Below are positions 1 to 64,000 of a stretch of 64,000 nucleotides of DNA, one piece after another. The position numbers and the translations under genes were made by a program. The notes under the pieces were generated by a model. That model saw only the letters and a list, made by a program, of their open reading frames with translations, was not told where the DNA came from and searched no databases. The stretch is from contig JAURXZ010000033.1 of assembly GCA_030654175.1 (NCBI GenBank), positions 1 to 64,000 on the forward strand. Direction: 5' to 3'. Each line of letters begins with the position of its first letter. The stretch's first letter is position 1. The stretch comes from Bacteroidia bacterium (GTDB lineage Bacteria; Bacteroidota; Bacteroidia; 2-12-FULL-35-15).

Positions 1-38
1 CTGTTTATTTATACTCCTTTTTTGATTGATATTCTTTT

Positions 39-53
39 GTAAGCTTAGCTTAC
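39..53. repeat. Short perfect inverted repeat
   Basis: GTAAGC and GCTTAC are separated by TTA, giving a six-base-pair hairpin just downstream of the minus-strand gene ending at 144. There is no T-run on either side, so it is a poor terminator. The core TAAGCTTA recurs near 1592-1601, on the other side of the two-gene unit. The rest of 1-143 holds nothing recognisable. Confidence 0.4.
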
Positions 54-143
54 ATTGTTATTCTCTTAAAATTAATCTTATAATGCCTGGTCACTAAGAT
101 CTCCACACTTGCCTGCCCTTCATCTTAGCGCCTACGGGGGACT

Positions 144-980
144 TTAAAATGGTAAATCGTCTCCTTCAATTATTGGTTTCGCTTTAGGAAATTTAGTCTT
201 ATAGTATGAGTTAAGGAAAAGACCTACCGTTGCAACTGTATTGACAATAAAATATGTATAAATGGTATCATTAATTAAATAGTCGTCACTTGTTTTTCCG
301 TGGAAGTTTGTTTTTTCGCTTCTAAGTTTCTCGATAGCTTGATTAATTGCCAAGAGTGAACTACCAATTGTTTTTATCTCTTTAGGGTGTTCCTCATTTG
401 TTAGGTTGAATTCTTTTAAAATTATCGATGTCAGTTTATACAAAGTTTCGCCCCCGCTTACTTTACTAGAAATTCTGTCATCTTTTAGTATTTCTTTAAT
501 TATGCTTTCAAGAGCAGAATTGGCAAGACCAATTGCTGTGCTTGGATCTGTATCAATTTGTTTGTATGCTTTTGTAAATGTATCATAGGCTGTCTTATAT
601 TCTGATTTGAGTTCATTCTTAAAAGTAGGAATTGAGGGAATAAAATCTGGAGTGGATACGCCCAAATCAATTGCCATTTTTAACAAATCTATTCCTGGCA
701 TATTGTGAAGTGTTGAGGTCAAATCAATTTCCTTGTTTTGTTTTTCTACAATATTAAAATTCTCCCAAAAGTCATTGTTAAATCCATTTGGGTCATGATT
801 ATTTTTGTACCATTTGTTAATATACAAACGAACTAGCTTATATGATTTAAATTCATCCCAAATTGCCTTTTCAACATTATTTACAAGTTGCATTTGATAT
901 TTGGGGGAAACGAGGTCTTCCATTTTGTAGTTATTATTTTTTCTTGTAGAGTATATTGTCATTAAATATAATGCGCCCAC
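144..980 (-). CDS. Abortive-infection (Abi_C-like) family protein
   Basis: The C-terminal half (about residues 135-265) looks like the Abi_C domain of phage abortive-infection proteins: a helix with many small residues (IGLANSALESIIKEIL), then KIGSSLL-type spacing and the motif LRSEKTNFHGK. In that motif Arg and His are six residues apart, matching the R-x(4-6)-H active-site pattern of HEPN ribonucleases. The N-terminal part has no domain I can name, and there is no signal peptide or membrane helix. The first possible start is a GTG only 7 bases after the stop of the upstream gene; an ATG six codons later (962) is an equally good start. The two genes are very likely co-transcribed. RNase activity and phage defence are inferences from the family. 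Confidence 0.7.
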   Translation of the reverse strand: MGALYLMTIYSTRKNNNYKMEDLVSPKYQMQLVNNVEKAIWDEFKSYKLVRLYINKWYKNNHDPNGFNNDFWENFNIVEKQNKEIDLTSTLHNMPGIDLLKMAIDLGVSTPDFIPSIPTFKNELKSEYKTAYDTFTKAYKQIDTDPSTAIGLANSALESIIKEILKDDRISSKVSGGETLYKLTSIILKEFNLTNEEHPKEIKTIGSSLLAINQAIEKLRSEKTNFHGKTSDDYLINDTIYTYFIVNTVATVGLFLNSYYKTKFPKAKPIIEGDDLPF

Positions 981-987
981 TTTTTTT

Positions 988-1518
988 TTAGTTTTCCAAT
1001 GTCCAAAGTTTTTCCCTCCACTTTTTCACAATTTCTAAAACCTCAAATAAATCCCAGTCCTCACTCAATATAGCTAATCCGTCAAAAATGGGAGAGTTGT
1101 CTATATTATTTTCATTACCAAAATGTAAACTAAAACTTTCAAGAATTTCTCTTGTTCCTTTATGCAATTCTTTTTCATCTCGATGTTTTAAATAATTTGC
1201 AAGTCCGATAATTAATTCAATGCTTGATTTTTCAAAATTTTTCAAATTGGGTTCTATCTTGTAATATTTAATTTTATTAGAAGTTTCTCCTGAAAAATCC
1301 TTAATACTCAGATTTATATAATTTTGAAATGCTAAAAAAGCTAAACCATAAATTGGTTCACAGTCCTCTCTAAGCCACAGTCCGTCATACCATCCGCCTG
1401 CTTTCATCCTTTTCACTAGGATTTTAATTGAAATGTCAAGTCCTGTTATAATTTGAAATAGGCTTTCAACTCTATAATCACATCTAAGCCAATGTGTGTT
1501 TTTATTTTCTATTTCCAT
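988..1518 (-). CDS. Small hypothetical protein, possibly HEPN-like
   Basis: I do not recognise a named family. The 176-residue protein is predicted soluble and mostly helical, without signal peptide. The segment GLANYLKHRDEKELHKG contains Arg-x5-His, the spacing of a HEPN catalytic motif, at the end of a likely helix. Its stop lies 7 bases before the GTG of the Abi_C-like gene, so both form one unit with this gene first. The pairing of two possible HEPN proteins suggests a toxin-antitoxin or abortive-infection arrangement, but the motif could be chance in such a charged stretch. ATG start at 1518; no clear -7 element seen upstream. Confidence 0.6.
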   Translation of the reverse strand: MEIENKNTHWLRCDYRVESLFQIITGLDISIKILVKRMKAGGWYDGLWLREDCEPIYGLAFLAFQNYINLSIKDFSGETSNKIKYYKIEPNLKNFEKSSIELIIGLANYLKHRDEKELHKGTREILESFSLHFGNENNIDNSPIFDGLAILSEDWDLFEVLEIVKKWREKLWTLEN

Positions 1519-1754
1519 TTTAGCAATAAAGGTGTCAAAATATTTTAATTAAAAAGGAAATGCTACTTCAAAAAAAAATGCAATTTTTTCATAAGCTTAC
1601 GCCCAAACAATTCGCTAAACGCATAGTTTGATACTTAAGCAATTGTAAATACTTGGAAATATTTATTGTCGTTTCTTATTATGCTTTCCAAAATATAAGC
1701 TTTCTAATAAGCTAATTTCATAATTAGTATGAAAACAAAAATGCCCTTTTGCAA

Positions 1755-4100
1755 CTAATCTGCCAGTTCAATTAATGGCTCCTGTATTAGTTCTTTTCTG
1801 CTTTTTCTTTTGTCGATGGAAAGAAGAATAGCGGGAAGTAAAACTAAATTAGTTCCCATGGAAACCAAGAGGGTTATTGAAATAAGAACCCCCATTGCAA
1901 TAGTACCACCAAAGGTTGATGCTGCAAATATCGCGAACCCGAAAAACAAGATCACCGCAGTGTAAATCATACTTAATCCTGTTTCTTTTATTGCTATTGA
2001 AATAGCTTTTGCTGCAGGCACCGTAGATTTTTTTAGCTCTTGTCGGTACTTGGTTAAAAAATAAATGGTACCATCTGATGCAATTCCGAAAGCAATGCTG
2101 AATATTAAAATAGTGGATGGTTTGAAACGTATTCCTAAAAAACCCATTATACCGGCCGTTATAATAAGTGGAATGAGGCAGGGGATCTTAGATAGTAATA
2201 TGATACGGAACGACCTGAAAAGTGCAAAACCTAAAAGAAGGATCAACAGGATCTCTATAATTAAACTTTCAAAAAGGTTATATAGTAAATAGTCGTTTCC
2301 TTTCAGGAACATTAAACTATGCCCCGTAAGCATAACATCATAATCTTTTGGGTTTAAAACGGAATCTATTCTTGGTTTAAGCTCAGCTACAAGAATTTTC
2401 GTTTTTTTTGATCCAATATCAGCCATTTGAAAACTAATCCTTGTAAATTGTTTTGTGCTGTCGATGAAAGATTTCAATCGATCCTCTTTTCCTTTTACGG
2501 TGGAATTGAACTGAGAAAGCTCATTTAATTCCATTGCTCCCGGAAGCATAAAATATTTAGGATTACCTCCATTATAGGCCTGGTAGGAGAATTTCAATCC
2601 TTCGATCACAGATAATGGTTTTGAAAATTCGGGATATTCCGAAAATATTTTTTGTACCTTTTTTATTTTATATAATAAGGTTCCGTTATCGGCAAATACA
2701 CCATTTTCTTTCCTTGTATTGATGCCAATTTCAAAAGGTAAAACGCCTTTAAAATGTTCCTGAAAAAATGCAAGATCTGTGTTTACAGGATCCTTTTGAG
2801 GCAGATCATCCACAACAAAACCATTCACATCAATTTTACTCATTCCGTAAAAGCAAACCAGGGTAATTATTGTTATTATGGTATAAATTGCTTTGCGTTT
2901 ATGTTGTACAATTGAATCAATAAATGCTAATATTTTATTGATCCTTTTCCCTTCCAGATGTCTCATTTGCTTTGAAGTTGGAGGTGGTAAAAAGCTCAAA
3001 ATAATAGGTATAAGAATAAGTGTGATGATATAGGTAGCCATCACATTGATACCTGCAACCACTCCAAATTCCATCAGCATGGAGCTGTTAGTGAAATAAA
3101 GCACCCCAAATCCAATGGCGGTGGTGACATTGGCAAAAAACAACGAAACACCTATTGTTACTATCATTCTTGATAAAGCCTTCATCTTATTATGATGGAG
3201 AGCATACTCGCTTTGATATTTATTGATCAGGAAAACGCAGTTTGGTATCCCTATTACCATTATTAATGGAGCAATTAAACCTGAAAGCACTGTAATTTTA
3301 TAATCCAGTAAATGAATTGTTCCCAGCGACCACACAACACCTATCGCAACAACAGCGATGGAATAAAAAACAGTGTTGAATGAACGGAAAAATGCCCAAA
3401 GGATAAATGCCATTACCAATATTGCCATTATCATAAACAATCCCATCTCTCCGGATATCTTTTCCATAAAGGCAGTCCGAATGTATGGCATCCCGGAATA
3501 ATGTAAATCGAGGTTATGCTTTTTAGAAAAAGCATCGGCTTCTGTTTTTATTTGTTTTACAATTTCAATGCGGTGTTTTGAATTTAGATCCTTTTTAGTA
3601 AACGTGATCGCCATAAGGCTTGCCCCTGTGGCTTTATTATAAACTAATCCTTCATAAAAGGGCAGGGACTCAATTATCTTTTTAATACTATCCAACTCCA
3701 GCTGTGTGCTTGGAGCTTTAGTAAGAACCGGAGTGAAATCAAATTTGCCTAAACTATCGTTACGATGAATGTTGTATAGCTTGGTAACAGACATCACATC
3801 TTTTATTCCGCTGATATTTTTAATGTTTTCACTAAGGGTGTACCAATCATTAAATTTTTCGAGTTCATAAAGGTTCGTGTCTTTCAAACCTACAACCATT
3901 ACATTGCCATCTTCTCCAAACATTTTTTTGAAGTTTTCGTACTCAATATAAGTTACATCGTCATCCGGAAGGACTTTAGCAAAATCGTACGACAGCTGTA
4001 TTTTTGACGCCCGATACCCCATGAAAATGGTTATAAGACCAAGAATAATAACGAATGTTATTTTGTTTCTTAAAATTTTATTTGCAAAAAATCTAAACAT
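1755..4100 (-). CDS. MMPL/RND-superfamily membrane exporter
   Basis: This 781-residue protein has the duplicated RND plan. Each half starts with one membrane helix (about residues 12-30 and 400-420), followed by a large periplasmic loop and a bundle of about five helices (about 215-370 and 610-765). The length, the single-polypeptide form and the phrase GIPNCVFLINKYQ in the first bundle match MMPL-type transporters (PF03176), which move lipids or other hydrophobic molecules using the proton gradient. No membrane-fusion or TolC-like partner lies beside it, as is usual for MMPL members. Substrate unknown; hopanoid or other lipid export is only a family-level guess. ATG start, with a leader of about 225 bases containing a -7 element (4326-4333) and a hairpin (4133-4170). 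Confidence 0.85.
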   Translation of the reverse strand: MFRFFANKILRNKITFVIILGLITIFMGYRASKIQLSYDFAKVLPDDDVTYIEYENFKKMFGEDGNVMVVGLKDTNLYELEKFNDWYTLSENIKNISGIKDVMSVTKLYNIHRNDSLGKFDFTPVLTKAPSTQLELDSIKKIIESLPFYEGLVYNKATGASLMAITFTKKDLNSKHRIEIVKQIKTEADAFSKKHNLDLHYSGMPYIRTAFMEKISGEMGLFMIMAILVMAFILWAFFRSFNTVFYSIAVVAIGVVWSLGTIHLLDYKITVLSGLIAPLIMVIGIPNCVFLINKYQSEYALHHNKMKALSRMIVTIGVSLFFANVTTAIGFGVLYFTNSSMLMEFGVVAGINVMATYIITLILIPIILSFLPPPTSKQMRHLEGKRINKILAFIDSIVQHKRKAIYTIITIITLVCFYGMSKIDVNGFVVDDLPQKDPVNTDLAFFQEHFKGVLPFEIGINTRKENGVFADNGTLLYKIKKVQKIFSEYPEFSKPLSVIEGLKFSYQAYNGGNPKYFMLPGAMELNELSQFNSTVKGKEDRLKSFIDSTKQFTRISFQMADIGSKKTKILVAELKPRIDSVLNPKDYDVMLTGHSLMFLKGNDYLLYNLFESLIIEILLILLLGFALFRSFRIILLSKIPCLIPLIITAGIMGFLGIRFKPSTILIFSIAFGIASDGTIYFLTKYRQELKKSTVPAAKAISIAIKETGLSMIYTAVILFFGFAIFAASTFGGTIAMGVLISITLLVSMGTNLVLLPAILLSIDKRKSRKELIQEPLIELAD

Positions 4101-4132
4101 GCTTTTATTGTTTAATGTAATATTTTTTTGTT

Positions 4133-4170
4133 ACTGCCTATAGCAACACGTTGGTTATAGTGTTGGCAGT
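4133..4170. repeat. Nested inverted repeat in exporter leader
   Basis: ACTGCC (4133-4138) pairs with GGCAGT (4165-4170). Inside, CTATA (4138-4142) can pair with TATAG (4156-4160), and at the centre lies the palindrome CAACACGTTG (4144-4153). The nesting gives a long folded element with small bulges. It could be a REP-like or recombination-type palindrome or a leader structure; function unknown. Confidence 0.5.
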
Positions 4171-4325
4171 CAATTATTTGTCGAAAAAAAACACCTTCCG
4201 ATTATTATAATAATGTGATCCGGCTTTGTTTTGTCCTGTGAGGGACAAATTGCTTTATAATTGCCTGGATTTATGAATTCATGTATGCCAATTTCGTCCT
4301 CTTTTTTTCTTATAAAGACGGGGGG

Positions 4326-4333
4326 CAAAAATA
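4326..4333 (-). promoter_or_regulatory. -7 element for the exporter gene
   Basis: On the minus strand this reads TATTTTTG, a full match to the Bacteroidota consensus TAnnTTTG. It lies about 225 bases before the ATG of the MMPL gene. I see no TTG at the expected -33 distance, so the call rests on the -7 box alone. Confidence 0.4.
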
Positions 4334-4490
4334 CGAAAAAACAGGAAGGGAAATGCTATAATTTTTAATCAGCTTATACTTTATTATGCACAAAAGCAGG
4401 CCAAATTATCATGCGATGAACGATTTTTAGTTGTTCAAACGATTTTTAAATTCAAAACCAGAGTAAATAATGGCCGATTTGCTTATATAG

Positions 4491-4520
4491 AAAGCCTCCC
4501 GATGAATTTCGGGAGGCTTT
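4491..4520. terminator. Strong hairpin terminator
   Basis: Twelve perfect base pairs (AAAGCCTCCCGA / TCGGGAGGCTTT) with a six-base loop. It lies about 80 bases past the stop of the minus-strand MuiA-like gene, whose transcript it could end. The longer T-run is on the plus strand, however, where no gene precedes it. Confidence 0.75.
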
Positions 4521-4598
4521 TTTACATTTTTGAGGGAATTCGACTATTAAAATTATAAAAAATGAATTTGATATTTTATCGATGCAATTTGTTTGTAA

Positions 4599-6332
4599 TT
4601 ACAATCCTGCCACTATTTTAGTTTTAGGGTATTTTACACTATAGGTAAAAGTGATTTTTTTAGTTTCTTTTGGTTTGATGTTCAATTTCCAATTTAATAA
4701 ACCTGAGTTTTCGTCAAGTGTTGCACCTGATGATTCAACTAAAAGTATTACTAACTCTTTGTTTTGAGAAACGGGAATTTGATCTTGTAAATAAAAATTG
4801 GAAGAAGTTGATTTAGTATTCCGAACAGTAATTTCATACGTTACAGTTTTTACTTTTTCCTCTCCAATCGTTTTTTCCTTTGTTTTATCTTTTTGTTTTA
4901 CACGGGTAACTACTATATTTTTGTCGCGCCCTAATGTTAGATCAAGAGTATCGGTTAAGTTATTTGGATTGATATATGATTCACCAACAAATGTTCCATC
5001 GAAGTAAATATTTACATTGCCGGCAACCAAATTCAACTCGTCCCAATTGGTGATTTTCGCAACTAAAAAGGCATCTTTATCCAACTTTGGTGCAGAAAAA
5101 TGAGCATACTCTGCAGCAATATCTTTTGTTTGAACTGCTACAAAATGTGATTTGCCATCATTAGGTATTGTATAAGGCAATTTTATTTCATACTCCACAT
5201 TAGTGAAATTTTCTTCAGTTGTGATATAGTCTGAAATTTGTTGCGCTTGCACTTCTTCCATTGGGGCTCCTGCCTTATCACTTTCATAATCAGCAACTGA
5301 CTCAGCAGTTTTACTCACTGCTGAAGGAGCTTCTGATCTGGTCTGAACCGGAGAAGGGTAACGATATGGATTAGGATTGTAAAAACTCAGCCACCATGTG
5401 TTTAAGAGCGGTTTTACATTACTCTGATTAGGATTAGCAGTTGAGAGTGTTAATTTTACATCATTCCAATCAATTCCTGTATTTTGAAAAACCTGTGCTT
5501 TATAAGTTAATTGCATTGTACCGCTTGCACCTTTTGCACGTAAGTCATACGAAGGGCTCCAGCCGGCACCTTGTAACATGTAATTAATATTAATGCTCCC
5601 TGTAGCAATAGCATCAGCGGATACGGTAACAATGATCTGGTATTTAGTTTCGTCTTTTACCACTTCACCTGTGTTTGCATTATAGTTTTGTAATAAAACC
5701 AGGTCATTTTGCATACGTTGTTTTTTATTATTTACGCGATACTCTTCTTTTTTCAATTTTAATAATTCTGAATTGATATTATTTAATCTTTCACGTAAGT
5801 ATGAAATTGATTCTTTCACCAAATTAAGAGTGTCTCTTTTTGTTTCACCTTTAATAAGCCGATTATTCAGCAATGCATTTTTTTCAATATTTAAAGCATC
5901 CCTGGTGGTATAGATCTCTTCCAGATCGAAACCGATCATAACTAATGAATCCTGCAAAAGTTTAATGTGTCTTAAATTTTTAGGACTTTGAGTCCCGTCA
6001 GTATTTTGTTTCAATTCAGGGTACTTGATGAGATGTTGCACGTCCATGATAACAAAATTGCCGGCACCACCGGCTTGTATACTACGCGGATCAATTCCGG
6101 CTTCAAGATTCTCAAATACCAATGTAGTGATACCTGCGGCTACATTTACAGCAGACGACCGGTATACCTGAGCGCCACTTGTAAAAACGGTTACACTTTC
6201 AATTTTTGATTTGATGTTTTTTTCGGTTGACCCTGCTAATACATTTGCTGTTGAAGTAAATAAGCAGATACCGATGATTGTTGCTATTATTCTTCTTTTT
6301 GAAAAATTAATAGTTAATGAACCTGTTTTCAT
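4599..6332 (-). CDS. MuiA-like protein (DUF4140-DUF4139)
   Basis: Starts with a signal peptide (about residues 1-34, ending near STANVLAGS). Residues 40-140 form the DUF4140 N-terminal domain (SKIESVTVFTSGAQVYR is typical), residues 145-225 a coiled coil, and about 235-577 the DUF4139 beta-rich domain ending in KKITFTYSVKYP. This order is that of the mucoidy-inhibitor MuiA family, whose biochemical role is not established. A low-complexity insert (about 340-375, rich in Ala, Ser and Glu) interrupts DUF4139. The protein should be periplasmic or surface-exposed. It is divergent from the sigma-factor gene across about 230 bases, so shared control is possible but not shown. Confidence 0.85.
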   Translation of the reverse strand: MKTGSLTINFSKRRIIATIIGICLFTSTANVLAGSTEKNIKSKIESVTVFTSGAQVYRSSAVNVAAGITTLVFENLEAGIDPRSIQAGGAGNFVIMDVQHLIKYPELKQNTDGTQSPKNLRHIKLLQDSLVMIGFDLEEIYTTRDALNIEKNALLNNRLIKGETKRDTLNLVKESISYLRERLNNINSELLKLKKEEYRVNNKKQRMQNDLVLLQNYNANTGEVVKDETKYQIIVTVSADAIATGSININYMLQGAGWSPSYDLRAKGASGTMQLTYKAQVFQNTGIDWNDVKLTLSTANPNQSNVKPLLNTWWLSFYNPNPYRYPSPVQTRSEAPSAVSKTAESVADYESDKAGAPMEEVQAQQISDYITTEENFTNVEYEIKLPYTIPNDGKSHFVAVQTKDIAAEYAHFSAPKLDKDAFLVAKITNWDELNLVAGNVNIYFDGTFVGESYINPNNLTDTLDLTLGRDKNIVVTRVKQKDKTKEKTIGEEKVKTVTYEITVRNTKSTSSNFYLQDQIPVSQNKELVILLVESSGATLDENSGLLNWKLNIKPKETKKITFTYSVKYPKTKIVAGL

Positions 6333-6546
6333 AAATTTATTTTATTAGTTAATAATTGAAGGGTTTTGAAGTCTTTTGATAATGAGATGCAAATTCTTTT
6401 GTAATTCCATAACAATCGAAAAAAAAATAAAATTGGTACATCCTATGTAAGTTGAGGACCGCAATTAAAAGTTTAACAAGATACTTAAAATAGTAAAACG
6501 CAAACCTTTCCGGAGATTATTCAGGGCTATTAAAACAAAAAAAATG

Positions 6547-6554
6547 TATTTTTG
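6547..6554 (+). promoter_or_regulatory. -7 element of the sigma-factor gene
   Basis: TATTTTTG is an exact TAnnTTTG match. It overlaps an upstream ATG (6544) in the sigma-factor frame and lies 10 bases before the ATG at 6565. If this is the promoter, transcription starts near 6560 with a very short leader and translation must begin at 6565. No good TTG was found at -33. Confidence 0.45.
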
Positions 6555-6564
6555 TAATTACACG

Positions 6565-7143
6565 ATGCACTCTACAAAGTTAAATGATCTGGATGATTTA
6601 GAATTGGTTGCCCAATACAAGCAAACCAATGATTCTACTTTTGTGGGGGTGCTATTTCAACGGTATACCCATTTAATATATGGAGTATGTGTTAAATATT
6701 TGAAAGATGGAGATGATGCGCAGGATGCAAGTATGCAAATTTTCGAAAAACTCCTTGTAGATTTAAATAAACATGATATCCAGCAGTTTAAGGCCTGGTT
6801 ACACATGGTTTGTAAAAATTACTGCCTGATGCAATTGCGTTCAGGAGCTACAAAGCTTAAGCATGACAGGGAAATGCACAAAGATTTTGCGGTACTTATG
6901 GAATCCGACCATCAATTGCATCTTACAGTACAAAACACCAAAGAAATTCAATTAACTCACATGGAAGATTGCATGAAAGGGCTCAATGCTGAACAAAAAC
7001 TTTGTATTGAACTGTTTTTTTTGCATGAAAAAAGTTATCAGGAAGTAACGGAAACTACCAGTTTTACAATGAATAATGTAAAAAGTTACATACAAAATGG
7101 CAAACGAAATTTAAAAAATTGTATTGAATCACGTGTAAAGTGA
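6565..7143 (+). CDS. RNA polymerase sigma-70 factor, ECF-type
   Basis: Region 2 is visible at about residues 20-85 (DGDDAQDASMQIFEKLL, then WLHMVCKNYCLMQLR) and region 4 helix-turn-helix at about 135-185 (LCIELFFLHEKSYQEVTE ... VKSYIQNGKRNLK). Length of 192 residues fits ECF factors. An earlier in-frame ATG at 6544 was rejected because a -7 element overlaps it and the extra residues (MYFCNYT) do not look like an ECF start. The next gene, 14 bases downstream, encodes a zinc-finger anti-sigma-like membrane protein, the expected partner. The target promoters are unknown; the divergent MuiA-like gene is a natural candidate. Confidence 0.88.
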   Translation: MHSTKLNDLDDLELVAQYKQTNDSTFVGVLFQRYTHLIYGVCVKYLKDGDDAQDASMQIFEKLLVDLNKHDIQQFKAWLHMVCKNYCLMQLRSGATKLKHDREMHKDFAVLMESDHQLHLTVQNTKEIQLTHMEDCMKGLNAEQKLCIELFFLHEKSYQEVTETTSFTMNNVKSYIQNGKRNLKNCIESRVK

Positions 7144-7157
7144 TGATGAAATAAAAA

Positions 7158-8522
7158 ATGAACGATTCATTAAAACATAAAATATTTATTGAAACGGATT
7201 GTATTTCCGAGCAAACAATGTTTGATTACATTGATAAAAAACTCAGCGCCCGGGAAAGCCATTCTGTTGAAAAACATTTACTTCAGTGTGAATTATGTTC
7301 GGATGCTTTGGAAGGATTGGAGCTTACAGATAGCAGAGCACGCATTTCTGCGATCAATCAGAAGGTTCGCGAATATATTGCCCCTAAAAAGGATACTCGT
7401 TTAATTTCATTTAATTATAAATTAATTATATCAATTGCCGCAAGTGTTTTGCTGCTTATTGGCGGCATATTTTTCTTTAACCAATTCAGTAAGAAAGATG
7501 AGATGGCAGAATTCAAGTCTGAAAATACTGTTTCATTGGAGTCTCAGCCACCGCTTCCTGCTCAGGATGATGCAATGATTTTTGATTCAACAATTTCAAA
7601 TTCGCTTGAAGTTGCAAAAGAAGAAAACACCTCCGAAGCAGGGAAGGGCTTGTTGGATAAAATGGAAGAGGAAGAACCATCAGCCAATGCAGAAGGACAA
7701 GGAGCAATATCACAAAGCGATCAAAAAACAAGAATTGTAACAGGAGAAAAGGCTGCTGATAATGCAGGTGCATCCTATTATCCAATTACAGAAGAAATAG
7801 GAAATAAAAAAGGTACCGGCTCTGCGCCAATAAAATCCGACAACATTGCTCCTAAAAGCGAGTTGAATCAACACGCGAAAGATGGAAATTTTGCCGAAAT
7901 GAAAAATGCCGGTGCTGCAGGTGGGGTTGCAGATGAAAGAGATATGGAAGTAACAGAATCAACTGCTGCAAGCTCAAAAACCACTTCAACATTCGTGATA
8001 AGCGATTCTGATGATATGAGCGGTGATAAAGTGGCAAAAAAATCCACAAAAGCGAATGGCTTGTTTCGTTCCGAATCAAAAGAAAAAAGGAAGGCTGAAA
8101 GCGTAATGGAGGACGCACCTGCTGAAAGTATTGCTTATGCTCCACAAAGTATTGTAACTGATACCGAAATGTTACCTACCAAAACAGCTGATCCTGAACC
8201 GGATCAACTGCAGGATGAATTAAAATCCGTTGATCAAATGCCTGAGTTTCCGGGTGGACAGGATTCGTTACTGAAATTTATCCATAAAAATTTCAAGTAC
8301 CCGGCCAACTATAAAGCTGAAAGTAGTAATAAAAAGATCGATGTAAATTTTATTGTAGACAAAGATGGTAAAATCAAAAAAGCGAAAATTGTAAAAGGGT
8401 TAAATTCAGAATTAGATAAGGAAGCATTACGTGTTGTAAATATTATGCCCAAATGGAAGGCAGGTTTCAATAATGGGAAACCGGTTTCTGTTAATTTCGA
8501 CCTTCCAATTATATTAGAATAA
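7158..8522 (+). CDS. Anti-sigma zinc-finger protein fused to TonB C-terminal domain
   Basis: Residues 15-55 contain the anti-sigma zinc finger, with His40, Cys44 and Cys47 in the H-x3-C-x2-C pattern. One membrane helix spans about 88-108. A long low-complexity periplasmic linker follows (110-345, rich in Ala, Glu, Lys and Ser). The last 100 residues form a TonB C-terminal domain (PEFPGGQDSLLKFIHKNFKYP; DKDGKIKKAKIVKG). TonB domains contact outer-membrane receptors, so the protein could couple an outer-membrane event to release of the sigma factor encoded 14 bases upstream, in one polypeptide. That signalling role is inference; the domains and operon are seen directly. Confidence 0.85.
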   Translation: MNDSLKHKIFIETDCISEQTMFDYIDKKLSARESHSVEKHLLQCELCSDALEGLELTDSRARISAINQKVREYIAPKKDTRLISFNYKLIISIAASVLLLIGGIFFFNQFSKKDEMAEFKSENTVSLESQPPLPAQDDAMIFDSTISNSLEVAKEENTSEAGKGLLDKMEEEEPSANAEGQGAISQSDQKTRIVTGEKAADNAGASYYPITEEIGNKKGTGSAPIKSDNIAPKSELNQHAKDGNFAEMKNAGAAGGVADERDMEVTESTAASSKTTSTFVISDSDDMSGDKVAKKSTKANGLFRSESKEKRKAESVMEDAPAESIAYAPQSIVTDTEMLPTKTADPEPDQLQDELKSVDQMPEFPGGQDSLLKFIHKNFKYPANYKAESSNKKIDVNFIVDKDGKIKKAKIVKGLNSELDKEALRVVNIMPKWKAGFNNGKPVSVNFDLPIILE

Positions 8523-8592
8523 ACTTTTCCTCCAATCTTACTCCACAGCTGATACGATTCTCTCTTGTGCCCGGATGCCAATTCTGGTAAAG

Positions 8593-8889
8593 CTAAGTTG
8601 CCTCCATAATTATGATTGTGCTTATTCCGATAAAAACAAATAGTATCAGATAAAAAATAAGATAGTGAACAATATTATATTCATGTGCATTCCCATGAGT
8701 TTGTTTTTTGCTGTTGTGAAAAAGGAAGAATTTCTTTTCAGTTTTTTCTTTAACTTTTTCAGCGAATTCTATTTTACTTTCCTTATCATCAACTATTTGA
8801 GTGCCATTTGGTTCCTCATCTGCAAAAGATAACTTGCTTTCGGTTTTTGAATACCTTTCTTTTATTCTTTCAAATTTATCATTCATCAT
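8593..8889 (-). CDS. Small tail-anchored membrane protein
   Basis: A 98-residue protein with a highly charged N-terminal part (Lys, Glu and Asp rich, residues 1-60) and one C-terminal membrane helix (about 72-95, IVHYLIFYLILFVFIGISTI). There is no signal peptide, so it is probably anchored with its charged part in the cytoplasm. I recognise no family. It is convergent with the anti-sigma gene, 70 bases apart. Two adjacent ATG codons (8889, 8886) can serve as start. Confidence 0.5.
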   Translation of the reverse strand: MMNDKFERIKERYSKTESKLSFADEEPNGTQIVDDKESKIEFAEKVKEKTEKKFFLFHNSKKQTHGNAHEYNIVHYLIFYLILFVFIGISTIIIMEAT

Positions 8890-9433
8890 TTATCGCTTTT
8901 ATAAAGAAAAAATGATTCTATAAAATCACTGAGAAATCAAATAGTGTCTTATGAAATTTAAGCTTGAAATTAGTATAGCGAACCCTTTTTTAATTAAATA
9001 TTCGTTATAGGGAGAATTGCCTTAGTCCAATATGGAAAATATATGTTTGAGAAGAGTGCATGAAACTTTATACGGCAACTTCATATTCATTGAGGAAACA
9101 GCAAGTGACAAAATAAAAAATAATATCTGACTTGTCTTTGTAAATTTTATTTCCCCGAACAGTCTATTAACTTTCAAAATCCAATCGTATCAGGTAAATT
9201 GATGTGTTTAACCTGATTTCTATCCTCTTTTTTTTGTATTGCAATATTCAGCCTGAAAAATCTCCTTTTGAATATTAGATCTTCTTTTGATCATTCAGTA
9301 CCAGCAATATTTTTTTAAGTTTCACCTAATAAAAACACTTAACTATCGAATATAGATTAGAACCATATTGGAGCTAATATATTTTTGCTCAAATATTTTT
9401 AATAAACCATTGAAATAACAAAACCGGAAAATC
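8890..9433. other. Gene-free stretch upstream of secreted protein gene
   Basis: AT-rich and between divergent genes. A TATTTTTG -7 match at 9380-9387 lies 47 bases before the plus-strand gene at 9434, without a TTG at the right -33 distance. No ORF, hairpin or RNA gene was recognised. Confidence 0.5.
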
Positions 9434-10123
9434 ATGAAAAATAAAAAAAATGAATCCCGAATTTTCGGGATAGAGACTATTACTAACAACCTGAATAAGT
9501 TTGTAGTACTTCTTTTAGCTTCCCTTTTTCAAATTAGCTCAATGCTTGGGCAATCTCAAGTATATGACAATTTTGAAGGAATTAAGTTTTTAACTTATGG
9601 TTCAAAAAATGGTGTTTTGGATACTGTTGTAAAAAATCCTGCACCAAACAAAGTGAATAATTCAGCAAAATGCGCTTTGTATATTAGAAATAGCGGAAAA
9701 AAATTCGACAATATTAAAATGAATTTTGCAGGCAAATTAACCGGTGTAAATGAGTATGCAACTTATTTAGGTGTACCGCCAAAAATTAAAATGAAGATTT
9801 ATACTAATGCTCCTGTTGGGACCCTTGTAGAATTTTTATTAGGAAACAGGCAAGGAAATAACGCTTATCCTGAAGGAACTAACAGTCAATTTCAGGCTTA
9901 TACCACAACAAGCAATGCATGGGAAGAATTAGAATTTAAGTTTGCCCAAATCCCTGAAGGAAGTCAAACATCATTTAATCAAATTGATCAGATCACATTA
10001 TTGTTTAGCCCAAATTCATCAAGTTCTGACACCTATTATTTTGATGATATAACAGGACCTGTTGTGGTCCCAAAAGATAAGTCAGACGAAATAGGTTCAA
10101 AAATTCAAACTACTAAAAAGTAA
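9434..10123 (+). CDS. Secreted glycan-binding-like protein without T9SS tail
   Basis: An N-terminal hydrophobic segment (about residues 22-40, ending MLGQSQ) looks like a signal peptide, though preceded by an unusually long polar start. The mature part is one beta-rich domain with YDNFEG, NAPVGTLVEFLLGNRQG, NAWEELEFKF and DTYYFDDITGP. The same landmarks appear in the two proteins at 35017-36862, so the three are paralogues. Such domains accompany secreted glycosidases in Bacteroidota and are thought to bind carbohydrate. Unlike its paralogues it stops about 20 residues after the domain, with no T9SS sorting tail, so it may stay periplasmic. The GH15 glucoamylase gene follows 135 bases later. 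Confidence 0.7.
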   Translation: MKNKKNESRIFGIETITNNLNKFVVLLLASLFQISSMLGQSQVYDNFEGIKFLTYGSKNGVLDTVVKNPAPNKVNNSAKCALYIRNSGKKFDNIKMNFAGKLTGVNEYATYLGVPPKIKMKIYTNAPVGTLVEFLLGNRQGNNAYPEGTNSQFQAYTTTSNAWEELEFKFAQIPEGSQTSFNQIDQITLLFSPNSSSSDTYYFDDITGPVVVPKDKSDEIGSKIQTTKK

Positions 10124-10258
10124 GCATTTTTAATAGTCTCAATTAATTTAACTGTTTAATTAATTCGTTTATCCACATAAAATAAATGGAGGATCAGCCT
10201 ATTATTTATTTTGTAAGTATTAAAAAAAAAAAGCTATTAAATTTTAACAATAGAATTT

Positions 10259-12739
10259 ATGTTTAGAAAAGAAAAATCTGCATTTGGTTGGCCTGGAATA
10301 GAAGCCAGGTGGACATCCAGTGCAAAAACCGGTGTTGGAACTTCGCTTCATTCAAAAAGCAAAGTATGGTATTCAATCAGCCATGGTATTTTAAATGAAA
10401 TTTATTATCCGCAAGTTGATCAAGCCTGTACCAGCGATTTAGGTTTAATTGTTACAGATGGGAAATCTTTTTTTTCGGAAGAAAAGAGAGACACTTCTCA
10501 TCAGATTAAATATTTGGCGAATGGTGTTCCGGGGTATCATGTAACCAACAGTTGCAATATGCATTATTACAGGATTGAAAAAGAGATCATTTCAGACCCG
10601 GTGAGAGATACATTGCTTCAACGAATTCAGTTTTTTCCTTTAAAAAAGAAAAGAAAAGAATTTAAATTATTCATGCTGTTGGCTCCACATTTGGGAAACT
10701 CAGGTGCTGGAAACACTGCATGGGTAGGGGATTACAAAGGAATACCCATGCTGTTTGCACAGCGTGGCGAAGTTTCATTGGCATTAGTTTGTTCTATACC
10801 CTGGAAAAAAGGTTCGGCTGGTTTTGTAGGAAGTTCTGATGGTTGGCAAGATCTGATGCGACATAAACAAATGGCTTGGGAATTTGAAAAAGCCGAAAAT
10901 GGTAATGTTGCTTTAATTGGGGAAATAGATCTGGAAGAGATCAATGGCAATAGTTTTGTGGTTGCGCTCGGTTTCGGGAGAAACCCGGCAGAAGCCGGTC
11001 AACGTGCGAGAGCTAGTATATTAGAAAGTTTTGAATCGGCTAAAACCAAATTTATAAATGAATGGTTAGGTTGGCAAAAAAAATTGGTACCGGAAAATTC
11101 TAAAAAAAGTACAGATAATAAATTTTTTAATATCAGTGCTGCCATGCTTAAAGTTCATGAGTCTAAACGACATCCTGGTGGGTTAATTGCAAGTCTTTCT
11201 ATCCCCTGGGGCTTTAACAAAGGAGATGATGATCTGGGAGGGTACCATTTGGTTTGGCCAAGAGATATGGTTCAAACTGCAGGAGGATTACTTGCTGCAA
11301 AAGCATTTGATGATGCCAGAAGAGTTTTAAATTACCTCATGGTTACTCAGGAAGAGGACGGACACTGGCCTCAAAATATGTGGTTGGATGGTGCACCATA
11401 TTGGTCAGGCATTCAGATGGATCAGACTGCTTTACCCATTTTATTAATGGATCTGGTTAAACGAGAAACGCATTTTACGGATGCTGATCTTAAACATTTT
11501 TGGCCAATGATCCGAAAGGCTGCAAGTTACCTTGTTATAAACGGCCCTATAACCCCACAAGACCGTTGGGAGGAAAATGCAGGCTATTCCACTTTTACAT
11601 TAGCTGTTGAAATAGCCTCATTGGTTATAGCTGCTGAACATGCGATAGCTAATAATGAACCACAGGTAGCCGCATTTTTTTTAGAAACTGCTGATGCATG
11701 GAATGCAAGTATTGAAAGATGGACCTATGTGACCGGGACAGACCTGGCAAAAAAAATAGGTGTGGATGGTTATTATGTCAGGATCAACTCAAAAGAATCA
11801 TTTGATTCAGATTATTCTGGTAAAGATCTCCTTACAATTACCAATCGTTCAAAAGGCGAAAATGTTTGCCTTGCAAATGAAATGGTAAGTCCGGATGCCT
11901 TGGCTTTGGTGCGTTTTGGTTTACGTGCAGCTAATGATCCGCGTATACAAAATACCATCAAAGTGATTGATGCGACTTTAAAAATGGATAATGCCAAAGG
12001 TCCTTTATGGTATAGGTATAACAGAGACGGTTATGGGGAACATCTTGATGGAAGTCCGTTTAACGGTACTGGCGTTGGAAGACCATGGCCTTTATTGACC
12101 GGTGAACGTGCGCATTATGAAATAGCTGCCGGAAATTATTCTTACGCGGGAGAGTTATTAAAAACCATAGAAAATTACGCTACAGAAACCGGAATGATAC
12201 CGGAACAGATTTGGGATGCTGAAGATATCCCGGAACTGGAACTGTATCGAGGCAAACCAACAGGATCCGCCATGCCACTTGCCTGGGCCCATGCAGAATA
12301 TTTAAAGCTTTGCCGGTCTCTAAAGGCAAAGCAAATATTTGATATGCCATTGCAAACAAAACATCGCTATTTAACTGAAAAAAACAATTCAAATATTTTT
12401 ATCTGGCATTTCAATAATCATTACAAATCCATTCCAAAAGGAAAAATTTTAAGAATACATTGTTTAACAGCGGCAACCGTTCGCTGGTCAGTTGATAATT
12501 GGTTAAGCACCAATGATCTGGTAACGCTTGATTCTGGAGTGGGGATTCATTATGCAGATCTGCCTACAGAGAATCTGGATTACGAACAAAAAATCTCTTA
12601 TACTTTTTATTGGCACGATTCAGAAACGTGGGAAGATGAGAATTATACACTTTCTGTAGAGAAATTAAATTCGGCTAAACTACAAGCAACCAAAGGGAAA
12701 AATGTAAAAAAAACAAGTAAGGCTGCTATTTCACTTTAA
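10259..12739 (+). CDS. Glucoamylase, glycoside hydrolase family 15
   Basis: Releases glucose from ends of alpha-glucans. The N-terminal beta domain (residues 1-270, KTGVGTSLHSKSKVWYSIS) is the glucodextranase N-type domain of bacterial GH15 enzymes. The (alpha/alpha)6 catalytic domain (about 290-690) shows GYHLVWPRDM, the catalytic-acid motif DRWEE (Glu438) and the base motif PEQIWD (Glu649). A C-terminal beta domain (about 705-800) completes the protein. Both catalytic residues are present and the length of 826 is normal. There is no signal peptide, so it probably acts in the cytoplasm on maltodextrin or glycogen, which fits the GT4-GH57 pair at 37.3-40.0 kb. ATG start at 10259. Confidence 0.93.
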   Translation: MFRKEKSAFGWPGIEARWTSSAKTGVGTSLHSKSKVWYSISHGILNEIYYPQVDQACTSDLGLIVTDGKSFFSEEKRDTSHQIKYLANGVPGYHVTNSCNMHYYRIEKEIISDPVRDTLLQRIQFFPLKKKRKEFKLFMLLAPHLGNSGAGNTAWVGDYKGIPMLFAQRGEVSLALVCSIPWKKGSAGFVGSSDGWQDLMRHKQMAWEFEKAENGNVALIGEIDLEEINGNSFVVALGFGRNPAEAGQRARASILESFESAKTKFINEWLGWQKKLVPENSKKSTDNKFFNISAAMLKVHESKRHPGGLIASLSIPWGFNKGDDDLGGYHLVWPRDMVQTAGGLLAAKAFDDARRVLNYLMVTQEEDGHWPQNMWLDGAPYWSGIQMDQTALPILLMDLVKRETHFTDADLKHFWPMIRKAASYLVINGPITPQDRWEENAGYSTFTLAVEIASLVIAAEHAIANNEPQVAAFFLETADAWNASIERWTYVTGTDLAKKIGVDGYYVRINSKESFDSDYSGKDLLTITNRSKGENVCLANEMVSPDALALVRFGLRAANDPRIQNTIKVIDATLKMDNAKGPLWYRYNRDGYGEHLDGSPFNGTGVGRPWPLLTGERAHYEIAAGNYSYAGELLKTIENYATETGMIPEQIWDAEDIPELELYRGKPTGSAMPLAWAHAEYLKLCRSLKAKQIFDMPLQTKHRYLTEKNNSNIFIWHFNNHYKSIPKGKILRIHCLTAATVRWSVDNWLSTNDLVTLDSGVGIHYADLPTENLDYEQKISYTFYWHDSETWEDENYTLSVEKLNSAKLQATKGKNVKKTSKAAISL

Positions 12740-12921
12740 AAATATTTTTTGGACAAAACAGTATGTTTCTATTCCGTTTTACTTTTCACCAAAAGTATTT
12801 TAACATGTAAAACGAAAACTAAGAATGGAAAATTTATTGCTATAACAATACATATTCATCAAAATAAGGGAAAGCAGGCCTCTTTTTAATTGCCCAATGC
12901 CAGGCAATAAGTAAACTTAAA

Positions 12922-14502
12922 ATGAAAAAAGTAAATATACTCCTTTTGTATTTTTTGATATTATTTATATCTCATAATGGATATTCTTTTTCAAAAAAAC
13001 AATTTTCAGTTATCATTGCAGTTCAACCTGGTTTGTTTTATAAAGATTCGGCTTTGGCTTTGCCATATTATTCTGCAGGGATCATGAAAAGTAATTCAAA
13101 GGATTATGCTGAAGCCATTATTTGTTTCAAGAAAGCGCTGGAATTCGATTCCACTTATGCTTCCACCTATTTGAACATGGCCTTTGCAAAACGTAGTCTT
13201 TTAGATTATAAAAGCGCTTTAAATGATTATAACAGTGCTCTTCAATTGAAACTAACCTGGGAGGAGTCGTATGAAGCATATTTTAATAAATCACTAACAA
13301 TGGCATTACTTGAAAATTTGCAAGATGCCATGGCTGAATCAAATTACCCTATACTATTAAAGAAGGAATATTCCGATTTTACCAGCAATTCAACAGCAAG
13401 CTTAAACAATTCTCCCCCTTCAGTTTTGAAAGATTCCGCTTCGGCATTTCCATATTTTTCCGCTGGAGTTTTAAAAAACAATTCCAAAGAATATGTGGAT
13501 GCTATTGTTTGTTTTACAAAGGCCCTGGAACACGATCCAACTTTAGCCTCTGCTTATTTAAACAGGGCTTATGCAAAAAACAAACTATTGGATTACAAAA
13601 GCGCATTATCAGATTATTCAAAAGCACTACAATTGAAACTCACATGGGAGGAGTCATATGAAGCTCATTTTAATAAAGGACTCACTTTGGCCTTATTAGA
13701 AAATTTGAAAGAAGCCATGGCAGATTTTAATTATGCAATAAAATTAAATCCGGAATATACAGATGCCTATTATAACAGAAGTATACTGAAAGGGAAAGTA
13801 GGGGATCTTCATGGAGAATTGTCGGATATAAATAAAGTACTCTCTTTAAGGCCCGCTGATGCAGACGCATTTAACAGTAGAGGGATATTAAAATCCAAAC
13901 AGGGGGATTATGACGAGGCTATTAAGGATTTTAATCGTGCTATAGAGTTAAATAAAACAAACAGCCATTTCTATTTCAATCGGGCATTAATTCTATATGG
14001 ATTGAACGAATACCGCGCATCCTTAGTTGATTTTGACATATCTATTCGAATTGAGCCGGATGCAGAAACGTTTAATAGAAGAGGGAATGTAAAAGCAAGA
14101 TTGGGAGATTTTCGTGGAGCATTTGATGATTATACAGCTGCAATAAAAACAGATACAAATTATTACATAGCTTACCTGAACCGGGGTTACTTAAAATATG
14201 AATTGAAAGATTATAATTCATCTATTGTTGATTATACAATTGCTATTAAATTGAAACCAGATTATTCAATAGCTTATTATAACCGTGGTTTGGCCAAAGG
14301 TAAACTTGCAGATCATAAAGGTGAGATCAAAGATTACACATTGGCAATTGAATTTAGACCGGATTATGAAAAGGCTTATAACCAAAGAGCTATGGCTAAA
14401 TATGAAATAGGAGATAGGTTGGGATGTTGTCAGGATCTTGATAAGGCCATAAAACTCGGATGTGAACTGGCTTATCAAAATGTACATATTTATTGCAAAT
14501 GA
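12922..14502 (+). CDS. Secreted TPR-repeat protein
   Basis: A signal peptide (residues 1-23, LYFLILFISHNGYSFS) precedes about ten tetratricopeptide repeats. Repeat marks are AEAIICFKKALEFDSTYASTYLNMA, YDEAIKDFNRAIELN and NSSIVDYTIAIKLKPDY. Residues about 45-150 and 168-270 are near-copies (KSALNDYNSALQLKLTWEESYEA / KSALSDYSKALQLKLTWEESYEA), so an internal segment was duplicated recently. It should be a periplasmic protein-interaction scaffold; partners unknown. It lies in a run of four plus-strand genes with the outer-membrane-like protein and the GH26-like enzyme. Confidence 0.85.
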   Translation: MKKVNILLLYFLILFISHNGYSFSKKQFSVIIAVQPGLFYKDSALALPYYSAGIMKSNSKDYAEAIICFKKALEFDSTYASTYLNMAFAKRSLLDYKSALNDYNSALQLKLTWEESYEAYFNKSLTMALLENLQDAMAESNYPILLKKEYSDFTSNSTASLNNSPPSVLKDSASAFPYFSAGVLKNNSKEYVDAIVCFTKALEHDPTLASAYLNRAYAKNKLLDYKSALSDYSKALQLKLTWEESYEAHFNKGLTLALLENLKEAMADFNYAIKLNPEYTDAYYNRSILKGKVGDLHGELSDINKVLSLRPADADAFNSRGILKSKQGDYDEAIKDFNRAIELNKTNSHFYFNRALILYGLNEYRASLVDFDISIRIEPDAETFNRRGNVKARLGDFRGAFDDYTAAIKTDTNYYIAYLNRGYLKYELKDYNSSIVDYTIAIKLKPDYSIAYYNRGLAKGKLADHKGEIKDYTLAIEFRPDYEKAYNQRAMAKYEIGDRLGCCQDLDKAIKLGCELAYQNVHIYCK

Positions 14503-14537
14503 GGCACTAATTTTTTATGAAATTATTTTAAAATAGG

Positions 14538-15509
14538 ATGAAAAATAAAAATAGCTTCATTATAAAAAAATATTTTTTGATTTTTTTTTCGATTTTAATT
14601 GAATTAAATTCTTTAAGTGGCCAAATTGTGGTGGAGGAAGAAGGTAAAAGATTATATTATGACAGGACCAAACGGATAACAAAATTTGTGGATATGAAGG
14701 ATATGAGGGATGTTTTTCATAAAGACAAATTTCTGTTAGGTAAAAACAGGATAATGGGAAATATCTCTTACAATTCCGGAAGGGTGCTCATTGGTAATGA
14801 CCCCGGTAATGGAAATGGCAATGGTGATAAACCATTATATGAGATCAGGAGCGCCCTTGGATTTTATACACGAATTCGTTTCTTTGAAGAATTCAGCTTC
14901 AATTCTACTTTTTACATTGATTATAACAAAGCAGCTTCTGCACGATGGACCTCAAATTATACCTACTCTATCGGAAGGTATAACTGGAGACCTAATAAAT
15001 TTAATTATGGATATGAAAACTATTTAAACAATAGATATTCAGATAACATACAAAAAATGGGCGATAAATTTCTGGAAGGATACTATTTTATATCCTACAG
15101 TCACAATCTTTCAGAAAGACTGACCCAAAAGATTAAACTCGATGAAACCACCAACCTCAAGTTTACTTACTTTGCCAGGTATTCCATAAAGTACCGTGAC
15201 CCTAATGAAGTAGTCCATGGTGGATTAACAGCAGGAAAATCCACAATTGGTGGAGGTTTCCGTTATACGATTTACAAAAGGATCTATGTTGAAACAGCGC
15301 TGTATTTTTATCCTGAAGGTGAACTGAAAAAGCAGCCTTGGGATCCCGATTATACGTACGGTTTTGGTTATTTTGACTGGAGGTCGTTCCGTTTTTCCTT
15401 AACGTATGGTAATTGGGCTGTGAACCGGTTCCCATGGAATAAAAAATATTATCCTGATTATGGATTTCTGGACGGTAATTTTAGAATTGCTGCAAATTGG
15501 ATATGGTAA
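14538..15509 (+). CDS. Putative outer-membrane beta-barrel protein
   Basis: A signal peptide (residues 1-28, ending LNSLSGQI) is followed by a 290-residue mature part rich in Tyr, Phe, Trp, Asn and Gly. Alternating hydrophobic and polar residues suggest beta strands (RSALGFYTRIRFFEEFSFNS; AARYSIKYRDP-like spacing), and the chain ends in aromatic Trp-Ile-Trp. These are marks of outer-membrane barrels, although I cannot name the family. A short Gly-Asn repeat (GNGNGNGD, near residue 95) may be a loop. The gene sits 36 bases after the TPR gene and 13 bases before the GH26-like gene, so they are likely co-expressed; an export or import role for the sugar pathway is inference. Confidence 0.6.
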   Translation: MKNKNSFIIKKYFLIFFSILIELNSLSGQIVVEEEGKRLYYDRTKRITKFVDMKDMRDVFHKDKFLLGKNRIMGNISYNSGRVLIGNDPGNGNGNGDKPLYEIRSALGFYTRIRFFEEFSFNSTFYIDYNKAASARWTSNYTYSIGRYNWRPNKFNYGYENYLNNRYSDNIQKMGDKFLEGYYFISYSHNLSERLTQKIKLDETTNLKFTYFARYSIKYRDPNEVVHGGLTAGKSTIGGGFRYTIYKRIYVETALYFYPEGELKKQPWDPDYTYGFGYFDWRSFRFSLTYGNWAVNRFPWNKKYYPDYGFLDGNFRIAANWIW

Positions 15510-15521
15510 TTTTATCAAAAA

Positions 15522-17219
15522 ATGAATATAAAAAGTGTTTTATTTGTTTTCCTTTTTTTTGGAATTATTGCCCCCTCGCATGCTCAATTAAAATTTGTAA
15601 TTGAAGATTTTGAGGGGCTTGCAGATGGTTCATCACCATCCGATATTAAACAGAATGGGATTTTTACTTATGGCAATATTAAATCAAGTATTATTTCGAA
15701 AAAAGACAAACAACTCACATACCTTGGCGACAGATTTATTAAAATTGAAAAAGAAGGTAAAATAGCATATGGCGGATGGGGGAAAGGAATTGGTTTAAAT
15801 ATAGAATTGGATCCTGATCAGGATTATCTCAACTTGTACGTATGCCAACCTGCAAATATTAAAAATAATTTAATAAAGATAGAATTGCAGGAAGATGATA
15901 ATGGCGATAATAAATATGAAAAGGAGCAGGATGATGCCTGGATTTATGTCCATAAATTTGAACCTGAAAGCCCTTCAGAGCAACCCTCAAATGCTCCAAT
16001 AGAGTGGGAATTGATATCAATTCCATTAAACAAGTTTAAGGATTCGAACCCCAGTGGTGATGGCATTTTTAATATAAATTATAAACAAGGAAAACTACTT
16101 TGCTTTATAATTAGCTTTACAAATTCCCCTGAATTGCAGGAAACTTCCATTATGGAAAATACTAAACGAACCTGGTATTTTGATTTTATTTCTTTTTCGA
16201 AAGGTTCCTTACCCATAGGATCTGGAATATTAAGTTTGCCATCCCCAGTCGCAGAAAATTTTTGCAATATAGGTGCATGGTCAAAAGAAGGAAACGAAGC
16301 CAATTTTTCTGATATAGCAACCAATTTCGAAAAAACGTTTAACTCTTCATCTGATAAAAAATTAGGTGTAATTCATTTTTTTCATCCCTTTGCAGTTGAT
16401 GGTGGGCATACTCAAAATCATTATCCTTCAATTGAAAGAATAAATAAAATAATTCACCAGGGGTATATTCCAATGATCACCCTGGAAGATCATTTTGTAA
16501 ATGCAAACCCAAAGATGAAACAACCCAATTTATATAGTATTGTGGAGGGGCATTTCGATCCTTTTTTTAAAGAATGGGCCGATGAAATTAAACAGGTAGA
16601 TGGTATTATTTTATTACGGATACTTCATGAATTCAATGGCGACTGGTATCCGTGGTGTGTTGTTAATAATGATAAAAATCCATTATTGCTTGTTAGGGCT
16701 TTTCAGCATATTCATGACATTTTTAAAGAACAAAAAGTGACAAATGTAAAATTTATCTGGTGTCCCAACTCTACTTCTTTTCCACAAGAAAAATGGAATT
16801 ACATAATGAACGCTTACCCCGGAGATGACTATGTTGATTGCATAGGTTTGGATATTTATAATGGAGCGGGAAAAGGATTGCCTGTTTGGAGATCATTCAG
16901 GAAGGAAGGCATCGAGAACTATTTTATAGTGACACAGCAACTTCCAAATAAGCCACTATTTATATGTGAGATCGCATCCAGAGAACGCCATAATAACGAA
17001 ACAACACCGACTCAGAACAAAGCAGAATGGATCAAACAAATGAGTGATGCACTTAAATCAGATATGTCAAAAGTTAGGCTGTTGACCTGGTTTAATGAAA
17101 AGGAATCGTTCAAAATAAATTCATCTCCGGAATCACAAAAAGCATTTTTAAATTATATTATAAAGGATGATTTTTTTAAATCAGGAACAAATTATATTTC
17201 TCCCCTTCTTCAGCATTAA
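15522..17219 (+). CDS. Secreted GH26-like glycosidase with N-terminal binding domain
   Basis: Signal peptide at residues 1-21 (cleavage after SHA). Residues 25-235 form a beta-rich module opening with VIEDFEGLADG, like carbohydrate-binding domains. Residues about 255-555 resemble GH26 TIM-barrel enzymes, typically beta-mannanases: LHEFNGDWYPW carries the likely acid/base Glu370, and PLFICEIAS the likely nucleophile Glu483, with YPGDDYVDCIGLDIY between. No T9SS tail is seen, so it may be periplasmic. The gene starts 12 bases after the barrel-protein gene, which supports an operon. Substrate (mannan, beta-glucan or other) cannot be told from sequence alone. Confidence 0.75.
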   Translation: MNIKSVLFVFLFFGIIAPSHAQLKFVIEDFEGLADGSSPSDIKQNGIFTYGNIKSSIISKKDKQLTYLGDRFIKIEKEGKIAYGGWGKGIGLNIELDPDQDYLNLYVCQPANIKNNLIKIELQEDDNGDNKYEKEQDDAWIYVHKFEPESPSEQPSNAPIEWELISIPLNKFKDSNPSGDGIFNINYKQGKLLCFIISFTNSPELQETSIMENTKRTWYFDFISFSKGSLPIGSGILSLPSPVAENFCNIGAWSKEGNEANFSDIATNFEKTFNSSSDKKLGVIHFFHPFAVDGGHTQNHYPSIERINKIIHQGYIPMITLEDHFVNANPKMKQPNLYSIVEGHFDPFFKEWADEIKQVDGIILLRILHEFNGDWYPWCVVNNDKNPLLLVRAFQHIHDIFKEQKVTNVKFIWCPNSTSFPQEKWNYIMNAYPGDDYVDCIGLDIYNGAGKGLPVWRSFRKEGIENYFIVTQQLPNKPLFICEIASRERHNNETTPTQNKAEWIKQMSDALKSDMSKVRLLTWFNEKESFKINSSPESQKAFLNYIIKDDFFKSGTNYISPLLQH

Positions 17220-17639
17220 GTAAACTCAGGATTAAGATCCCCCCATTATTGTAATTTTCGACCCATACATTTATTTTCTGTTAATATTTTCACTTCTTAT
17301 TTCTTTTTAAAAATATTTACTTTCTTCTGTGTTTATTAAATAAACAAACTAATAATTATAAAAAAACATTTCCAATTTATTTTTTTCAATTTCGATATTC
17401 TTTCAAATCCATCCATATAAGTGTTTTTTTGGATGCTTAACGTCAAACAGAAGCGTGATAATCGTCAGTTAATCCATAAAACGGCTTATTTTGCTCAATA
17501 TTTCAATAAATACAATATGGGTATAATGTAACATTATTCAGCAATAATGTAATGCTTTCAAATCATAAGTAAACCATCTTTGCATGATTCTAAACCAGTA
17601 GTTTTTTTACTTAAAATAATCTTAATTTTTATCAAAAAG
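17220..17639. other. Gene-free stretch before signalling cluster
   Basis: AT-rich spacer between the glycosidase cluster and the kinase at 17640. CATCTTTG at 17575-17582, one mismatch from TAnnTTTG, is a possible -7 box about 58 bases before the start. A TTG at 17580 opens an extension of the kinase frame but overlaps this box. Nothing else recognised. Confidence 0.5.
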
Positions 17640-19730
17640 ATGGTTCGAAAAGAAATCAGAATATTAATGATTGATGACGATAAAGATGATTTCATGATTG
17701 TTCGTGACATTATCCAAGACGTGGTTCATCATAAATATACTATTGATTGGAGACCATCATATGAAGAAGGATTAAAAAGTATTGCTGAGAAAAACCATGA
17801 TGTATATTTAATTGATTACAGACTTGGCGCAAAAACCGGTTTAGATCTGGTTAAAAGAGCAATTGAAATAGGATGTGAAGCACCTCTGATAATTTTAACA
17901 GGCGAAAATAATTTCGAAATTGATAATCAGGCAATGAATGCAGGTGCGGCTGATTATATAGTGAAGGCGGCAATTTCCGGACAGATGCTAGAAAGTTCTA
18001 TTCGATATGCAATTGCTAATACCAATCACAAAAAGGAAATGCAAGAACTCAATGCTGCCTTGGAAAAACGTGTAAAAAGCCGGACAATCAGTCTGGAGGA
18101 AACATTAAGCCAACTTAAAAAATCCCAAATTGAATTAATAGAAGCAAAAAACAAAGCGGAAGTAGCTGCAAATACGGCAGAGCTGTGCTCCAGATCAAAA
18201 ACAGATTTTTTATCATGTATGAGCCATGAAATCCGTACCCCATTAAATGCAATCATTGGATTTACGGATGTTGTTTTTGATACTAATTTAACAAAAAAAC
18301 AAAAAGAGTATTTAAACGCCATTAAAACATCAGGCAACCTGTTGATGGTGTTAATTAATGATATTCTTGACCTTGCAAAAGTGGAAGCAGGTAAAATGAC
18401 CTTTGAATATGCGCCTTTTAATTTATCCAATTCGATTTCTGAGATCCTTCAATTGTTTGAGACAAAAATCAAAGAGGCCAAATTACAATTAACATTTAAA
18501 TTCGATCCCAATATTCCTGAATTTTTAATTGGTGATTCCGTTCGTTTAAATCAGATAATTTTAAACCTGGTAAGTAATGCGATAAAATTCACAAAAAAAG
18601 GTTCAATAAATATCGCAATACAAATGCTGAATGAGGATAATGGAAATGTCACTCTTGAATTTTCGGTTACAGATACCGGCATTGGTATTCCCAAAAAGAA
18701 TCTAAGTACAATTTTCGACAAATTTCAGCAAGCCACAAACGAAACTTCAAATGTATATGGAGGAACGGGGTTAGGCTTAACAATTGCAAAACAATTAGTT
18801 GAATTGCAGGGAGGTACAATCTCGGTAAAAAGTAAAGTTGATAAAGGATCAACTTTCAGTTTCATTCTTAGTTATAAGAAAATTAAATCAAAATTCGAAA
18901 CTGAAAATAAAGAGTTTGTGCCAAAGGATCTATTTGGATCACCTTTAATAAAAAATGTAAAAATTTTAGTAGCTGAAGATGAATCATTAAATCAACTATT
19001 AATAAGTACAATATTAGAAAAATTCGGGTTTGAAATAGATATTGCCGGCAACGGAAAAATTGTACTTGAAAAATTAAGAAAAAACAAATATGATATTATC
19101 TTAATGGATCTTCAGATGCCTGAAATGAATGGTTTTGAAACCACGTATCATATTCGAAAGAGTAAAAATCCGGCCATTCCAATTATTGCTCTCACAGCAA
19201 ATGTAACTACCACTGATGTTGAAAAATGCAGAGCTGCCGGAATGAATGATTATGTTTCCAAACCAATAAATAATAAATTATTATATAATACTATTATCAA
19301 ATATATTACAAAAGAGCAATTACCTAAAAAAAGAGTAAAGAATGAAATACACCAAATTTACACCGAGCAACAACTGACAAAAAAAAAATGTATTAACCTC
19401 GATAATTTGAATGAATTAACAAATGGGAATTTACAGGTAAAGTCGAAAATAGCGAAAGTGTATCTGGACGAAATACCCAAATTGCTCTTTACTATGAAGC
19501 AAAGTATGGATAATTTAGATTGGGATGCTTTGCGAATCGCTTCTCATTCATTGATCCCATCTTTTGCATTGATGGGAATAAATAAAGAATTTGAAACAAT
19601 GGCCAGAACAATAGAGAAGCTTGCAGTAAAGAAAGAGAATTTGGGAAAAATTAAAGAATTATTTCAAAAAATCGATCTCCTTTGCACAGAAGTCTTCTGT
19701 GAATTAAAAAATGAACTAATAGAATTGTAA
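17640..19730 (+). CDS. Hybrid phosphorelay histidine kinase (REC-HisKA-HATPase-REC-Hpt)
   Basis: Order of domains: receiver (about residues 5-125, IDDDKDDF and LIDYRLGAKTG), coiled coil, HisKA with His196 in SCMSHEIRTPLNAII, HATPase (NLVSNAIKFT, DTGIGIP, GGTGLGLTI), second receiver (LVAEDES, MDLQMPEMNG) and a C-terminal Hpt domain (SHSLIPSFALMG). This is a complete internal phosphorelay like BarA. No membrane helix remains once the start is placed at ATG 17640, so it is cytosolic and the N-terminal receiver may be the input. The Hpt must pass phosphate to a separate regulator, perhaps one of the neighbours. It opens a run of seven signalling genes. Confidence 0.9.
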   Translation: MVRKEIRILMIDDDKDDFMIVRDIIQDVVHHKYTIDWRPSYEEGLKSIAEKNHDVYLIDYRLGAKTGLDLVKRAIEIGCEAPLIILTGENNFEIDNQAMNAGAADYIVKAAISGQMLESSIRYAIANTNHKKEMQELNAALEKRVKSRTISLEETLSQLKKSQIELIEAKNKAEVAANTAELCSRSKTDFLSCMSHEIRTPLNAIIGFTDVVFDTNLTKKQKEYLNAIKTSGNLLMVLINDILDLAKVEAGKMTFEYAPFNLSNSISEILQLFETKIKEAKLQLTFKFDPNIPEFLIGDSVRLNQIILNLVSNAIKFTKKGSINIAIQMLNEDNGNVTLEFSVTDTGIGIPKKNLSTIFDKFQQATNETSNVYGGTGLGLTIAKQLVELQGGTISVKSKVDKGSTFSFILSYKKIKSKFETENKEFVPKDLFGSPLIKNVKILVAEDESLNQLLISTILEKFGFEIDIAGNGKIVLEKLRKNKYDIILMDLQMPEMNGFETTYHIRKSKNPAIPIIALTANVTTTDVEKCRAAGMNDYVSKPINNKLLYNTIIKYITKEQLPKKRVKNEIHQIYTEQQLTKKKCINLDNLNELTNGNLQVKSKIAKVYLDEIPKLLFTMKQSMDNLDWDALRIASHSLIPSFALMGINKEFETMARTIEKLAVKKENLGKIKELFQKIDLLCTEVFCELKNELIEL

Positions 19731-20082
19731 AACTTTAAATCAATATGAGCACATTCTACACCTACAATCACCTATATTTTTTAAGACCGCTATCCATTCT
19801 GGATGGTTTTAATAAAAACTTATTAATCCCAACCAAGGGCTTACTCACTCCTCAAAAACGAAGATCAGGTTTTAAAAACCGTGTTCCCACTCCTTGAATA
19901 GTCTTTTTTAAAGCATTATTTTAATAAAAATGCCGGTTTACTGATCAATCCTTTTATTTGAAACGAACAGAATAACCAAAAACGATAATATCGTTTTCAA
20001 ACTTGAATATTTCTTTGCTGAAAAATTCATGGCTGCATTATTATCCCATTAAATAAAATATTTTTTTAAAACACTTACATAT
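19731..20082. other. Gene-free stretch
   Basis: About 350 bases between the phosphorelay kinase and the LytTR regulator, both plus strand. It holds a short hairpin ATCCA/TGGAT near 19791-19803 with a few T's after it, too weak to call a terminator. No promoter box with both halves was found. Confidence 0.5.
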
Positions 20083-20781
20083 ATGAATTGCATAGTAGTT
20101 GACGATAGTAAAATAGCGAGAGAAACGATCAAACTTTTAATAGAACAGTTTAGTTTTTTAAAACTTGTACAGGAGTGTGAAAGTCCGGTTGAGGCTTTTG
20201 AATATCTTAAAAAAGAACCCGTTGATTTGGTTTTCCTGGATGTTGAAATGCCGGGTATGACAGGTATTGATCTGATAAAAAATCTGGATAAACATCCCAT
20301 AATTATCCTTGTTACTTCAAAAAAAGACTATGCTGCTGAGGCATTTGAACTTAATGTGGCAGATTATCTTATTAAACCGGTTAATCTATCAAGGTTTATG
20401 GTTGCAGTTACTAAGGCAAAAGAATTATTTGAAAATAAGGATCAAAAGCAGGTGGTTAATGAAAATAACAAGGAATATATATTTGTCCGTTCAGGTGGTT
20501 TACTCATTAAAATAAAATTAGAGAACATCCAGTATATACAAGCAATTGGTGATTATGTTAATATTTTCACTCCCGAAAAACGTCATACCGTCCATATTAC
20601 ATTAAAAAATATTGAAGAAAAACTACCATCGGATAAATTTTTTCGCTTACACCGTTCCTACCTTGTTTCATTAAGCCATATTGACAATATTGAAGAAAAT
20701 TCAGCTTATACAGGAAAACATCCTCTACCAATTGCCGGACAATTTAAAAAAGAACTGTTACGCAAGTTAAATATGATTTAA
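20083..20781 (+). CDS. LytTR-family response regulator
   Basis: Receiver domain at residues 1-118 with phosphoacceptor Asp53 (FLDVEMPGMTG), conserved Thr/Lys positions (LVTSKK, LIKPVN), then a LytTR DNA-binding domain at about 128-230 (YIFVRSGGLLIKIKLENIQYIQAIGDYVNI; FFRLHRSYLVSLSHI). Such regulators bind direct repeats as dimers. Classical partners are LytS/YpdA-type membrane kinases; none is adjacent, but the upstream Hpt-bearing kinase could donate phosphate. A hairpin at 20807-20834 follows the gene. Confidence 0.92.
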   Translation: MNCIVVDDSKIARETIKLLIEQFSFLKLVQECESPVEAFEYLKKEPVDLVFLDVEMPGMTGIDLIKNLDKHPIIILVTSKKDYAAEAFELNVADYLIKPVNLSRFMVAVTKAKELFENKDQKQVVNENNKEYIFVRSGGLLIKIKLENIQYIQAIGDYVNIFTPEKRHTVHITLKNIEEKLPSDKFFRLHRSYLVSLSHIDNIEENSAYTGKHPLPIAGQFKKELLRKLNMI

Positions 20782-20806
20782 AATCTATTAAAAACTAATA
20801 CCTTCT

Positions 20807-20834
20807 GGCTCAAACATATTTTATTGTTTGAGCC
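20807..20834 (+). terminator. Likely terminator of LytTR gene
   Basis: GGCTCAAACA pairs perfectly with TGTTTGAGCC around an eight-base loop, 26 bases after the LytTR stop. The T-tract after it is short and broken (GGTTATTTTC), so termination strength is uncertain. Confidence 0.6.
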
Positions 20835-20995
20835 GGTTATTTTCAAATAATACCATTCCATTTTAAAGTATTCTCTCTTACCACGAATTCCATTTATCAT
20901 TTGAGTTAATTATTATATAGGTTCATTAATCCAAACTATGTACCTTTAGTTCAAGGATTCCTTCTTTTCATTTTTTACTTTTCCATTTCATTTTG

Positions 20996-21026
20996 AGAAC
21001 ATCGAAAATAAAATTTTCGATGTTCT
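20996..21026. repeat. Perfect 14-bp inverted repeat
   Basis: AGAACATCGAAAAT pairs with ATTTTCGATGTTCT around a three-base AAA loop. It lacks a T-run and sits about 240 bases before the AraC-type gene and 215 after the LytTR stop. It may be an RNA hairpin or a binding site for a dimeric regulator; the sequence does not decide. Confidence 0.6.
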
Positions 21027-21267
21027 GAATATGAAAATCTTTAAATTCTAGTCGGTTTTTATTAAATTCAAATTTAACAGGTAATGACGAGTCTCACTAT
21101 TTTAAAAGAAATAGTGTTTAAATGTAAGTTTTTCCTGTAATAATGTAAAAAAATCAAATAAAGAATAGCCATCTTCGTCAAGGAAATTATTATTTCAAAA
21201 AATGTAATTTTGTTATTATTTATTACTTGTAAAAGCTTAATTTTTAAATGCTTAGAGAATACATGAA

Positions 21268-21843
21268 ATGAAATTATACATCAGATATAACATAAATACT
21301 ACCAGTAAATTATTATTACAGGAACAGTTGGATAAACTCGGTTTAACCTGCGAATTAACAGGCTTAGGGGAACTTGAGGTTAAAAACGGGATTTCTGCTG
21401 AGCAGCATAATCAGCTTTCTGTAGTTTTAAAAAAGTATGGAATAGAGATTCTTGACGATAGAATTAGCGCCCTCGTTCAAAAAACAAAAGACACAATTAT
21501 TGAAATGCTCTATCTGGAGGAAAAATTACCTCCTTCAAAAATTTCATTTTACCTTGCCCAAAAACTCAATTACAGCTTTGGTTACATTTCTAACCTTTTT
21601 TCTGAGGTAACTTTCATTTCTATTGAAAATTTTATCATTATCCAGAAAATTGAGCGCGTAAAACAATTGATTATCGCAGATGAATTGACATTTACTCAAA
21701 TTTCAAGCAAATTAAATTATAGTAGTTCTGCCCATTTATCGTGGCAATTTAAAAAAATTACAGGTTTAACACCTACTGCATTTCAACGGATTATTAAAAG
21801 GAGACGAGAGAAAAATGGTTCTGATACAGGAAAAATAATATAA
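21268..21843 (+). CDS. AraC-type helix-turn-helix regulator
   Basis: The last ~100 residues form an AraC-type DNA-binding domain with two helix-turn-helix units (SKISFYLAQKLNYSFGYISNLF; LTFTQISSKLNYSSSAHLSWQFKKITGLTPTAF). The first 65 residues form a small alpha/beta domain (LYIRYNINTTSKLLLQEQLDKLG, then ELEVKNGISAEQHNQL) found with this DNA-binding domain in many Bacteroidota but without known ligand. There is no receiver domain, so it is not a classical two-component regulator although it lies among them. It is followed 65 bases later by the PAS kinase. Confidence 0.88.
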   Translation: MKLYIRYNINTTSKLLLQEQLDKLGLTCELTGLGELEVKNGISAEQHNQLSVVLKKYGIEILDDRISALVQKTKDTIIEMLYLEEKLPPSKISFYLAQKLNYSFGYISNLFSEVTFISIENFIIIQKIERVKQLIIADELTFTQISSKLNYSSSAHLSWQFKKITGLTPTAFQRIIKRRREKNGSDTGKII

Positions 21844-21908
21844 TTAAAGATCATGGTCCGCCAGACTTTTGATTTGGATATAAAAGCAATCTATAATCTC
21901 GCTTAAAT

Positions 21909-23987
21909 ATGACTCAAAGTGACGAAACAACCTTAGAGAAAGTAAAATTGAATTTTTACTATTTACCGGATTATGCAAAATTTTTATTGCAAAACAAACA
22001 GAAAGAGTTTGCCTCCACCATGCTTTGCATATCCCGTGAGGAAAAAACGCCCTGTCTTAAATATTTTGAAACATTGCCGGAGCAGGGAATTATTGATTTA
22101 TCGCTAAAAAACACAAGGGATTTATTAGAATGCCTTGTAAAAAAGGAAACTCCAACTCATATAAATTTATGCTTATGCAAATGGATTGATAATCAAAATA
22201 TCAATATAGGTTCAACAAACATCGTTTCAAAAGATATCACAGACCTCACTTTCATATATCGAAAAACTTTTCGTGCGTTTCTTTCGGATTATACTTCTGA
22301 AATGGCTATCTCTATGCATATATTAGAAGATGTTGATCGATTCACCTCCCTGTTGGAAGAAATTGGTTATAATTCGCTATCCAATTTTAATGAACAAAAG
22401 ATTGATGATTATTACTCTAATGGAAAAGAAAATTTTCCAAAATTAGAAAATCGAAAAGGGCAATTGCAAGAAGTTCCTACAAGTGAAGGGTATGATAACT
22501 TTGCATGGGATTTTGTTGGAAACAGTTCCTTGTCCTCCCTCCAGCTTATGACTTTTTTTGAGTTGAACGATATGAACAAACTTGAACCATTTTTGAAAAA
22601 TGTTCATCCATCTGATATTGAAAAATTAAAAGAAGCAATTGACAAATCCTTAAAGGATTCTGAATTATATGAATGTCAGTATCGTTTTCAGAAAATACAA
22701 AGTGGAAAAGTGATTTGGTCAAGGGGGATAGTGACTTTTCAGGATGGAAAGCCTGTTAAAATGAAAGGATCCATGATGGATGTTTCACAAAATTACCTGC
22801 TCAATCAACAGCTAAAGGAAAGTGAAAAAACATTCCGACAACTTATACAAAATGCCCCTGATGCTGTAATTGTTATTGACAACAGCAGCAAAATACTATT
22901 ATGGAATCCTAAAGCTGAGGCTATATTTGGGTGGAAAATGGATGAGATCATTGGAGAAAATTTTGTGGAAACCATAATTCCAATTCAAGACATTGAAAGT
23001 CATACTAATGGAAATTTTAGCTTAAAATTAACAGGACAACAAAATTTATTAAATAAAACGATTGAAATTACAGCGATAAATAAAGAAGGTAAAGAATTTT
23101 TTATTGCCCTTTCAATTGCCAGTTCATTGTGGAATGGCAAACAGGTATTTATTTCCTTTATCCGAAATATTACAAAAGAGAAAAAAAATGAAAAAGAGCT
23201 GGAACGGCACAGGAAACAGCTCTGTCAAAAAAACAAGGAACTAGAGAAAATGAATAGCGAATTGACTTCTTTCAGTTATGTTGCCAGTCATGATTTGAAA
23301 GAACCTTTGCGTAAAATAAAAACCTATAGTAATTTAATAATTGACAAGCACAATGAATCTTTATCATCAGATGGGAAAGAATATATTCAGCGTATAATCA
23401 ATTCAGCCGGTAATATGCAAAGGTTAATAGATGACCTTCTTGCTTTTTCCCAAACAACCTCCGGGATAAAAAAGCTTGAAACACTCGATTTAAATGTTCT
23501 CCTAGAAGAAGTTGAAAATTCACTCAAAGATACTATTGAAGAAAACAATGTGACCATTACTTCAACTAAACTGCCCACTTTAAGAGTTATCGATTTTCAA
23601 TTTCGTCAGCTTTTAGAGAACCTGATAGGCAATGCAATTAAATACCGTAAGACTGGCGTAAAGCCCAATATTACCATAACATCCAGCCTTGTTTCAGGAA
23701 GATCGTATATAAATGAAGGTGCCGATGCGAATAAAAATTATCAGAAATTTTTATTCGCTGATAATGGTATTGGATTTGAACAGGAATATGCCACAAAAAT
23801 CTTTGAAATATTTCAGCGTCTTCATGGCAAAAGTGAATATTCGGGCACAGGCATTGGCTTAGCAATCTGTAAGAAAATCATGGAAAACCATAATGGCTTC
23901 ATTACCGCACAAAGCCAGGTAGGCGAGGGCTCTGTTTTTAATGTTTTTTTTCCTGTAAAGAAAGCAGTCAATGAATTAGGCTACTGA
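21909..23987 (+). CDS. PAS-domain sensor histidine kinase
   Basis: A cytosolic kinase of 692 residues. Residues 1-185 form an N-terminal domain I do not recognise (helical, with Cys residues and LCLCKW). Two PAS domains follow (about 195-300 and 305-425; the second has PDAVIVIDNSSKILLWNPKAE). HisKA carries His461 in YVASHDLKEPLRKI, the phytochrome-like subtype common in Bacteroidota, and HATPase lies at about 560-685 (NLIGNAIKYR, GTGIGLAICKK). No membrane segment. The stand-alone receiver gene starts 57 bases downstream and is the obvious partner. Confidence 0.9.
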   Translation: MTQSDETTLEKVKLNFYYLPDYAKFLLQNKQKEFASTMLCISREEKTPCLKYFETLPEQGIIDLSLKNTRDLLECLVKKETPTHINLCLCKWIDNQNINIGSTNIVSKDITDLTFIYRKTFRAFLSDYTSEMAISMHILEDVDRFTSLLEEIGYNSLSNFNEQKIDDYYSNGKENFPKLENRKGQLQEVPTSEGYDNFAWDFVGNSSLSSLQLMTFFELNDMNKLEPFLKNVHPSDIEKLKEAIDKSLKDSELYECQYRFQKIQSGKVIWSRGIVTFQDGKPVKMKGSMMDVSQNYLLNQQLKESEKTFRQLIQNAPDAVIVIDNSSKILLWNPKAEAIFGWKMDEIIGENFVETIIPIQDIESHTNGNFSLKLTGQQNLLNKTIEITAINKEGKEFFIALSIASSLWNGKQVFISFIRNITKEKKNEKELERHRKQLCQKNKELEKMNSELTSFSYVASHDLKEPLRKIKTYSNLIIDKHNESLSSDGKEYIQRIINSAGNMQRLIDDLLAFSQTTSGIKKLETLDLNVLLEEVENSLKDTIEENNVTITSTKLPTLRVIDFQFRQLLENLIGNAIKYRKTGVKPNITITSSLVSGRSYINEGADANKNYQKFLFADNGIGFEQEYATKIFEIFQRLHGKSEYSGTGIGLAICKKIMENHNGFITAQSQVGEGSVFNVFFPVKKAVNELGY

Positions 23988-24044
23988 TCAAAAAAAATGC
24001 AATTTTAAGATATAAATTCAAACTAAAATTTAAACAAGTTAATT

Positions 24045-24491
24045 ATGCAACACGATTGCCTCCACGTACTCCTTGCCGATGATGATAAGGATGATCGCCT
24101 GTTTTTTAAATATGCAATCGAAGAATTAAAGATACAAACAGTTGTTACCACAGTAAATGATGGTGTTGAGCTTATGGATTACCTTTCTAAAACTGAAAAC
24201 CAAAAGCCTGACCTGGTTTTTCTTGATCTTAACATGCCACGTAAAGGGGGCATGGAATGTTTAAAAGAAATTAGGAACAATAAATCATTCAATGATCTTT
24301 CCATTGCTATTTATTCTACCTCTGGGTCCGAAAAGGATATTGAAGAATCATTCGTTCTTGGAGCCAATATATACATTACAAAGCCAAACGATTTTACATC
24401 GCTAAAAAAAATATTGGCTGAAGTGATCAATATCAATTGGCAATACCATACTTCTGGTTTGAACAAAGAAAATTTTGTACTTAGTATTTAA
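24045..24491 (+). CDS. Stand-alone receiver protein (Rcp1/CheY-like)
   Basis: A single receiver domain of 148 residues, with acidic pocket ADDDKDD, phosphoacceptor Asp61 (VFLDLNMPRKGG), Thr/Ser at YSTSGS and the conserved Lys in YITKPND. The PRKGG motif and length match the Rcp1 class that pairs with phytochrome-like kinases, as expected from the kinase just upstream. No output domain; it likely acts by protein contact or as a phosphate shuttle. Confidence 0.9.
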   Translation: MQHDCLHVLLADDDKDDRLFFKYAIEELKIQTVVTTVNDGVELMDYLSKTENQKPDLVFLDLNMPRKGGMECLKEIRNNKSFNDLSIAIYSTSGSEKDIEESFVLGANIYITKPNDFTSLKKILAEVININWQYHTSGLNKENFVLSI

Positions 24492-24684
24492 TTTATTCTT
24501 GTTGTTTCAAAGAAAAAAATCAATATAACACAAAGATCACGGAGCGTCACGAGTTTTTACAGAGTAAATCAGAAAATTCTTTTTTAATGAATGGTCTTTT
24601 GAATTCTGCAAAAAAACAATATTTGTTGAATACTACTTGTGTTAATCAAATGTGTTGAGACTTATCTGTTCTAAAAAACCAGTT

Positions 24685-27600
24685 ATGGCAAAAACTACTA
24701 AAAAAGGCAAAAAAGAAAATATTTCCATTTCTTTGGTTACCATGGAAGCTCCGCTGGTGATGCGAAAGGCGCGACAGCAGGGGGGGAAAGGAACAACAAA
24801 AAAGGAGCAGAACATTACTACAACCCAAGGAAATGATGACCTCAATTCAACTGAACTGTTAAAAATTTTAACAGAAATTAAAAATGGAAATTTTGAATTT
24901 CGAATGCCTTCCAACAAAGAAGGATTGAGTGGGGAAATTGCCGCCACAATAAATGAGATTATTACCAACAATAAAAAATTAATAGAGCAATTTGCCAACG
25001 CACAAAATAATATCGGGAAAAAGGGCAGCCTTCACCATCGCATCGTTTTTCCGGAGGCGCAGGGTGAATGGAGATCAGGAGTGGATTCTTTGAATCTATT
25101 AATATCAGAGTTAGTTTACCCTATCGAAGAAATGGATAAAGTAATTTCCGCTGTGGCGAAAGGTGATCTCACCCAACTTACTCCTTTTAAAAACAATAAC
25201 TTATTTCAAGGCGACCTTGATCGGATCTCTAAAGAGGCAAAAGGTTTAGTAAATCAATTGGATTTATTTACTTCGGATCTAAGCCGGGTGGTTAAAGAAG
25301 TAGGATCTGAAGGTAAGCTCGGAGGACAAATAAAAACACAAGGAATAGGCGGTGTATGGAATGATATATCTGATGCTGTGAATAGAATGGCCGTGAACAT
25401 TACCGACAATGTTCGAGATATAGAGAATGTTATCACAGGGATTTCAAAAGGTGACTTATCACAAAAGATCACTGTAAATGCAAAAGGTGAGTTTCATAAA
25501 CTAAAGAATACCATAAATACCATGGTTGACCTGCTGAACTTTTTTTCTTCTGAAGTAACCAGAATGGGTAGGGAGAGGGGCCTGGAAGGAAATATAGGAA
25601 TGCAAATGCATTTAAAGGATTTTCAGGGAATATGGAAGGATTTTATAATTTATATTAATCAAATTGGCTCTAACTTAATTCTTCAGGTTAGAAATATTGC
25701 TATTGTAACAACGGCCGTTTCCAAGGGCGATTTTACTAAAAAGATTACAATAGAAGCAAGAGGCGAAGTAGGTGATTTGAAGAATACAATTAATTCGATG
25801 ATCGACCAATTGAATTGCTTTTGTTCTGAAGTATCACGTGTTTCGATGGAGATAGGTTCTGAAGGATTGTTAGGCGGTCAGGCTCACGTGCCCGGTGTTG
25901 AAGGAAGATGGAAAGATATTACCGACAGTGTAAATATGGTGGCCTCAAATTATACCAATCAGGTACGTGGTATTTCTAAGATAGTAACTTCGGTATCAAC
26001 AGGCAACTTAAGTCAGAAATTATCCATTAATGCAAAAGGGGAGGTGGCGAAATTAACTGACACATTTAATGAGATGATAGAAACTCTTTCCATAATTGCC
26101 GACCAGGTAACCAATGTTGCCCGTGAGGTAGGTGTTGAAGGTAAATTGGGCGGTCAAGCGAAGGTTCCTGAAGCTTCCGGTAACTGGAAAAAATTGACGG
26201 AAAATGTAAATCTACTGGCGGAAAATTTAACTACCCAGGTGAGATCTATTTCAGAAGTTGCATCCGCTGTTACAAAAGGAGATTTAACCCGTAATATCCG
26301 TGTAGATGCAAAAGGAGAGGTTAAAGAATTGAAGGATACGATCAATCTTATGATCACCAATTTGCGGGAAACAACTTTATTAAACCTGGATCAGGATTGG
26401 CTTAAATCCAATCTTGCAAAGTTTAATCAAATGTTACAGGGTCAGAAAGATCTAAAAACTGTTGCCAGGCGAATCCTTTCAGAACTGGCCCAGGTGGTGG
26501 GTGCACATTTTGGGGCGTTTTATATTGTAGCCGCTGAAGAAGTGTTTCCTAAGTTGAAATTATTCGCATCCTATGCTTATAAATCTGAAAAGCATATTCC
26601 AAAGGAATTTTTATTTGGTGAAGGATTGGTTGGACAATGTGCATTGGAAAAGGAACGTATCATCTTATCAAATGTACCCGAAAGCTATGTGAAGATCAAT
26701 TCCGGACTTGGGAAAATACCTCCTTCAAATTTAATTTTACTTCCGGTATTATTCGAAAACAATGTAAAGGCAGTTATTGAATTAGGGACCTTGGGTACTT
26801 TTAGTAATACCCATTTGGATTTCCTTGGTCAATTAACCGAAAGTATTGGTATAGTTGTAAATACGATCCAAACAAATACCAGAACAGAAGTTTTACTTTC
26901 ACAATCACAATCATTGGCAAATGCATTGAAGATCCAGCAAGAAGAGTTAAAAAGAACAAATGATGAATTACAAAATAAAGCGTTTTTGCTTTTTAAACAA
27001 AAAGATGAAGTAGAAACCAAGAACAAGGAGGTAGAGGAAGCCAGAAGATCATTAGAGGAAAAAGCAGAACAACTTACATTAACATCCAAATACAAATCAG
27101 AATTCCTTGCAAATATGTCGCATGAATTGCGCACTCCTTTGAATAGTTTATTGATCCTTGCTCAACAGTTATATGAAAACCCTGAAGGGAATTTGAATGA
27201 TAAACAAACACGTTATGCAAAAACCATCCATTCCTGCGGAGATGATCTGTTAGAACTCATTAATGATATTCTTGACCTTTCTAAGATCGAATCCGGATTT
27301 ATCACTGCTAATATTTCCAATATTCTTTTCTCAGAAATTTCAACATTTGTTGAAACAACGTTTAAACCTTTATCAGAAACAAAAAATCTGAAATTTAAAA
27401 CAGAAATATATCCGGGCCTTCCCGAATCAATTGATACTGATTCACAACGTTTGAATCAAATCCTTAAAAACCTGCTTTCAAACGCATTCAAATTTACCGA
27501 GAGAGGAGAAGTTAAACTTAAAATATTTAATGCCGAGAAAAAATGGCAGCATGGCAACAATTCATTGAGCAATGCAAAACAGGTAGTTGCATTTTCAATT

Positions 27601-29160
27601 ATCGATTCGGGAATTGGTATTTCTCCGGATAAACAAACTATAATTTTTGAAGCATTTCAGCAAGCCGAAGGTTCTACAAGCCGGAAATATGGTGGCACAG
27701 GATTAGGTCTATCCATTAGCCGTGGTTTGGCTGAATTACTTGGCGGTACAATTGAATTAGAAAGCGAATTAGGAGTTGGCAGTACATTTACATTGTATTT
27801 GCCTATGGATACTGTTGATGCACCTTTTGTTGAAAACGATTTTAAAACGTTATTACCAAAAAATATAGAACTCGAAGGGGTTTTTGATGCTATTAATATG
27901 ACAGAAAATGAAATTCTTTCAAAAAAACTGGAAGATATTAGTGAAATGACCAATGAGGCTGGTGATGACAGAAACAACATTTCAGCAAATGATAAAGTAG
28001 TACTTGTAATTGAGGATGATCTGATTTTTGGCAAAATAATGGTGGAGCATGCCCGTTTGTCGGGACTTAAGGCAGTTGTCGCTTCCAGTTATGTTGAAAT
28101 ATTTAATTTTGTTACCCGGTTCACACCAATGGCAATTACGTTGGATGTTTACCTTTCTGATACAAGCGGATGGAAAGTGCTGGATCAATTTAAAAATGAT
28201 CTGCATTACAGGCATATTCCTATCCATTTAATTTCCCGTGAAGAGAATAAAATTCTGGCCTTAAAAAGAGGAGCAAAAAGTTTTTTGCTAAAACCATTAC
28301 TACATCATCAGTTGAATGAACTTTTTGATGAGATCATCAAATTTAATTCAATAGAAATAAAACAATTATTAATAGTGGAGCAAGACGGGCCGGAAATATC
28401 AAGGATGGCTGATTTATTCCGGGAAAACTCAATTGAAATTACTGTGACTTCTTCTTTAGAAAAAGCAAATGAGTTGATAAAACAAAAAATATTTGATACC
28501 ATTATTCTTGATCATAGCTTACTCGATTTTTCATCTATTGACCTTTTCAGAAATATTCAAAATGATAAGAACAATCCAATTCCGATTATTATATACTCCT
28601 CCAATGAGCTTGATAAAGAGGAAATAGTAAAGATGAATACGGTAACTAATAATATTCTTCTGAAATTCGTGAACACACGCGAACGTTTGCTTGAAAAAAC
28701 ATTGATGCTTCTTCATTTTGATTATGCTCGACTCCCCCCTGAAAAACGCAAAATGATGGAAAATTTCAGGACGAAAAGTGATGTTTTAACCGGAAAAAAA
28801 ATATTAGTAGTCGATGATGATGTACGAAATCTTTTTGCGCTCACCACTGTATTTGAACGTTTTAATATTGATGTGATAACTGCAGAAAGAGGTATGGAAG
28901 CAATCAGTATGATGAACGATTTTAATGATATAGAAATGGTGCTAATGGATATTATGATGCCTGGAATGGATGGTTATGAAACAATTCGTAAAATACGTAG
29001 GGAGTATAAGAACAGTACGCTCCCAATCATTGCAGTTACAGCTCAGGCCATGAAGGGGGATAGGCAAAAGTGCATTGAGGCAGGAGCATCTGATTATATT
29101 ACCAAACCTTTAAAAATAGATCAGCTTCTTTCACTGATGAGGATGTGGTTTCATAAATAG
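24685..29160 (+). CDS. Giant poly-HAMP hybrid kinase with three receivers
   Basis: Residues about 50-565 hold a chain of some six HAMP-type repeats, recognised by repeating blocks such as [36 protein letters not shown] and [22 protein letters not shown] domain (about 585-730), a coiled coil, HisKA with His813 ([14 protein letters not shown]) and HATPase (GGTGLGLSI) follow, then three receivers. The first and third have normal acidic pockets ([20 protein letters not shown]). The second starts VEQDG and has DHSLLD, so it is degenerate. No membrane helix: this is the soluble poly-HAMP kinase type (compare fungal Nik1). ATG 24685 was chosen over a GTG at 24652, whose extra residues are unlike a start. 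Confidence 0.9.
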
Positions 29161-29288
29161 TAATAATAATTCAAATATGGCATAAATTCTAAAAGCTGTT
29201 AACTGAAAAATAGTTGAATAGCAAATAAATTTGAAACTTTTGCCCCTTCGCGCTTTGCGAGAGAATTTTATAATAGCAGAAAAGAAAA

Positions 29289-30560
29289 ATGTCGAATGTA
29301 ATAAAAGTTAAAATCTTACTTGTTGATGACCGTGAGGATAATTTACTTTCTATGGAAAGCATATTAGAAAAAGGTCAATACCAATTAGTCAAAGCGTCTT
29401 CAGGCAATGGTGCTTTGAAGATCTTATTGAAAGAATGGGATTTTACGCTTATTTTAATGGATGTGGAAATGCCTGGGATGAATGGGCTTGAAACTGCAGC
29501 TATGATTTACCAACGTGAAAAGTTGAAACATATTCCGATCATTTTTATCACGGCAAACAGTTATGGAGATGAAAAACTTTTTAAAGGATATGAAACCGGT
29601 GCCGTGGATTATATCTATAAACCTATTCAACCCGATCTATTGTTTGCTAAGGTTGCTGTTTTTGTGGACTTGTACCGGAAAAACCATCAGTTATTGGAGC
29701 AAGAGCAAAAACTAAAGGCAATTAATAAGAATTTAGAAATTGAAATAAGGGACAGAATTGCATCTGAAGAAAAAGTAAAAGAATTAAATAAACAATTGCT
29801 GAAAAATATTGAAAAACTCGAATCAGCAAATAAAGAAATGGACCAGTTTGCAAATATTGCTTCGCATGACCTGCAGGAACCACTCAGAAAAATAAGGATG
29901 TTCAATGATTTTATTGTTTTAAAATATCGAAACAAGTTGGATAACGAAGGTCAGATGTATTTGGATAGAATTAAAATAGCCTGTGAACGGATGCAAATTC
30001 TGATCAATGATATTCATACCTTCAGCAAAATAGATGTCACAAAAAATGATCTTGAATATTCGGATATGAATATACTTTTCAAAGAAGTTTTATCAGAAAT
30101 GGATACATTAATTAAGAAAAAAAATGCAAAAGTATCAATCGATCCACTTCCTTCATTATACGTTTTTCCCTCTTTAATGAAATTGCTGTTTCGGAATTTA
30201 TTAAGTAATTCTCTTAAATTTTCAAATGATGACCTGGAGCCTATGATTCGCATAACCGCTATTATGGAAGCACCTGATGATTCCTCAAGTAAGATTAAAG
30301 TAAACAAATATTGGAGAATTAATGTTCAGGATAACGGAATTGGCTTTGAGCAACAGTATGCAAATAAAATTTTCACCTTTTTTAAACGTCTTCAGGGGAA
30401 TTCTGAAAACGAAGGAACAGGCGTTGGATTATCCATTTGTAAAAAAATTGCGGACGTTCATCGGGGACATATCAGTGCAAAAAGTGTAGTAAATAAAGGA
30501 ACTGTGTTTACAATCAGTTTGCCGGTTGAAACGTCTTTTGCTGCGATAAGTCCCTCTTAA
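29289..30560 (+). CDS. Receiver-first histidine kinase
   Basis: N-terminal receiver (about residues 5-125; LLVDDREDN, LMDVEMPGMNG, YKPIQP), a coiled coil (130-180), HisKA with His193 (NIASHDLQEPLRKI) and HATPase (about 295-415; NLLSNSLKFS, GTGVGLSICKK). No PAS, GAF or membrane segment, so its input is probably phosphorylation by, or contact with, another kinase. It lies 128 bases after the poly-HAMP kinase, the likely source. It is the last gene of the signalling run and is convergent with the CotH gene. Confidence 0.9.
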   Translation: MSNVIKVKILLVDDREDNLLSMESILEKGQYQLVKASSGNGALKILLKEWDFTLILMDVEMPGMNGLETAAMIYQREKLKHIPIIFITANSYGDEKLFKGYETGAVDYIYKPIQPDLLFAKVAVFVDLYRKNHQLLEQEQKLKAINKNLEIEIRDRIASEEKVKELNKQLLKNIEKLESANKEMDQFANIASHDLQEPLRKIRMFNDFIVLKYRNKLDNEGQMYLDRIKIACERMQILINDIHTFSKIDVTKNDLEYSDMNILFKEVLSEMDTLIKKKNAKVSIDPLPSLYVFPSLMKLLFRNLLSNSLKFSNDDLEPMIRITAIMEAPDDSSSKIKVNKYWRINVQDNGIGFEQQYANKIFTFFKRLQGNSENEGTGVGLSICKKIADVHRGHISAKSVVNKGTVFTISLPVETSFAAISPS

Positions 30561-30611
30561 CCGAAAAAATATATTTACATTTTTATTGAGAGGGGCTTCA
30601 AAGGCTTAGTT

Positions 30612-32768
30612 TTATTGTCCTCTCAGTTTAACTGTTTTTTGATAAACAACAAGAGTGTTCACACTCAATTTTAAGAAATATATTCCTATCGCAAGTTGTG
30701 TAGTAGCAATATCTTCCTGATAAGTTCCAGCAACTTTATTTTCCTCAAAAAGAACTTGTACCTGTTCTCCTAATACATTCAATAATTCTATTTTCACTTT
30801 AGCCTGAGTGTTAGAAGATAAATTATCCGGGACTTCATAAATAACACTCAAATTATTAGTAAAAGGATTAGGAAAAGAATTCATTGAAACTTCAGGAGGT
30901 TTTTCCTCCTGGATCCCAACGTTACATGACGATCCTAAAATATGCGAGTCTAGCCATGGAATGCGGCTGGCGATCCAGTTCTTTAGATCATTTACTTCAC
31001 CTGTGTAATTCGCATTCAATTGCGCCTGAGGGTTGGGAGCAATAAATGCACCTAAAATTGGCCATTGGGTAAAGTTCCGCTGTTGTGCTTCATTAAGCAT
31101 ATTAGTTTGTGCATCAATGTAACTGTTCAAATAATTAAGGTCTAAAAGGCTCACGCGCAATTCTTTCCAACGGCAATAAAGTTTGTTGGAGAAATTACTG
31201 TCCTGGAATAAACGATTCCACCATAAAGGACTGGGATGCACAGTATCAGGGAGTTGATATTCCCATCCATTAGGAGCAAATGAATTGCCATAATTACAAT
31301 TGTGCCAGGCAATATCATAATCCCATACTGGTCCAATGTGTAATTTTCCTCCATGAGAAATATTGTCTTTATACAGATAAGTACTTAACCGATAAGCATC
31401 CACATTTTTACTAAGTTCATTCATAATAAAATAATCAATAAAGGATTCCACATCCATGTATTTTTGATATCCAATTGTTGGATCCGCGAAGTAGGGGGAG
31501 TTCAATGCAGTTTCTAAACTATCCATAAAATTATTAATATAATTTTTTTGCGGGACAGTGATAGCTATATCTTTTGGATAAACATACTGATAATAGAAAC
31601 TCGAATTGTTTTGTGCATTTCCACCAAATAAGGAGTACCAGCCATCTTCATCAGGTCTGTCAATTTTTAGTATATACCCACCCGTAATTTCAGGATACGA
31701 ATTTTCACTTGGTTCCAGCTTTGAAACATTAATTCTGTCATCACCTCGTTTTGGTTTTTCCGTTAATGCATATATTCCTCTGTATTCATTATTTAAAACT
31801 AGTTCCACGTCTTTAGTACGAGGAGCGTAGTTACCCATTTGCCTGAAAATATCATAAGTAATTGAATTTCGCATCATGCTTTTATCGGCATAAGAAGCTG
31901 TTAAAACCCAATCACTTTCAGGGGGCATTCCAAGCAAGGAAGTGTTAAGTTCAACCCCGGACATGTCTGTTGTTTCAAGCGCAAACGATTTTTTTTCAAA
32001 ATTTTTGGATGTATTGCCTCTGATCCTGATCATGGTTTTGCCATTGTAGTTGTTCCTGATGTCTGAGGTATCGTTTCTCTGCCCTGGTCCATTATCAATT
32101 ATCCCCATATTAACTAATATTTCAGAATCAGTTATTGTGAGATTCCCAGTATTGATAAAAACAATCGGAAGATTGGATGAAGTAAATATTACCGGTTTAG
32201 AAGGTGAATTGCCGAAATTCAAACTCCAACTGATCAAATTACCTGAATTTAAAAAAGCAAGGTAATCATGAACCCAAAGACGCCAGGTCCCATTTCCAGT
32301 TTGACCATTATTAAAACGCCCCAAATATCCGGTTGGCTTAAAGGTCCCTGTATAAGGTGCCTCCGATAAAGTAATAGATGTATTTACCCTGCTGTCGAAA
32401 CAAGTATTGGTATAATTAGCACCATTACAACTACTTCCTGGGGCAAGTTCCACAATTCTTCCATTAGGTGATTCCAAATAAATGAAAAGTTCTTCATCCG
32501 TAGGATGGTTTAGGTTTATGCAAACAGATTCTACACCGAAAGTGCTATCCAATTGTGATGGAACAAGACCTGAAACCAAAAGACTAAAATAAGTGGTTTG
32601 CCCGGTGTTTAAAATCGGCCCTCCGGAACCGTTAAATACCTGTGCCTTTGCGAGGAATGGAAAAAAGAGGAAAAGAACAATAATAACTGAAAGCATTTTT
32701 GTGTAATCAACTTTTTGTTGATTTAAACAGCTTATTATTTTACTAAAGAGAGGTAAATATTTTTTCAT
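30612..32768 (-). CDS. Secreted P-domain/CotH protein with T9SS sorting tail
   Basis: Signal-anchor-like hydrophobic segment at residues 24-42 (ending AKAQV). Residues 44-190 resemble the proprotein-convertase P domain (VCINLNHPTDEELFIYLESPNG; GNGTWRLWVHDY). Residues about 205-600 form a CotH domain (RIRGNTSKNFEKKSFALE; NNEYRGIYALTEKPKRGDDRI; GGYILKIDRPD; GPVWDYDIAW), a family of atypical protein kinases of spore coats and fungal surfaces. The final ~80 residues (SFPNPFTNNLSVIYEVP ... VKLRG) are a type-A T9SS sorting domain. It should be secreted or surface-bound. Kinase activity here is a family-based inference. Confidence 0.88.
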   Translation of the reverse strand: MKKYLPLFSKIISCLNQQKVDYTKMLSVIIVLFLFFPFLAKAQVFNGSGGPILNTGQTTYFSLLVSGLVPSQLDSTFGVESVCINLNHPTDEELFIYLESPNGRIVELAPGSSCNGANYTNTCFDSRVNTSITLSEAPYTGTFKPTGYLGRFNNGQTGNGTWRLWVHDYLAFLNSGNLISWSLNFGNSPSKPVIFTSSNLPIVFINTGNLTITDSEILVNMGIIDNGPGQRNDTSDIRNNYNGKTMIRIRGNTSKNFEKKSFALETTDMSGVELNTSLLGMPPESDWVLTASYADKSMMRNSITYDIFRQMGNYAPRTKDVELVLNNEYRGIYALTEKPKRGDDRINVSKLEPSENSYPEITGGYILKIDRPDEDGWYSLFGGNAQNNSSFYYQYVYPKDIAITVPQKNYINNFMDSLETALNSPYFADPTIGYQKYMDVESFIDYFIMNELSKNVDAYRLSTYLYKDNISHGGKLHIGPVWDYDIAWHNCNYGNSFAPNGWEYQLPDTVHPSPLWWNRLFQDSNFSNKLYCRWKELRVSLLDLNYLNSYIDAQTNMLNEAQQRNFTQWPILGAFIAPNPQAQLNANYTGEVNDLKNWIASRIPWLDSHILGSSCNVGIQEEKPPEVSMNSFPNPFTNNLSVIYEVPDNLSSNTQAKVKIELLNVLGEQVQVLFEENKVAGTYQEDIATTQLAIGIYFLKLSVNTLVVYQKTVKLRGQ

Positions 32769-33218
32769 GTGAAATGATTTATTGCAAAAAAGGGTACAAA
32801 AAATATTTTTTTGATAAGTAACCTTGTTATCCTAAAAAAAGAACAAATATTTTATGCGAAAATAAACTTGTTTTTATTGTTGGAATCCAAATTTTCGTTC
32901 AACTTGAATTTTCAATAGCCTGAAAATGAGAAAAAACAGATATGAGAGTTTATCATTTCCACTACATACCACCGTAAGGCTTTATTTTATTGACATTTTA
33001 AACTAATGGATAATTCTGTTTGACAAAAAAATCATCGTTAATTCAAAGATTCTAATTGCCAAAATCTGTTAAATTTCAGCTAATAATACAATTTCAATTG
33101 ATGTAAAACGTTAAATAAATATTGATCGATAAGGGGGAGATTAAATAGCCCGAATCAATAAAAATAATAGCCCGGCAGAGGTTCTCTCTCATTTTAATAT
33201 TCACTAAAACAAAACATC
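32769..33218. other. Gene-free divergent region
   Basis: About 450 AT-rich bases between the divergent CotH and glycosidase genes. Both promoters must lie here, but no complete TTG-N18/20-TAnnTTTG pair was recognised, and no hairpin or small ORF stands out. Confidence 0.5.
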
Positions 33219-34928
33219 TTGAAGAAATTAAAAAAAATCTATTACATAAGCCTTTTAACCTTGAGTTTATCGTTTTCAATAAAATATGGCTTTTCACAAA
33301 CTATTCCGAATCATTTTTTCGGAGAAAATGCATGGATGCCAGATACTATTGGCGATCCTAATGGGAACATTGATCCTCCTTTTATTTTTAATGGAAAATT
33401 GCATAAAAACTGGAAAAACATAAAAAATAGTGGTGCTACCATTATTCGTTTTGGCGGTATCGCTGCAGATAGAAATATGCCTACCAAACATCAGTACATA
33501 AAAATTATTGATTCTATACGTGCTAATGGTATGGAGCCAATGATTCAGGTACCTTTTTTCAATAACCGCTATACTAAACAGCAGGCGGCTGATTTAGTAA
33601 CTTACATAAATGTAACAAAAGGAAGGAATATCAAGTATTGGATCATTGGAAATGAACCCGATCTTAGCTATTCGTATTCTACTTCCACACAAATAGCAGC
33701 CTATTTCAAGCCATTTGCTTCTGCAATGAAGAATGTGGATCCTTCTATACTTATTATCGGGCCTGAAATTGCAAGTTTTAATAAAACAATAATTGACGGT
33801 TTAACTACCCCTGGTGGAGCAAGTGATATTACAGGAAAAGATGCAGCAGGCAGATATTATCTTGATATTATTTCATTCCATGCGTACCCTTTTAGTGGTG
33901 CTCAAACAAGGGCTTCGGTGATATCAAAGTTAACCGACCCGGGTCAGTTACAGGATGATATAATTTATTTGAATAGCAGAGTTGCCACTTGTAATTCTTT
34001 TCATGCAAGAACAGGAACATCAAAAATTAAAACTGCCATTACCGAAGCGAATGTAAATTGGCAAAACAATCCTTCCGACAATCTAAATGGCCTCGGTGCC
34101 AATAGTTTTATTGGAGGACAGTTTGTTGCAGAAATGATGTGTATTGGAATGAAAAACAGTTTGGATATCTTTAATTTATGGAGCGTGGTGGAAGGTAATT
34201 CAGTAGTAAGTAATATTGGTTATATTAATGGTTCCACAGGGGTTAAGAAACCATTATATTATCATTTTAAACTTTTAGCGGATAATTTTAAAGGAGAATA
34301 TGTTGATGGCATTACCAATCAGGTTAACGTGAAATCTTATGGAAGTAAAAATTCCACCCAGGTTTCTGTATTAATTTTAAACCAGGATCTGACCAATAGC
34401 TTTAATTATAAAGTTCAACTAAATTCAACTCCTATTACTGATGCCGTTGCTTTAAAAATTAATATTGATGCCGGAATTGCTATCGCATATACTGATGTAG
34501 TTGCAAGCCAGTCGTCTGTATTACTTACATTTAATTCGTCAGGAGCCCTGATTAGAAAAACCGAATACTCCCTTACCGGAAATGCGATGGCTAACTTACC
34601 TCCAACTGTTACCGAATATCTTACTACCGGGGTAACTCCACCTATAATTATTGATAAAGTTCCTTTTGATGTGAAAAATGTATATCCAAATCCAAGCGAA
34701 GGGAAATTCACTGTTGAATTGAATAAAGATAATGCTGGTGAAAAAGAGTTTGATGTAAAAATTTACAATATTATGGGACAGGAAATTTACAATCAAAAAT
34801 CTACTTTCATCGGTGGTACTGAAAAAATTGAATTGCCCCCATCCATTGCTAGCGGTGAATACATTATGCGAGTAAAGGAAGCCAATGTGGATAATTATCT
34901 GGTGAGGAAAATTGTTCTTCAAAAGTAA
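33219..34928 (+). CDS. Secreted clan-A glycoside hydrolase with T9SS tail
   Basis: The start is TTG: the codons right after it give a standard signal peptide (MKKLKKIYYISLLTLSLSFS, cleavage near GFSQT) and no ATG fits. The catalytic TIM barrel covers about residues 30-370. Asn-Glu in IIGNEPD (Glu146) is the likely acid/base and Glu276 in AITEAN the likely nucleophile, as in GH51/GH39-type enzymes. A beta domain follows (about 375-455). The last ~80 residues (VYPNPSEGKFTVEL ... VRKIVLQK) are a type-A T9SS sorting domain, so it is displayed or secreted. The substrate, perhaps arabinan or xylan, is not determined. Confidence 0.82.
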   Translation: MKKLKKIYYISLLTLSLSFSIKYGFSQTIPNHFFGENAWMPDTIGDPNGNIDPPFIFNGKLHKNWKNIKNSGATIIRFGGIAADRNMPTKHQYIKIIDSIRANGMEPMIQVPFFNNRYTKQQAADLVTYINVTKGRNIKYWIIGNEPDLSYSYSTSTQIAAYFKPFASAMKNVDPSILIIGPEIASFNKTIIDGLTTPGGASDITGKDAAGRYYLDIISFHAYPFSGAQTRASVISKLTDPGQLQDDIIYLNSRVATCNSFHARTGTSKIKTAITEANVNWQNNPSDNLNGLGANSFIGGQFVAEMMCIGMKNSLDIFNLWSVVEGNSVVSNIGYINGSTGVKKPLYYHFKLLADNFKGEYVDGITNQVNVKSYGSKNSTQVSVLILNQDLTNSFNYKVQLNSTPITDAVALKINIDAGIAIAYTDVVASQSSVLLTFNSSGALIRKTEYSLTGNAMANLPPTVTEYLTTGVTPPIIIDKVPFDVKNVYPNPSEGKFTVELNKDNAGEKEFDVKIYNIMGQEIYNQKSTFIGGTEKIELPPSIASGEYIMRVKEANVDNYLVRKIVLQK

Positions 34929-34978
34929 TTGAAGACCAACCGGATTTATATAATATTCTAATCTAAGTACTTAAAAAA

Positions 34979-35011
34979 AAGAGGCTGTCTCAAAAGTCGA
35001 GACAGCCTCTT
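34979..35011. terminator. Bidirectional terminator
   Basis: GAGGCTGTCTC pairs with GAGACAGCCTC around a seven-base loop, flanked by an A-run before and a T-run after. It sits between the convergent glycosidase gene (ends 34928) and the minus-strand gene ending at 35017, and can stop both. Confidence 0.9.
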
Positions 35012-35016
35012 TTTTT

Positions 35017-35886
35017 TTAATAATTTTTAGAAACAACCATTCTTTTGGTTTGTGAAAAACCGTCTTTTTTCAATACATAAAAATAAATCCCATTTGGTTT
35101 AGTCGCTGTTTCTAAGGGAATAGCATGCGTACCGGCTTTCATTTCCTCGTTAATTAATGATGATACTAAATTTCCAAGCATATCAAATAATGCGAGGGAA
35201 ACCAGGCCTGATGAATTTAACTGGAAAGTAATAACGGTATTTTGTTTTGCCGGATTAGGGCTGTTTTGAAAGAGCTTAAAGGAATGAGATGCATCAATCA
35301 TTGAAATACCGGCAGGGGGCATTAATGGCGGACCAGATATATCATCAAAATAAATTATTTCCATGCTGGTGGAAAGTGGATCAAAAAGAAGAATAATTTT
35401 ATCTATTTCAGTTGGTAAAACCATACTTCCTGCCGGAGATTCGTAATAATAAAATGTTACCTCCTGCCAGGCATTTTGAACCGTTGTTGTTGTTACATAT
35501 GAACTATGCGTACCTGCAGGAAAAGAATCTATGTTCTTCTTACCCAACTGCAATTGTATTTGAGAGCCAACAGGTGCACTGGAGTACACTTTCATGGTAA
35601 TTTTAGGAGCTTGTGTGCTACTGTTAGCGTACGAACTAACATCTGTTAACTTCATATCAGGATATAATCTGATGATATCATACAATGAGGTATTTCTAAG
35701 GTATTTAGCGCAATAGCTGCTGGTATTTATGCTGTCTGGGGCAGGATTAAGAGCAAAGGAATCAAGGATCCCAGTACTTAATCCAAAACTTATGACTTTG
35801 TTTCCCTCAAAATCACAATAATTTTGCTGTCCCGCAACCTTTTGAGTAATTATAAAAACTGTAATAAAAAAGCACATTTTTTTCAT
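35017..35886 (-). CDS. Secreted glycan-binding-like protein with T9SS tail (copy 1)
   Basis: Signal peptide (residues 1-19, ending VAGQ), then one beta domain (20-190) with NYCDFEGNKVISFG, SAPVGSQIQLQLG, NAWQEVTFYYYE and IIYFDDISGPP, and a type-A T9SS sorting domain (about 205-289, FKLFQNSPNPAKQNTVI). The beta domain matches the proteins at 9434-10123 and 35993-36862 and resembles presumed carbohydrate-binding modules of Bacteroidota. The protein is a tandem duplicate of the next gene upstream, 106 bases away. Nearby glycosidases support a role in surface glycan capture; binding itself is inferred. Confidence 0.75.
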   Translation of the reverse strand: MKKMCFFITVFIITQKVAGQQNYCDFEGNKVISFGLSTGILDSFALNPAPDSINTSSYCAKYLRNTSLYDIIRLYPDMKLTDVSSYANSSTQAPKITMKVYSSAPVGSQIQLQLGKKNIDSFPAGTHSSYVTTTTVQNAWQEVTFYYYESPAGSMVLPTEIDKIILLFDPLSTSMEIIYFDDISGPPLMPPAGISMIDASHSFKLFQNSPNPAKQNTVITFQLNSSGLVSLALFDMLGNLVSSLINEEMKAGTHAIPLETATKPNGIYFYVLKKDGFSQTKRMVVSKNY

Positions 35887-35992
35887 GAGCTAAAATTCCC
35901 TTTCAATATATTAGAACATATTACATTGTTTTTTTACGTATTATATATATAAACTAAATAAAAAAAAATACTCATTTTTTGATTTCTGTTTT

Positions 35993-36862
35993 TTAATAAT
36001 TTTTAGAGACAACCATTCGTTTGGTTTGTGAAAAACCATCTTTTTTCAATACATAAAAATAGATCCCATTTGGTATAGTCGCTGTTTCTATAGGAATAGC
36101 ATGCGTACCGGCTTTCATTTCCTCGTTAATTACTGATGATACTAAATTTCCAAGCATATCAAATAATTCAAGGGAAACCAGGCCCGATGAATTTAACTGG
36201 AAGGTAATAACGGTATTTTGTTTTGCCGGATTAGGGCTGTTTTGAAAAAGCTTAAAGGAAGGAGATGCATCAATCATTGAAATACCGGCTGGGTTAATTA
36301 ATGGCGGACCAGTTAAATCATCAAAATAAATTGTGTCCCTATTGGATGAAAGAGGATTGAAAAGAAGGATTATTTTATCAATATTAGTTGGTAAAACTGC
36401 GCTTCCAACAACTGATTCATAATAATAGAACGTTATTACCTCCCAGGCATTTTGAACCGTTGTTATTCCGGCATATGAACTATGTGATCCTGCAGGATAA
36501 GTATCAATGCTCTTCATACCCAACTGCAATTGTATTTCAGTGCCGACAGGTGCTGTCGAAAAAAGTTTCATTTTAATTTTAGGTGCCTGAGCGCTACTGT
36601 CTGCGTATGCAGTTACATCTACTAACTTCATATTAGGATATAATCTGATTATATCATACGCTGTTGTATCTCTGATATATTTTGCGCAGCGGCTACTTGC
36701 ATTAACACCATTTGGATTTACATTAAGCGCAAAAGAGTCGAGGATCCCTGAACTTAAACCAAAACTTAGGACTTTATTTCCTTCAAAATCACAATAATTC
36801 TGTTGTCCGATTACCTTTTGAGTAATTATAAAAACTAAAATAAAAAAGTATAATTTTTTCAT
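35993..36862 (-). CDS. Secreted glycan-binding-like protein with T9SS tail (copy 2)
   Basis: Same length (289) and domain order as its neighbour: signal peptide (ends VIGQ), beta domain with NYCDFEGNKVLSFG, TAPVGTEIQLQLG, NAWEVITFYYYE and TIYFDDLTGPP, and a type-A T9SS tail. The tails of the two copies differ at about 5 of 95 residues, the beta domains at roughly a quarter, so binding faces have diverged while the sorting signal was kept or homogenised. It is the upstream gene of the pair on the minus strand and probably carries the promoter for both. Confidence 0.75.
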   Translation of the reverse strand: MKKLYFFILVFIITQKVIGQQNYCDFEGNKVLSFGLSSGILDSFALNVNPNGVNASSRCAKYIRDTTAYDIIRLYPNMKLVDVTAYADSSAQAPKIKMKLFSTAPVGTEIQLQLGMKSIDTYPAGSHSSYAGITTVQNAWEVITFYYYESVVGSAVLPTNIDKIILLFNPLSSNRDTIYFDDLTGPPLINPAGISMIDASPSFKLFQNSPNPAKQNTVITFQLNSSGLVSLELFDMLGNLVSSVINEEMKAGTHAIPIETATIPNGIYFYVLKKDGFSQTKRMVVSKNY

Positions 36863-37323
36863 GGCTAAAAATGTTTAGGAAATGGTTGTTTGTGTAATTA
36901 TCATATCACAAACGTAAAATAGATTATAATTTTTTGATCTTAAATTCGACTGTTTAGCGCTTTGTTTGTTTGAATCGAAAAAATAGATAGCTTGAGTTTT
37001 ATCGTGATTTTATAATAAATGCTCTATTCAAAAAATGTATAAAATGAAGGAAAATCAAAATAGATATATTTTATTTTAAATCCATAATTTCTGCAAAGAG
37101 TGAGATCACAACTTTTTTTGGTACGATTTTAAATAGTGATATCCAATAGAAAATTACAATTGACCAATTATTTACTTCGGCTATTAAAAAATCGATATCA
37201 TCGAATTTGACTTAAGTATTGTAAAACAAGATTTAGGTTTGCACTCTAATAATAAAAAACACCACTACTTATTCTGTTTTCATTATGCCATGACGACAAG
37301 AATATTTTTTTAGTTTTTATCAT
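36863..37323. other. Gene-free divergent region
   Basis: About 460 AT-rich bases between the duplicated secreted genes and the GT4 gene. TAGGTTTG at 37234-37241 is an exact -7 match 82 bases before the GT4 start. TTTG (37206) and TTG (37219) lie upstream of it, but at 24 and 12 bases, not the usual 17-21. Nothing else seen. Confidence 0.5.
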
Positions 37324-38610
37324 ATGAAAAACAATCAACCAAAAGTCTTAATGTTAGGGTGGGAATTTCCTCCAATAATAAATGGAGGATTAGGAATTGC
37401 ATGCCATGATCTTTCATCGGCCATGTCTGAATTAGCTGATATTACAATGATAATTCCAAAATCAAGTCCGAATTTTAAAATGAAAAACATGAACCTGATC
37501 GGGCTCAATAATTTGGACATCGCTTCTTATGGAAATTATAATGACAATTCGCAATCATTACCTTTTAATCTTCATTCCTTTCCTTTGGATCTTGATCCTT
37601 ATTATACCGAAGAATATTTGCACCCCAACACAGGTAACTACGCGTCTCTGATGGGAGATGGCACTGAAAGATTACAAGCTTTCAATATTGAAAATTTATA
37701 TGGAAATGATATCATCAACAAGGTTACTCAATACGCAAATATCGCCACAAACATTGCTAGTAAAATGGATTTTGATATTATACATGCACACGATTGGATG
37801 ACCATGCTTGCAGGAGTTAAGATCAAACAAAAAACCGGCAAACCATTGGTAATGCATATCCATTCTTTGGAAGTGGATAGGGGAGGAGAAAACAGCAAAG
37901 GTTGGGTATATGAACTGGAAAAAAAAGGCATGGAATATGCTGATTTATTAATGCCGGTTAGTCATTTTACAGCAAATAATATCCATAAGTATTACGGGGT
38001 TGATAAAAACAAAATGACTGTAATTCATAATGGGAGCAATGTTGTTAATGCATTTAAAAGCAAAAGAAAGTTTAAAGAAAAAACTGTTTTATTCGTAGGT
38101 CGTCTTACCCGACAAAAAGGTCCTGAAAAATTTCTGGACATTGCTTCAAAAGTATTGGAAACAAATCCGAATGTTAGATTTGTTATGGCTGGCGTTGGCG
38201 ATTATTTCAAGTCCTTACTTGAACAAAGTTCTTATAAACATATCGGAAATCGTTTTCATATGACCGGCTTTTTAAATTTGGAAAAGCTGCGTTATTTATT
38301 TTCTGTTAGTGATATCTATTGTATGCCTTCCGTATCTGAACCTTTTGGTTTATCAGCTGTTGAAGCTGCTCAGTTTGGAATTCCCTGCGTAATTTCAAAA
38401 CAATCCGGAGTAGCTGAAGTATTAAGTGGCTCTCTTAAATTTGATTTTTGGGATGTGGATAAAGCAGCAGGTTGTATCCTTAGTTTACTTAAAGATCCTG
38501 TATTAAGAGAAAAAATCGTTGAAGATGCTTCCGTTAATTTAGATAAGATCAGCTGGGATATTGCCGCTCAGAAAATTTTAGATACTTACGTTTCAAAACA
38601 ATTAATATAA
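37324..38610 (+). CDS. GT4 glycosyltransferase, glycogen-synthase-like
   Basis: A GT-B fold protein of 428 residues. The N-terminal domain opens with LMLGWEFPPIINGGLGIACHDL, the glycogen/starch synthase-like donor loop, and has IIHAHDWMT. The C-terminal Glyco_transf_1 domain has VLFVGRLTRQKGPEKFL and MPSVSEPFGLSAVEAAQFG, whose Glu residues form the E-x7-E motif of retaining GT4 enzymes. No signal peptide. The GH57 gene follows 18 bases later, a pairing common in Bacteroidota alpha-glucan (glycogen) metabolism. It probably elongates or starts an alpha-glucan; NDP-sugar use is unknown. Confidence 0.88.
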   Translation: MKNNQPKVLMLGWEFPPIINGGLGIACHDLSSAMSELADITMIIPKSSPNFKMKNMNLIGLNNLDIASYGNYNDNSQSLPFNLHSFPLDLDPYYTEEYLHPNTGNYASLMGDGTERLQAFNIENLYGNDIINKVTQYANIATNIASKMDFDIIHAHDWMTMLAGVKIKQKTGKPLVMHIHSLEVDRGGENSKGWVYELEKKGMEYADLLMPVSHFTANNIHKYYGVDKNKMTVIHNGSNVVNAFKSKRKFKEKTVLFVGRLTRQKGPEKFLDIASKVLETNPNVRFVMAGVGDYFKSLLEQSSYKHIGNRFHMTGFLNLEKLRYLFSVSDIYCMPSVSEPFGLSAVEAAQFGIPCVISKQSGVAEVLSGSLKFDFWDVDKAAGCILSLLKDPVLREKIVEDASVNLDKISWDIAAQKILDTYVSKQLI

Positions 38611-38628
38611 ATAAATAAAAAAAACATT

Positions 38629-40026
38629 ATGCCATCACTTTGTTTTTATTTCCAGGTACACCAACCTTTTCGTATTAAAAATTATTCCTTTTTTGACATT
38701 GGGAATACGCATGAATATGAGGATGATCTAAAAAATCATGCTATTTTAAATAAGGTGGCGGATAAGTGTTATCTCAAGACAAATCAAAAAATGCTGGAGC
38801 TGATCCAACGTCACAATGGCAAGTTCAAAATAAGTTATTCAATAAGTGGAACAGCAATTGAACAATTTGAAAAATATCGGCCGGATGTTTTACAGTCCTT
38901 CATTGACCTCGCCAATACAGGTTGTGTTGAATTTTTATCAGAGACCTATTATCATTCACTTAGTTTTATTTTTTCTAAAACAGAATTTAAGAAACAAGTA
39001 GAAAAACATGCTGCAGTGATAAAAAAATATTTTAATCAGGTCCCTAAAGTATTCAGGAATACCGAATTAATATATAATAATGAACTGGCTAATTACATCC
39101 AGGATATGGGATATAAGGGAGTTATTTGCGAAGGAGTGGATCGTTTGCTGAACGGCAGAAGTCCAAATTTTGTTTACCAACCTGTTGGAGCCGAAAATGT
39201 AAAATTATTGCTAAAAAATCATCGTTTATCAGATGATATTGCATTCCGGTTTTCTGATACAGGATGGGCAGAATTTCCATTAACCGCTGATAAATTTAAA
39301 ACCTGGGTGCATGATATTGCCGGGAATGGGGAAACCATCAATCTGTTTATGGATTATGAAACATTTGGTGAACACCAATGGGAATCAACAGGGATTTTCA
39401 ATTTTTTAGAACATCTTCCTTCTGAAATTTTAAAACATCCTGATTTTGATTTTAAAACTCCATCTGAAGTTATTGATTCTTTTCAGGCAAGAGATATTTA
39501 TGATGCACATGATTTTACATCATGGGCAGATAGCGAAAGAGATCTTTCTGCATGGCTAAGTAATTCAATGCAAAAGGAAGCTATCAAACAAATATATTCA
39601 ATAGAGCAGGAAGTATTGACTTGCGGGAATCCCGATATAATAAAGGTTTGGGAACGTCTTCAAACTTCTGACCATTATTATTATATGTGTACCAAGTTCT
39701 GGAACGATGGGGATGTACATAAATATTTCAGTCCGTTTGACTCACCTTATGATGCCTATTTATATTTTATGAATGTATTCAGCGATCTGGAATGTTCAGT
39801 AAAAAAAATACACAAAAAAATAAAAATGGCATCACGGATCTCCAAAACGGTGCAGGTTAATTCGGAAGAAAAATTGCAGACCAAGGCTAATTCTTCAACA
39901 ATTAAAAAATCTTCCGTTAAACAAACAGCCCTTGCAGAGAATGGAGTTCCTGTTAAAATAAATAAATCAACGACTCCCTTAAAAGAACAATATTCTAAAA
40001 TGCTTGCTTACATGAGCGAAGAGTAA
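38629..40026 (+). CDS. GH57 alpha-amylase-type enzyme
   Basis: Starts MPSLCFYFQVHQPFR, the typical first GH57 motif (HQP). Further motifs are ISGTAIEQ, GVICEGVDRLL with the likely nucleophile Glu168, and FMDYETFGEHQW with the likely acid/base Asp242. The catalytic barrel covers about residues 1-300 and a helical domain 300-400. The last ~60 residues (Lys, Ser and Thr rich) are low complexity and probably disordered. No signal peptide: cytosolic, cleaving or transferring alpha-1,4-glucan together with the GT4 enzyme. A strong hairpin lies 40 bases after its stop. Confidence 0.9.
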   Translation: MPSLCFYFQVHQPFRIKNYSFFDIGNTHEYEDDLKNHAILNKVADKCYLKTNQKMLELIQRHNGKFKISYSISGTAIEQFEKYRPDVLQSFIDLANTGCVEFLSETYYHSLSFIFSKTEFKKQVEKHAAVIKKYFNQVPKVFRNTELIYNNELANYIQDMGYKGVICEGVDRLLNGRSPNFVYQPVGAENVKLLLKNHRLSDDIAFRFSDTGWAEFPLTADKFKTWVHDIAGNGETINLFMDYETFGEHQWESTGIFNFLEHLPSEILKHPDFDFKTPSEVIDSFQARDIYDAHDFTSWADSERDLSAWLSNSMQKEAIKQIYSIEQEVLTCGNPDIIKVWERLQTSDHYYYMCTKFWNDGDVHKYFSPFDSPYDAYLYFMNVFSDLECSVKKIHKKIKMASRISKTVQVNSEEKLQTKANSSTIKKSSVKQTALAENGVPVKINKSTTPLKEQYSKMLAYMSEE

Positions 40027-40063
40027 AAAGAATTCCTTTTCAATTTTGTTAAGTTAATCAAAA

Positions 40064-40102
40064 AAAGGTGAGGCGAATTCATATTGAACTCGCCTCACCT
40101 TT
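40064..40102 (+). terminator. Terminator of the GT4-GH57 unit
   Basis: AGGTGAGGCGA (40066-40076) pairs with TCGCCTCACCT (40090-40100); an A-run before and TTTATT after extend the stem. It ends the two-gene unit before the glycosidase gene at 40187. Confidence 0.85.
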
Positions 40103-40186
40103 ATTAGATTACGGAACATTTTGAATATCCAACAACAAAGCAAAAAAATATAAATACACTAAGTACAATCATAAAACAGTTAATCC

Positions 40187-41485
40187 ATGAGCAAAATTTA
40201 TGTTTTAGTATTTGCTATACTTTCAATTTATCTGTTCTCGTTCTCTAAAAAAAACGGTTTTGTATCAAAGCCTCTTGTGGCACTTGTTGAAATAAAAAAA
40301 GAAAGTGGCCGATACCAGCTTTTAAGAAACGGTGAACCGTATTACATAAAAGGTGCAAGTGCAAATAATTACTATGAACGACTGAAACAATGTGGCGGGA
40401 ATTCAATAAGACTTTGGAGTACAGATGGTGCAAAGGAACATTTGGACAAAGCTTATGAACTTGGGCTAACAGTGACATTATCATTGAATATGGATATTGA
40501 AAGACATGGATTTAATTATGATGATAAAAATGCAGTAAAAGTTCAGTTTGAAAAATTAAAGAAAGATATCCTTGCTTTTAAAGATCACCCTGCATTATTA
40601 ATGTGGGGCGTTGGCAATGAAGCTGATCTGTTCGCTAATAACTATAAGGTGTGGAATGCTGTGAATGATATAGCAAAATTCATTCATGAGGTTGATCCTA
40701 ATCATCCAACTACTACCATGTTAGCAGGAGTTCCAAAAAAACATATCAAAGAAATTGTAAAACATTGTCCCGACCTGGATATTTTAACTTTCAATTCTTT
40801 TATGGATCTTCCTCATATCAAAGACAAAATCGTGGATGCTGGCTGGGTAGGTCCATACTTAATAGGCGAATGGGGTGCTTCCGGGTATTGGGAAACACCA
40901 ACCACACCCTGGGGAGCATTCATTGAAGAAACCAGCACAGAGAAATCCCTTGTGTGTAAGGAAAGATATGATAAAGCTATAGTCTCAAATAAGGATCGCT
41001 GCATTGGTTCTTACGTATATTTTTGGGGATATAAGCAAGCGAGAACCCATACTTTACTGAGTCTGTTCCTTGAAAATGGAGAGGAGACCGGGATTGTGGA
41101 TGTTATTCAAAAAGAATGGACAGGAAAAGCACCTAAAAACAAAGCTCCCTTAATTGCACCAATCGGAATTGATGACAAAACTATTCAAAGTGGGGTATAT
41201 ATTAAGCCCAGTTCAAATCATAACGCATACACTGAAGCCAGCGATCCTGATAACGACCAGCTTGAATATAAATGGGAGATCTACTATGAAAGCACAGAGA
41301 AAAAAGAAGGTGGAGATAAAGAAGAAAAACCTGGTGTGATCGAGGGCCTGATCTTAAATGGAAAAGGGAAACAACTGTCTTTTAAGGCTCCTGAAAAAGA
41401 AGGGCCATATCGTTTGTTTGTTTATGTGTTTGATGGCAATAATAATGTGGCAACTGCAAATGCCCCGTTTTATGTTAAAGAGTAG
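40187..41485 (+). CDS. Clan-A glycoside hydrolase (GH2/GH5-like barrel)
   Basis: A hydrophobic N-terminus (residues 3-20) acts as signal peptide or anchor. The barrel (about 40-310) begins with GEPYYIKGASANNYYERLKQCGGNSIRLW, shared with GH2 catalytic domains. GVGNEAD gives the likely acid/base Glu145 and LIGEWGASG the likely nucleophile Glu228. A C-terminal beta domain (about 325-432, EASDPDNDQLEYKWEIYYES) resembles Ig or PKD-like folds. There is no T9SS tail. It follows the GT4-GH57 unit but has its own transcription start after the terminator. Specific family and substrate unknown. Confidence 0.75.
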   Translation: MSKIYVLVFAILSIYLFSFSKKNGFVSKPLVALVEIKKESGRYQLLRNGEPYYIKGASANNYYERLKQCGGNSIRLWSTDGAKEHLDKAYELGLTVTLSLNMDIERHGFNYDDKNAVKVQFEKLKKDILAFKDHPALLMWGVGNEADLFANNYKVWNAVNDIAKFIHEVDPNHPTTTMLAGVPKKHIKEIVKHCPDLDILTFNSFMDLPHIKDKIVDAGWVGPYLIGEWGASGYWETPTTPWGAFIEETSTEKSLVCKERYDKAIVSNKDRCIGSYVYFWGYKQARTHTLLSLFLENGEETGIVDVIQKEWTGKAPKNKAPLIAPIGIDDKTIQSGVYIKPSSNHNAYTEASDPDNDQLEYKWEIYYESTEKKEGGDKEEKPGVIEGLILNGKGKQLSFKAPEKEGPYRLFVYVFDGNNNVATANAPFYVKE

Positions 41486-41807
41486 GTAGGAATAAAAAAA
41501 CATCAAATTTTTTTTAACATAGAGTCTCTAAAGAGAACTGATCTTGATTATGAGAATAAGGATTTGCCTTCAATAAATTAATAATATTTCATATCACCTT
41601 GACAGGTCTTAGATTAATATTATATGAAGCTTTGTTTGATACTTCAATTCATTTCATTTCTGACAAGATAAAAAAGCCTTCTTCCTATTTCCCTCTTTTT
41701 CATTAATTCGTAAGAGCTTGAATTCAAGTCCTGATCAATAACAATCATTTTCTGAGTTTCATACTTTGCATCATACTTTTATTTCCAAAATGCCAAAAAT
41801 TATAACT
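41486..41807. other. Gene-free convergent region
   Basis: About 320 AT-rich bases between the convergent glycosidase and kelch-repeat genes. No hairpin terminator, ORF or RNA gene recognised. Confidence 0.5.
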
Positions 41808-42773
41808 CTATTGGCACCATTCAAAGAAATCCTGCTTGTAATTATCAGTCGCATCAGTGCCCGTTCCAATATATCCTTTTGTGCCAATGGCAAATCCAAC
41901 TGCTGCCCTTCTGGCCGTTCCACTAAAGTTTGCTTTCTCTGCCCAGGTATTAGTTCCCTGATCCCATTCCCAAAAATCCTGAAAGTAAGTAGGAGTGGAC
42001 TGATATCCTGTTCCTATGTATCCTTTGGTGCCTATGGAAAACCCCACAGCATAAAATCTTTCAGTTCCGCCAAAGGGGGCTTTTGTTACCCAGGTATTTG
42101 TCCCCTGGTCCCATTCATAAAAATCCTGATAATAAACGCTTCCTGTACCTCGTCCTGTGCCGATGTATCCTTTAGTACCGATTGAAAATCCTGTAGCTCC
42201 AGATCTAACAGGGCCAGGAAGGGAGGTTTTAGCTGTCCAGGCATTTGTAGCCTGATTCCACTCCCAGAAATCCTTACAATAAACCCCTGTAGAAACTCCT
42301 CCCGTTCCAATATATCCTTTTGTACCGATCGAAAAACCAACACAGGTAAACCTACCTGATCCGGGATAGTTTGATTTTGCTGACCAGGTATTGGTTCCTT
42401 GATCCCATTCATAGAAATCACTATAGAAAGTATTACCATCATCCCCCAATCCTATATACCCTTTTGTACCGATAGAAAATCCAACAGCTTCATATCTTAT
42501 ATTCCCGGGAAAATTGGATTTCTGTGTCCATACATTTGTAGCCTGATCCCATTCCCAGAAATCTTGTTTGAAATTACCATCTAATCCCGTTCCAATATAT
42601 CCTTTAGTGCCTATTGAAAAACCCGCAGCTAAACGTCTTCCTGTTCCTGCAAAGTTTGCTTTCTGGGTCCAGATATTACAAATTTTAGGCATTTGATTAT
42701 GCACGTGAAACATTGCTTTTTGTGGATAAGCATTATATGGTATATATAAACAGAGTAATAGTATATATTTCAT
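41808..42773 (-). CDS. Secreted kelch-repeat protein
   Basis: Signal peptide at residues 1-17 (LLLCLYIPYNAYPQ), then six kelch-type repeats of about 48 residues, each with GFSIGTKGYIGTG, DFWEWDQ or DFYEWDQ, and NTW/NVW followed by a short Pro/Gly turn. Six blades suggest one beta-propeller. No T9SS tail is present, and the last repeat ends at FFEWCQ, so export beyond the periplasm is unclear. Repeats are near-identical at the protein level, a sign of recent internal duplication. Function unknown; such propellers usually bind proteins or sugars. Confidence 0.85.
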   Translation of the reverse strand: MKYILLLCLYIPYNAYPQKAMFHVHNQMPKICNIWTQKANFAGTGRRLAAGFSIGTKGYIGTGLDGNFKQDFWEWDQATNVWTQKSNFPGNIRYEAVGFSIGTKGYIGLGDDGNTFYSDFYEWDQGTNTWSAKSNYPGSGRFTCVGFSIGTKGYIGTGGVSTGVYCKDFWEWNQATNAWTAKTSLPGPVRSGATGFSIGTKGYIGTGRGTGSVYYQDFYEWDQGTNTWVTKAPFGGTERFYAVGFSIGTKGYIGTGYQSTPTYFQDFWEWDQGTNTWAEKANFSGTARRAAVGFAIGTKGYIGTGTDATDNYKQDFFEWCQ

Positions 42774-42925
42774 ATGGAAATAGTAATAAAATAGCTTGGT
42801 TACGAAATCAGTTTATTTTTAGTTTTTCTACTCAAATCAAATATTTATTATGATAAGCATTGATAATGTTCATAAATAAAAATTGAATCTACTTCTTAAC
42901 CTATGTAACAAATAAGTGTTTGCTT

Positions 42926-47198
<4,273 letters not shown>

Positions 47199-47597
47199 TT
47201 TATGTTTGAAAAATTGTTTATCAATTTTGTTGCGAAACTCCCTGCAAATATTAATGCAAAACATAAAAAATATATTTTTTTTCGCTATCATATTAATTAC
47301 TATCGTTATAAGAAGGTATCTGATAGCTGTTTTAGATGAATAATTAAAATCATCGTATCATTTTTAATCCTGAAAATCAGAAAAAATGCATCAAAAAAAT
47401 ATTCTTTTAATAACCAAGATCGGCAGTTTGTGTGATGGGATTTAAGTTTAAAACAAAAAAACAAGCTTATAAAAACGTGAAAAAATAATATCGGAATATA
47501 AAATTCGAATTCGGCTATTGAAAATGCTGTACTATCGAAAAAAACAAATTCACTTATAATACACATTTAAATTTGCGACATAAATTGAATAACAAGT
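47199..47597. other. Gene-free stretch
   Basis: About 400 AT-rich bases. It has a minus-strand box one base off TAnnTTTG upstream of 47198 and an exact plus-strand box at 47568-47575 before the small ORF at 47598. An 86-codon minus-strand frame at 47306-47566 is low in coding signs and was not called. Confidence 0.5.
47568..47575 (+). promoter_or_regulatory. -7 element before the 42-codon ORF
   Basis: TAAATTTG, an exact TAnnTTTG match 22 bases before ATG 47598. No clear -33 TTG seen. Confidence 0.35.
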
Positions 47598-47726
47598 ATG
47601 GCAAATAAAAATACATTAGGTTTATATCCACCCGCAGGTCATTTCATGTCGCCAAGAAACAATTTTAATCATTGGTTAATTTTAACAATTTTAGTTGCTT
47701 TGGCTATTGGTTTTACACTAACATGA
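47598..47726 (+). CDS. Possible 42-residue single-pass membrane protein
   Basis: The frame reads MANKNTLGLYPPAGHF, then SPRNNFNHW, followed by a membrane helix (LILTILVALAIGFTLT) at the end. An exact -7 box stands just upstream. The polar N-terminal part with PPAGHF looks designed, not random. It lies between two oppositely facing genes and is too short for usual gene finders. No family recognised. Confidence 0.5.
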   Translation: MANKNTLGLYPPAGHFMSPRNNFNHWLILTILVALAIGFTLT

Positions 47727-47771
47727 AATGTATTTTAATGAATTTGAGAATCTTTTTTTTGAGAAATATTT

Positions 47772-48365
47772 TCAATACCTCGTATCACAATGTGGTTTTC
47801 CATTACCATTACTAAATTTATTTATTATTCCATCTTTTACTTCTACAAAAATTGTTCTGGGACAATCAGGTAATATATTCTCCAAACAAAAATCAGTGGG
47901 GTTGATTTCTAATTGAAAATTGATATTATAAGGATAGCTAAGTACATTGGGGGAATAGATATTTGGGAAATTGGAACGATGCAATGTGAAATCAATTTTA
48001 GTATATGTTTTCGTTATATTATTTATTGTGAGCTCACCCACTATAGTATACAGCTTACGTGATCCACCTTCAAGGTCATAAAAATCCAAATCAGAAATTG
48101 GGAATTGTCCTTTAAAATCAAGGCTTAACTGTTGATTCATTTCTTCTATTGTATCATTTTTTCTGGTTAACAAAACACAAAAGTCTGCTCTGAATTGGTT
48201 CGTTTGGGGATTTAATTTTATTACTGCGATTTCGTTTTCTGAAAAAGAAATGGTTTCACCGGTTTCTCTGAAAACCCGAACATTTGAACTTAAAAATTCT
48301 TGAGCCGGTGCTATAAATGCAATAGAAAATAAAATAATTGTAAAAAAAATATTTTTTGCTTTCAT
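47772..48365 (-). CDS. Secreted YceI-like protein
   Basis: From ATG 48365 (nine residues after an upstream candidate) the protein has 197 residues. A signal peptide (MKAKNIFFTIILFSIAFIAPAQ) is followed by a beta-rich domain with ENEIAVIKLNPQTNQFRADF, FPISDLDFYD and VGELTINNITKTYTKIDFTL, which resembles the lipocalin-like YceI fold that binds polyisoprenoids. The match is loose and the end (NGKPHCDTRY) is unusual. It is likely periplasmic. No obvious operon partner. Confidence 0.6.
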   Translation of the reverse strand: MKAKNIFFTIILFSIAFIAPAQEFLSSNVRVFRETGETISFSENEIAVIKLNPQTNQFRADFCVLLTRKNDTIEEMNQQLSLDFKGQFPISDLDFYDLEGGSRKLYTIVGELTINNITKTYTKIDFTLHRSNFPNIYSPNVLSYPYNINFQLEINPTDFCLENILPDCPRTIFVEVKDGIINKFSNGNGKPHCDTRY

Positions 48366-48755
48366 GATTTCCCAATTTTTAAAATGAACCAACCATTACT
48401 TTCAAAATTATAGTATAAAATAATTGTCAAAAGCTATTTTCGTTAGAAGCTTCCATTTTATCGCTCAATAATTAATTCAATAGAGATCCGAAATAAGGAG
48501 AGCAATGGAGCAATTGCAATCAGGACAATTCCGATGTTATAAAATCATGGTTTCTATGTTCTTATTAGAAAATGAATAAGCCCCAAATAGTAAAATTATT
48601 ATTTGAACTATTTAAATTTCAGTTTTATCGAAAACCGAAATTGTTTGAGACAGACAGTAATATATTTGTTTTAAAATCAAAGAGAATTTACCAGGGGATT
48701 GAAGAGATTAAAAAGCGGTGATATTTGAATTGTTTCGGAAATAAAAAATAAAAAA
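48366..48755. other. Gene-free stretch
   Basis: Divergent region upstream of the Dps-like gene. A 49-codon frame at 48572-48721 (plus strand) is possible but shows no signal peptide, membrane helix or family marks. No other element recognised. Confidence 0.4.
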
Positions 48756-49130
48756 ATGATTATTACTAAAACCCGACTTTCTATAATAGTCGACACAGAT
48801 GAAGAGCACTTAGTAAATTCAAATATTCAATATTCTTTAACTCTTATTGAATCAAGTCTTGATTATTTACGTTTGATTAATACTGAACTTATCACCGAGA
48901 AAAAATCGGCAATAATGCGAAAGTTAATTTCTCTTACAAATCCTGATGAACTGAACAAATTAATATGTTCCAAAGAAATGCTGAAGGAACTTCTCAAAGA
49001 TCATGAACGGATCATTAGCCTGCTGCGCAAAAGTTTTGAAAAATACCGAGATAAAGAGGAAGCCAATTTTATCACATCCATTATTGAAAAACATCAAAGT
49101 GTTGCCCGGAAACTTAGAAGATGTTTTTGA
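48756..49130 (+). CDS. Dps-like (ferritin-fold) protein lacking the N-terminal helix
   Basis: The C-terminal half (KEMLKELLKDHERIISLLRK, EEANFITSIIEKHQSVARKLR) closely resembles the last two helices of Dps proteins, where DHE-II and TDFLTGLMEQHEKMAWMLR are conserved. The usual first helix, carrying ferroxidase His residues, is missing: the protein has 124 residues against 150-170. Its second helix (NIQYSLTLIESSLDYLRLINTEL) lacks the acidic ligands. It may be a structural Dps relative or a decayed gene. The alpha-helical character is clear. A small conserved frame follows at 49168. Confidence 0.6.
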   Translation: MIITKTRLSIIVDTDEEHLVNSNIQYSLTLIESSLDYLRLINTELITEKKSAIMRKLISLTNPDELNKLICSKEMLKELLKDHERIISLLRKSFEKYRDKEEANFITSIIEKHQSVARKLRRCF

Positions 49131-49167
49131 AAAAAATATTAATTTAATTAAAATCTATTATTCTCAA

Positions 49168-49365
49168 ATGTTTGAAATGTACAAATACGTATTGGATAAG
49201 GTGAGTTTTGATCAATTTCTTTTTCGAAAAGAATTAGAAAAAGCCATGACAAAAATTAAACCGAATGAGCAATTGCTATTTAAAATATGGTGCTTAAATA
49301 CATTTGATCAAAAACACAAGGATGTATTAATTGAAGTTTTTGATGGTGAATTAATGTCGAAATAA
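49168..49365 (+). CDS. Small conserved-looking hypothetical protein (65 residues)
   Basis: ATG 49168 is preferred to an in-frame stretch further left that overlaps the Dps-like gene in another frame. The sequence has KVSFDQFLFRKELEKAM and LFKIWCLNTF, a pattern I associate with small Bacteroidota proteins of unknown function, though I cannot verify it. Soluble, helical, no signal. It begins 37 bases after the Dps-like stop and is probably co-transcribed. Confidence 0.55.
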   Translation: MFEMYKYVLDKVSFDQFLFRKELEKAMTKIKPNEQLLFKIWCLNTFDQKHKDVLIEVFDGELMSK

Positions 49366-49459
49366 AGCACTGCCTGACGACCTGCGATGTCGCAAAATGC
49401 TTATGGAAGTTATGTGGGAGGTTTTATTTCTTTAATTTTCTTTCACCAGTTGAAAAAAA

Positions 49460-49496
49460 ATCCCGCAGAATAAATTTAAAATCTATTCTGCGGGAT
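49460..49496 (-). terminator. Terminator of malate dehydrogenase gene
   Basis: ATCCCGCAGAATA pairs perfectly with TATTCTGCGGGAT (13 pairs, 11-base loop). On the minus strand the hairpin is followed by eight T's, so it ends the mdh transcript 26 bases after its stop. Confidence 0.9.
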
Positions 49497-49521
49497 AGGA
49501 GAGGAGTGAAATCAGAAATAT

Positions 49522-50466
49522 TTATTTTGCAATAGAAGAATTCATATTATCCAAAACTGCCATTACTTCTTTAACAGATTTTGCTGAATCATTTAGCAAT
49601 TTTTTCTCTTCATCGTTCAATTTAAGTTCAATGATCTGTTCAATACCATTTTTTCCTAATTTAACAGGTACTCCCAGGTAAATGTCTTTCAAACCATATT
49701 CACCCTGCAACCATGCACAAACTGGGAAAATACGTTTCTGATCACGAACAATAGCTTCTACCATTTGAGCAGCCGATGCTCCCGGAGCATACCATGCAGA
49801 TGTACCTAATAGATTAACAATTTCGCCACCACCTTTTTTTGTACGCTCAATAATTTCATCTAATTTCTCTTTTGCAATAAGTTCAGTTACCGGAATTCCT
49901 GCCACAGTGGTATAACGTGGTAATGGAACCATTGTATCGCCATGTCCACCCATTAATACTGCCTGGATATCTTTTGGAGAACAATTCAACTCTTCAGCTA
50001 AAAAAGCACGGTAACGGGCTGTATCTAATATACCAGCCATACCAAACACTCTTTTCGGATCAATTTTTGCGGTTAAATAAGCGCAATAGGTCATTACATC
50101 TAAAGGATTAGAAACAATGATTATTATAGCATTTGGGGAGTATTTTAATATATTTTCAGTCACATGCTTGACAATACCAGCATTGGTAGAAATAAGATCA
50201 TCGCGGCTCATACCTGGTTTACGTGGTAAACCTGACGTAATAACAACCACATCCGAATTTGCAGTTTTTGAATAATCATTTGTGGAACCGGTAATTCTTG
50301 TATCATACAAATTTACAGGTGCGGTCTGCCATATATCTAAGGCTTTACCTTCAGCGAAGTTTTCTTTAATATCAAGCAAAACAAGCTCATTTACCAATTC
50401 TTTTTGAGCAATAACATCGGCACATGTTGCCCCTACGTTTCCAGCTCCAACTACAGTTACTTTCAT
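49522..50466 (-). CDS. mdh: NAD-dependent malate dehydrogenase
   Basis: Reversibly oxidises malate to oxaloacetate in the citric acid cycle. The NAD site VVGAGNVGATCAD opens the protein; Asp in LVLLDIKE selects NAD over NADP. Substrate arginines lie in LPRKPGMSRDD and DTARYRAF, and the catalytic His in MGGHGDTMVP. Its LPRKPG loop and 314-residue length match the lactate-dehydrogenase-like (tetrameric) MDH group. Cytosolic. Single gene with its own promoter (50506-50534) and terminator (49460-49496). Confidence 0.95.
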   Translation of the reverse strand: MKVTVVGAGNVGATCADVIAQKELVNELVLLDIKENFAEGKALDIWQTAPVNLYDTRITGSTNDYSKTANSDVVVITSGLPRKPGMSRDDLISTNAGIVKHVTENILKYSPNAIIIIVSNPLDVMTYCAYLTAKIDPKRVFGMAGILDTARYRAFLAEELNCSPKDIQAVLMGGHGDTMVPLPRYTTVAGIPVTELIAKEKLDEIIERTKKGGGEIVNLLGTSAWYAPGASAAQMVEAIVRDQKRIFPVCAWLQGEYGLKDIYLGVPVKLGKNGIEQIIELKLNDEEKKLLNDSAKSVKEVMAVLDNMNSSIAK

Positions 50467-50505
50467 ATTGTATAATTTTATATATTTACAGAAATATTCT
50501 GTCCG

Positions 50506-50534
50506 CTAAATTATAAAAGAAAAACGAATACCAA
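50506..50534 (-). promoter_or_regulatory. Promoter of malate dehydrogenase gene
   Basis: On the minus strand TTG (50532-50534), 18 bases, then TAATTTAG (50506-50513), which has one mismatch to TAnnTTTG. It lies 40 bases before the mdh ATG, a normal distance. Confidence 0.5.
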
Positions 50535-50656
50535 CACTTATTATGAACAGTTTTTTGATTTACTAACATTTTTTTATTTAGTGCAACTATTACGCAACTT
50601 TATACATCATTAGGGGAATAGTCTGATTTTTTGATTTATTTAAACCGACTTTTTAT

Positions 50657-52435
50657 ATGAAAAAAATATTTATTATTATTTTTGTTCTAATTAGTTTTTT
50701 CACTAAAAATGCAATTGCTCAGGGGGCCGACTGTTCAACAGCAAGTCCTTTTTGCACTTCAGTACCTGCTTCTTTTCCTGCAGGAACAAATACTACGGCT
50801 CCCGTAGGCCCCAACTACGGTTGCCTTGGCTCTCAGCCAAATCCTGCCTGGTTTTATTTACAAGTTGCAACTACAGGCCCCATTACATTAAATATGACCA
50901 ATTCAGCCAATCTTGATATTGATTTTATAATCTGGGGGCCATTTACATCTCCTGCTACTGCGTGTTCATCGGGATTAACAGGTACAGATGTTGATTGTAG
51001 CTATTCCTCATCAGCAAACGAAACAGGTATTATTCCAAGTGCCATTGCAGGGGAAGTTTACGTTTTATTAATCACCAACTATTCAAATCAACCTACTACT
51101 ATTTCTCTTGGTCAAACAGGTGGTACCGGTGCTACCAATTGTGGTATTGTATGCTCTGTTTCATCCTTAACAGCCACTCCGGGCCTTTGTTTAAGTCCTT
51201 CCAATTTATATGATCTAACAGGAATTATTACTTATGTTTCACCTCCTTCAACCGGAACACTGACAGTGTCAAACAGTTGCAATGGAGCTACACAAGTATT
51301 TACTGCACCATTTAATGCAACAACTGAAAGCTATACACTTACAGGCCTTCCTGCTGACGGAGCTCCATGCACTGTTACATCAGTATTTTCGAGCGATCCT
51401 AATTGTACATTCACTCAAACTTTCACTGCTCCGCCTCCTTGTTTTGTTGACTGTCCTATAACTGTTGATTCCGCTCATACTTGTGTGGGTGTTCCGGCTA
51501 CGTTAACTGCCAGTGGTGCTACAAGTTATTTATGGTCAACTGGGGAAACAACGGCAACTATTACTATTAGTGGAGTTGCAGCCGCTTATGCTGTTATTGG
51601 AACTACCGGAACTTGTGCTGATACCGCTGCAACATTTGTAACTACTTTTCCCCCACCTACAATTAGTTTTATGGCCGATACATTAAGTGGATGTAACACC
51701 TTTACGTCAAATTTTACAGCGGATACTGTAGGTAATACAGGAGCAACCTATTCATGGGATCTGGGAGAAAGTGCTGTCGGAAACGGTATTAGTCCTTCTC
51801 ACATATATACAGTAGCAGGCTGTCACACAGTTACACTTACAGCTAGTTTCGGTCCCGGATGTACAAGTATCGATTCTATTCCTTGTATGATCAATGTATT
51901 TCCTCAGCCTGATGCTGATTTTACCGTATTCCCTGACGAAATTGATATGATCGCGCCCAATGTGTTTTTTACAAGTACATCAACAAACGCAACCAGTTGG
52001 GTATGGAATTTTGGTGATTCAACAAGTTCTGTTCTCGAAAATCCGGATCATACCTATAATGATATCGGAGTATATAACGTTACACTTTATACAACAAACG
52101 TTAATGGTTGCGTTGATTCAATAAGCTCTTCCATCGAAGTTATTGATATCATAACCAAATTCATCCCAAATGCCTTTACACCTAATAAGAATGATCGCAA
52201 TGACATTTTCAATATTTATTCTCATGGTATATCTCCTGAAAATTTTGAATTATTGATTTTTGACCGATGGGGAAGACAAGTTTTTAAAACAACCGATAGA
52301 AATGAAGGTTGGAACGGAGCTGTAAATAACGTTGGTGATGTAATGGAAAATAACACTTACGTGTATCGATTAAATTACAAGGAAATGACCGGTAAGAAGC
52401 GTAACCTGATCGGACATGTAACGTTAGTGAAATAA
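50657..52435 (+). CDS. PKD-repeat surface protein with T9SS type-B tail
   Basis: Signal peptide at 1-21 (ending NAIAQ). Residues about 25-170 form a beta domain (PAWFYLQVATTGPITLNMTNSA) of the pre-peptidase C-terminal kind. Ig-like modules lie at about 175-330, and two PKD domains follow (TYSWDLGESAVGNGISPSHIY; WVWNFGDSTSSVLENPDHTY). The last ~95 residues (FIPNAFTPNKNDRND ... LIFDRWGRQVF ... NTYVYRLNYKEM) form the gliding-motility-associated type-B T9SS tail. This indicates attachment to or secretion across the outer membrane. Probably adhesive. Confidence 0.9.
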   Translation: MKKIFIIIFVLISFFTKNAIAQGADCSTASPFCTSVPASFPAGTNTTAPVGPNYGCLGSQPNPAWFYLQVATTGPITLNMTNSANLDIDFIIWGPFTSPATACSSGLTGTDVDCSYSSSANETGIIPSAIAGEVYVLLITNYSNQPTTISLGQTGGTGATNCGIVCSVSSLTATPGLCLSPSNLYDLTGIITYVSPPSTGTLTVSNSCNGATQVFTAPFNATTESYTLTGLPADGAPCTVTSVFSSDPNCTFTQTFTAPPPCFVDCPITVDSAHTCVGVPATLTASGATSYLWSTGETTATITISGVAAAYAVIGTTGTCADTAATFVTTFPPPTISFMADTLSGCNTFTSNFTADTVGNTGATYSWDLGESAVGNGISPSHIYTVAGCHTVTLTASFGPGCTSIDSIPCMINVFPQPDADFTVFPDEIDMIAPNVFFTSTSTNATSWVWNFGDSTSSVLENPDHTYNDIGVYNVTLYTTNVNGCVDSISSSIEVIDIITKFIPNAFTPNKNDRNDIFNIYSHGISPENFELLIFDRWGRQVFKTTDRNEGWNGAVNNVGDVMENNTYVYRLNYKEMTGKKRNLIGHVTLVK

Positions 52436-52706
52436 TAAAGTAATCCGAAATATACCTCCTATAGGCTATATATAAGGGGAGCCATCTTTGAGAATCGGAA
52501 TTGACAAAATAAGACTCCAATACAAGTTTAAATTTCATATTTATTTACAAGGACTTTTGATAAATATAATGAGAAAAAATTTCACAAAAACACCTTTCAA
52601 ATTTCTCCCTTGGGTAGCCTTACCCGGTTTGTGATTTTTTCATCTGCTTGCGGATCATTGTTTTTGATCATTCTCCTTTTTTTTTATTTCATTAATATTT
52701 CAAAAT

Positions 52707-55700
52707 ATGGAAAATCAAACATCCTATATTTTTTCGTTAATCAAAAGTCGATCTCAATTTGCTTTCATTGTTTCATCATTCCTTTCATTTATTTTTATCC
52801 CAAAAAAAAATATTCCCATAATCATTACCTTAATGGTTTTTGTGCCCTTATTGAGTAGATCCCAAACACATCAATACTTATTCAACAATAACCTGAATGA
52901 ACAAAGCGGAGGACCGGCATTAACCCAGATATTAGCGTGTGGTGCAACAGCAGGTTCTTATGGCATTCAAACCTCAGGAACCACCGCAGGTGATTGCCTT
53001 ACATCAAACGCTTATTGCTTTAATGATGGGGGAGGCCTTCAACATCCCAATTCCGGTTTGATCGCAGGTAGTTATACCATAAATATGTTCTTCCGGTTCA
53101 CCACTTTAGGAGGATACGCGAGGGTAATTGATTTTTCAAACAGCGCTTCCGATGCTGGTATTTATTTTCTGGGGAATTGCCTGAATTTATATCCGAATGG
53201 CAATGTAGGTACTTGTCCTTATTTTAATACAAATACCTATTACCTGATAACCTTTGTCCGAGATGGAGGAACCAATATTATCTCTGTTTATGTTGACGGA
53301 ACTCTCTTTGGAACCTATAACGATTCAGGTAACTTATACCGCCCTGCCACAGGTACCGAACCAATTATTTTTTTCAGAGATGACAATGCTGTAACTTGTG
53401 AAAATCAACCGGGTTGTATAAAATTCATTTCTGTGGGACCAACTGTAGCAACTGCTTCTGATGTTGCACTGCTCTGGGCTAATATTGACGTTGTTACTCA
53501 ATCTACTTTAGCAACTCCGCCAACAGTTACCATTACACCACCCGGAAATTTCACTTGTACAAATAGTACAATTTCATTGACTGCAAGTAGCACAGGAACA
53601 ATGGTTTGGAATGGCGGTTCGCTTTCTAATTCAAGCACCCCGGCTTCAATAACCGCAACAGGTACTTATATTGTAACCGCTACAGATGTAAATGGTTGTA
53701 TGGATACAGCAATGGTAACTGTTGCTACCAATACCACACCACCGGCTGTTACAGCTACTAGCAGCGGGGATTTAACTTGCTCTGTTGCTTCCGTAACGCT
53801 TACCGGAACAAGTTCCGGCAACACAATGGTTTGGAATGGCGGCACACTTACCAATGCATCAAATCCTGCAACAGTAACTGCTGCAGGAACATACACCGTA
53901 ACAGCTACTGATGCAATTAACGGTTGCACCAACACAGCAGTTGTAACTGTTATAGTCGATAATTCACAGCCACTTACAATTTCTGTTAATTCACCGACCA
54001 TTTGTGCCGGACAAACGGCAACGCTTACTGCTACCGGTGGAACAACTTATTCCTGGTCAACAGGGGCAACAACTAATCCAATTACAGTTACTCCTGCTTC
54101 AACGGCTTCTTATACCGTAACAGGCACCAGTGGAGGCTGCACCGGTACGGCTATTGCTACTGTTACGGTTGGCAGCAGCTTAACAATAACAGTAAATTCA
54201 CCAACTATCTGTGCCGGACAAAATGCAACCTTAACAGCCATTGGCGGAAGCACTTATCTGTGGTCAACAGGATCTACTGCCAATCCACTAGTGGTTAGTC
54301 CTTCCACAATAACTTCATATACCGTTACCGGTACAAGTGGTAGCTGTTCCGGAACGGCAATTGCTACAGTCACCCCTGCTGCAAGTTTGACCGTTACCGT
54401 TAATTCTCCAACTATTTGTGCAGGTCAAACGGCAACATTAACCGCCACTGGCGGAACAACCTATATATGGTCAACAGGGGCTACCACAAATCCGATAACG
54501 GATACTCCCACAACAATCACTTCATATACTGTGATCGGGACCACATCCGGCTGTTCAGATACAGCAATTGCAACCGTTACAATTAGTCCCTCACCAGGTA
54601 TAACTGTTAATTCAGCCACCATTTGTGCCGGGGAAACAGCTACATTAACCGCTGGTGGTGGAGCAAGTTATTCCTGGGATTCAGGAGCTACAACTAATCC
54701 GATAAGTGTTACACCTACCACCACCACAAGCTATACTGTTACAGGAACTACGTCTGGATGTTCGGGCAATGCGGTGTCAACAGTTACTGTAAATCAATCA
54801 CCTGTTGTTATTGTTAACTCACCTGGAATATGTGTTGGTGGTTTAGCAACCCTCACAGCATCCGGTGCAAGCACTTATTTATGGTCAACCGGATCTACAA
54901 CGGCCCAAATAACAGATTCACCTGTTTCCACCACCACTTACACAGTTACAGGTACTACGGCAGGATGCTCAAATACGGCTGTTGCAACAGTAACTGTTAA
55001 TCCTTTTCTTTCTGTAAATGCAAATGGTGCGGCCTCCGTTTGTACCGGAGCCTCTGCAACTATTTCTGCAGTTGCAATAGATGGAAGCAACGGATCCTAT
55101 ACATATTCCTGGGCACCCGGTGGTGCTACCGGTTCATCCATTTCTGTATCACCTGCTGTTACTACTACTTATATAGTTACTGCTAATGACGGCTGTTCAC
55201 CTCCTGCTTTCGACAGCGTTACTGTAACAGTTTTACCGTCTGCTACTGTTGCATTTAATGCAGATGTTGTTTCGGGTTGCGCTCCATTATGTGTGAATTT
55301 TACAGATATTTCTACAGTAACAGGCGGAAGTATTGCAACACAGAGTTGGGATTTTGGTGGGGATGGCCCGGCAATCCAACATTGTTTTACTGTGCCCGGC
55401 CAGTATTCAGTTTCACTGAGCGTTACCACAAATAGTGGATGTATCTCAACCTATACAAACACCAATATGATACAGGTTGCTTCGTTCCCAACTGCAAGTT
55501 TTACTGCTCCGCTTTCAACAGGTATCCTTGCACCAACAGTTGATTTTACTGATAATTCTACAGGGGCAACTTCCTGGAATTGGGATTTCGGTGATTCATT
55601 GGCAGGTTCTTCCGGGAATGTTAGTAACCTTCAAAATCCCACGCATACCTATTCTGAAGTAGGAAGGTATTGTGTTAAACTTATCATTGGCAATATAAAT

Positions 55701-56024
55701 GGATGTTATGATACCACTGAGTTATGTATTGATATTGATCCTGAATTTTCATTTTACATTCCAAATTCTTTTTCACCTGATGGAAACGAAATAAATGATG
55801 AATTTTACTGTACAAGTGAAAATTTTAAAGAATTTAAAATGCAGATTTTTGACCGTTGGGGAAATATGATGTTTTATGCTGATGACATCAATAAACGTTG
55901 GAATGGAAAGGTTAGGGGAGGGGCAGATTTGGTTTTATTTGATACGTATGTATATATTGTAGATATTGTGGACAATAAAAAGAAACCCCACCGATTTATT
56001 GGAAGTATTACTATTGTAAAGTAA
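52707..56024 (+). CDS. LamG/Ig-repeat adhesin-like protein with T9SS type-B tail
   Basis: An extended N-terminus with two hydrophobic stretches (ending SRSQT) precedes a LamG-type domain (about residues 55-265, TINMFFRFTTLGGYARVIDFSNS). About eight Ig-like repeats of ~80 residues cover 270-840, five of them near-copies marked ICAGQTATLTATGGTTY and SYTVTGT. Two PKD domains (about 850-1010, WNWDFGDS) and a type-B T9SS tail (FYIPNSFSPDGNEIND ... QIFDRWGNMMFY) close the protein. Gene start at ATG 52707; no better signal-peptide start seen. Likely a surface adhesin, about 270 bases after the similar gene at 50657. Confidence 0.9.
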   Translation: MENQTSYIFSLIKSRSQFAFIVSSFLSFIFIPKKNIPIIITLMVFVPLLSRSQTHQYLFNNNLNEQSGGPALTQILACGATAGSYGIQTSGTTAGDCLTSNAYCFNDGGGLQHPNSGLIAGSYTINMFFRFTTLGGYARVIDFSNSASDAGIYFLGNCLNLYPNGNVGTCPYFNTNTYYLITFVRDGGTNIISVYVDGTLFGTYNDSGNLYRPATGTEPIIFFRDDNAVTCENQPGCIKFISVGPTVATASDVALLWANIDVVTQSTLATPPTVTITPPGNFTCTNSTISLTASSTGTMVWNGGSLSNSSTPASITATGTYIVTATDVNGCMDTAMVTVATNTTPPAVTATSSGDLTCSVASVTLTGTSSGNTMVWNGGTLTNASNPATVTAAGTYTVTATDAINGCTNTAVVTVIVDNSQPLTISVNSPTICAGQTATLTATGGTTYSWSTGATTNPITVTPASTASYTVTGTSGGCTGTAIATVTVGSSLTITVNSPTICAGQNATLTAIGGSTYLWSTGSTANPLVVSPSTITSYTVTGTSGSCSGTAIATVTPAASLTVTVNSPTICAGQTATLTATGGTTYIWSTGATTNPITDTPTTITSYTVIGTTSGCSDTAIATVTISPSPGITVNSATICAGETATLTAGGGASYSWDSGATTNPISVTPTTTTSYTVTGTTSGCSGNAVSTVTVNQSPVVIVNSPGICVGGLATLTASGASTYLWSTGSTTAQITDSPVSTTTYTVTGTTAGCSNTAVATVTVNPFLSVNANGAASVCTGASATISAVAIDGSNGSYTYSWAPGGATGSSISVSPAVTTTYIVTANDGCSPPAFDSVTVTVLPSATVAFNADVVSGCAPLCVNFTDISTVTGGSIATQSWDFGGDGPAIQHCFTVPGQYSVSLSVTTNSGCISTYTNTNMIQVASFPTASFTAPLSTGILAPTVDFTDNSTGATSWNWDFGDSLAGSSGNVSNLQNPTHTYSEVGRYCVKLIIGNINGCYDTTELCIDIDPEFSFYIPNSFSPDGNEINDEFYCTSENFKEFKMQIFDRWGNMMFYADDINKRWNGKVRGGADLVLFDTYVYIVDIVDNKKKPHRFIGSITIVK
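53500..55240 (+). repeat. Tandem Ig-like repeat region
   Basis: About eight units of roughly 220-240 bases inside the adhesin gene, five nearly alike (marked by ATTTGTGC-type ICAG codons). Internal recombination could add or remove units. Confidence 0.8.
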
Positions 56025-56249
56025 AAACACGTTTTCTATTTATATGATTTACCTGTTCTGCTAATAATTTCTCTCATGTCCTTTATCATTATTTTTAACT
56101 GGAATTACTCCTAATATTGCAGCATATTATTCAGGTGCCCAACATTATGTTAAATAGGGTATCCGAAACATTATAAATAATTTTTAAACCAATAGTTGGT
56201 TTGTTGGGGAAGCTCTTAATCCAAATTCGATATTTTTTTTAACTCTTGA

Positions 56250-57533
56250 ATGGAATTACTGATCATTTTTATTTTAACTTTTTTGAATGGATTCTTTTCT
56301 TTATCCGAAATTGCTTTAGTTTCGGTAAATAAAAACAGGATTGAATACTTAGCATCCCAGGGAAGTTTAAGAGCCAAAACCATATTAAAACTACTTGAAA
56401 ACCCTGAAAATTTCCTTTCGTCTGTACAGGTAGGTATTACCTTGATCGGTATCATTTCAGGAGCTTATGCCGGGGTTACACTTACTGATGATATGGAAGT
56501 TTTTTTGTCAACATTTACATTTTTTCAGCCTTATGTTCATTCTGTTTCTCTCTTAATTGTGATTGGTGGAATTACCTATTTTTCAATCGTAATTGGTGAA
56601 TTGGTCCCCAAATCCATTGCGATGAATAATTCCGAAGCCATTGCAATGTTTTGTGTTCCGATCATAAGGTATTTTACTTTTGCTACGTTTCCTTTTGTAA
56701 AGCTATTGTCATTTACTACCAAAATGATATTGAAGATCTTTAATGTTAAAGAAAACGGGAATGGAAAAATAAGTGAAGAAGATCTTTTATTTATGCTTAA
56801 AAATGCCGGGAAACAAGGTGTTTTGGAAAAAGAAGAAAGCCAGGTTCATCAAAACCTTTTTTCATTTACCGACCAGACAGCCAAGTCGTTAATGACAAAT
56901 AGTAAGGCAGTAGAATGGGTCAACTATAACGATGGTAAAGAAAAGATCTTCAACCAGTTAAGAGATAGCGTTCACTCTAAATTTATTGTTGGCGATGGAT
57001 CAATAGATAAAATAAAGGGCGTTATTACCATAAAAGACTTTTTGGAAAACCACAATCACGAAAACTTCAAAATAGATGACATTATTAATAATCCCATATA
57101 TTTTAATGCTAGCACACCGGCTTTTAAAATATTAAATACCTTCAAAACAAAAAAGCAATACATAGGCATTGTTTTAGATGAATATGGTGGCGTTAAAGGC
57201 ATTGTAACCTTGCACGATCTGATTGAGGCTATTGTTGGTGATTTGCCGGACGAAGACGAATCAGATGAACTTAACATCATTAAAAGGGCGGATAACTCAT
57301 ATCTGATCAATGGAAAAACATTGATATTTGAGCTTAATCAATATTTTCAACAGGAAATTATCCCAGACAATCTTTCAAAATATACTACCATTTCCGGTTT
57401 CCTTTTGGAGCATTTAGGAAGTATCCCAAATACAGGAGCTACGCTAAAACATAAAAATTACGAGTTTGAAATTGTGGATATGGACGGCAATAGAATTGAT
57501 AAGATTTTGATGAAATCAGTTAAGACTGACTAA
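56250..57533 (+). CDS. CNNM/CorC-HlyC family membrane protein
   Basis: An N-terminal DUF21 (CNNM) membrane domain (about residues 1-180) has four hydrophobic segments and GELVPKSIAMNN. A pair of CBS domains lies at about 205-330 (DSVHSKFIVGDGSIDKIKGVITIKDFL; GIVLDEYGGVKGIVTLHDLIEAIVGD). A C-terminal CorC/HlyC domain (about 345-425, YLINGKTLIFELNQYF) completes it. Members transport or control magnesium and related ions; the older name hemolysin is misleading. Inner membrane. Single gene; no operon partner. Confidence 0.92.
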   Translation: MELLIIFILTFLNGFFSLSEIALVSVNKNRIEYLASQGSLRAKTILKLLENPENFLSSVQVGITLIGIISGAYAGVTLTDDMEVFLSTFTFFQPYVHSVSLLIVIGGITYFSIVIGELVPKSIAMNNSEAIAMFCVPIIRYFTFATFPFVKLLSFTTKMILKIFNVKENGNGKISEEDLLFMLKNAGKQGVLEKEESQVHQNLFSFTDQTAKSLMTNSKAVEWVNYNDGKEKIFNQLRDSVHSKFIVGDGSIDKIKGVITIKDFLENHNHENFKIDDIINNPIYFNASTPAFKILNTFKTKKQYIGIVLDEYGGVKGIVTLHDLIEAIVGDLPDEDESDELNIIKRADNSYLINGKTLIFELNQYFQQEIIPDNLSKYTTISGFLLEHLGSIPNTGATLKHKNYEFEIVDMDGNRIDKILMKSVKTD

Positions 57534-57690
57534 GAATGAATCCATGTAATTATCATCAAAGCTGAGCTTTTTATTCAACTCCAATTGTCTTATAATTAAT
57601 ATTATAGGAGGGAATAAGTGTCTGAGGGTCAGACCAAAGAAGGGTGAAGAAGTAAACCTTTTAAAAGGTTGCAGTCAATATACAATAAAA

Positions 57691-57719
57691 AAACCATTGC
57701 AAAAATTTAGCAATGGTTT
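57691..57719 (-). terminator. Second terminator of the candidate RNA gene
   Basis: AAACCATTGC pairs with GCAATGGTTT around a nine-base spacer. On the minus strand the stem is followed by a T-run (TTTTTTTATTG), on the plus strand not, so it works mainly on the minus strand, behind the first hairpin. Confidence 0.75.
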
Positions 57720-57737
57720 AAGAACTATTTAAAAATA

Positions 57738-57900
57738 AAAAATGGTGGAAAATTTTCATTTTCCACCAAGCCGACAGTTGAGCGACCGTCCTGGAACAAC
57801 ACTACCCCAACGAGAGAAAGTAATGCCAAAATATCTATGTTTGTAAGTGTTTTCAATATTCCGTTGTATTAAAAAAATGGCTTTAATCTTAAAATGCTCG
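57738..57900 (-). ncRNA. Candidate small non-coding RNA (about 160 nt)
   Basis: On the minus strand a complete promoter (TTG, 18 bases, TATATTTG) is followed by about 160 bases with no credible reading frame. A hairpin of GACGGT with ACTGTC (six pairs, one G-U) lies in the GC-richer 3' half. A ten-pair hairpin (57743-57768) then leads into a T-rich run (TTTTTTATTTTT). A second terminator follows. This is the arrangement of a well-expressed small RNA gene. Its size is close to that of 6S RNA, but I do not recognise a 6S, tmRNA, SRP or RNase P core, so the class stays open. Confidence 0.65.
57743..57768 (-). terminator. First terminator of the candidate RNA gene
   Basis: TGGTGGAAAA pairs perfectly with TTTTCCACCA around a six-base loop. 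On the minus strand it is followed by TTTTTTATTTTT, a classic intrinsic terminator. Confidence 0.85.
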
Positions 57901-57903
57901 ATG

Positions 57904-57932
57904 CAAATATAAAACTTTTTTGATTCCTGCAA
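57904..57932 (-). promoter_or_regulatory. Promoter of the candidate RNA gene
   Basis: TTG (57930-57932), an 18-base spacer and TATATTTG (57904-57911), all on the minus strand: a full Bacteroidota promoter. No protein start follows within 150 bases. Confidence 0.7.
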
Positions 57933-58105
57933 TAATTTTTATCATTTTTTTTAGTGATGCAGATCAACTTTGCAAGGCAGAATGTTTGTTTTTTTACGAA
58001 TAACGTTAAGTTCCTTTGTGTTTTTTGTTGGTATTTCTTAGTATTTCTTAGTTTAATTATCCATTTGTAAGTATTTGTTACCGTTTATTTAAGTTCGCTT
58101 ACATT

Positions 58106-60061
58106 TTATATCATTATCCCCAAAATTGTCACATCATCAACCTGTTCCAAGCTGCCTTTCCAACCATTAAATTCTGTTTGTAATGCTTTTCCTTGTTCAT
58201 TCAATGGTAAGTTACAGATTGCGGAAAGATTGTCTTTAAATTTCTTGTACATAAATTTCTTTCCTTTAGGACCGCCAAACTGATCTGCATATCCATCTGT
58301 TAATAAATAGAAAAGTGAATTTTCGGAATAGGTAATATTGTGAGTTGTAAAAGGTTTTCTGTTATCGCATAGTCCTATTGGTTGTTTATCAGCTTTTATC
58401 TCAAGCATAGTGCCGTTTTGAATGTAACATAATGGATTGTTTGCTCCACTCCACTGTATTTGGTTATTTCCTTTGTTGTATGCAAGTATTGAAATGTCCA
58501 TTCCATCCTTTACATCGGAATCACTTTTTTCAAATGTTTCTAAGACAAGATCAGTAACTTTATCAAGAATGGTTCCGGTATCACGCAAACCAAATTCTTT
58601 TACTGCCCGGTTTAATGCGTTACTACATACAACACTCATCATTGCTCCCGGTACTCCATGTCCTGTGCAATCCGCAGCTGCAATAAATTGAATATTATCC
58701 ATTATTTCCATCCAGTAAAAATCACCTGCAACCACATCTTTAGGGTTGTACAATATGAAACTTTCAGGAAACTGTTTTTTAATTGAAGGAATAGGAGGTA
58801 AGATAGCTTCCTGCAAACGTTTTGCATACGTAATGGAAGAAATGATTTCTTTTTGATGTTCTTCTACTATTTGTTTTTGTTGTTCAATAACGATCTTTTG
58901 TTTTTTTGTTACCCGGAGCGAACGAAAAATAAAACCTGCAAATACCATCACCATTAATAAGCCGCTTGCAACCGAAAATGTAATGATTTTTTGTTTGCGG
59001 TTTTCTCCTTCTGCTATTGCTTTGGTAATTGCTTCTTTTTTCTCAAATTCAAAATTCATTTCTTTACGAACCAATTGCTTTTTATTCTCCTGGCTAAAAA
59101 GGGTATCTTTTAATGCTATTGCTTTTTTGTAATGGATGAGCGCTAATTGATATTGGCCAGTTGTATCATATAGTTCGGAGAGCATTTGCTCTAATTGTCT
59201 TAACATATCAAAAGCGCCAACACTATCATTGATAGCAATTGCTTTTTTAAAATATAGTTCGGCCTCTTTATATTTCCCAAAATCAGTATAGAAAGTTCCA
59301 ATATTGCCCAATAGCCCCGCAATGAGATATTTATCTTTGAGTTCTTTCGCGATCTCCAATCCTTTAAAACTATATTCAATGGCTGAGGGAAAATCTCTTC
59401 TCAGATAATATATACTTCCGATGTTCGCCAGTTGGATCCCAATTAATTTTTTATCTCCAAGTTCTTTTGCGATTTTCAATGTCCTGAAATAATAGTCTAA
59501 CGCTTTGTTAGTTCCTCCTCCATTTTTAATAGCTTCAGCTTTATAAATATTTCCAATGTTTCCGAGGTGCCTTGCAATTGCATTTTTATCTTTCAACTCT
59601 TCAGCTCCACTTAATGCTTTAAAATAGTAGTCTAATGCTTTAGGGTAATCTTCTTGATTTTGGTAGACAATTCCGATATTTCCAAGATGTCTTGCAATAC
59701 TATTTCTATCCCCCAGATCTTCCGCAAATTTTAATGCCTTTAAATAATGATCCAATGCCTTTGGGTAGTTCCCTTGAAAAAGATATACATTACCAAGATT
59801 TCCATTTGAGCCTGAAAGACCTTTTTTAAAATTTAGTTGTTGTGCAAGTTGTAACGCACTATTCCCATAATATAATGCTGAATCATAAAGACCGATATTT
59901 AAGAGTTTTGAGCATAATATATAGGAATGAATCACCTTATTAGTATCGGCCTTATCTTTTTTAATAAGGGAAATCAGGGAATCAACAGGGTTTTGTTGCG
60001 AAAAAGCAATTACCGGAAAAATTAAAACAACTGTGCAGAATATTATTTTTAGATTTTTCAT
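58106..60061 (-). CDS. TPR-repeat SpoIIE-type protein phosphatase
   Basis: Signal peptide (residues 1-21, ending AFSQQ), about seven TPR units (about 30-325, such as YPKALDHYLKALKFAEDLGD and LGNIGNIYKAEA), one membrane helix (about 355-375, IITFSVASGLLMVMVFAGFIF), a coiled coil (380-415) and a cytosolic SpoIIE/PP2C domain (about 440-650). Catalytic marks are AGDFYWMEI, AAADCTGHGVPGAMMSVV and LLTDGYADQFGG. It senses something in the periplasm via TPRs and dephosphorylates a cytosolic target, often an anti-anti-sigma protein; none is adjacent. ATG start and a good promoter (60124-60152). Confidence 0.92.
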   Translation of the reverse strand: MKNLKIIFCTVVLIFPVIAFSQQNPVDSLISLIKKDKADTNKVIHSYILCSKLLNIGLYDSALYYGNSALQLAQQLNFKKGLSGSNGNLGNVYLFQGNYPKALDHYLKALKFAEDLGDRNSIARHLGNIGIVYQNQEDYPKALDYYFKALSGAEELKDKNAIARHLGNIGNIYKAEAIKNGGGTNKALDYYFRTLKIAKELGDKKLIGIQLANIGSIYYLRRDFPSAIEYSFKGLEIAKELKDKYLIAGLLGNIGTFYTDFGKYKEAELYFKKAIAINDSVGAFDMLRQLEQMLSELYDTTGQYQLALIHYKKAIALKDTLFSQENKKQLVRKEMNFEFEKKEAITKAIAEGENRKQKIITFSVASGLLMVMVFAGFIFRSLRVTKKQKIVIEQQKQIVEEHQKEIISSITYAKRLQEAILPPIPSIKKQFPESFILYNPKDVVAGDFYWMEIMDNIQFIAAADCTGHGVPGAMMSVVCSNALNRAVKEFGLRDTGTILDKVTDLVLETFEKSDSDVKDGMDISILAYNKGNNQIQWSGANNPLCYIQNGTMLEIKADKQPIGLCDNRKPFTTHNITYSENSLFYLLTDGYADQFGGPKGKKFMYKKFKDNLSAICNLPLNEQGKALQTEFNGWKGSLEQVDDVTILGIMI

Positions 60062-60123
60062 AGCGTATATTTTTATATTTTATTGATAATCAAATAGTTG
60101 CAAATTGCGTGCCACAATTATAC

Positions 60124-60152
60124 AAATATAAAAAATTCTCTTATAATTCAAA
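60124..60152 (-). promoter_or_regulatory. Promoter of the TPR-SpoIIE gene
   Basis: On the minus strand TTTG (60149-60152), 17 bases, TATATTTG (60124-60131); about 60 bases before the ATG. It stands almost back to back with the methylase promoter at 60158-60189. Confidence 0.65.
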
Positions 60153-60157
60153 TTTTA

Positions 60158-60189
60158 TTTGGAGATACAGTAAAAAATGATTCACTTTG
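60158..60189 (+). promoter_or_regulatory. Likely promoter of the DNA methylase gene
   Basis: TTTG (60158-60161), 20 bases, TCACTTTG (60182-60189, one mismatch to TAnnTTTG). The -7 box ends only four bases before the ATG at 60194, so the transcript would be leaderless or nearly so. Confidence 0.5.
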
Positions 60190-60193
60190 CTGA

Positions 60194-60874
60194 ATGAAAA
60201 ATTATCCCGGACAAAAGAAAATCTATGGTTTGTATCATAAAATAATTAATCAAATCCCGAAGCATCAAAATTATTATGAAGTATTTGCAGGTAGTGGTGC
60301 TATTGCAGCATTATTAATTGAAAAGAACTCAAGTGCAAAATTCTATTTGAATGACATTGATGGATCCGTTACAGATAAATTAAGCTGTACCTTCCGGCAA
60401 GCGAAGGTTTCCAAAATAGATGCTACAAAACTTTTAAACAAATTAATGGCAGCTGATACAGATACTTTTATCTTTATGGACCCGCCATATTTACATAGTA
60501 CACGACCTAATAATACAAAACTCTATAAACACGAAATGACAGATTATGATCATAAACAGTTACTTTCATCTGTACTGCAGTTAGATTGTAATGTAATGAT
60601 TGTGCATCCAGTTTGTGAACTTTATGATACATGGCTAAAGGGATGGCGCAAAGTTTTAATAAAAGTACGATACCACAACAAAATGTCTTTAGAATGCTTG
60701 TATATGAATTATGACCTTCCTGAACAATTACAGGTTGATGCGTTTTTGGGAACTGATTGTTGGGACAGGCAACGAATAAAAAGAAAGGCAACAAGTTTGG
60801 TAAATAAATTGATTGCGCTCCCTGAGCTTGAGCGCAATTATATAATTAGAAGAGTCCAGGAGAATTTTGCGTAG
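60194..60874 (+). CDS. D12-class DNA adenine N6-methyltransferase
   Basis: Transfers methyl groups to adenine in DNA. The SAM-binding motif is YYEVFAGSGAIAALL (about residues 28-42) and the catalytic motif FMDPPYLH (DPPY, about 96-101), in the order of the D12/Dam class. Length 226 is short for Dam (about 270), so the target-recognition part is reduced; the recognition site cannot be predicted. It has no restriction endonuclease partner here. Solitary methylases of this kind are frequent in phages and mobile elements, which fits the genes to its right. Start at ATG 60194, directly after a promoter. Confidence 0.85.
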   Translation: MKNYPGQKKIYGLYHKIINQIPKHQNYYEVFAGSGAIAALLIEKNSSAKFYLNDIDGSVTDKLSCTFRQAKVSKIDATKLLNKLMAADTDTFIFMDPPYLHSTRPNNTKLYKHEMTDYDHKQLLSSVLQLDCNVMIVHPVCELYDTWLKGWRKVLIKVRYHNKMSLECLYMNYDLPEQLQVDAFLGTDCWDRQRIKRKATSLVNKLIALPELERNYIIRRVQENFA

Positions 60875-60910
60875 CATATTTTTTGAATTCAGTACACTAA
60901 TTATTTTTTT

Positions 60911-60941
60911 TTGGTTGTTGCATAAATATATGTATATTTGT
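60911..60941 (+). promoter_or_regulatory. Strong promoter of a short transcript
   Basis: TTTG (60911-60914), exactly 19 bases, then TATATTTG (60934-60941): a perfect Bacteroidota promoter. It points away from the methylase gene towards a terminator at 61020-61044, and no normal-sized gene lies between. Confidence 0.75.
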
Positions 60942-60946
60942 ACAAC

Positions 60947-61050
60947 ATCAAGCGTGAACTTGCTGGTTTATTGAAAAAAAGAAGTAAAGATGAGCAGGCC
61001 CGCTCTTATACAATTAAAAAAAGCTCCCGAAATTCGGGAGCTTTTTTTTG
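60947..61050 (+). ncRNA. Candidate small RNA (about 100 nt)
   Basis: A perfect promoter (60911-60941) and a strong terminator (61020-61044) enclose about 100 bases. The middle can form a hairpin of GAGC with GCTC (near 60990-61005). A 35-codon frame beginning MSRPALIQLKK at 60990 runs through the terminator and is unlikely to be translated. The class of RNA is not recognised; as it lies beside a mobile-element region, a role in control of the element is possible. Confidence 0.55.
61020..61044. terminator. Bidirectional terminator
   Basis: GCTCCCGAA and TTCGGGAGC with a single-base loop, extended by A's before and eight T's after. It can end both the short plus-strand transcript and the minus-strand ATPase gene that stops at 61089. 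Confidence 0.9.
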
Positions 61051-61088
61051 TGGCCGGTAAAGTAATTTTTGTATGTACCGGATCTGAA

Positions 61089-62915
61089 TTAAAATAATTT
61101 GATTTCGGCTTTTCCTCCCCAACGATTTTTCTGCTCTAAGGTAGATGCTATACCATTTCCGCAATAGATGAATGTATCTACCTCATTGCGCCACTTACCA
61201 TCACCTGCGTAATCTCCGGATTTCGTACCTTGGGAGGTAATGATCCAAATTTTATCCGGATACGAATCACGAAGTTTTTTAAATTCTGATGAATGTTTAA
61301 TGTTAGCACTTTCCTTGCTATCAATTACTATTAAATCAAAATTGGCAATAGGTAAAGTACTTAAGGACTTTACAATTTTGAAATTTTCACCGCCCGAAAT
61401 ATTTACTTCTTTTAGTAGTTCCGTAAATGTCGGTGTGCCATATTGCTCTCCTGCTGCATATAATACTGAATGTTTCAATCTGTACAACTCATCCGCTAAT
61501 TCCAGTGACAAACCTGATTTTCCCGAACCGCCATTTCCATATATGAAAATAGAAGTAGGACCGCAAGCCCTACCAATTAATTGTAAAAATTTTCCGGTAA
61601 ACCCAATTTCCTTAAATGTTTCATTTTTCACATCAGATACGCTCATTACTTCGGGTTCAGCCCCTGAAAGGTTATCTTTCTTTTTGCTCAAATGATGGCT
61701 TGTAATTGCCTGTATTGCTCCACCTGCTGCTGCTGTTAAAAGTGCAGGAATGAAACCTAATCCAGCGATATTCACTTTAAAATTACGCGGAAATTTATTT
61801 CTTAAAAAACCGATAGTTGAACGCTCTATCGCCTCTTTCATATCATGTATTTTTTTTCCGGAAAAGTCTTCTATTTCCCCATATTTATTCATTCTTTCTG
61901 TTACATTTTTTATTGCTTCTTTATATTCCTCACTTGCCATAGCTTCCACTACTAATTTATGAAACTTATTACTGGGAGATATATCCAACCCTAAGCCTTG
62001 TAATCCATTCAATTCAGTATCAGTAAAGTTTTTCAATGTTGCATTTTTATTTTGCAATACATCAACCTGTTGAATATAATCATTAAGGTTATTTGATGCA
62101 ACTGCGGTATATTTAAAATACTTATCATTTTTCCAAACATTATCATCGTACCACTTTTGCAATAAATCTCTTAACCTAATTGCCTTATCAAGTATTCCGG
62201 TTTTATTTTGCAAACCAACATACCGTTTTAATAACTGAATTGAACTCATAGGCACAACTCCGGTTGCAATATTGGTATAACGCTCCAATTGTAATTTCTC
62301 AATTTTAATGTCGAATATTTTAACATCGTGTTTTAATGCCCCTAAGAGAGAATCCTGAATCTGCATAACCTCTTTACCATAAACTGAATTTTTGTTTACC
62401 CTGCGCTCTAAAATAGCCTTTTGGATGGATTTTAACAGACTATATAGTTGATCTCGTGTTTTCTGTTTGTCGTGGAAATTGATATAACGTTTAATTAATG
62501 TTATTTCATCGTCTAAACGCTCTACCTGAAATGCTGAATTGCTCTTTTTTGATTCTTTTTTTGGCTTGGTGGTTTTTTGTGCGTGTTTTACAATTTCTTT
62601 CTCAGGAGATCTTGCTTCTACAATAGATTGTTTTTCAACCGGCTTTGGTTTAACAACAAATATTCTTTGCTCTGCCTTTTTTGAAGTGGGAGAGGTCGCC
62701 TTTGCTGCCGGAACCGATGGCTTTTTATATTGCGATAATTTATCGAAATACAAATCAATCATTCGCTTAATTTTTTGATTGGAATTATACATAGTCCAAT
62801 TACTACCACTTTGCGTAACCTTCGCTACAAAATCGTGGCTCGTTTTAAATGTATCGGGTAAGTTCTCTATCCCGATCTCCTTCGTTTTTGCGAAATAATT
62901 TTTGTGTGTTATCAT
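61089..62915 (-). CDS. RecA/RadA-like ATPase of a mobile element
   Basis: A 608-residue protein. The N-terminal ~65 residues (FDKLSQYK-type end; SGSNWTMYNSNQKIKRMIDLYF) look like a small domain of polyvalent mobile-element proteins. A Lys/Pro-rich linker (65-125) and a long helical region (130-400) follow. A hydrophobic Ala/Gly stretch lies near 395-410 (LGFIPALLTAAAGGAI). The C-terminal domain (about 430-608) is a RecA-type ATPase with Walker A GNGGSGKS near residue 460, Walker B DLIVIDS and the RadA-like end (SQGTKSGDYAGDGKWRNEVDTFIYC). Probably involved in element replication or recombination. The gene shares strand and order with the polyvalent protein to its right. Confidence 0.65.
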   Translation of the reverse strand: MITHKNYFAKTKEIGIENLPDTFKTSHDFVAKVTQSGSNWTMYNSNQKIKRMIDLYFDKLSQYKKPSVPAAKATSPTSKKAEQRIFVVKPKPVEKQSIVEARSPEKEIVKHAQKTTKPKKESKKSNSAFQVERLDDEITLIKRYINFHDKQKTRDQLYSLLKSIQKAILERRVNKNSVYGKEVMQIQDSLLGALKHDVKIFDIKIEKLQLERYTNIATGVVPMSSIQLLKRYVGLQNKTGILDKAIRLRDLLQKWYDDNVWKNDKYFKYTAVASNNLNDYIQQVDVLQNKNATLKNFTDTELNGLQGLGLDISPSNKFHKLVVEAMASEEYKEAIKNVTERMNKYGEIEDFSGKKIHDMKEAIERSTIGFLRNKFPRNFKVNIAGLGFIPALLTAAAGGAIQAITSHHLSKKKDNLSGAEPEVMSVSDVKNETFKEIGFTGKFLQLIGRACGPTSIFIYGNGGSGKSGLSLELADELYRLKHSVLYAAGEQYGTPTFTELLKEVNISGGENFKIVKSLSTLPIANFDLIVIDSKESANIKHSSEFKKLRDSYPDKIWIITSQGTKSGDYAGDGKWRNEVDTFIYCGNGIASTLEQKNRWGGKAEIKLF

Positions 62916-62991
62916 AGTTATTTTTTTTTGATTCGTTGATTCGTCTGTTTTTTTCCTGTATTCGTAGATTTTTTCCGGTTTTTTTTATGTG

Positions 62992-64000
62992 TTACAATTC
63001 CATTAATTCCAATTCCAACATCAATGCTTCAGCCTCCAGTTCCATTTCAATTGCATCAGGAACAAATGGCTTTGATTTGTTTACTTTCAATATTACTTCC
63101 TCCTGGCCCTGAGATTTTTTAAACGCTTCTACATCTTTTTTTATCACATCAAAAATATTTTGATTGACCGTTACTGAGGTGTTAAATTTATTTTGCAAAA
63201 TATCAATGAACTTGTCAATGTTTTGATGCTCTACATAAGCTCTCATAGTGTCGCTTATCAGATCAAAATTGTTATTATTCACAACTTCCAAAATCTCTTT
63301 GTTAAGAAACAACCAACCGCCTTGTTTCTTCGTGCCTTTTACCATTACCACCAAATCCCCTTTGATATTCATGGTAAGTGAAACATTGTTGGTAGTAGAA
63401 ACTATTGCACCCGGCTGAACACTTTTGATGTATTTTTTTGCAGCTCCGATTGGAACGGTTACTTTGTTTGCGTTTTCTCCAATTTCCGGATTATAGTTTT
63501 CAGGTAAATAAATTCCTTTTAATATCTCTCCTTTTTTAAGAGTTGTATAACTGATCAGTTTTCCTTTGGTGGTTGAAAATGCCTGTAATAGATTTCCTGT
63601 AACAATGTACCGGATATTACGATTCACATTTTTAGTCTTAACTATTTCGTCCCAATTTTCTAAAATAGATCTGCTTTCATTGGAGGTTAGATTTGTAGAA
63701 GCTCCAATGATAGATTGCAGCTTTAATCCGGTTTCTCCGGATGCAGGTAATTCAATGTATTTATTGCTATCTCCTAATGCGAATTTAAAACCTACCGAAC
63801 TTGGCGCGTAAGGATTTTTACGGTTAAGATCAATTTCTATTCCTAAAAATATGGCTTTTGTAAATGTTTGATTTCCTTCACCAAATGTTATAGATGGATA
63901 GTTTATACCACGTCCTACATAATAGAAATTAAAGAATGACATTAAGTACTGCTTGTTATTTTCGGCTTTAGTTTCAATGTTTTGGCTCTCTTTTGATTTT
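62992..64000 (-). CDS. C-terminal part of a polyvalent (strawberry-notch-like) protein
   Basis: The frame has no stop up to the window edge: codons before the ATG at 63942 read on (KSKESQNIETKAENNKQYL), so this is the C-terminal end of a larger gene whose 5' part is outside. VTGNLLQAFSTTKGKLISYTTLKKGEILKGIYLP and FFNFYYVGRGINYPS match the strawberry-notch helicase C domain seen in large multi-domain phage and conjugative-element proteins, usually joined to methylase or helicase parts. The end is rich in Glu and Leu (EMELEAEALMLELELMEL). With the ATPase and methylase it suggests an integrated element that continues to the right. Confidence 0.65.
   Translation of the reverse strand, partial: KSKESQNIETKAENNKQYLMSFFNFYYVGRGINYPSITFGEGNQTFTKAIFLGIEIDLNRKNPYAPSSVGFKFALGDSNKYIELPASGETGLKLQSIIGASTNLTSNESRSILENWDEIVKTKNVNRNIRYIVTGNLLQAFSTTKGKLISYTTLKKGEILKGIYLPENYNPEIGENANKVTVPIGAAKKYIKSVQPGAIVSTTNNVSLTMNIKGDLVVMVKGTKKQGGWLFLNKEILEVVNNNNFDLISDTMRAYVEHQNIDKFIDILQNKFNTSVTVNQNIFDVIKKDVEAFKKSQGQEEVILKVNKSKPFVPDAIEMELEAEALMLELELMEL

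Follow-up and report, generated by a model that had tools for sequence, protein, structure and literature searches.

A candidate small non-coding RNA gene next to a dif junction at the edge of a prophage-like element in Bacteroidota

On the minus strand of a 64,000-nt stretch of DNA from a Bacteroidia bacterium (the window), we found a short putative transcription unit that we read, with a probability of about one half, as the gene of a prophage-borne, independently transcribed, trans-acting small non-coding RNA, which would probably act by base-pairing through a conserved unpaired region. Judged from the DNA itself, promoter, motif, hairpins, terminators and homologues are in place, the unit adjoins dif inside a bracketed element, and its substitutions lack a protein-coding pattern. 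Among these features, its own promoter and a Rho-independent terminator, both conserved, the lack of coding selection and the compensatory changes in a helix are those by which an independent sRNA is recognized. The RNA gene is probably new, and Rfam has no such family; dif proviruses are already known in Bacteroidota. In what follows, W is the sequence of the window itself, from its own genome (G000), and G004, G015 and G024 are the other genomes that bear homologues.

The promoter that an earlier note on this DNA had read as TTG-N18-TATATTTG was found exactly at 57932-57904 of the minus strand. It is kept in all three homologues with upstream sequence, that is, W, G004 (TTG-N18-TAGATTTG) and G015 (TTG-N19-TAAATTTG); the upstream side of the G024 copy is cut off by the contig edge. 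Taken alone, the pattern is weak evidence, because its four matches in the window, against 2.0 expected, are reached in 13 of 100 shuffles. One further match, at 60123-60151 of the minus strand, lies directly upstream of the TPR-SpoIIE gene. With the usual spacing between such promoters and the start, transcription would begin near 57897. The RNA would thus be transcribed from its own promoter of the Bacteroidota housekeeping type toward the attachment site and be ended by two intrinsic terminators, measuring about 165 nt, or about 210 nt with read-through of T1.

The internal hairpin and the two terminators described earlier were all located. The 5' part of the RNA, about 70 nt, is mostly unpaired and is followed in order by the hairpins P1 and P2 and the terminators T1 and T2 (table 1), with fold z-scores against shuffles of -5.37 for P2 plus T1 and -4.22 for T2. 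The terminator scanner found one terminator, T1 with its U-run at 57768-57743, against 0.7 expected; T2, located at 57719-57691, is missing from its list, probably because of its 9-nt loop. For the 166-nt RNA as a whole, z is -2.74 and 3 of 200 shuffles fold equally well, while the stretch 57860-57773, with T1 left out, is no better than shuffles (z 0.07). The thermodynamic excess is therefore owed mainly to P2 and T1, which does not bear out the description as a strongly expressed, structured RNA. The claim of a GC-richer 3' half agrees with our counts, with a GC content of 0.475 for 57760-57839 compared with 0.200 and 0.237 for the neighbouring 80-base stretches on either side; it is 0.388 in the next stretch further out (57600-57679).

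The 30-nt motif just 5' of P1 is largely unpaired in the 122-nt MFE fold. It contains a weak inverted repeat, AAATA-NAGR-TATTT, which is broken by one mismatch in W, and it could bind a protein as an alternative to base pairing. Downstream of T2, the palindrome core is flanked by longer palindromic arms in three copies (W, G024 and G004), G015 being the exception. A perfect 6-bp hairpin, GTCTGA-CCC-TCAGAC, lies at 57620-57634, after the palindrome and before the dif junction; at the equivalent position, G024 has different small hairpins, as seen by eye.

Table 1. Positions of the features discussed, in window coordinates unless marked otherwise
Feature	Position	Strand	Basis or remark
dif junction at element edge: non-canonical XerC arm, TATTAA, canonical XerD arm	57586..57606	-	pattern and matrix
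Prophage-like element	contig 57607-91922 (34.3 kb); window part 57607..64000	.	direct dif repeats
Perfect palindrome AACCTTTTAAAAGGTT between T2 and dif	57655..57670	.	core TTTTAAAA at the same place in 4/4 homologues
Intrinsic terminator T2: 10-bp stem, U-run	57687..57719	-	folding
43-codon TTG ORF, judged not a gene	57725..57856	-	codon-position counts, G024 stop, overlap with T1
Intrinsic terminator T1: 11-bp stem, GAAA loop, U-run	57733..57768	-	scanner and folding
Hairpin P2, loop CGCUCA	57773..57790	-	folds in W and G004
Hairpin P1, stem 57825-57820 with 57805-57800	57800..57825	-	paired changes among homologues
Conserved 30-nt motif TGAAAANRCNNNNAAAYANAGRTATTTYGR	57826..57855	-	from four homologues; proposed pairing region
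Bacteroidota-type promoter TTG-N18-TATATTTG	57904..57932	-	exact pattern match; kept in G004 and G015
TPR and SpoIIE-type phosphatase gene, cargo adjoining the RNA	58106..60061	-	
D12-class DNA adenine methyltransferase	60194..60874	+	homologue 58% identical neighbours the G004 RNA
608-aa ATPase, first gene of the prophage core	61089..62915	-	homologue on the contig of the G015 RNA

A covariance search with the 4227 families of Rfam 15, including 6S, SRP and RNase P, gave no match at the curated gathering cut-offs anywhere in the window, and ARAGORN found no tRNA or tmRNA, in line with the earlier impression that no known class is represented. When E values up to 10 were admitted, 13 matches fell on the RNA stretch, all far under their cut-offs. 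The best of them was RsaE/RoxS (RF01820), with 25.4 bits against a cut-off of 79, which shares with the candidate the trait of being a small RNA with a 3' terminator; we took it as chance. Based on these three checks, a known RNA family was rejected as the identity of the unit. Nor does the RNA look like a housekeeping RNA of Bacteroidota, because only 4 of 36 genomes of the genus, its own included, carry it, and credible matches among 395 Bacteroidia genomes, searched with stricter filters, appear to be limited to this genus.

A BLAST search of 99 genomes drawn as relatives, its own included, gave a single convincing match outside W, G004:C33:1185-1312 (E 2.8e-8), with an overall identity of 66%. 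At E up to 1, some match was present in 90 of the 99 genomes; nearly all of these were short and were taken as chance, and the match in G019 (E 0.002) lies inside a SusC-like gene. The next-best match in the genus to a covariance model built from W and G004 (R1) was G015:C72:16351-16481, with an E of 0.006 per genome or about 0.2 over the 36 searched. This copy has a promoter, the motif and T2, is similar further downstream as well, and is backed by flanking similarity (1.9e-6 for G015-W in the terminator region, 4.9e-32 for G015-G024 and 8e-15 for G024-W). The copy on G024:C97 came from a search for the motif in which as many as 3 mismatches were allowed. That search returned 22 places in 15 of the 36 genomes and its backwards control 13, so that most of its matches are chance; we accepted no more than four loci as homologues.

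Weaker R1 matches in G002, G010, G020, G021 (two), G022, G024:C122, G027 and G033 were not taken as homologues once their alignments had been inspected, four of the weak matches (L041, L042, L044, L046) being judged also from 401 bases each. A second model, R2, built from all four copies, found only those four in the 36 genomes of the genus, that is, its own training sequences. Among the 395 Bacteroidia genomes, which were run with stricter filters that lose weak matches, R1 at E up to 0.003 returned its own genome and two weak matches, and R2 at E up to 0.01 returned its own genome, G015, G024 and one weak match; none of the three weak matches was credible, those of R1 (G098 and G272) being judged chance on their alignments alone and that of R2 (G057) being a gene start, described below. 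In named genomes, the motif occurs in Bacteroidetes bacterium RIFCSPLOWO2_12_FULL_35_15, isolate 336R_metabinner_73_sub, KT5_bin-767 and one Calothrix. We equate the first three with the G015, G004 and G024 copies, respectively; the Calothrix match was put down to chance after inspection of 501 bases. Pattern scans and protein searches revealed no RNA homologue in viral contigs, and phage and plasmid records gave short matches only.

What is conserved among the homologues is the 30-nt motif and the distal terminator T2, both kept in all four. At the T2 position, each copy has a hairpin and a U-run, although the stem of G004 is wholly different. The 3' half of the RNA differs between W/G004 and G015/G024: T1 is conserved in G004 and absent from G015 and G024 in the alignment, and P2 as such was not seen in the latter two. 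In W and G004, P2 differs in stem sequence and has the loop letters GCUCA in common; it is placed imperfectly in the alignment because of 9 gapped bases.

Comparative folding, proposed in the earlier note, uncovered compensatory changes in the homologous DNA. All six pairs of P1 form in both W and G004, and four of the six are changed on both sides; in G015 and G024, four and three of the six pairs form. Over the 22 named pairs of W and G004, 97.7% of cells are paired, against 34-66% for slid partners, and six of the 22 pairs are changed on both sides, a count reached by 6 of 500 shuffles. For P1 over the four sequences, 79% are paired against at most 67% when slid (a percentage reached by 17 of 500 shuffles), and the four doubly changed pairs are reached by 3 of 500. 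The paired substitutions in P1 are clear only between W and G004, and the signal is weaker with G015 and G024. The proposal of a new small RNA gene thus gains from these changes and from the lack of an Rfam family, while strong expression and overall structure are not borne out.

In W, a XerCD dif site lies 80 bp downstream of the RNA. Neither this adjacent site nor the prophage-like element figured in the earlier note. The site, TATAATATTAATTATAAGACA, has the layout CATAA-TATTAA-TTATAAGACA, which we take to be that of dif by comparison with the E. coli site. Within 2 mismatches it occurs at 25 places in 21 of the 36 genomes, against 5 places for the backwards control, with one copy in 17 genomes and two in four (G000, G015, G019 and G024). 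Cumulative GC skew was computed over 360 kb of a single genome, G008; its maximum falls in the bin that ends at 350,000, 467 bp short of the dif copy at 350,467, which agrees with a dif linked to the terminus. Three of the four homologues have the site or a near copy beyond T2, namely W (table 1), G024:C97:239-259 and G015:C72:16239-16259 (inverted). The statement that the RNA is always at dif was dropped, no dif having been found near the G004 RNA.

The second dif of the own genome is at C5:91923-91943, beyond the window and in the same orientation. We scored both with a matrix built from 17 of the 25 sites, leaving out six from RNA-bearing genomes and two from G019, on which the training sites score 38.8-45.5. 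The near site, beside the RNA, scores 20.3, and the far site scores 43.0, which makes it a full dif; the joined host flanks of the element score 44.2. Direct dif repeats and host flanks that equal dif when joined, the signs of integration at dif by host Xer (IMEX), were thus found for the window element; in G004 no dif was found, and G015 and G024 do not show both ends. Such a pattern of sites would be expected after a foreign circle had inserted into dif, with the RNA as part of the inserted DNA. It is the near site that carries the hybrid-arm argument, since the far one scores 43.0 and its TTATAGGACA arm occurs also in two single-copy genomes. A dif pattern of the TATAATATTAATTATAAGACA type was also found in five IMG/VR viral contigs (L113-L117), of which L116 and L117 have the TTATAGGACA arm; stretches of 1.5-10.6 kb from these 24-48 kb contigs yielded no copy of the RNA. 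On the G015 contig, where no second att was recognised, degenerate dif-like sites near 13603 and 14649 (L105; scores 12 and 16) accompany the main one and were perhaps left by repeated Xer insertions.

The RNA is located just inside the dif-bracketed end of the element, whose genes include an endolysin (phrog_181), an ATPase, a Strawberry-notch-type helicase, methyltransferases and many unassigned ones. Pfam detected no integrase domain in 20 element ORFs, including every listed ORF above 250 aa. The term prophage is inferential, because no terminase, portal or tail gene was found among the ORFs tested. A collinear core is present in G015 from 35.9 kb on; 16 minus-strand ORFs gave blastp matches with identities of 31-85%, the top value being that of the helicase, and one match spans only 33 residues. 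Between the RNA and this core (G015:C72:16.7-35.8 kb; L072, L105, L154), G015 carries AbiEi, a Xer-like recombinase, AbiEii, type I RM genes, KwaB, IetA, IetS and TmtA, the last in two pieces; PADLOC matched 9 of the 10 proteins submitted. The recombinase gene sets this element apart from that of W, with its integrase-free tested ORFs. In W, the same interval holds the TPR-SpoIIE phosphatase and the D12 methyltransferase. The RNA thus stands between the attachment site and cargo that varies from one element to another. G004, with no nearby dif, and G015, with no recognised second att, are exceptions to this tidy picture.

The main rivals of a trans-acting sRNA are an att-side insulator and an mRNA for a tiny peptide. 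As to the latter, the earlier figure of about 160 non-coding bases was right in length but overlooked the 43-codon TTG ORF, although this does not look conserved as a protein. A short mRNA for a tiny prophage peptide with a hydrophobic stretch (43 aa in W, 45 aa in G004), starting at TTG or ATG about 40 nt past the promoter, would account for a frame that is open in W and G004, for a length difference that keeps the frame and for a BLASTP identity of 55%. The 5' layout is moreover like that of ordinary Bacteroidota genes: a rejected match in G057 proved to be the start of a lipoprotein-like gene with the same promoter-plus-TGAAAA arrangement, which calls for caution with the 5' pattern. Nevertheless, we consider a peptide mRNA unlikely. 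Substitutions in the ORF frame are distributed by codon position as 12/15/10 (W-G004) and 9/7/5 (G015-G024), with no third-position excess in these two sequence pairs; G024 has an in-frame stop at codon 15 and the G015 frame ends after 31 codons; the start is TTG in three of the four copies; the ORF crosses T1; and another frame is, by eye, about equally similar between W and G004. Given the codon positions, the G024 stop and the G015 shortening, the BLASTP identity seems to follow from similarity of the DNA. Protein coding was rejected as the primary reading for want of a third-position excess and because of the early G024 stop, and, with no protein-coding selection on the ORF, the RNA is most likely non-coding.

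It is doubtful, in turn, that the unit is a transcription insulator or other DNA-level accessory of the attachment site, protecting or regulating Xer recombination while the RNA itself has no function. Such a role would suit the RNA 3' end, which faces dif from about 80-90 bp away in three of four cases, the persistence of T2 through complete replacement of its stem in G004, and the TTTTAAAA core that follows T2 in all four copies. However, a terminator has no need of a conserved promoter and a 30-nt motif upstream, and the unit persists in G004 where no dif is detectable. Decay offers another account, in which the unit is a remnant with no current function; the G024 copy, with its weak P1 and its place at a contig edge, and the G015 contig, on which no second att was recognised, fit it, whereas the persistence of promoter, motif and terminators between W and G004 at 66% overall identity makes it quite improbable. 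The trans-acting sRNA that we favour has counterpoints of its own, namely that there are four homologues only, that P1 is weak in G024 (3/6), that the 3' halves differ, that the 5' layout recurs at the G057 gene start, that no dif was found near the G004 RNA and that the search for targets described next gave none that was concordant.

Base-pairing sRNAs commonly have such a layout, with a conserved and largely unpaired segment ahead of a hairpin and terminators. If the RNA acts in trans, it might pair through the conserved, mostly single-stranded 30 nt that precede P1, which together with the terminator stem would stabilise it. Its targets, during lysogeny, may be transcripts of the host or of a co-resident phage, and the two terminators in a row may also keep transcription from crossing the dif junction. 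Among the translation-start regions of the 16 shared prophage core genes, no antisense target was concordant in W and G015, the best one in W having a z of -3.23 and its G015 counterpart -0.23. A more specific notion, that the RNA belongs to a family dedicated to the edge of dif prophages with a hotspot of defence cargo, where it would mark the att-side border of the cargo, regulate lysogeny or cargo, and travel with Xer-integrated prophages in one Bacteroidota lineage, strikes us as rather unlikely. Should the RNA act, it would give an entry to how dif-integrated Bacteroidota prophages control lysogeny or the defence genes they carry.

Compared by general traits rather than by sequence, the candidate shares with prophage-encoded trans-acting sRNAs its own promoter, hairpins, an intrinsic terminator and an integrated phage-like carrier, but it has no Rfam match and sits directly at dif. 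By the same kind of comparison, it recalls the packaging RNA of phi29, which is likewise structured and encoded at the terminus of a phage genome; in our case, however, that terminus is an attachment site, the 3' half of the RNA is not kept from one element to another, and no feature points to packaging. No RNA of this kind appeared in the titles and abstract openings searched, which leave subscription journals mostly outside and are no proof of absence. A host RNA acting on CTXphi is described in PMC13250501, and noncoding RNA is mentioned in the context of viral satellites in PMC7567579.

Prediction of dif in Bacteroidetes is treated in PMC3025954, and proviruses at dif are known in Bacteroidota from passages on microvirus-related ones (PMC3091885) and on PhiCjT23-like prophages (PMC9719478). 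According to these passages, they have in common with our element the Bacteroidota hosts, the dif-like flanks and an inferred use of the host XerC/XerD. BMV1 (6.3 kb) and PhiCjT23 (about 8 kb) are, however, small proviruses of the ssDNA type, whereas the present element has 34 kb and other genes, and the passages describe no such RNA. Our data also point to a type of 34-kb dif-integrated element. One of its proteins, of 237 aa (L161, G000:C5:76023-76733), is 71% identical in G015 and has four copies in its own genome. That it is capsid-like is a guess only, because a PDB sequence search gave E values of 0.076 or worse; the predicted fold was too poor (pLDDT 46). With no Pfam or PHROG match and relatives (including L162-L172) in 36 of the 395 Bacteroidia genomes, this protein is perhaps the trace of a widespread, unnamed family of elements.
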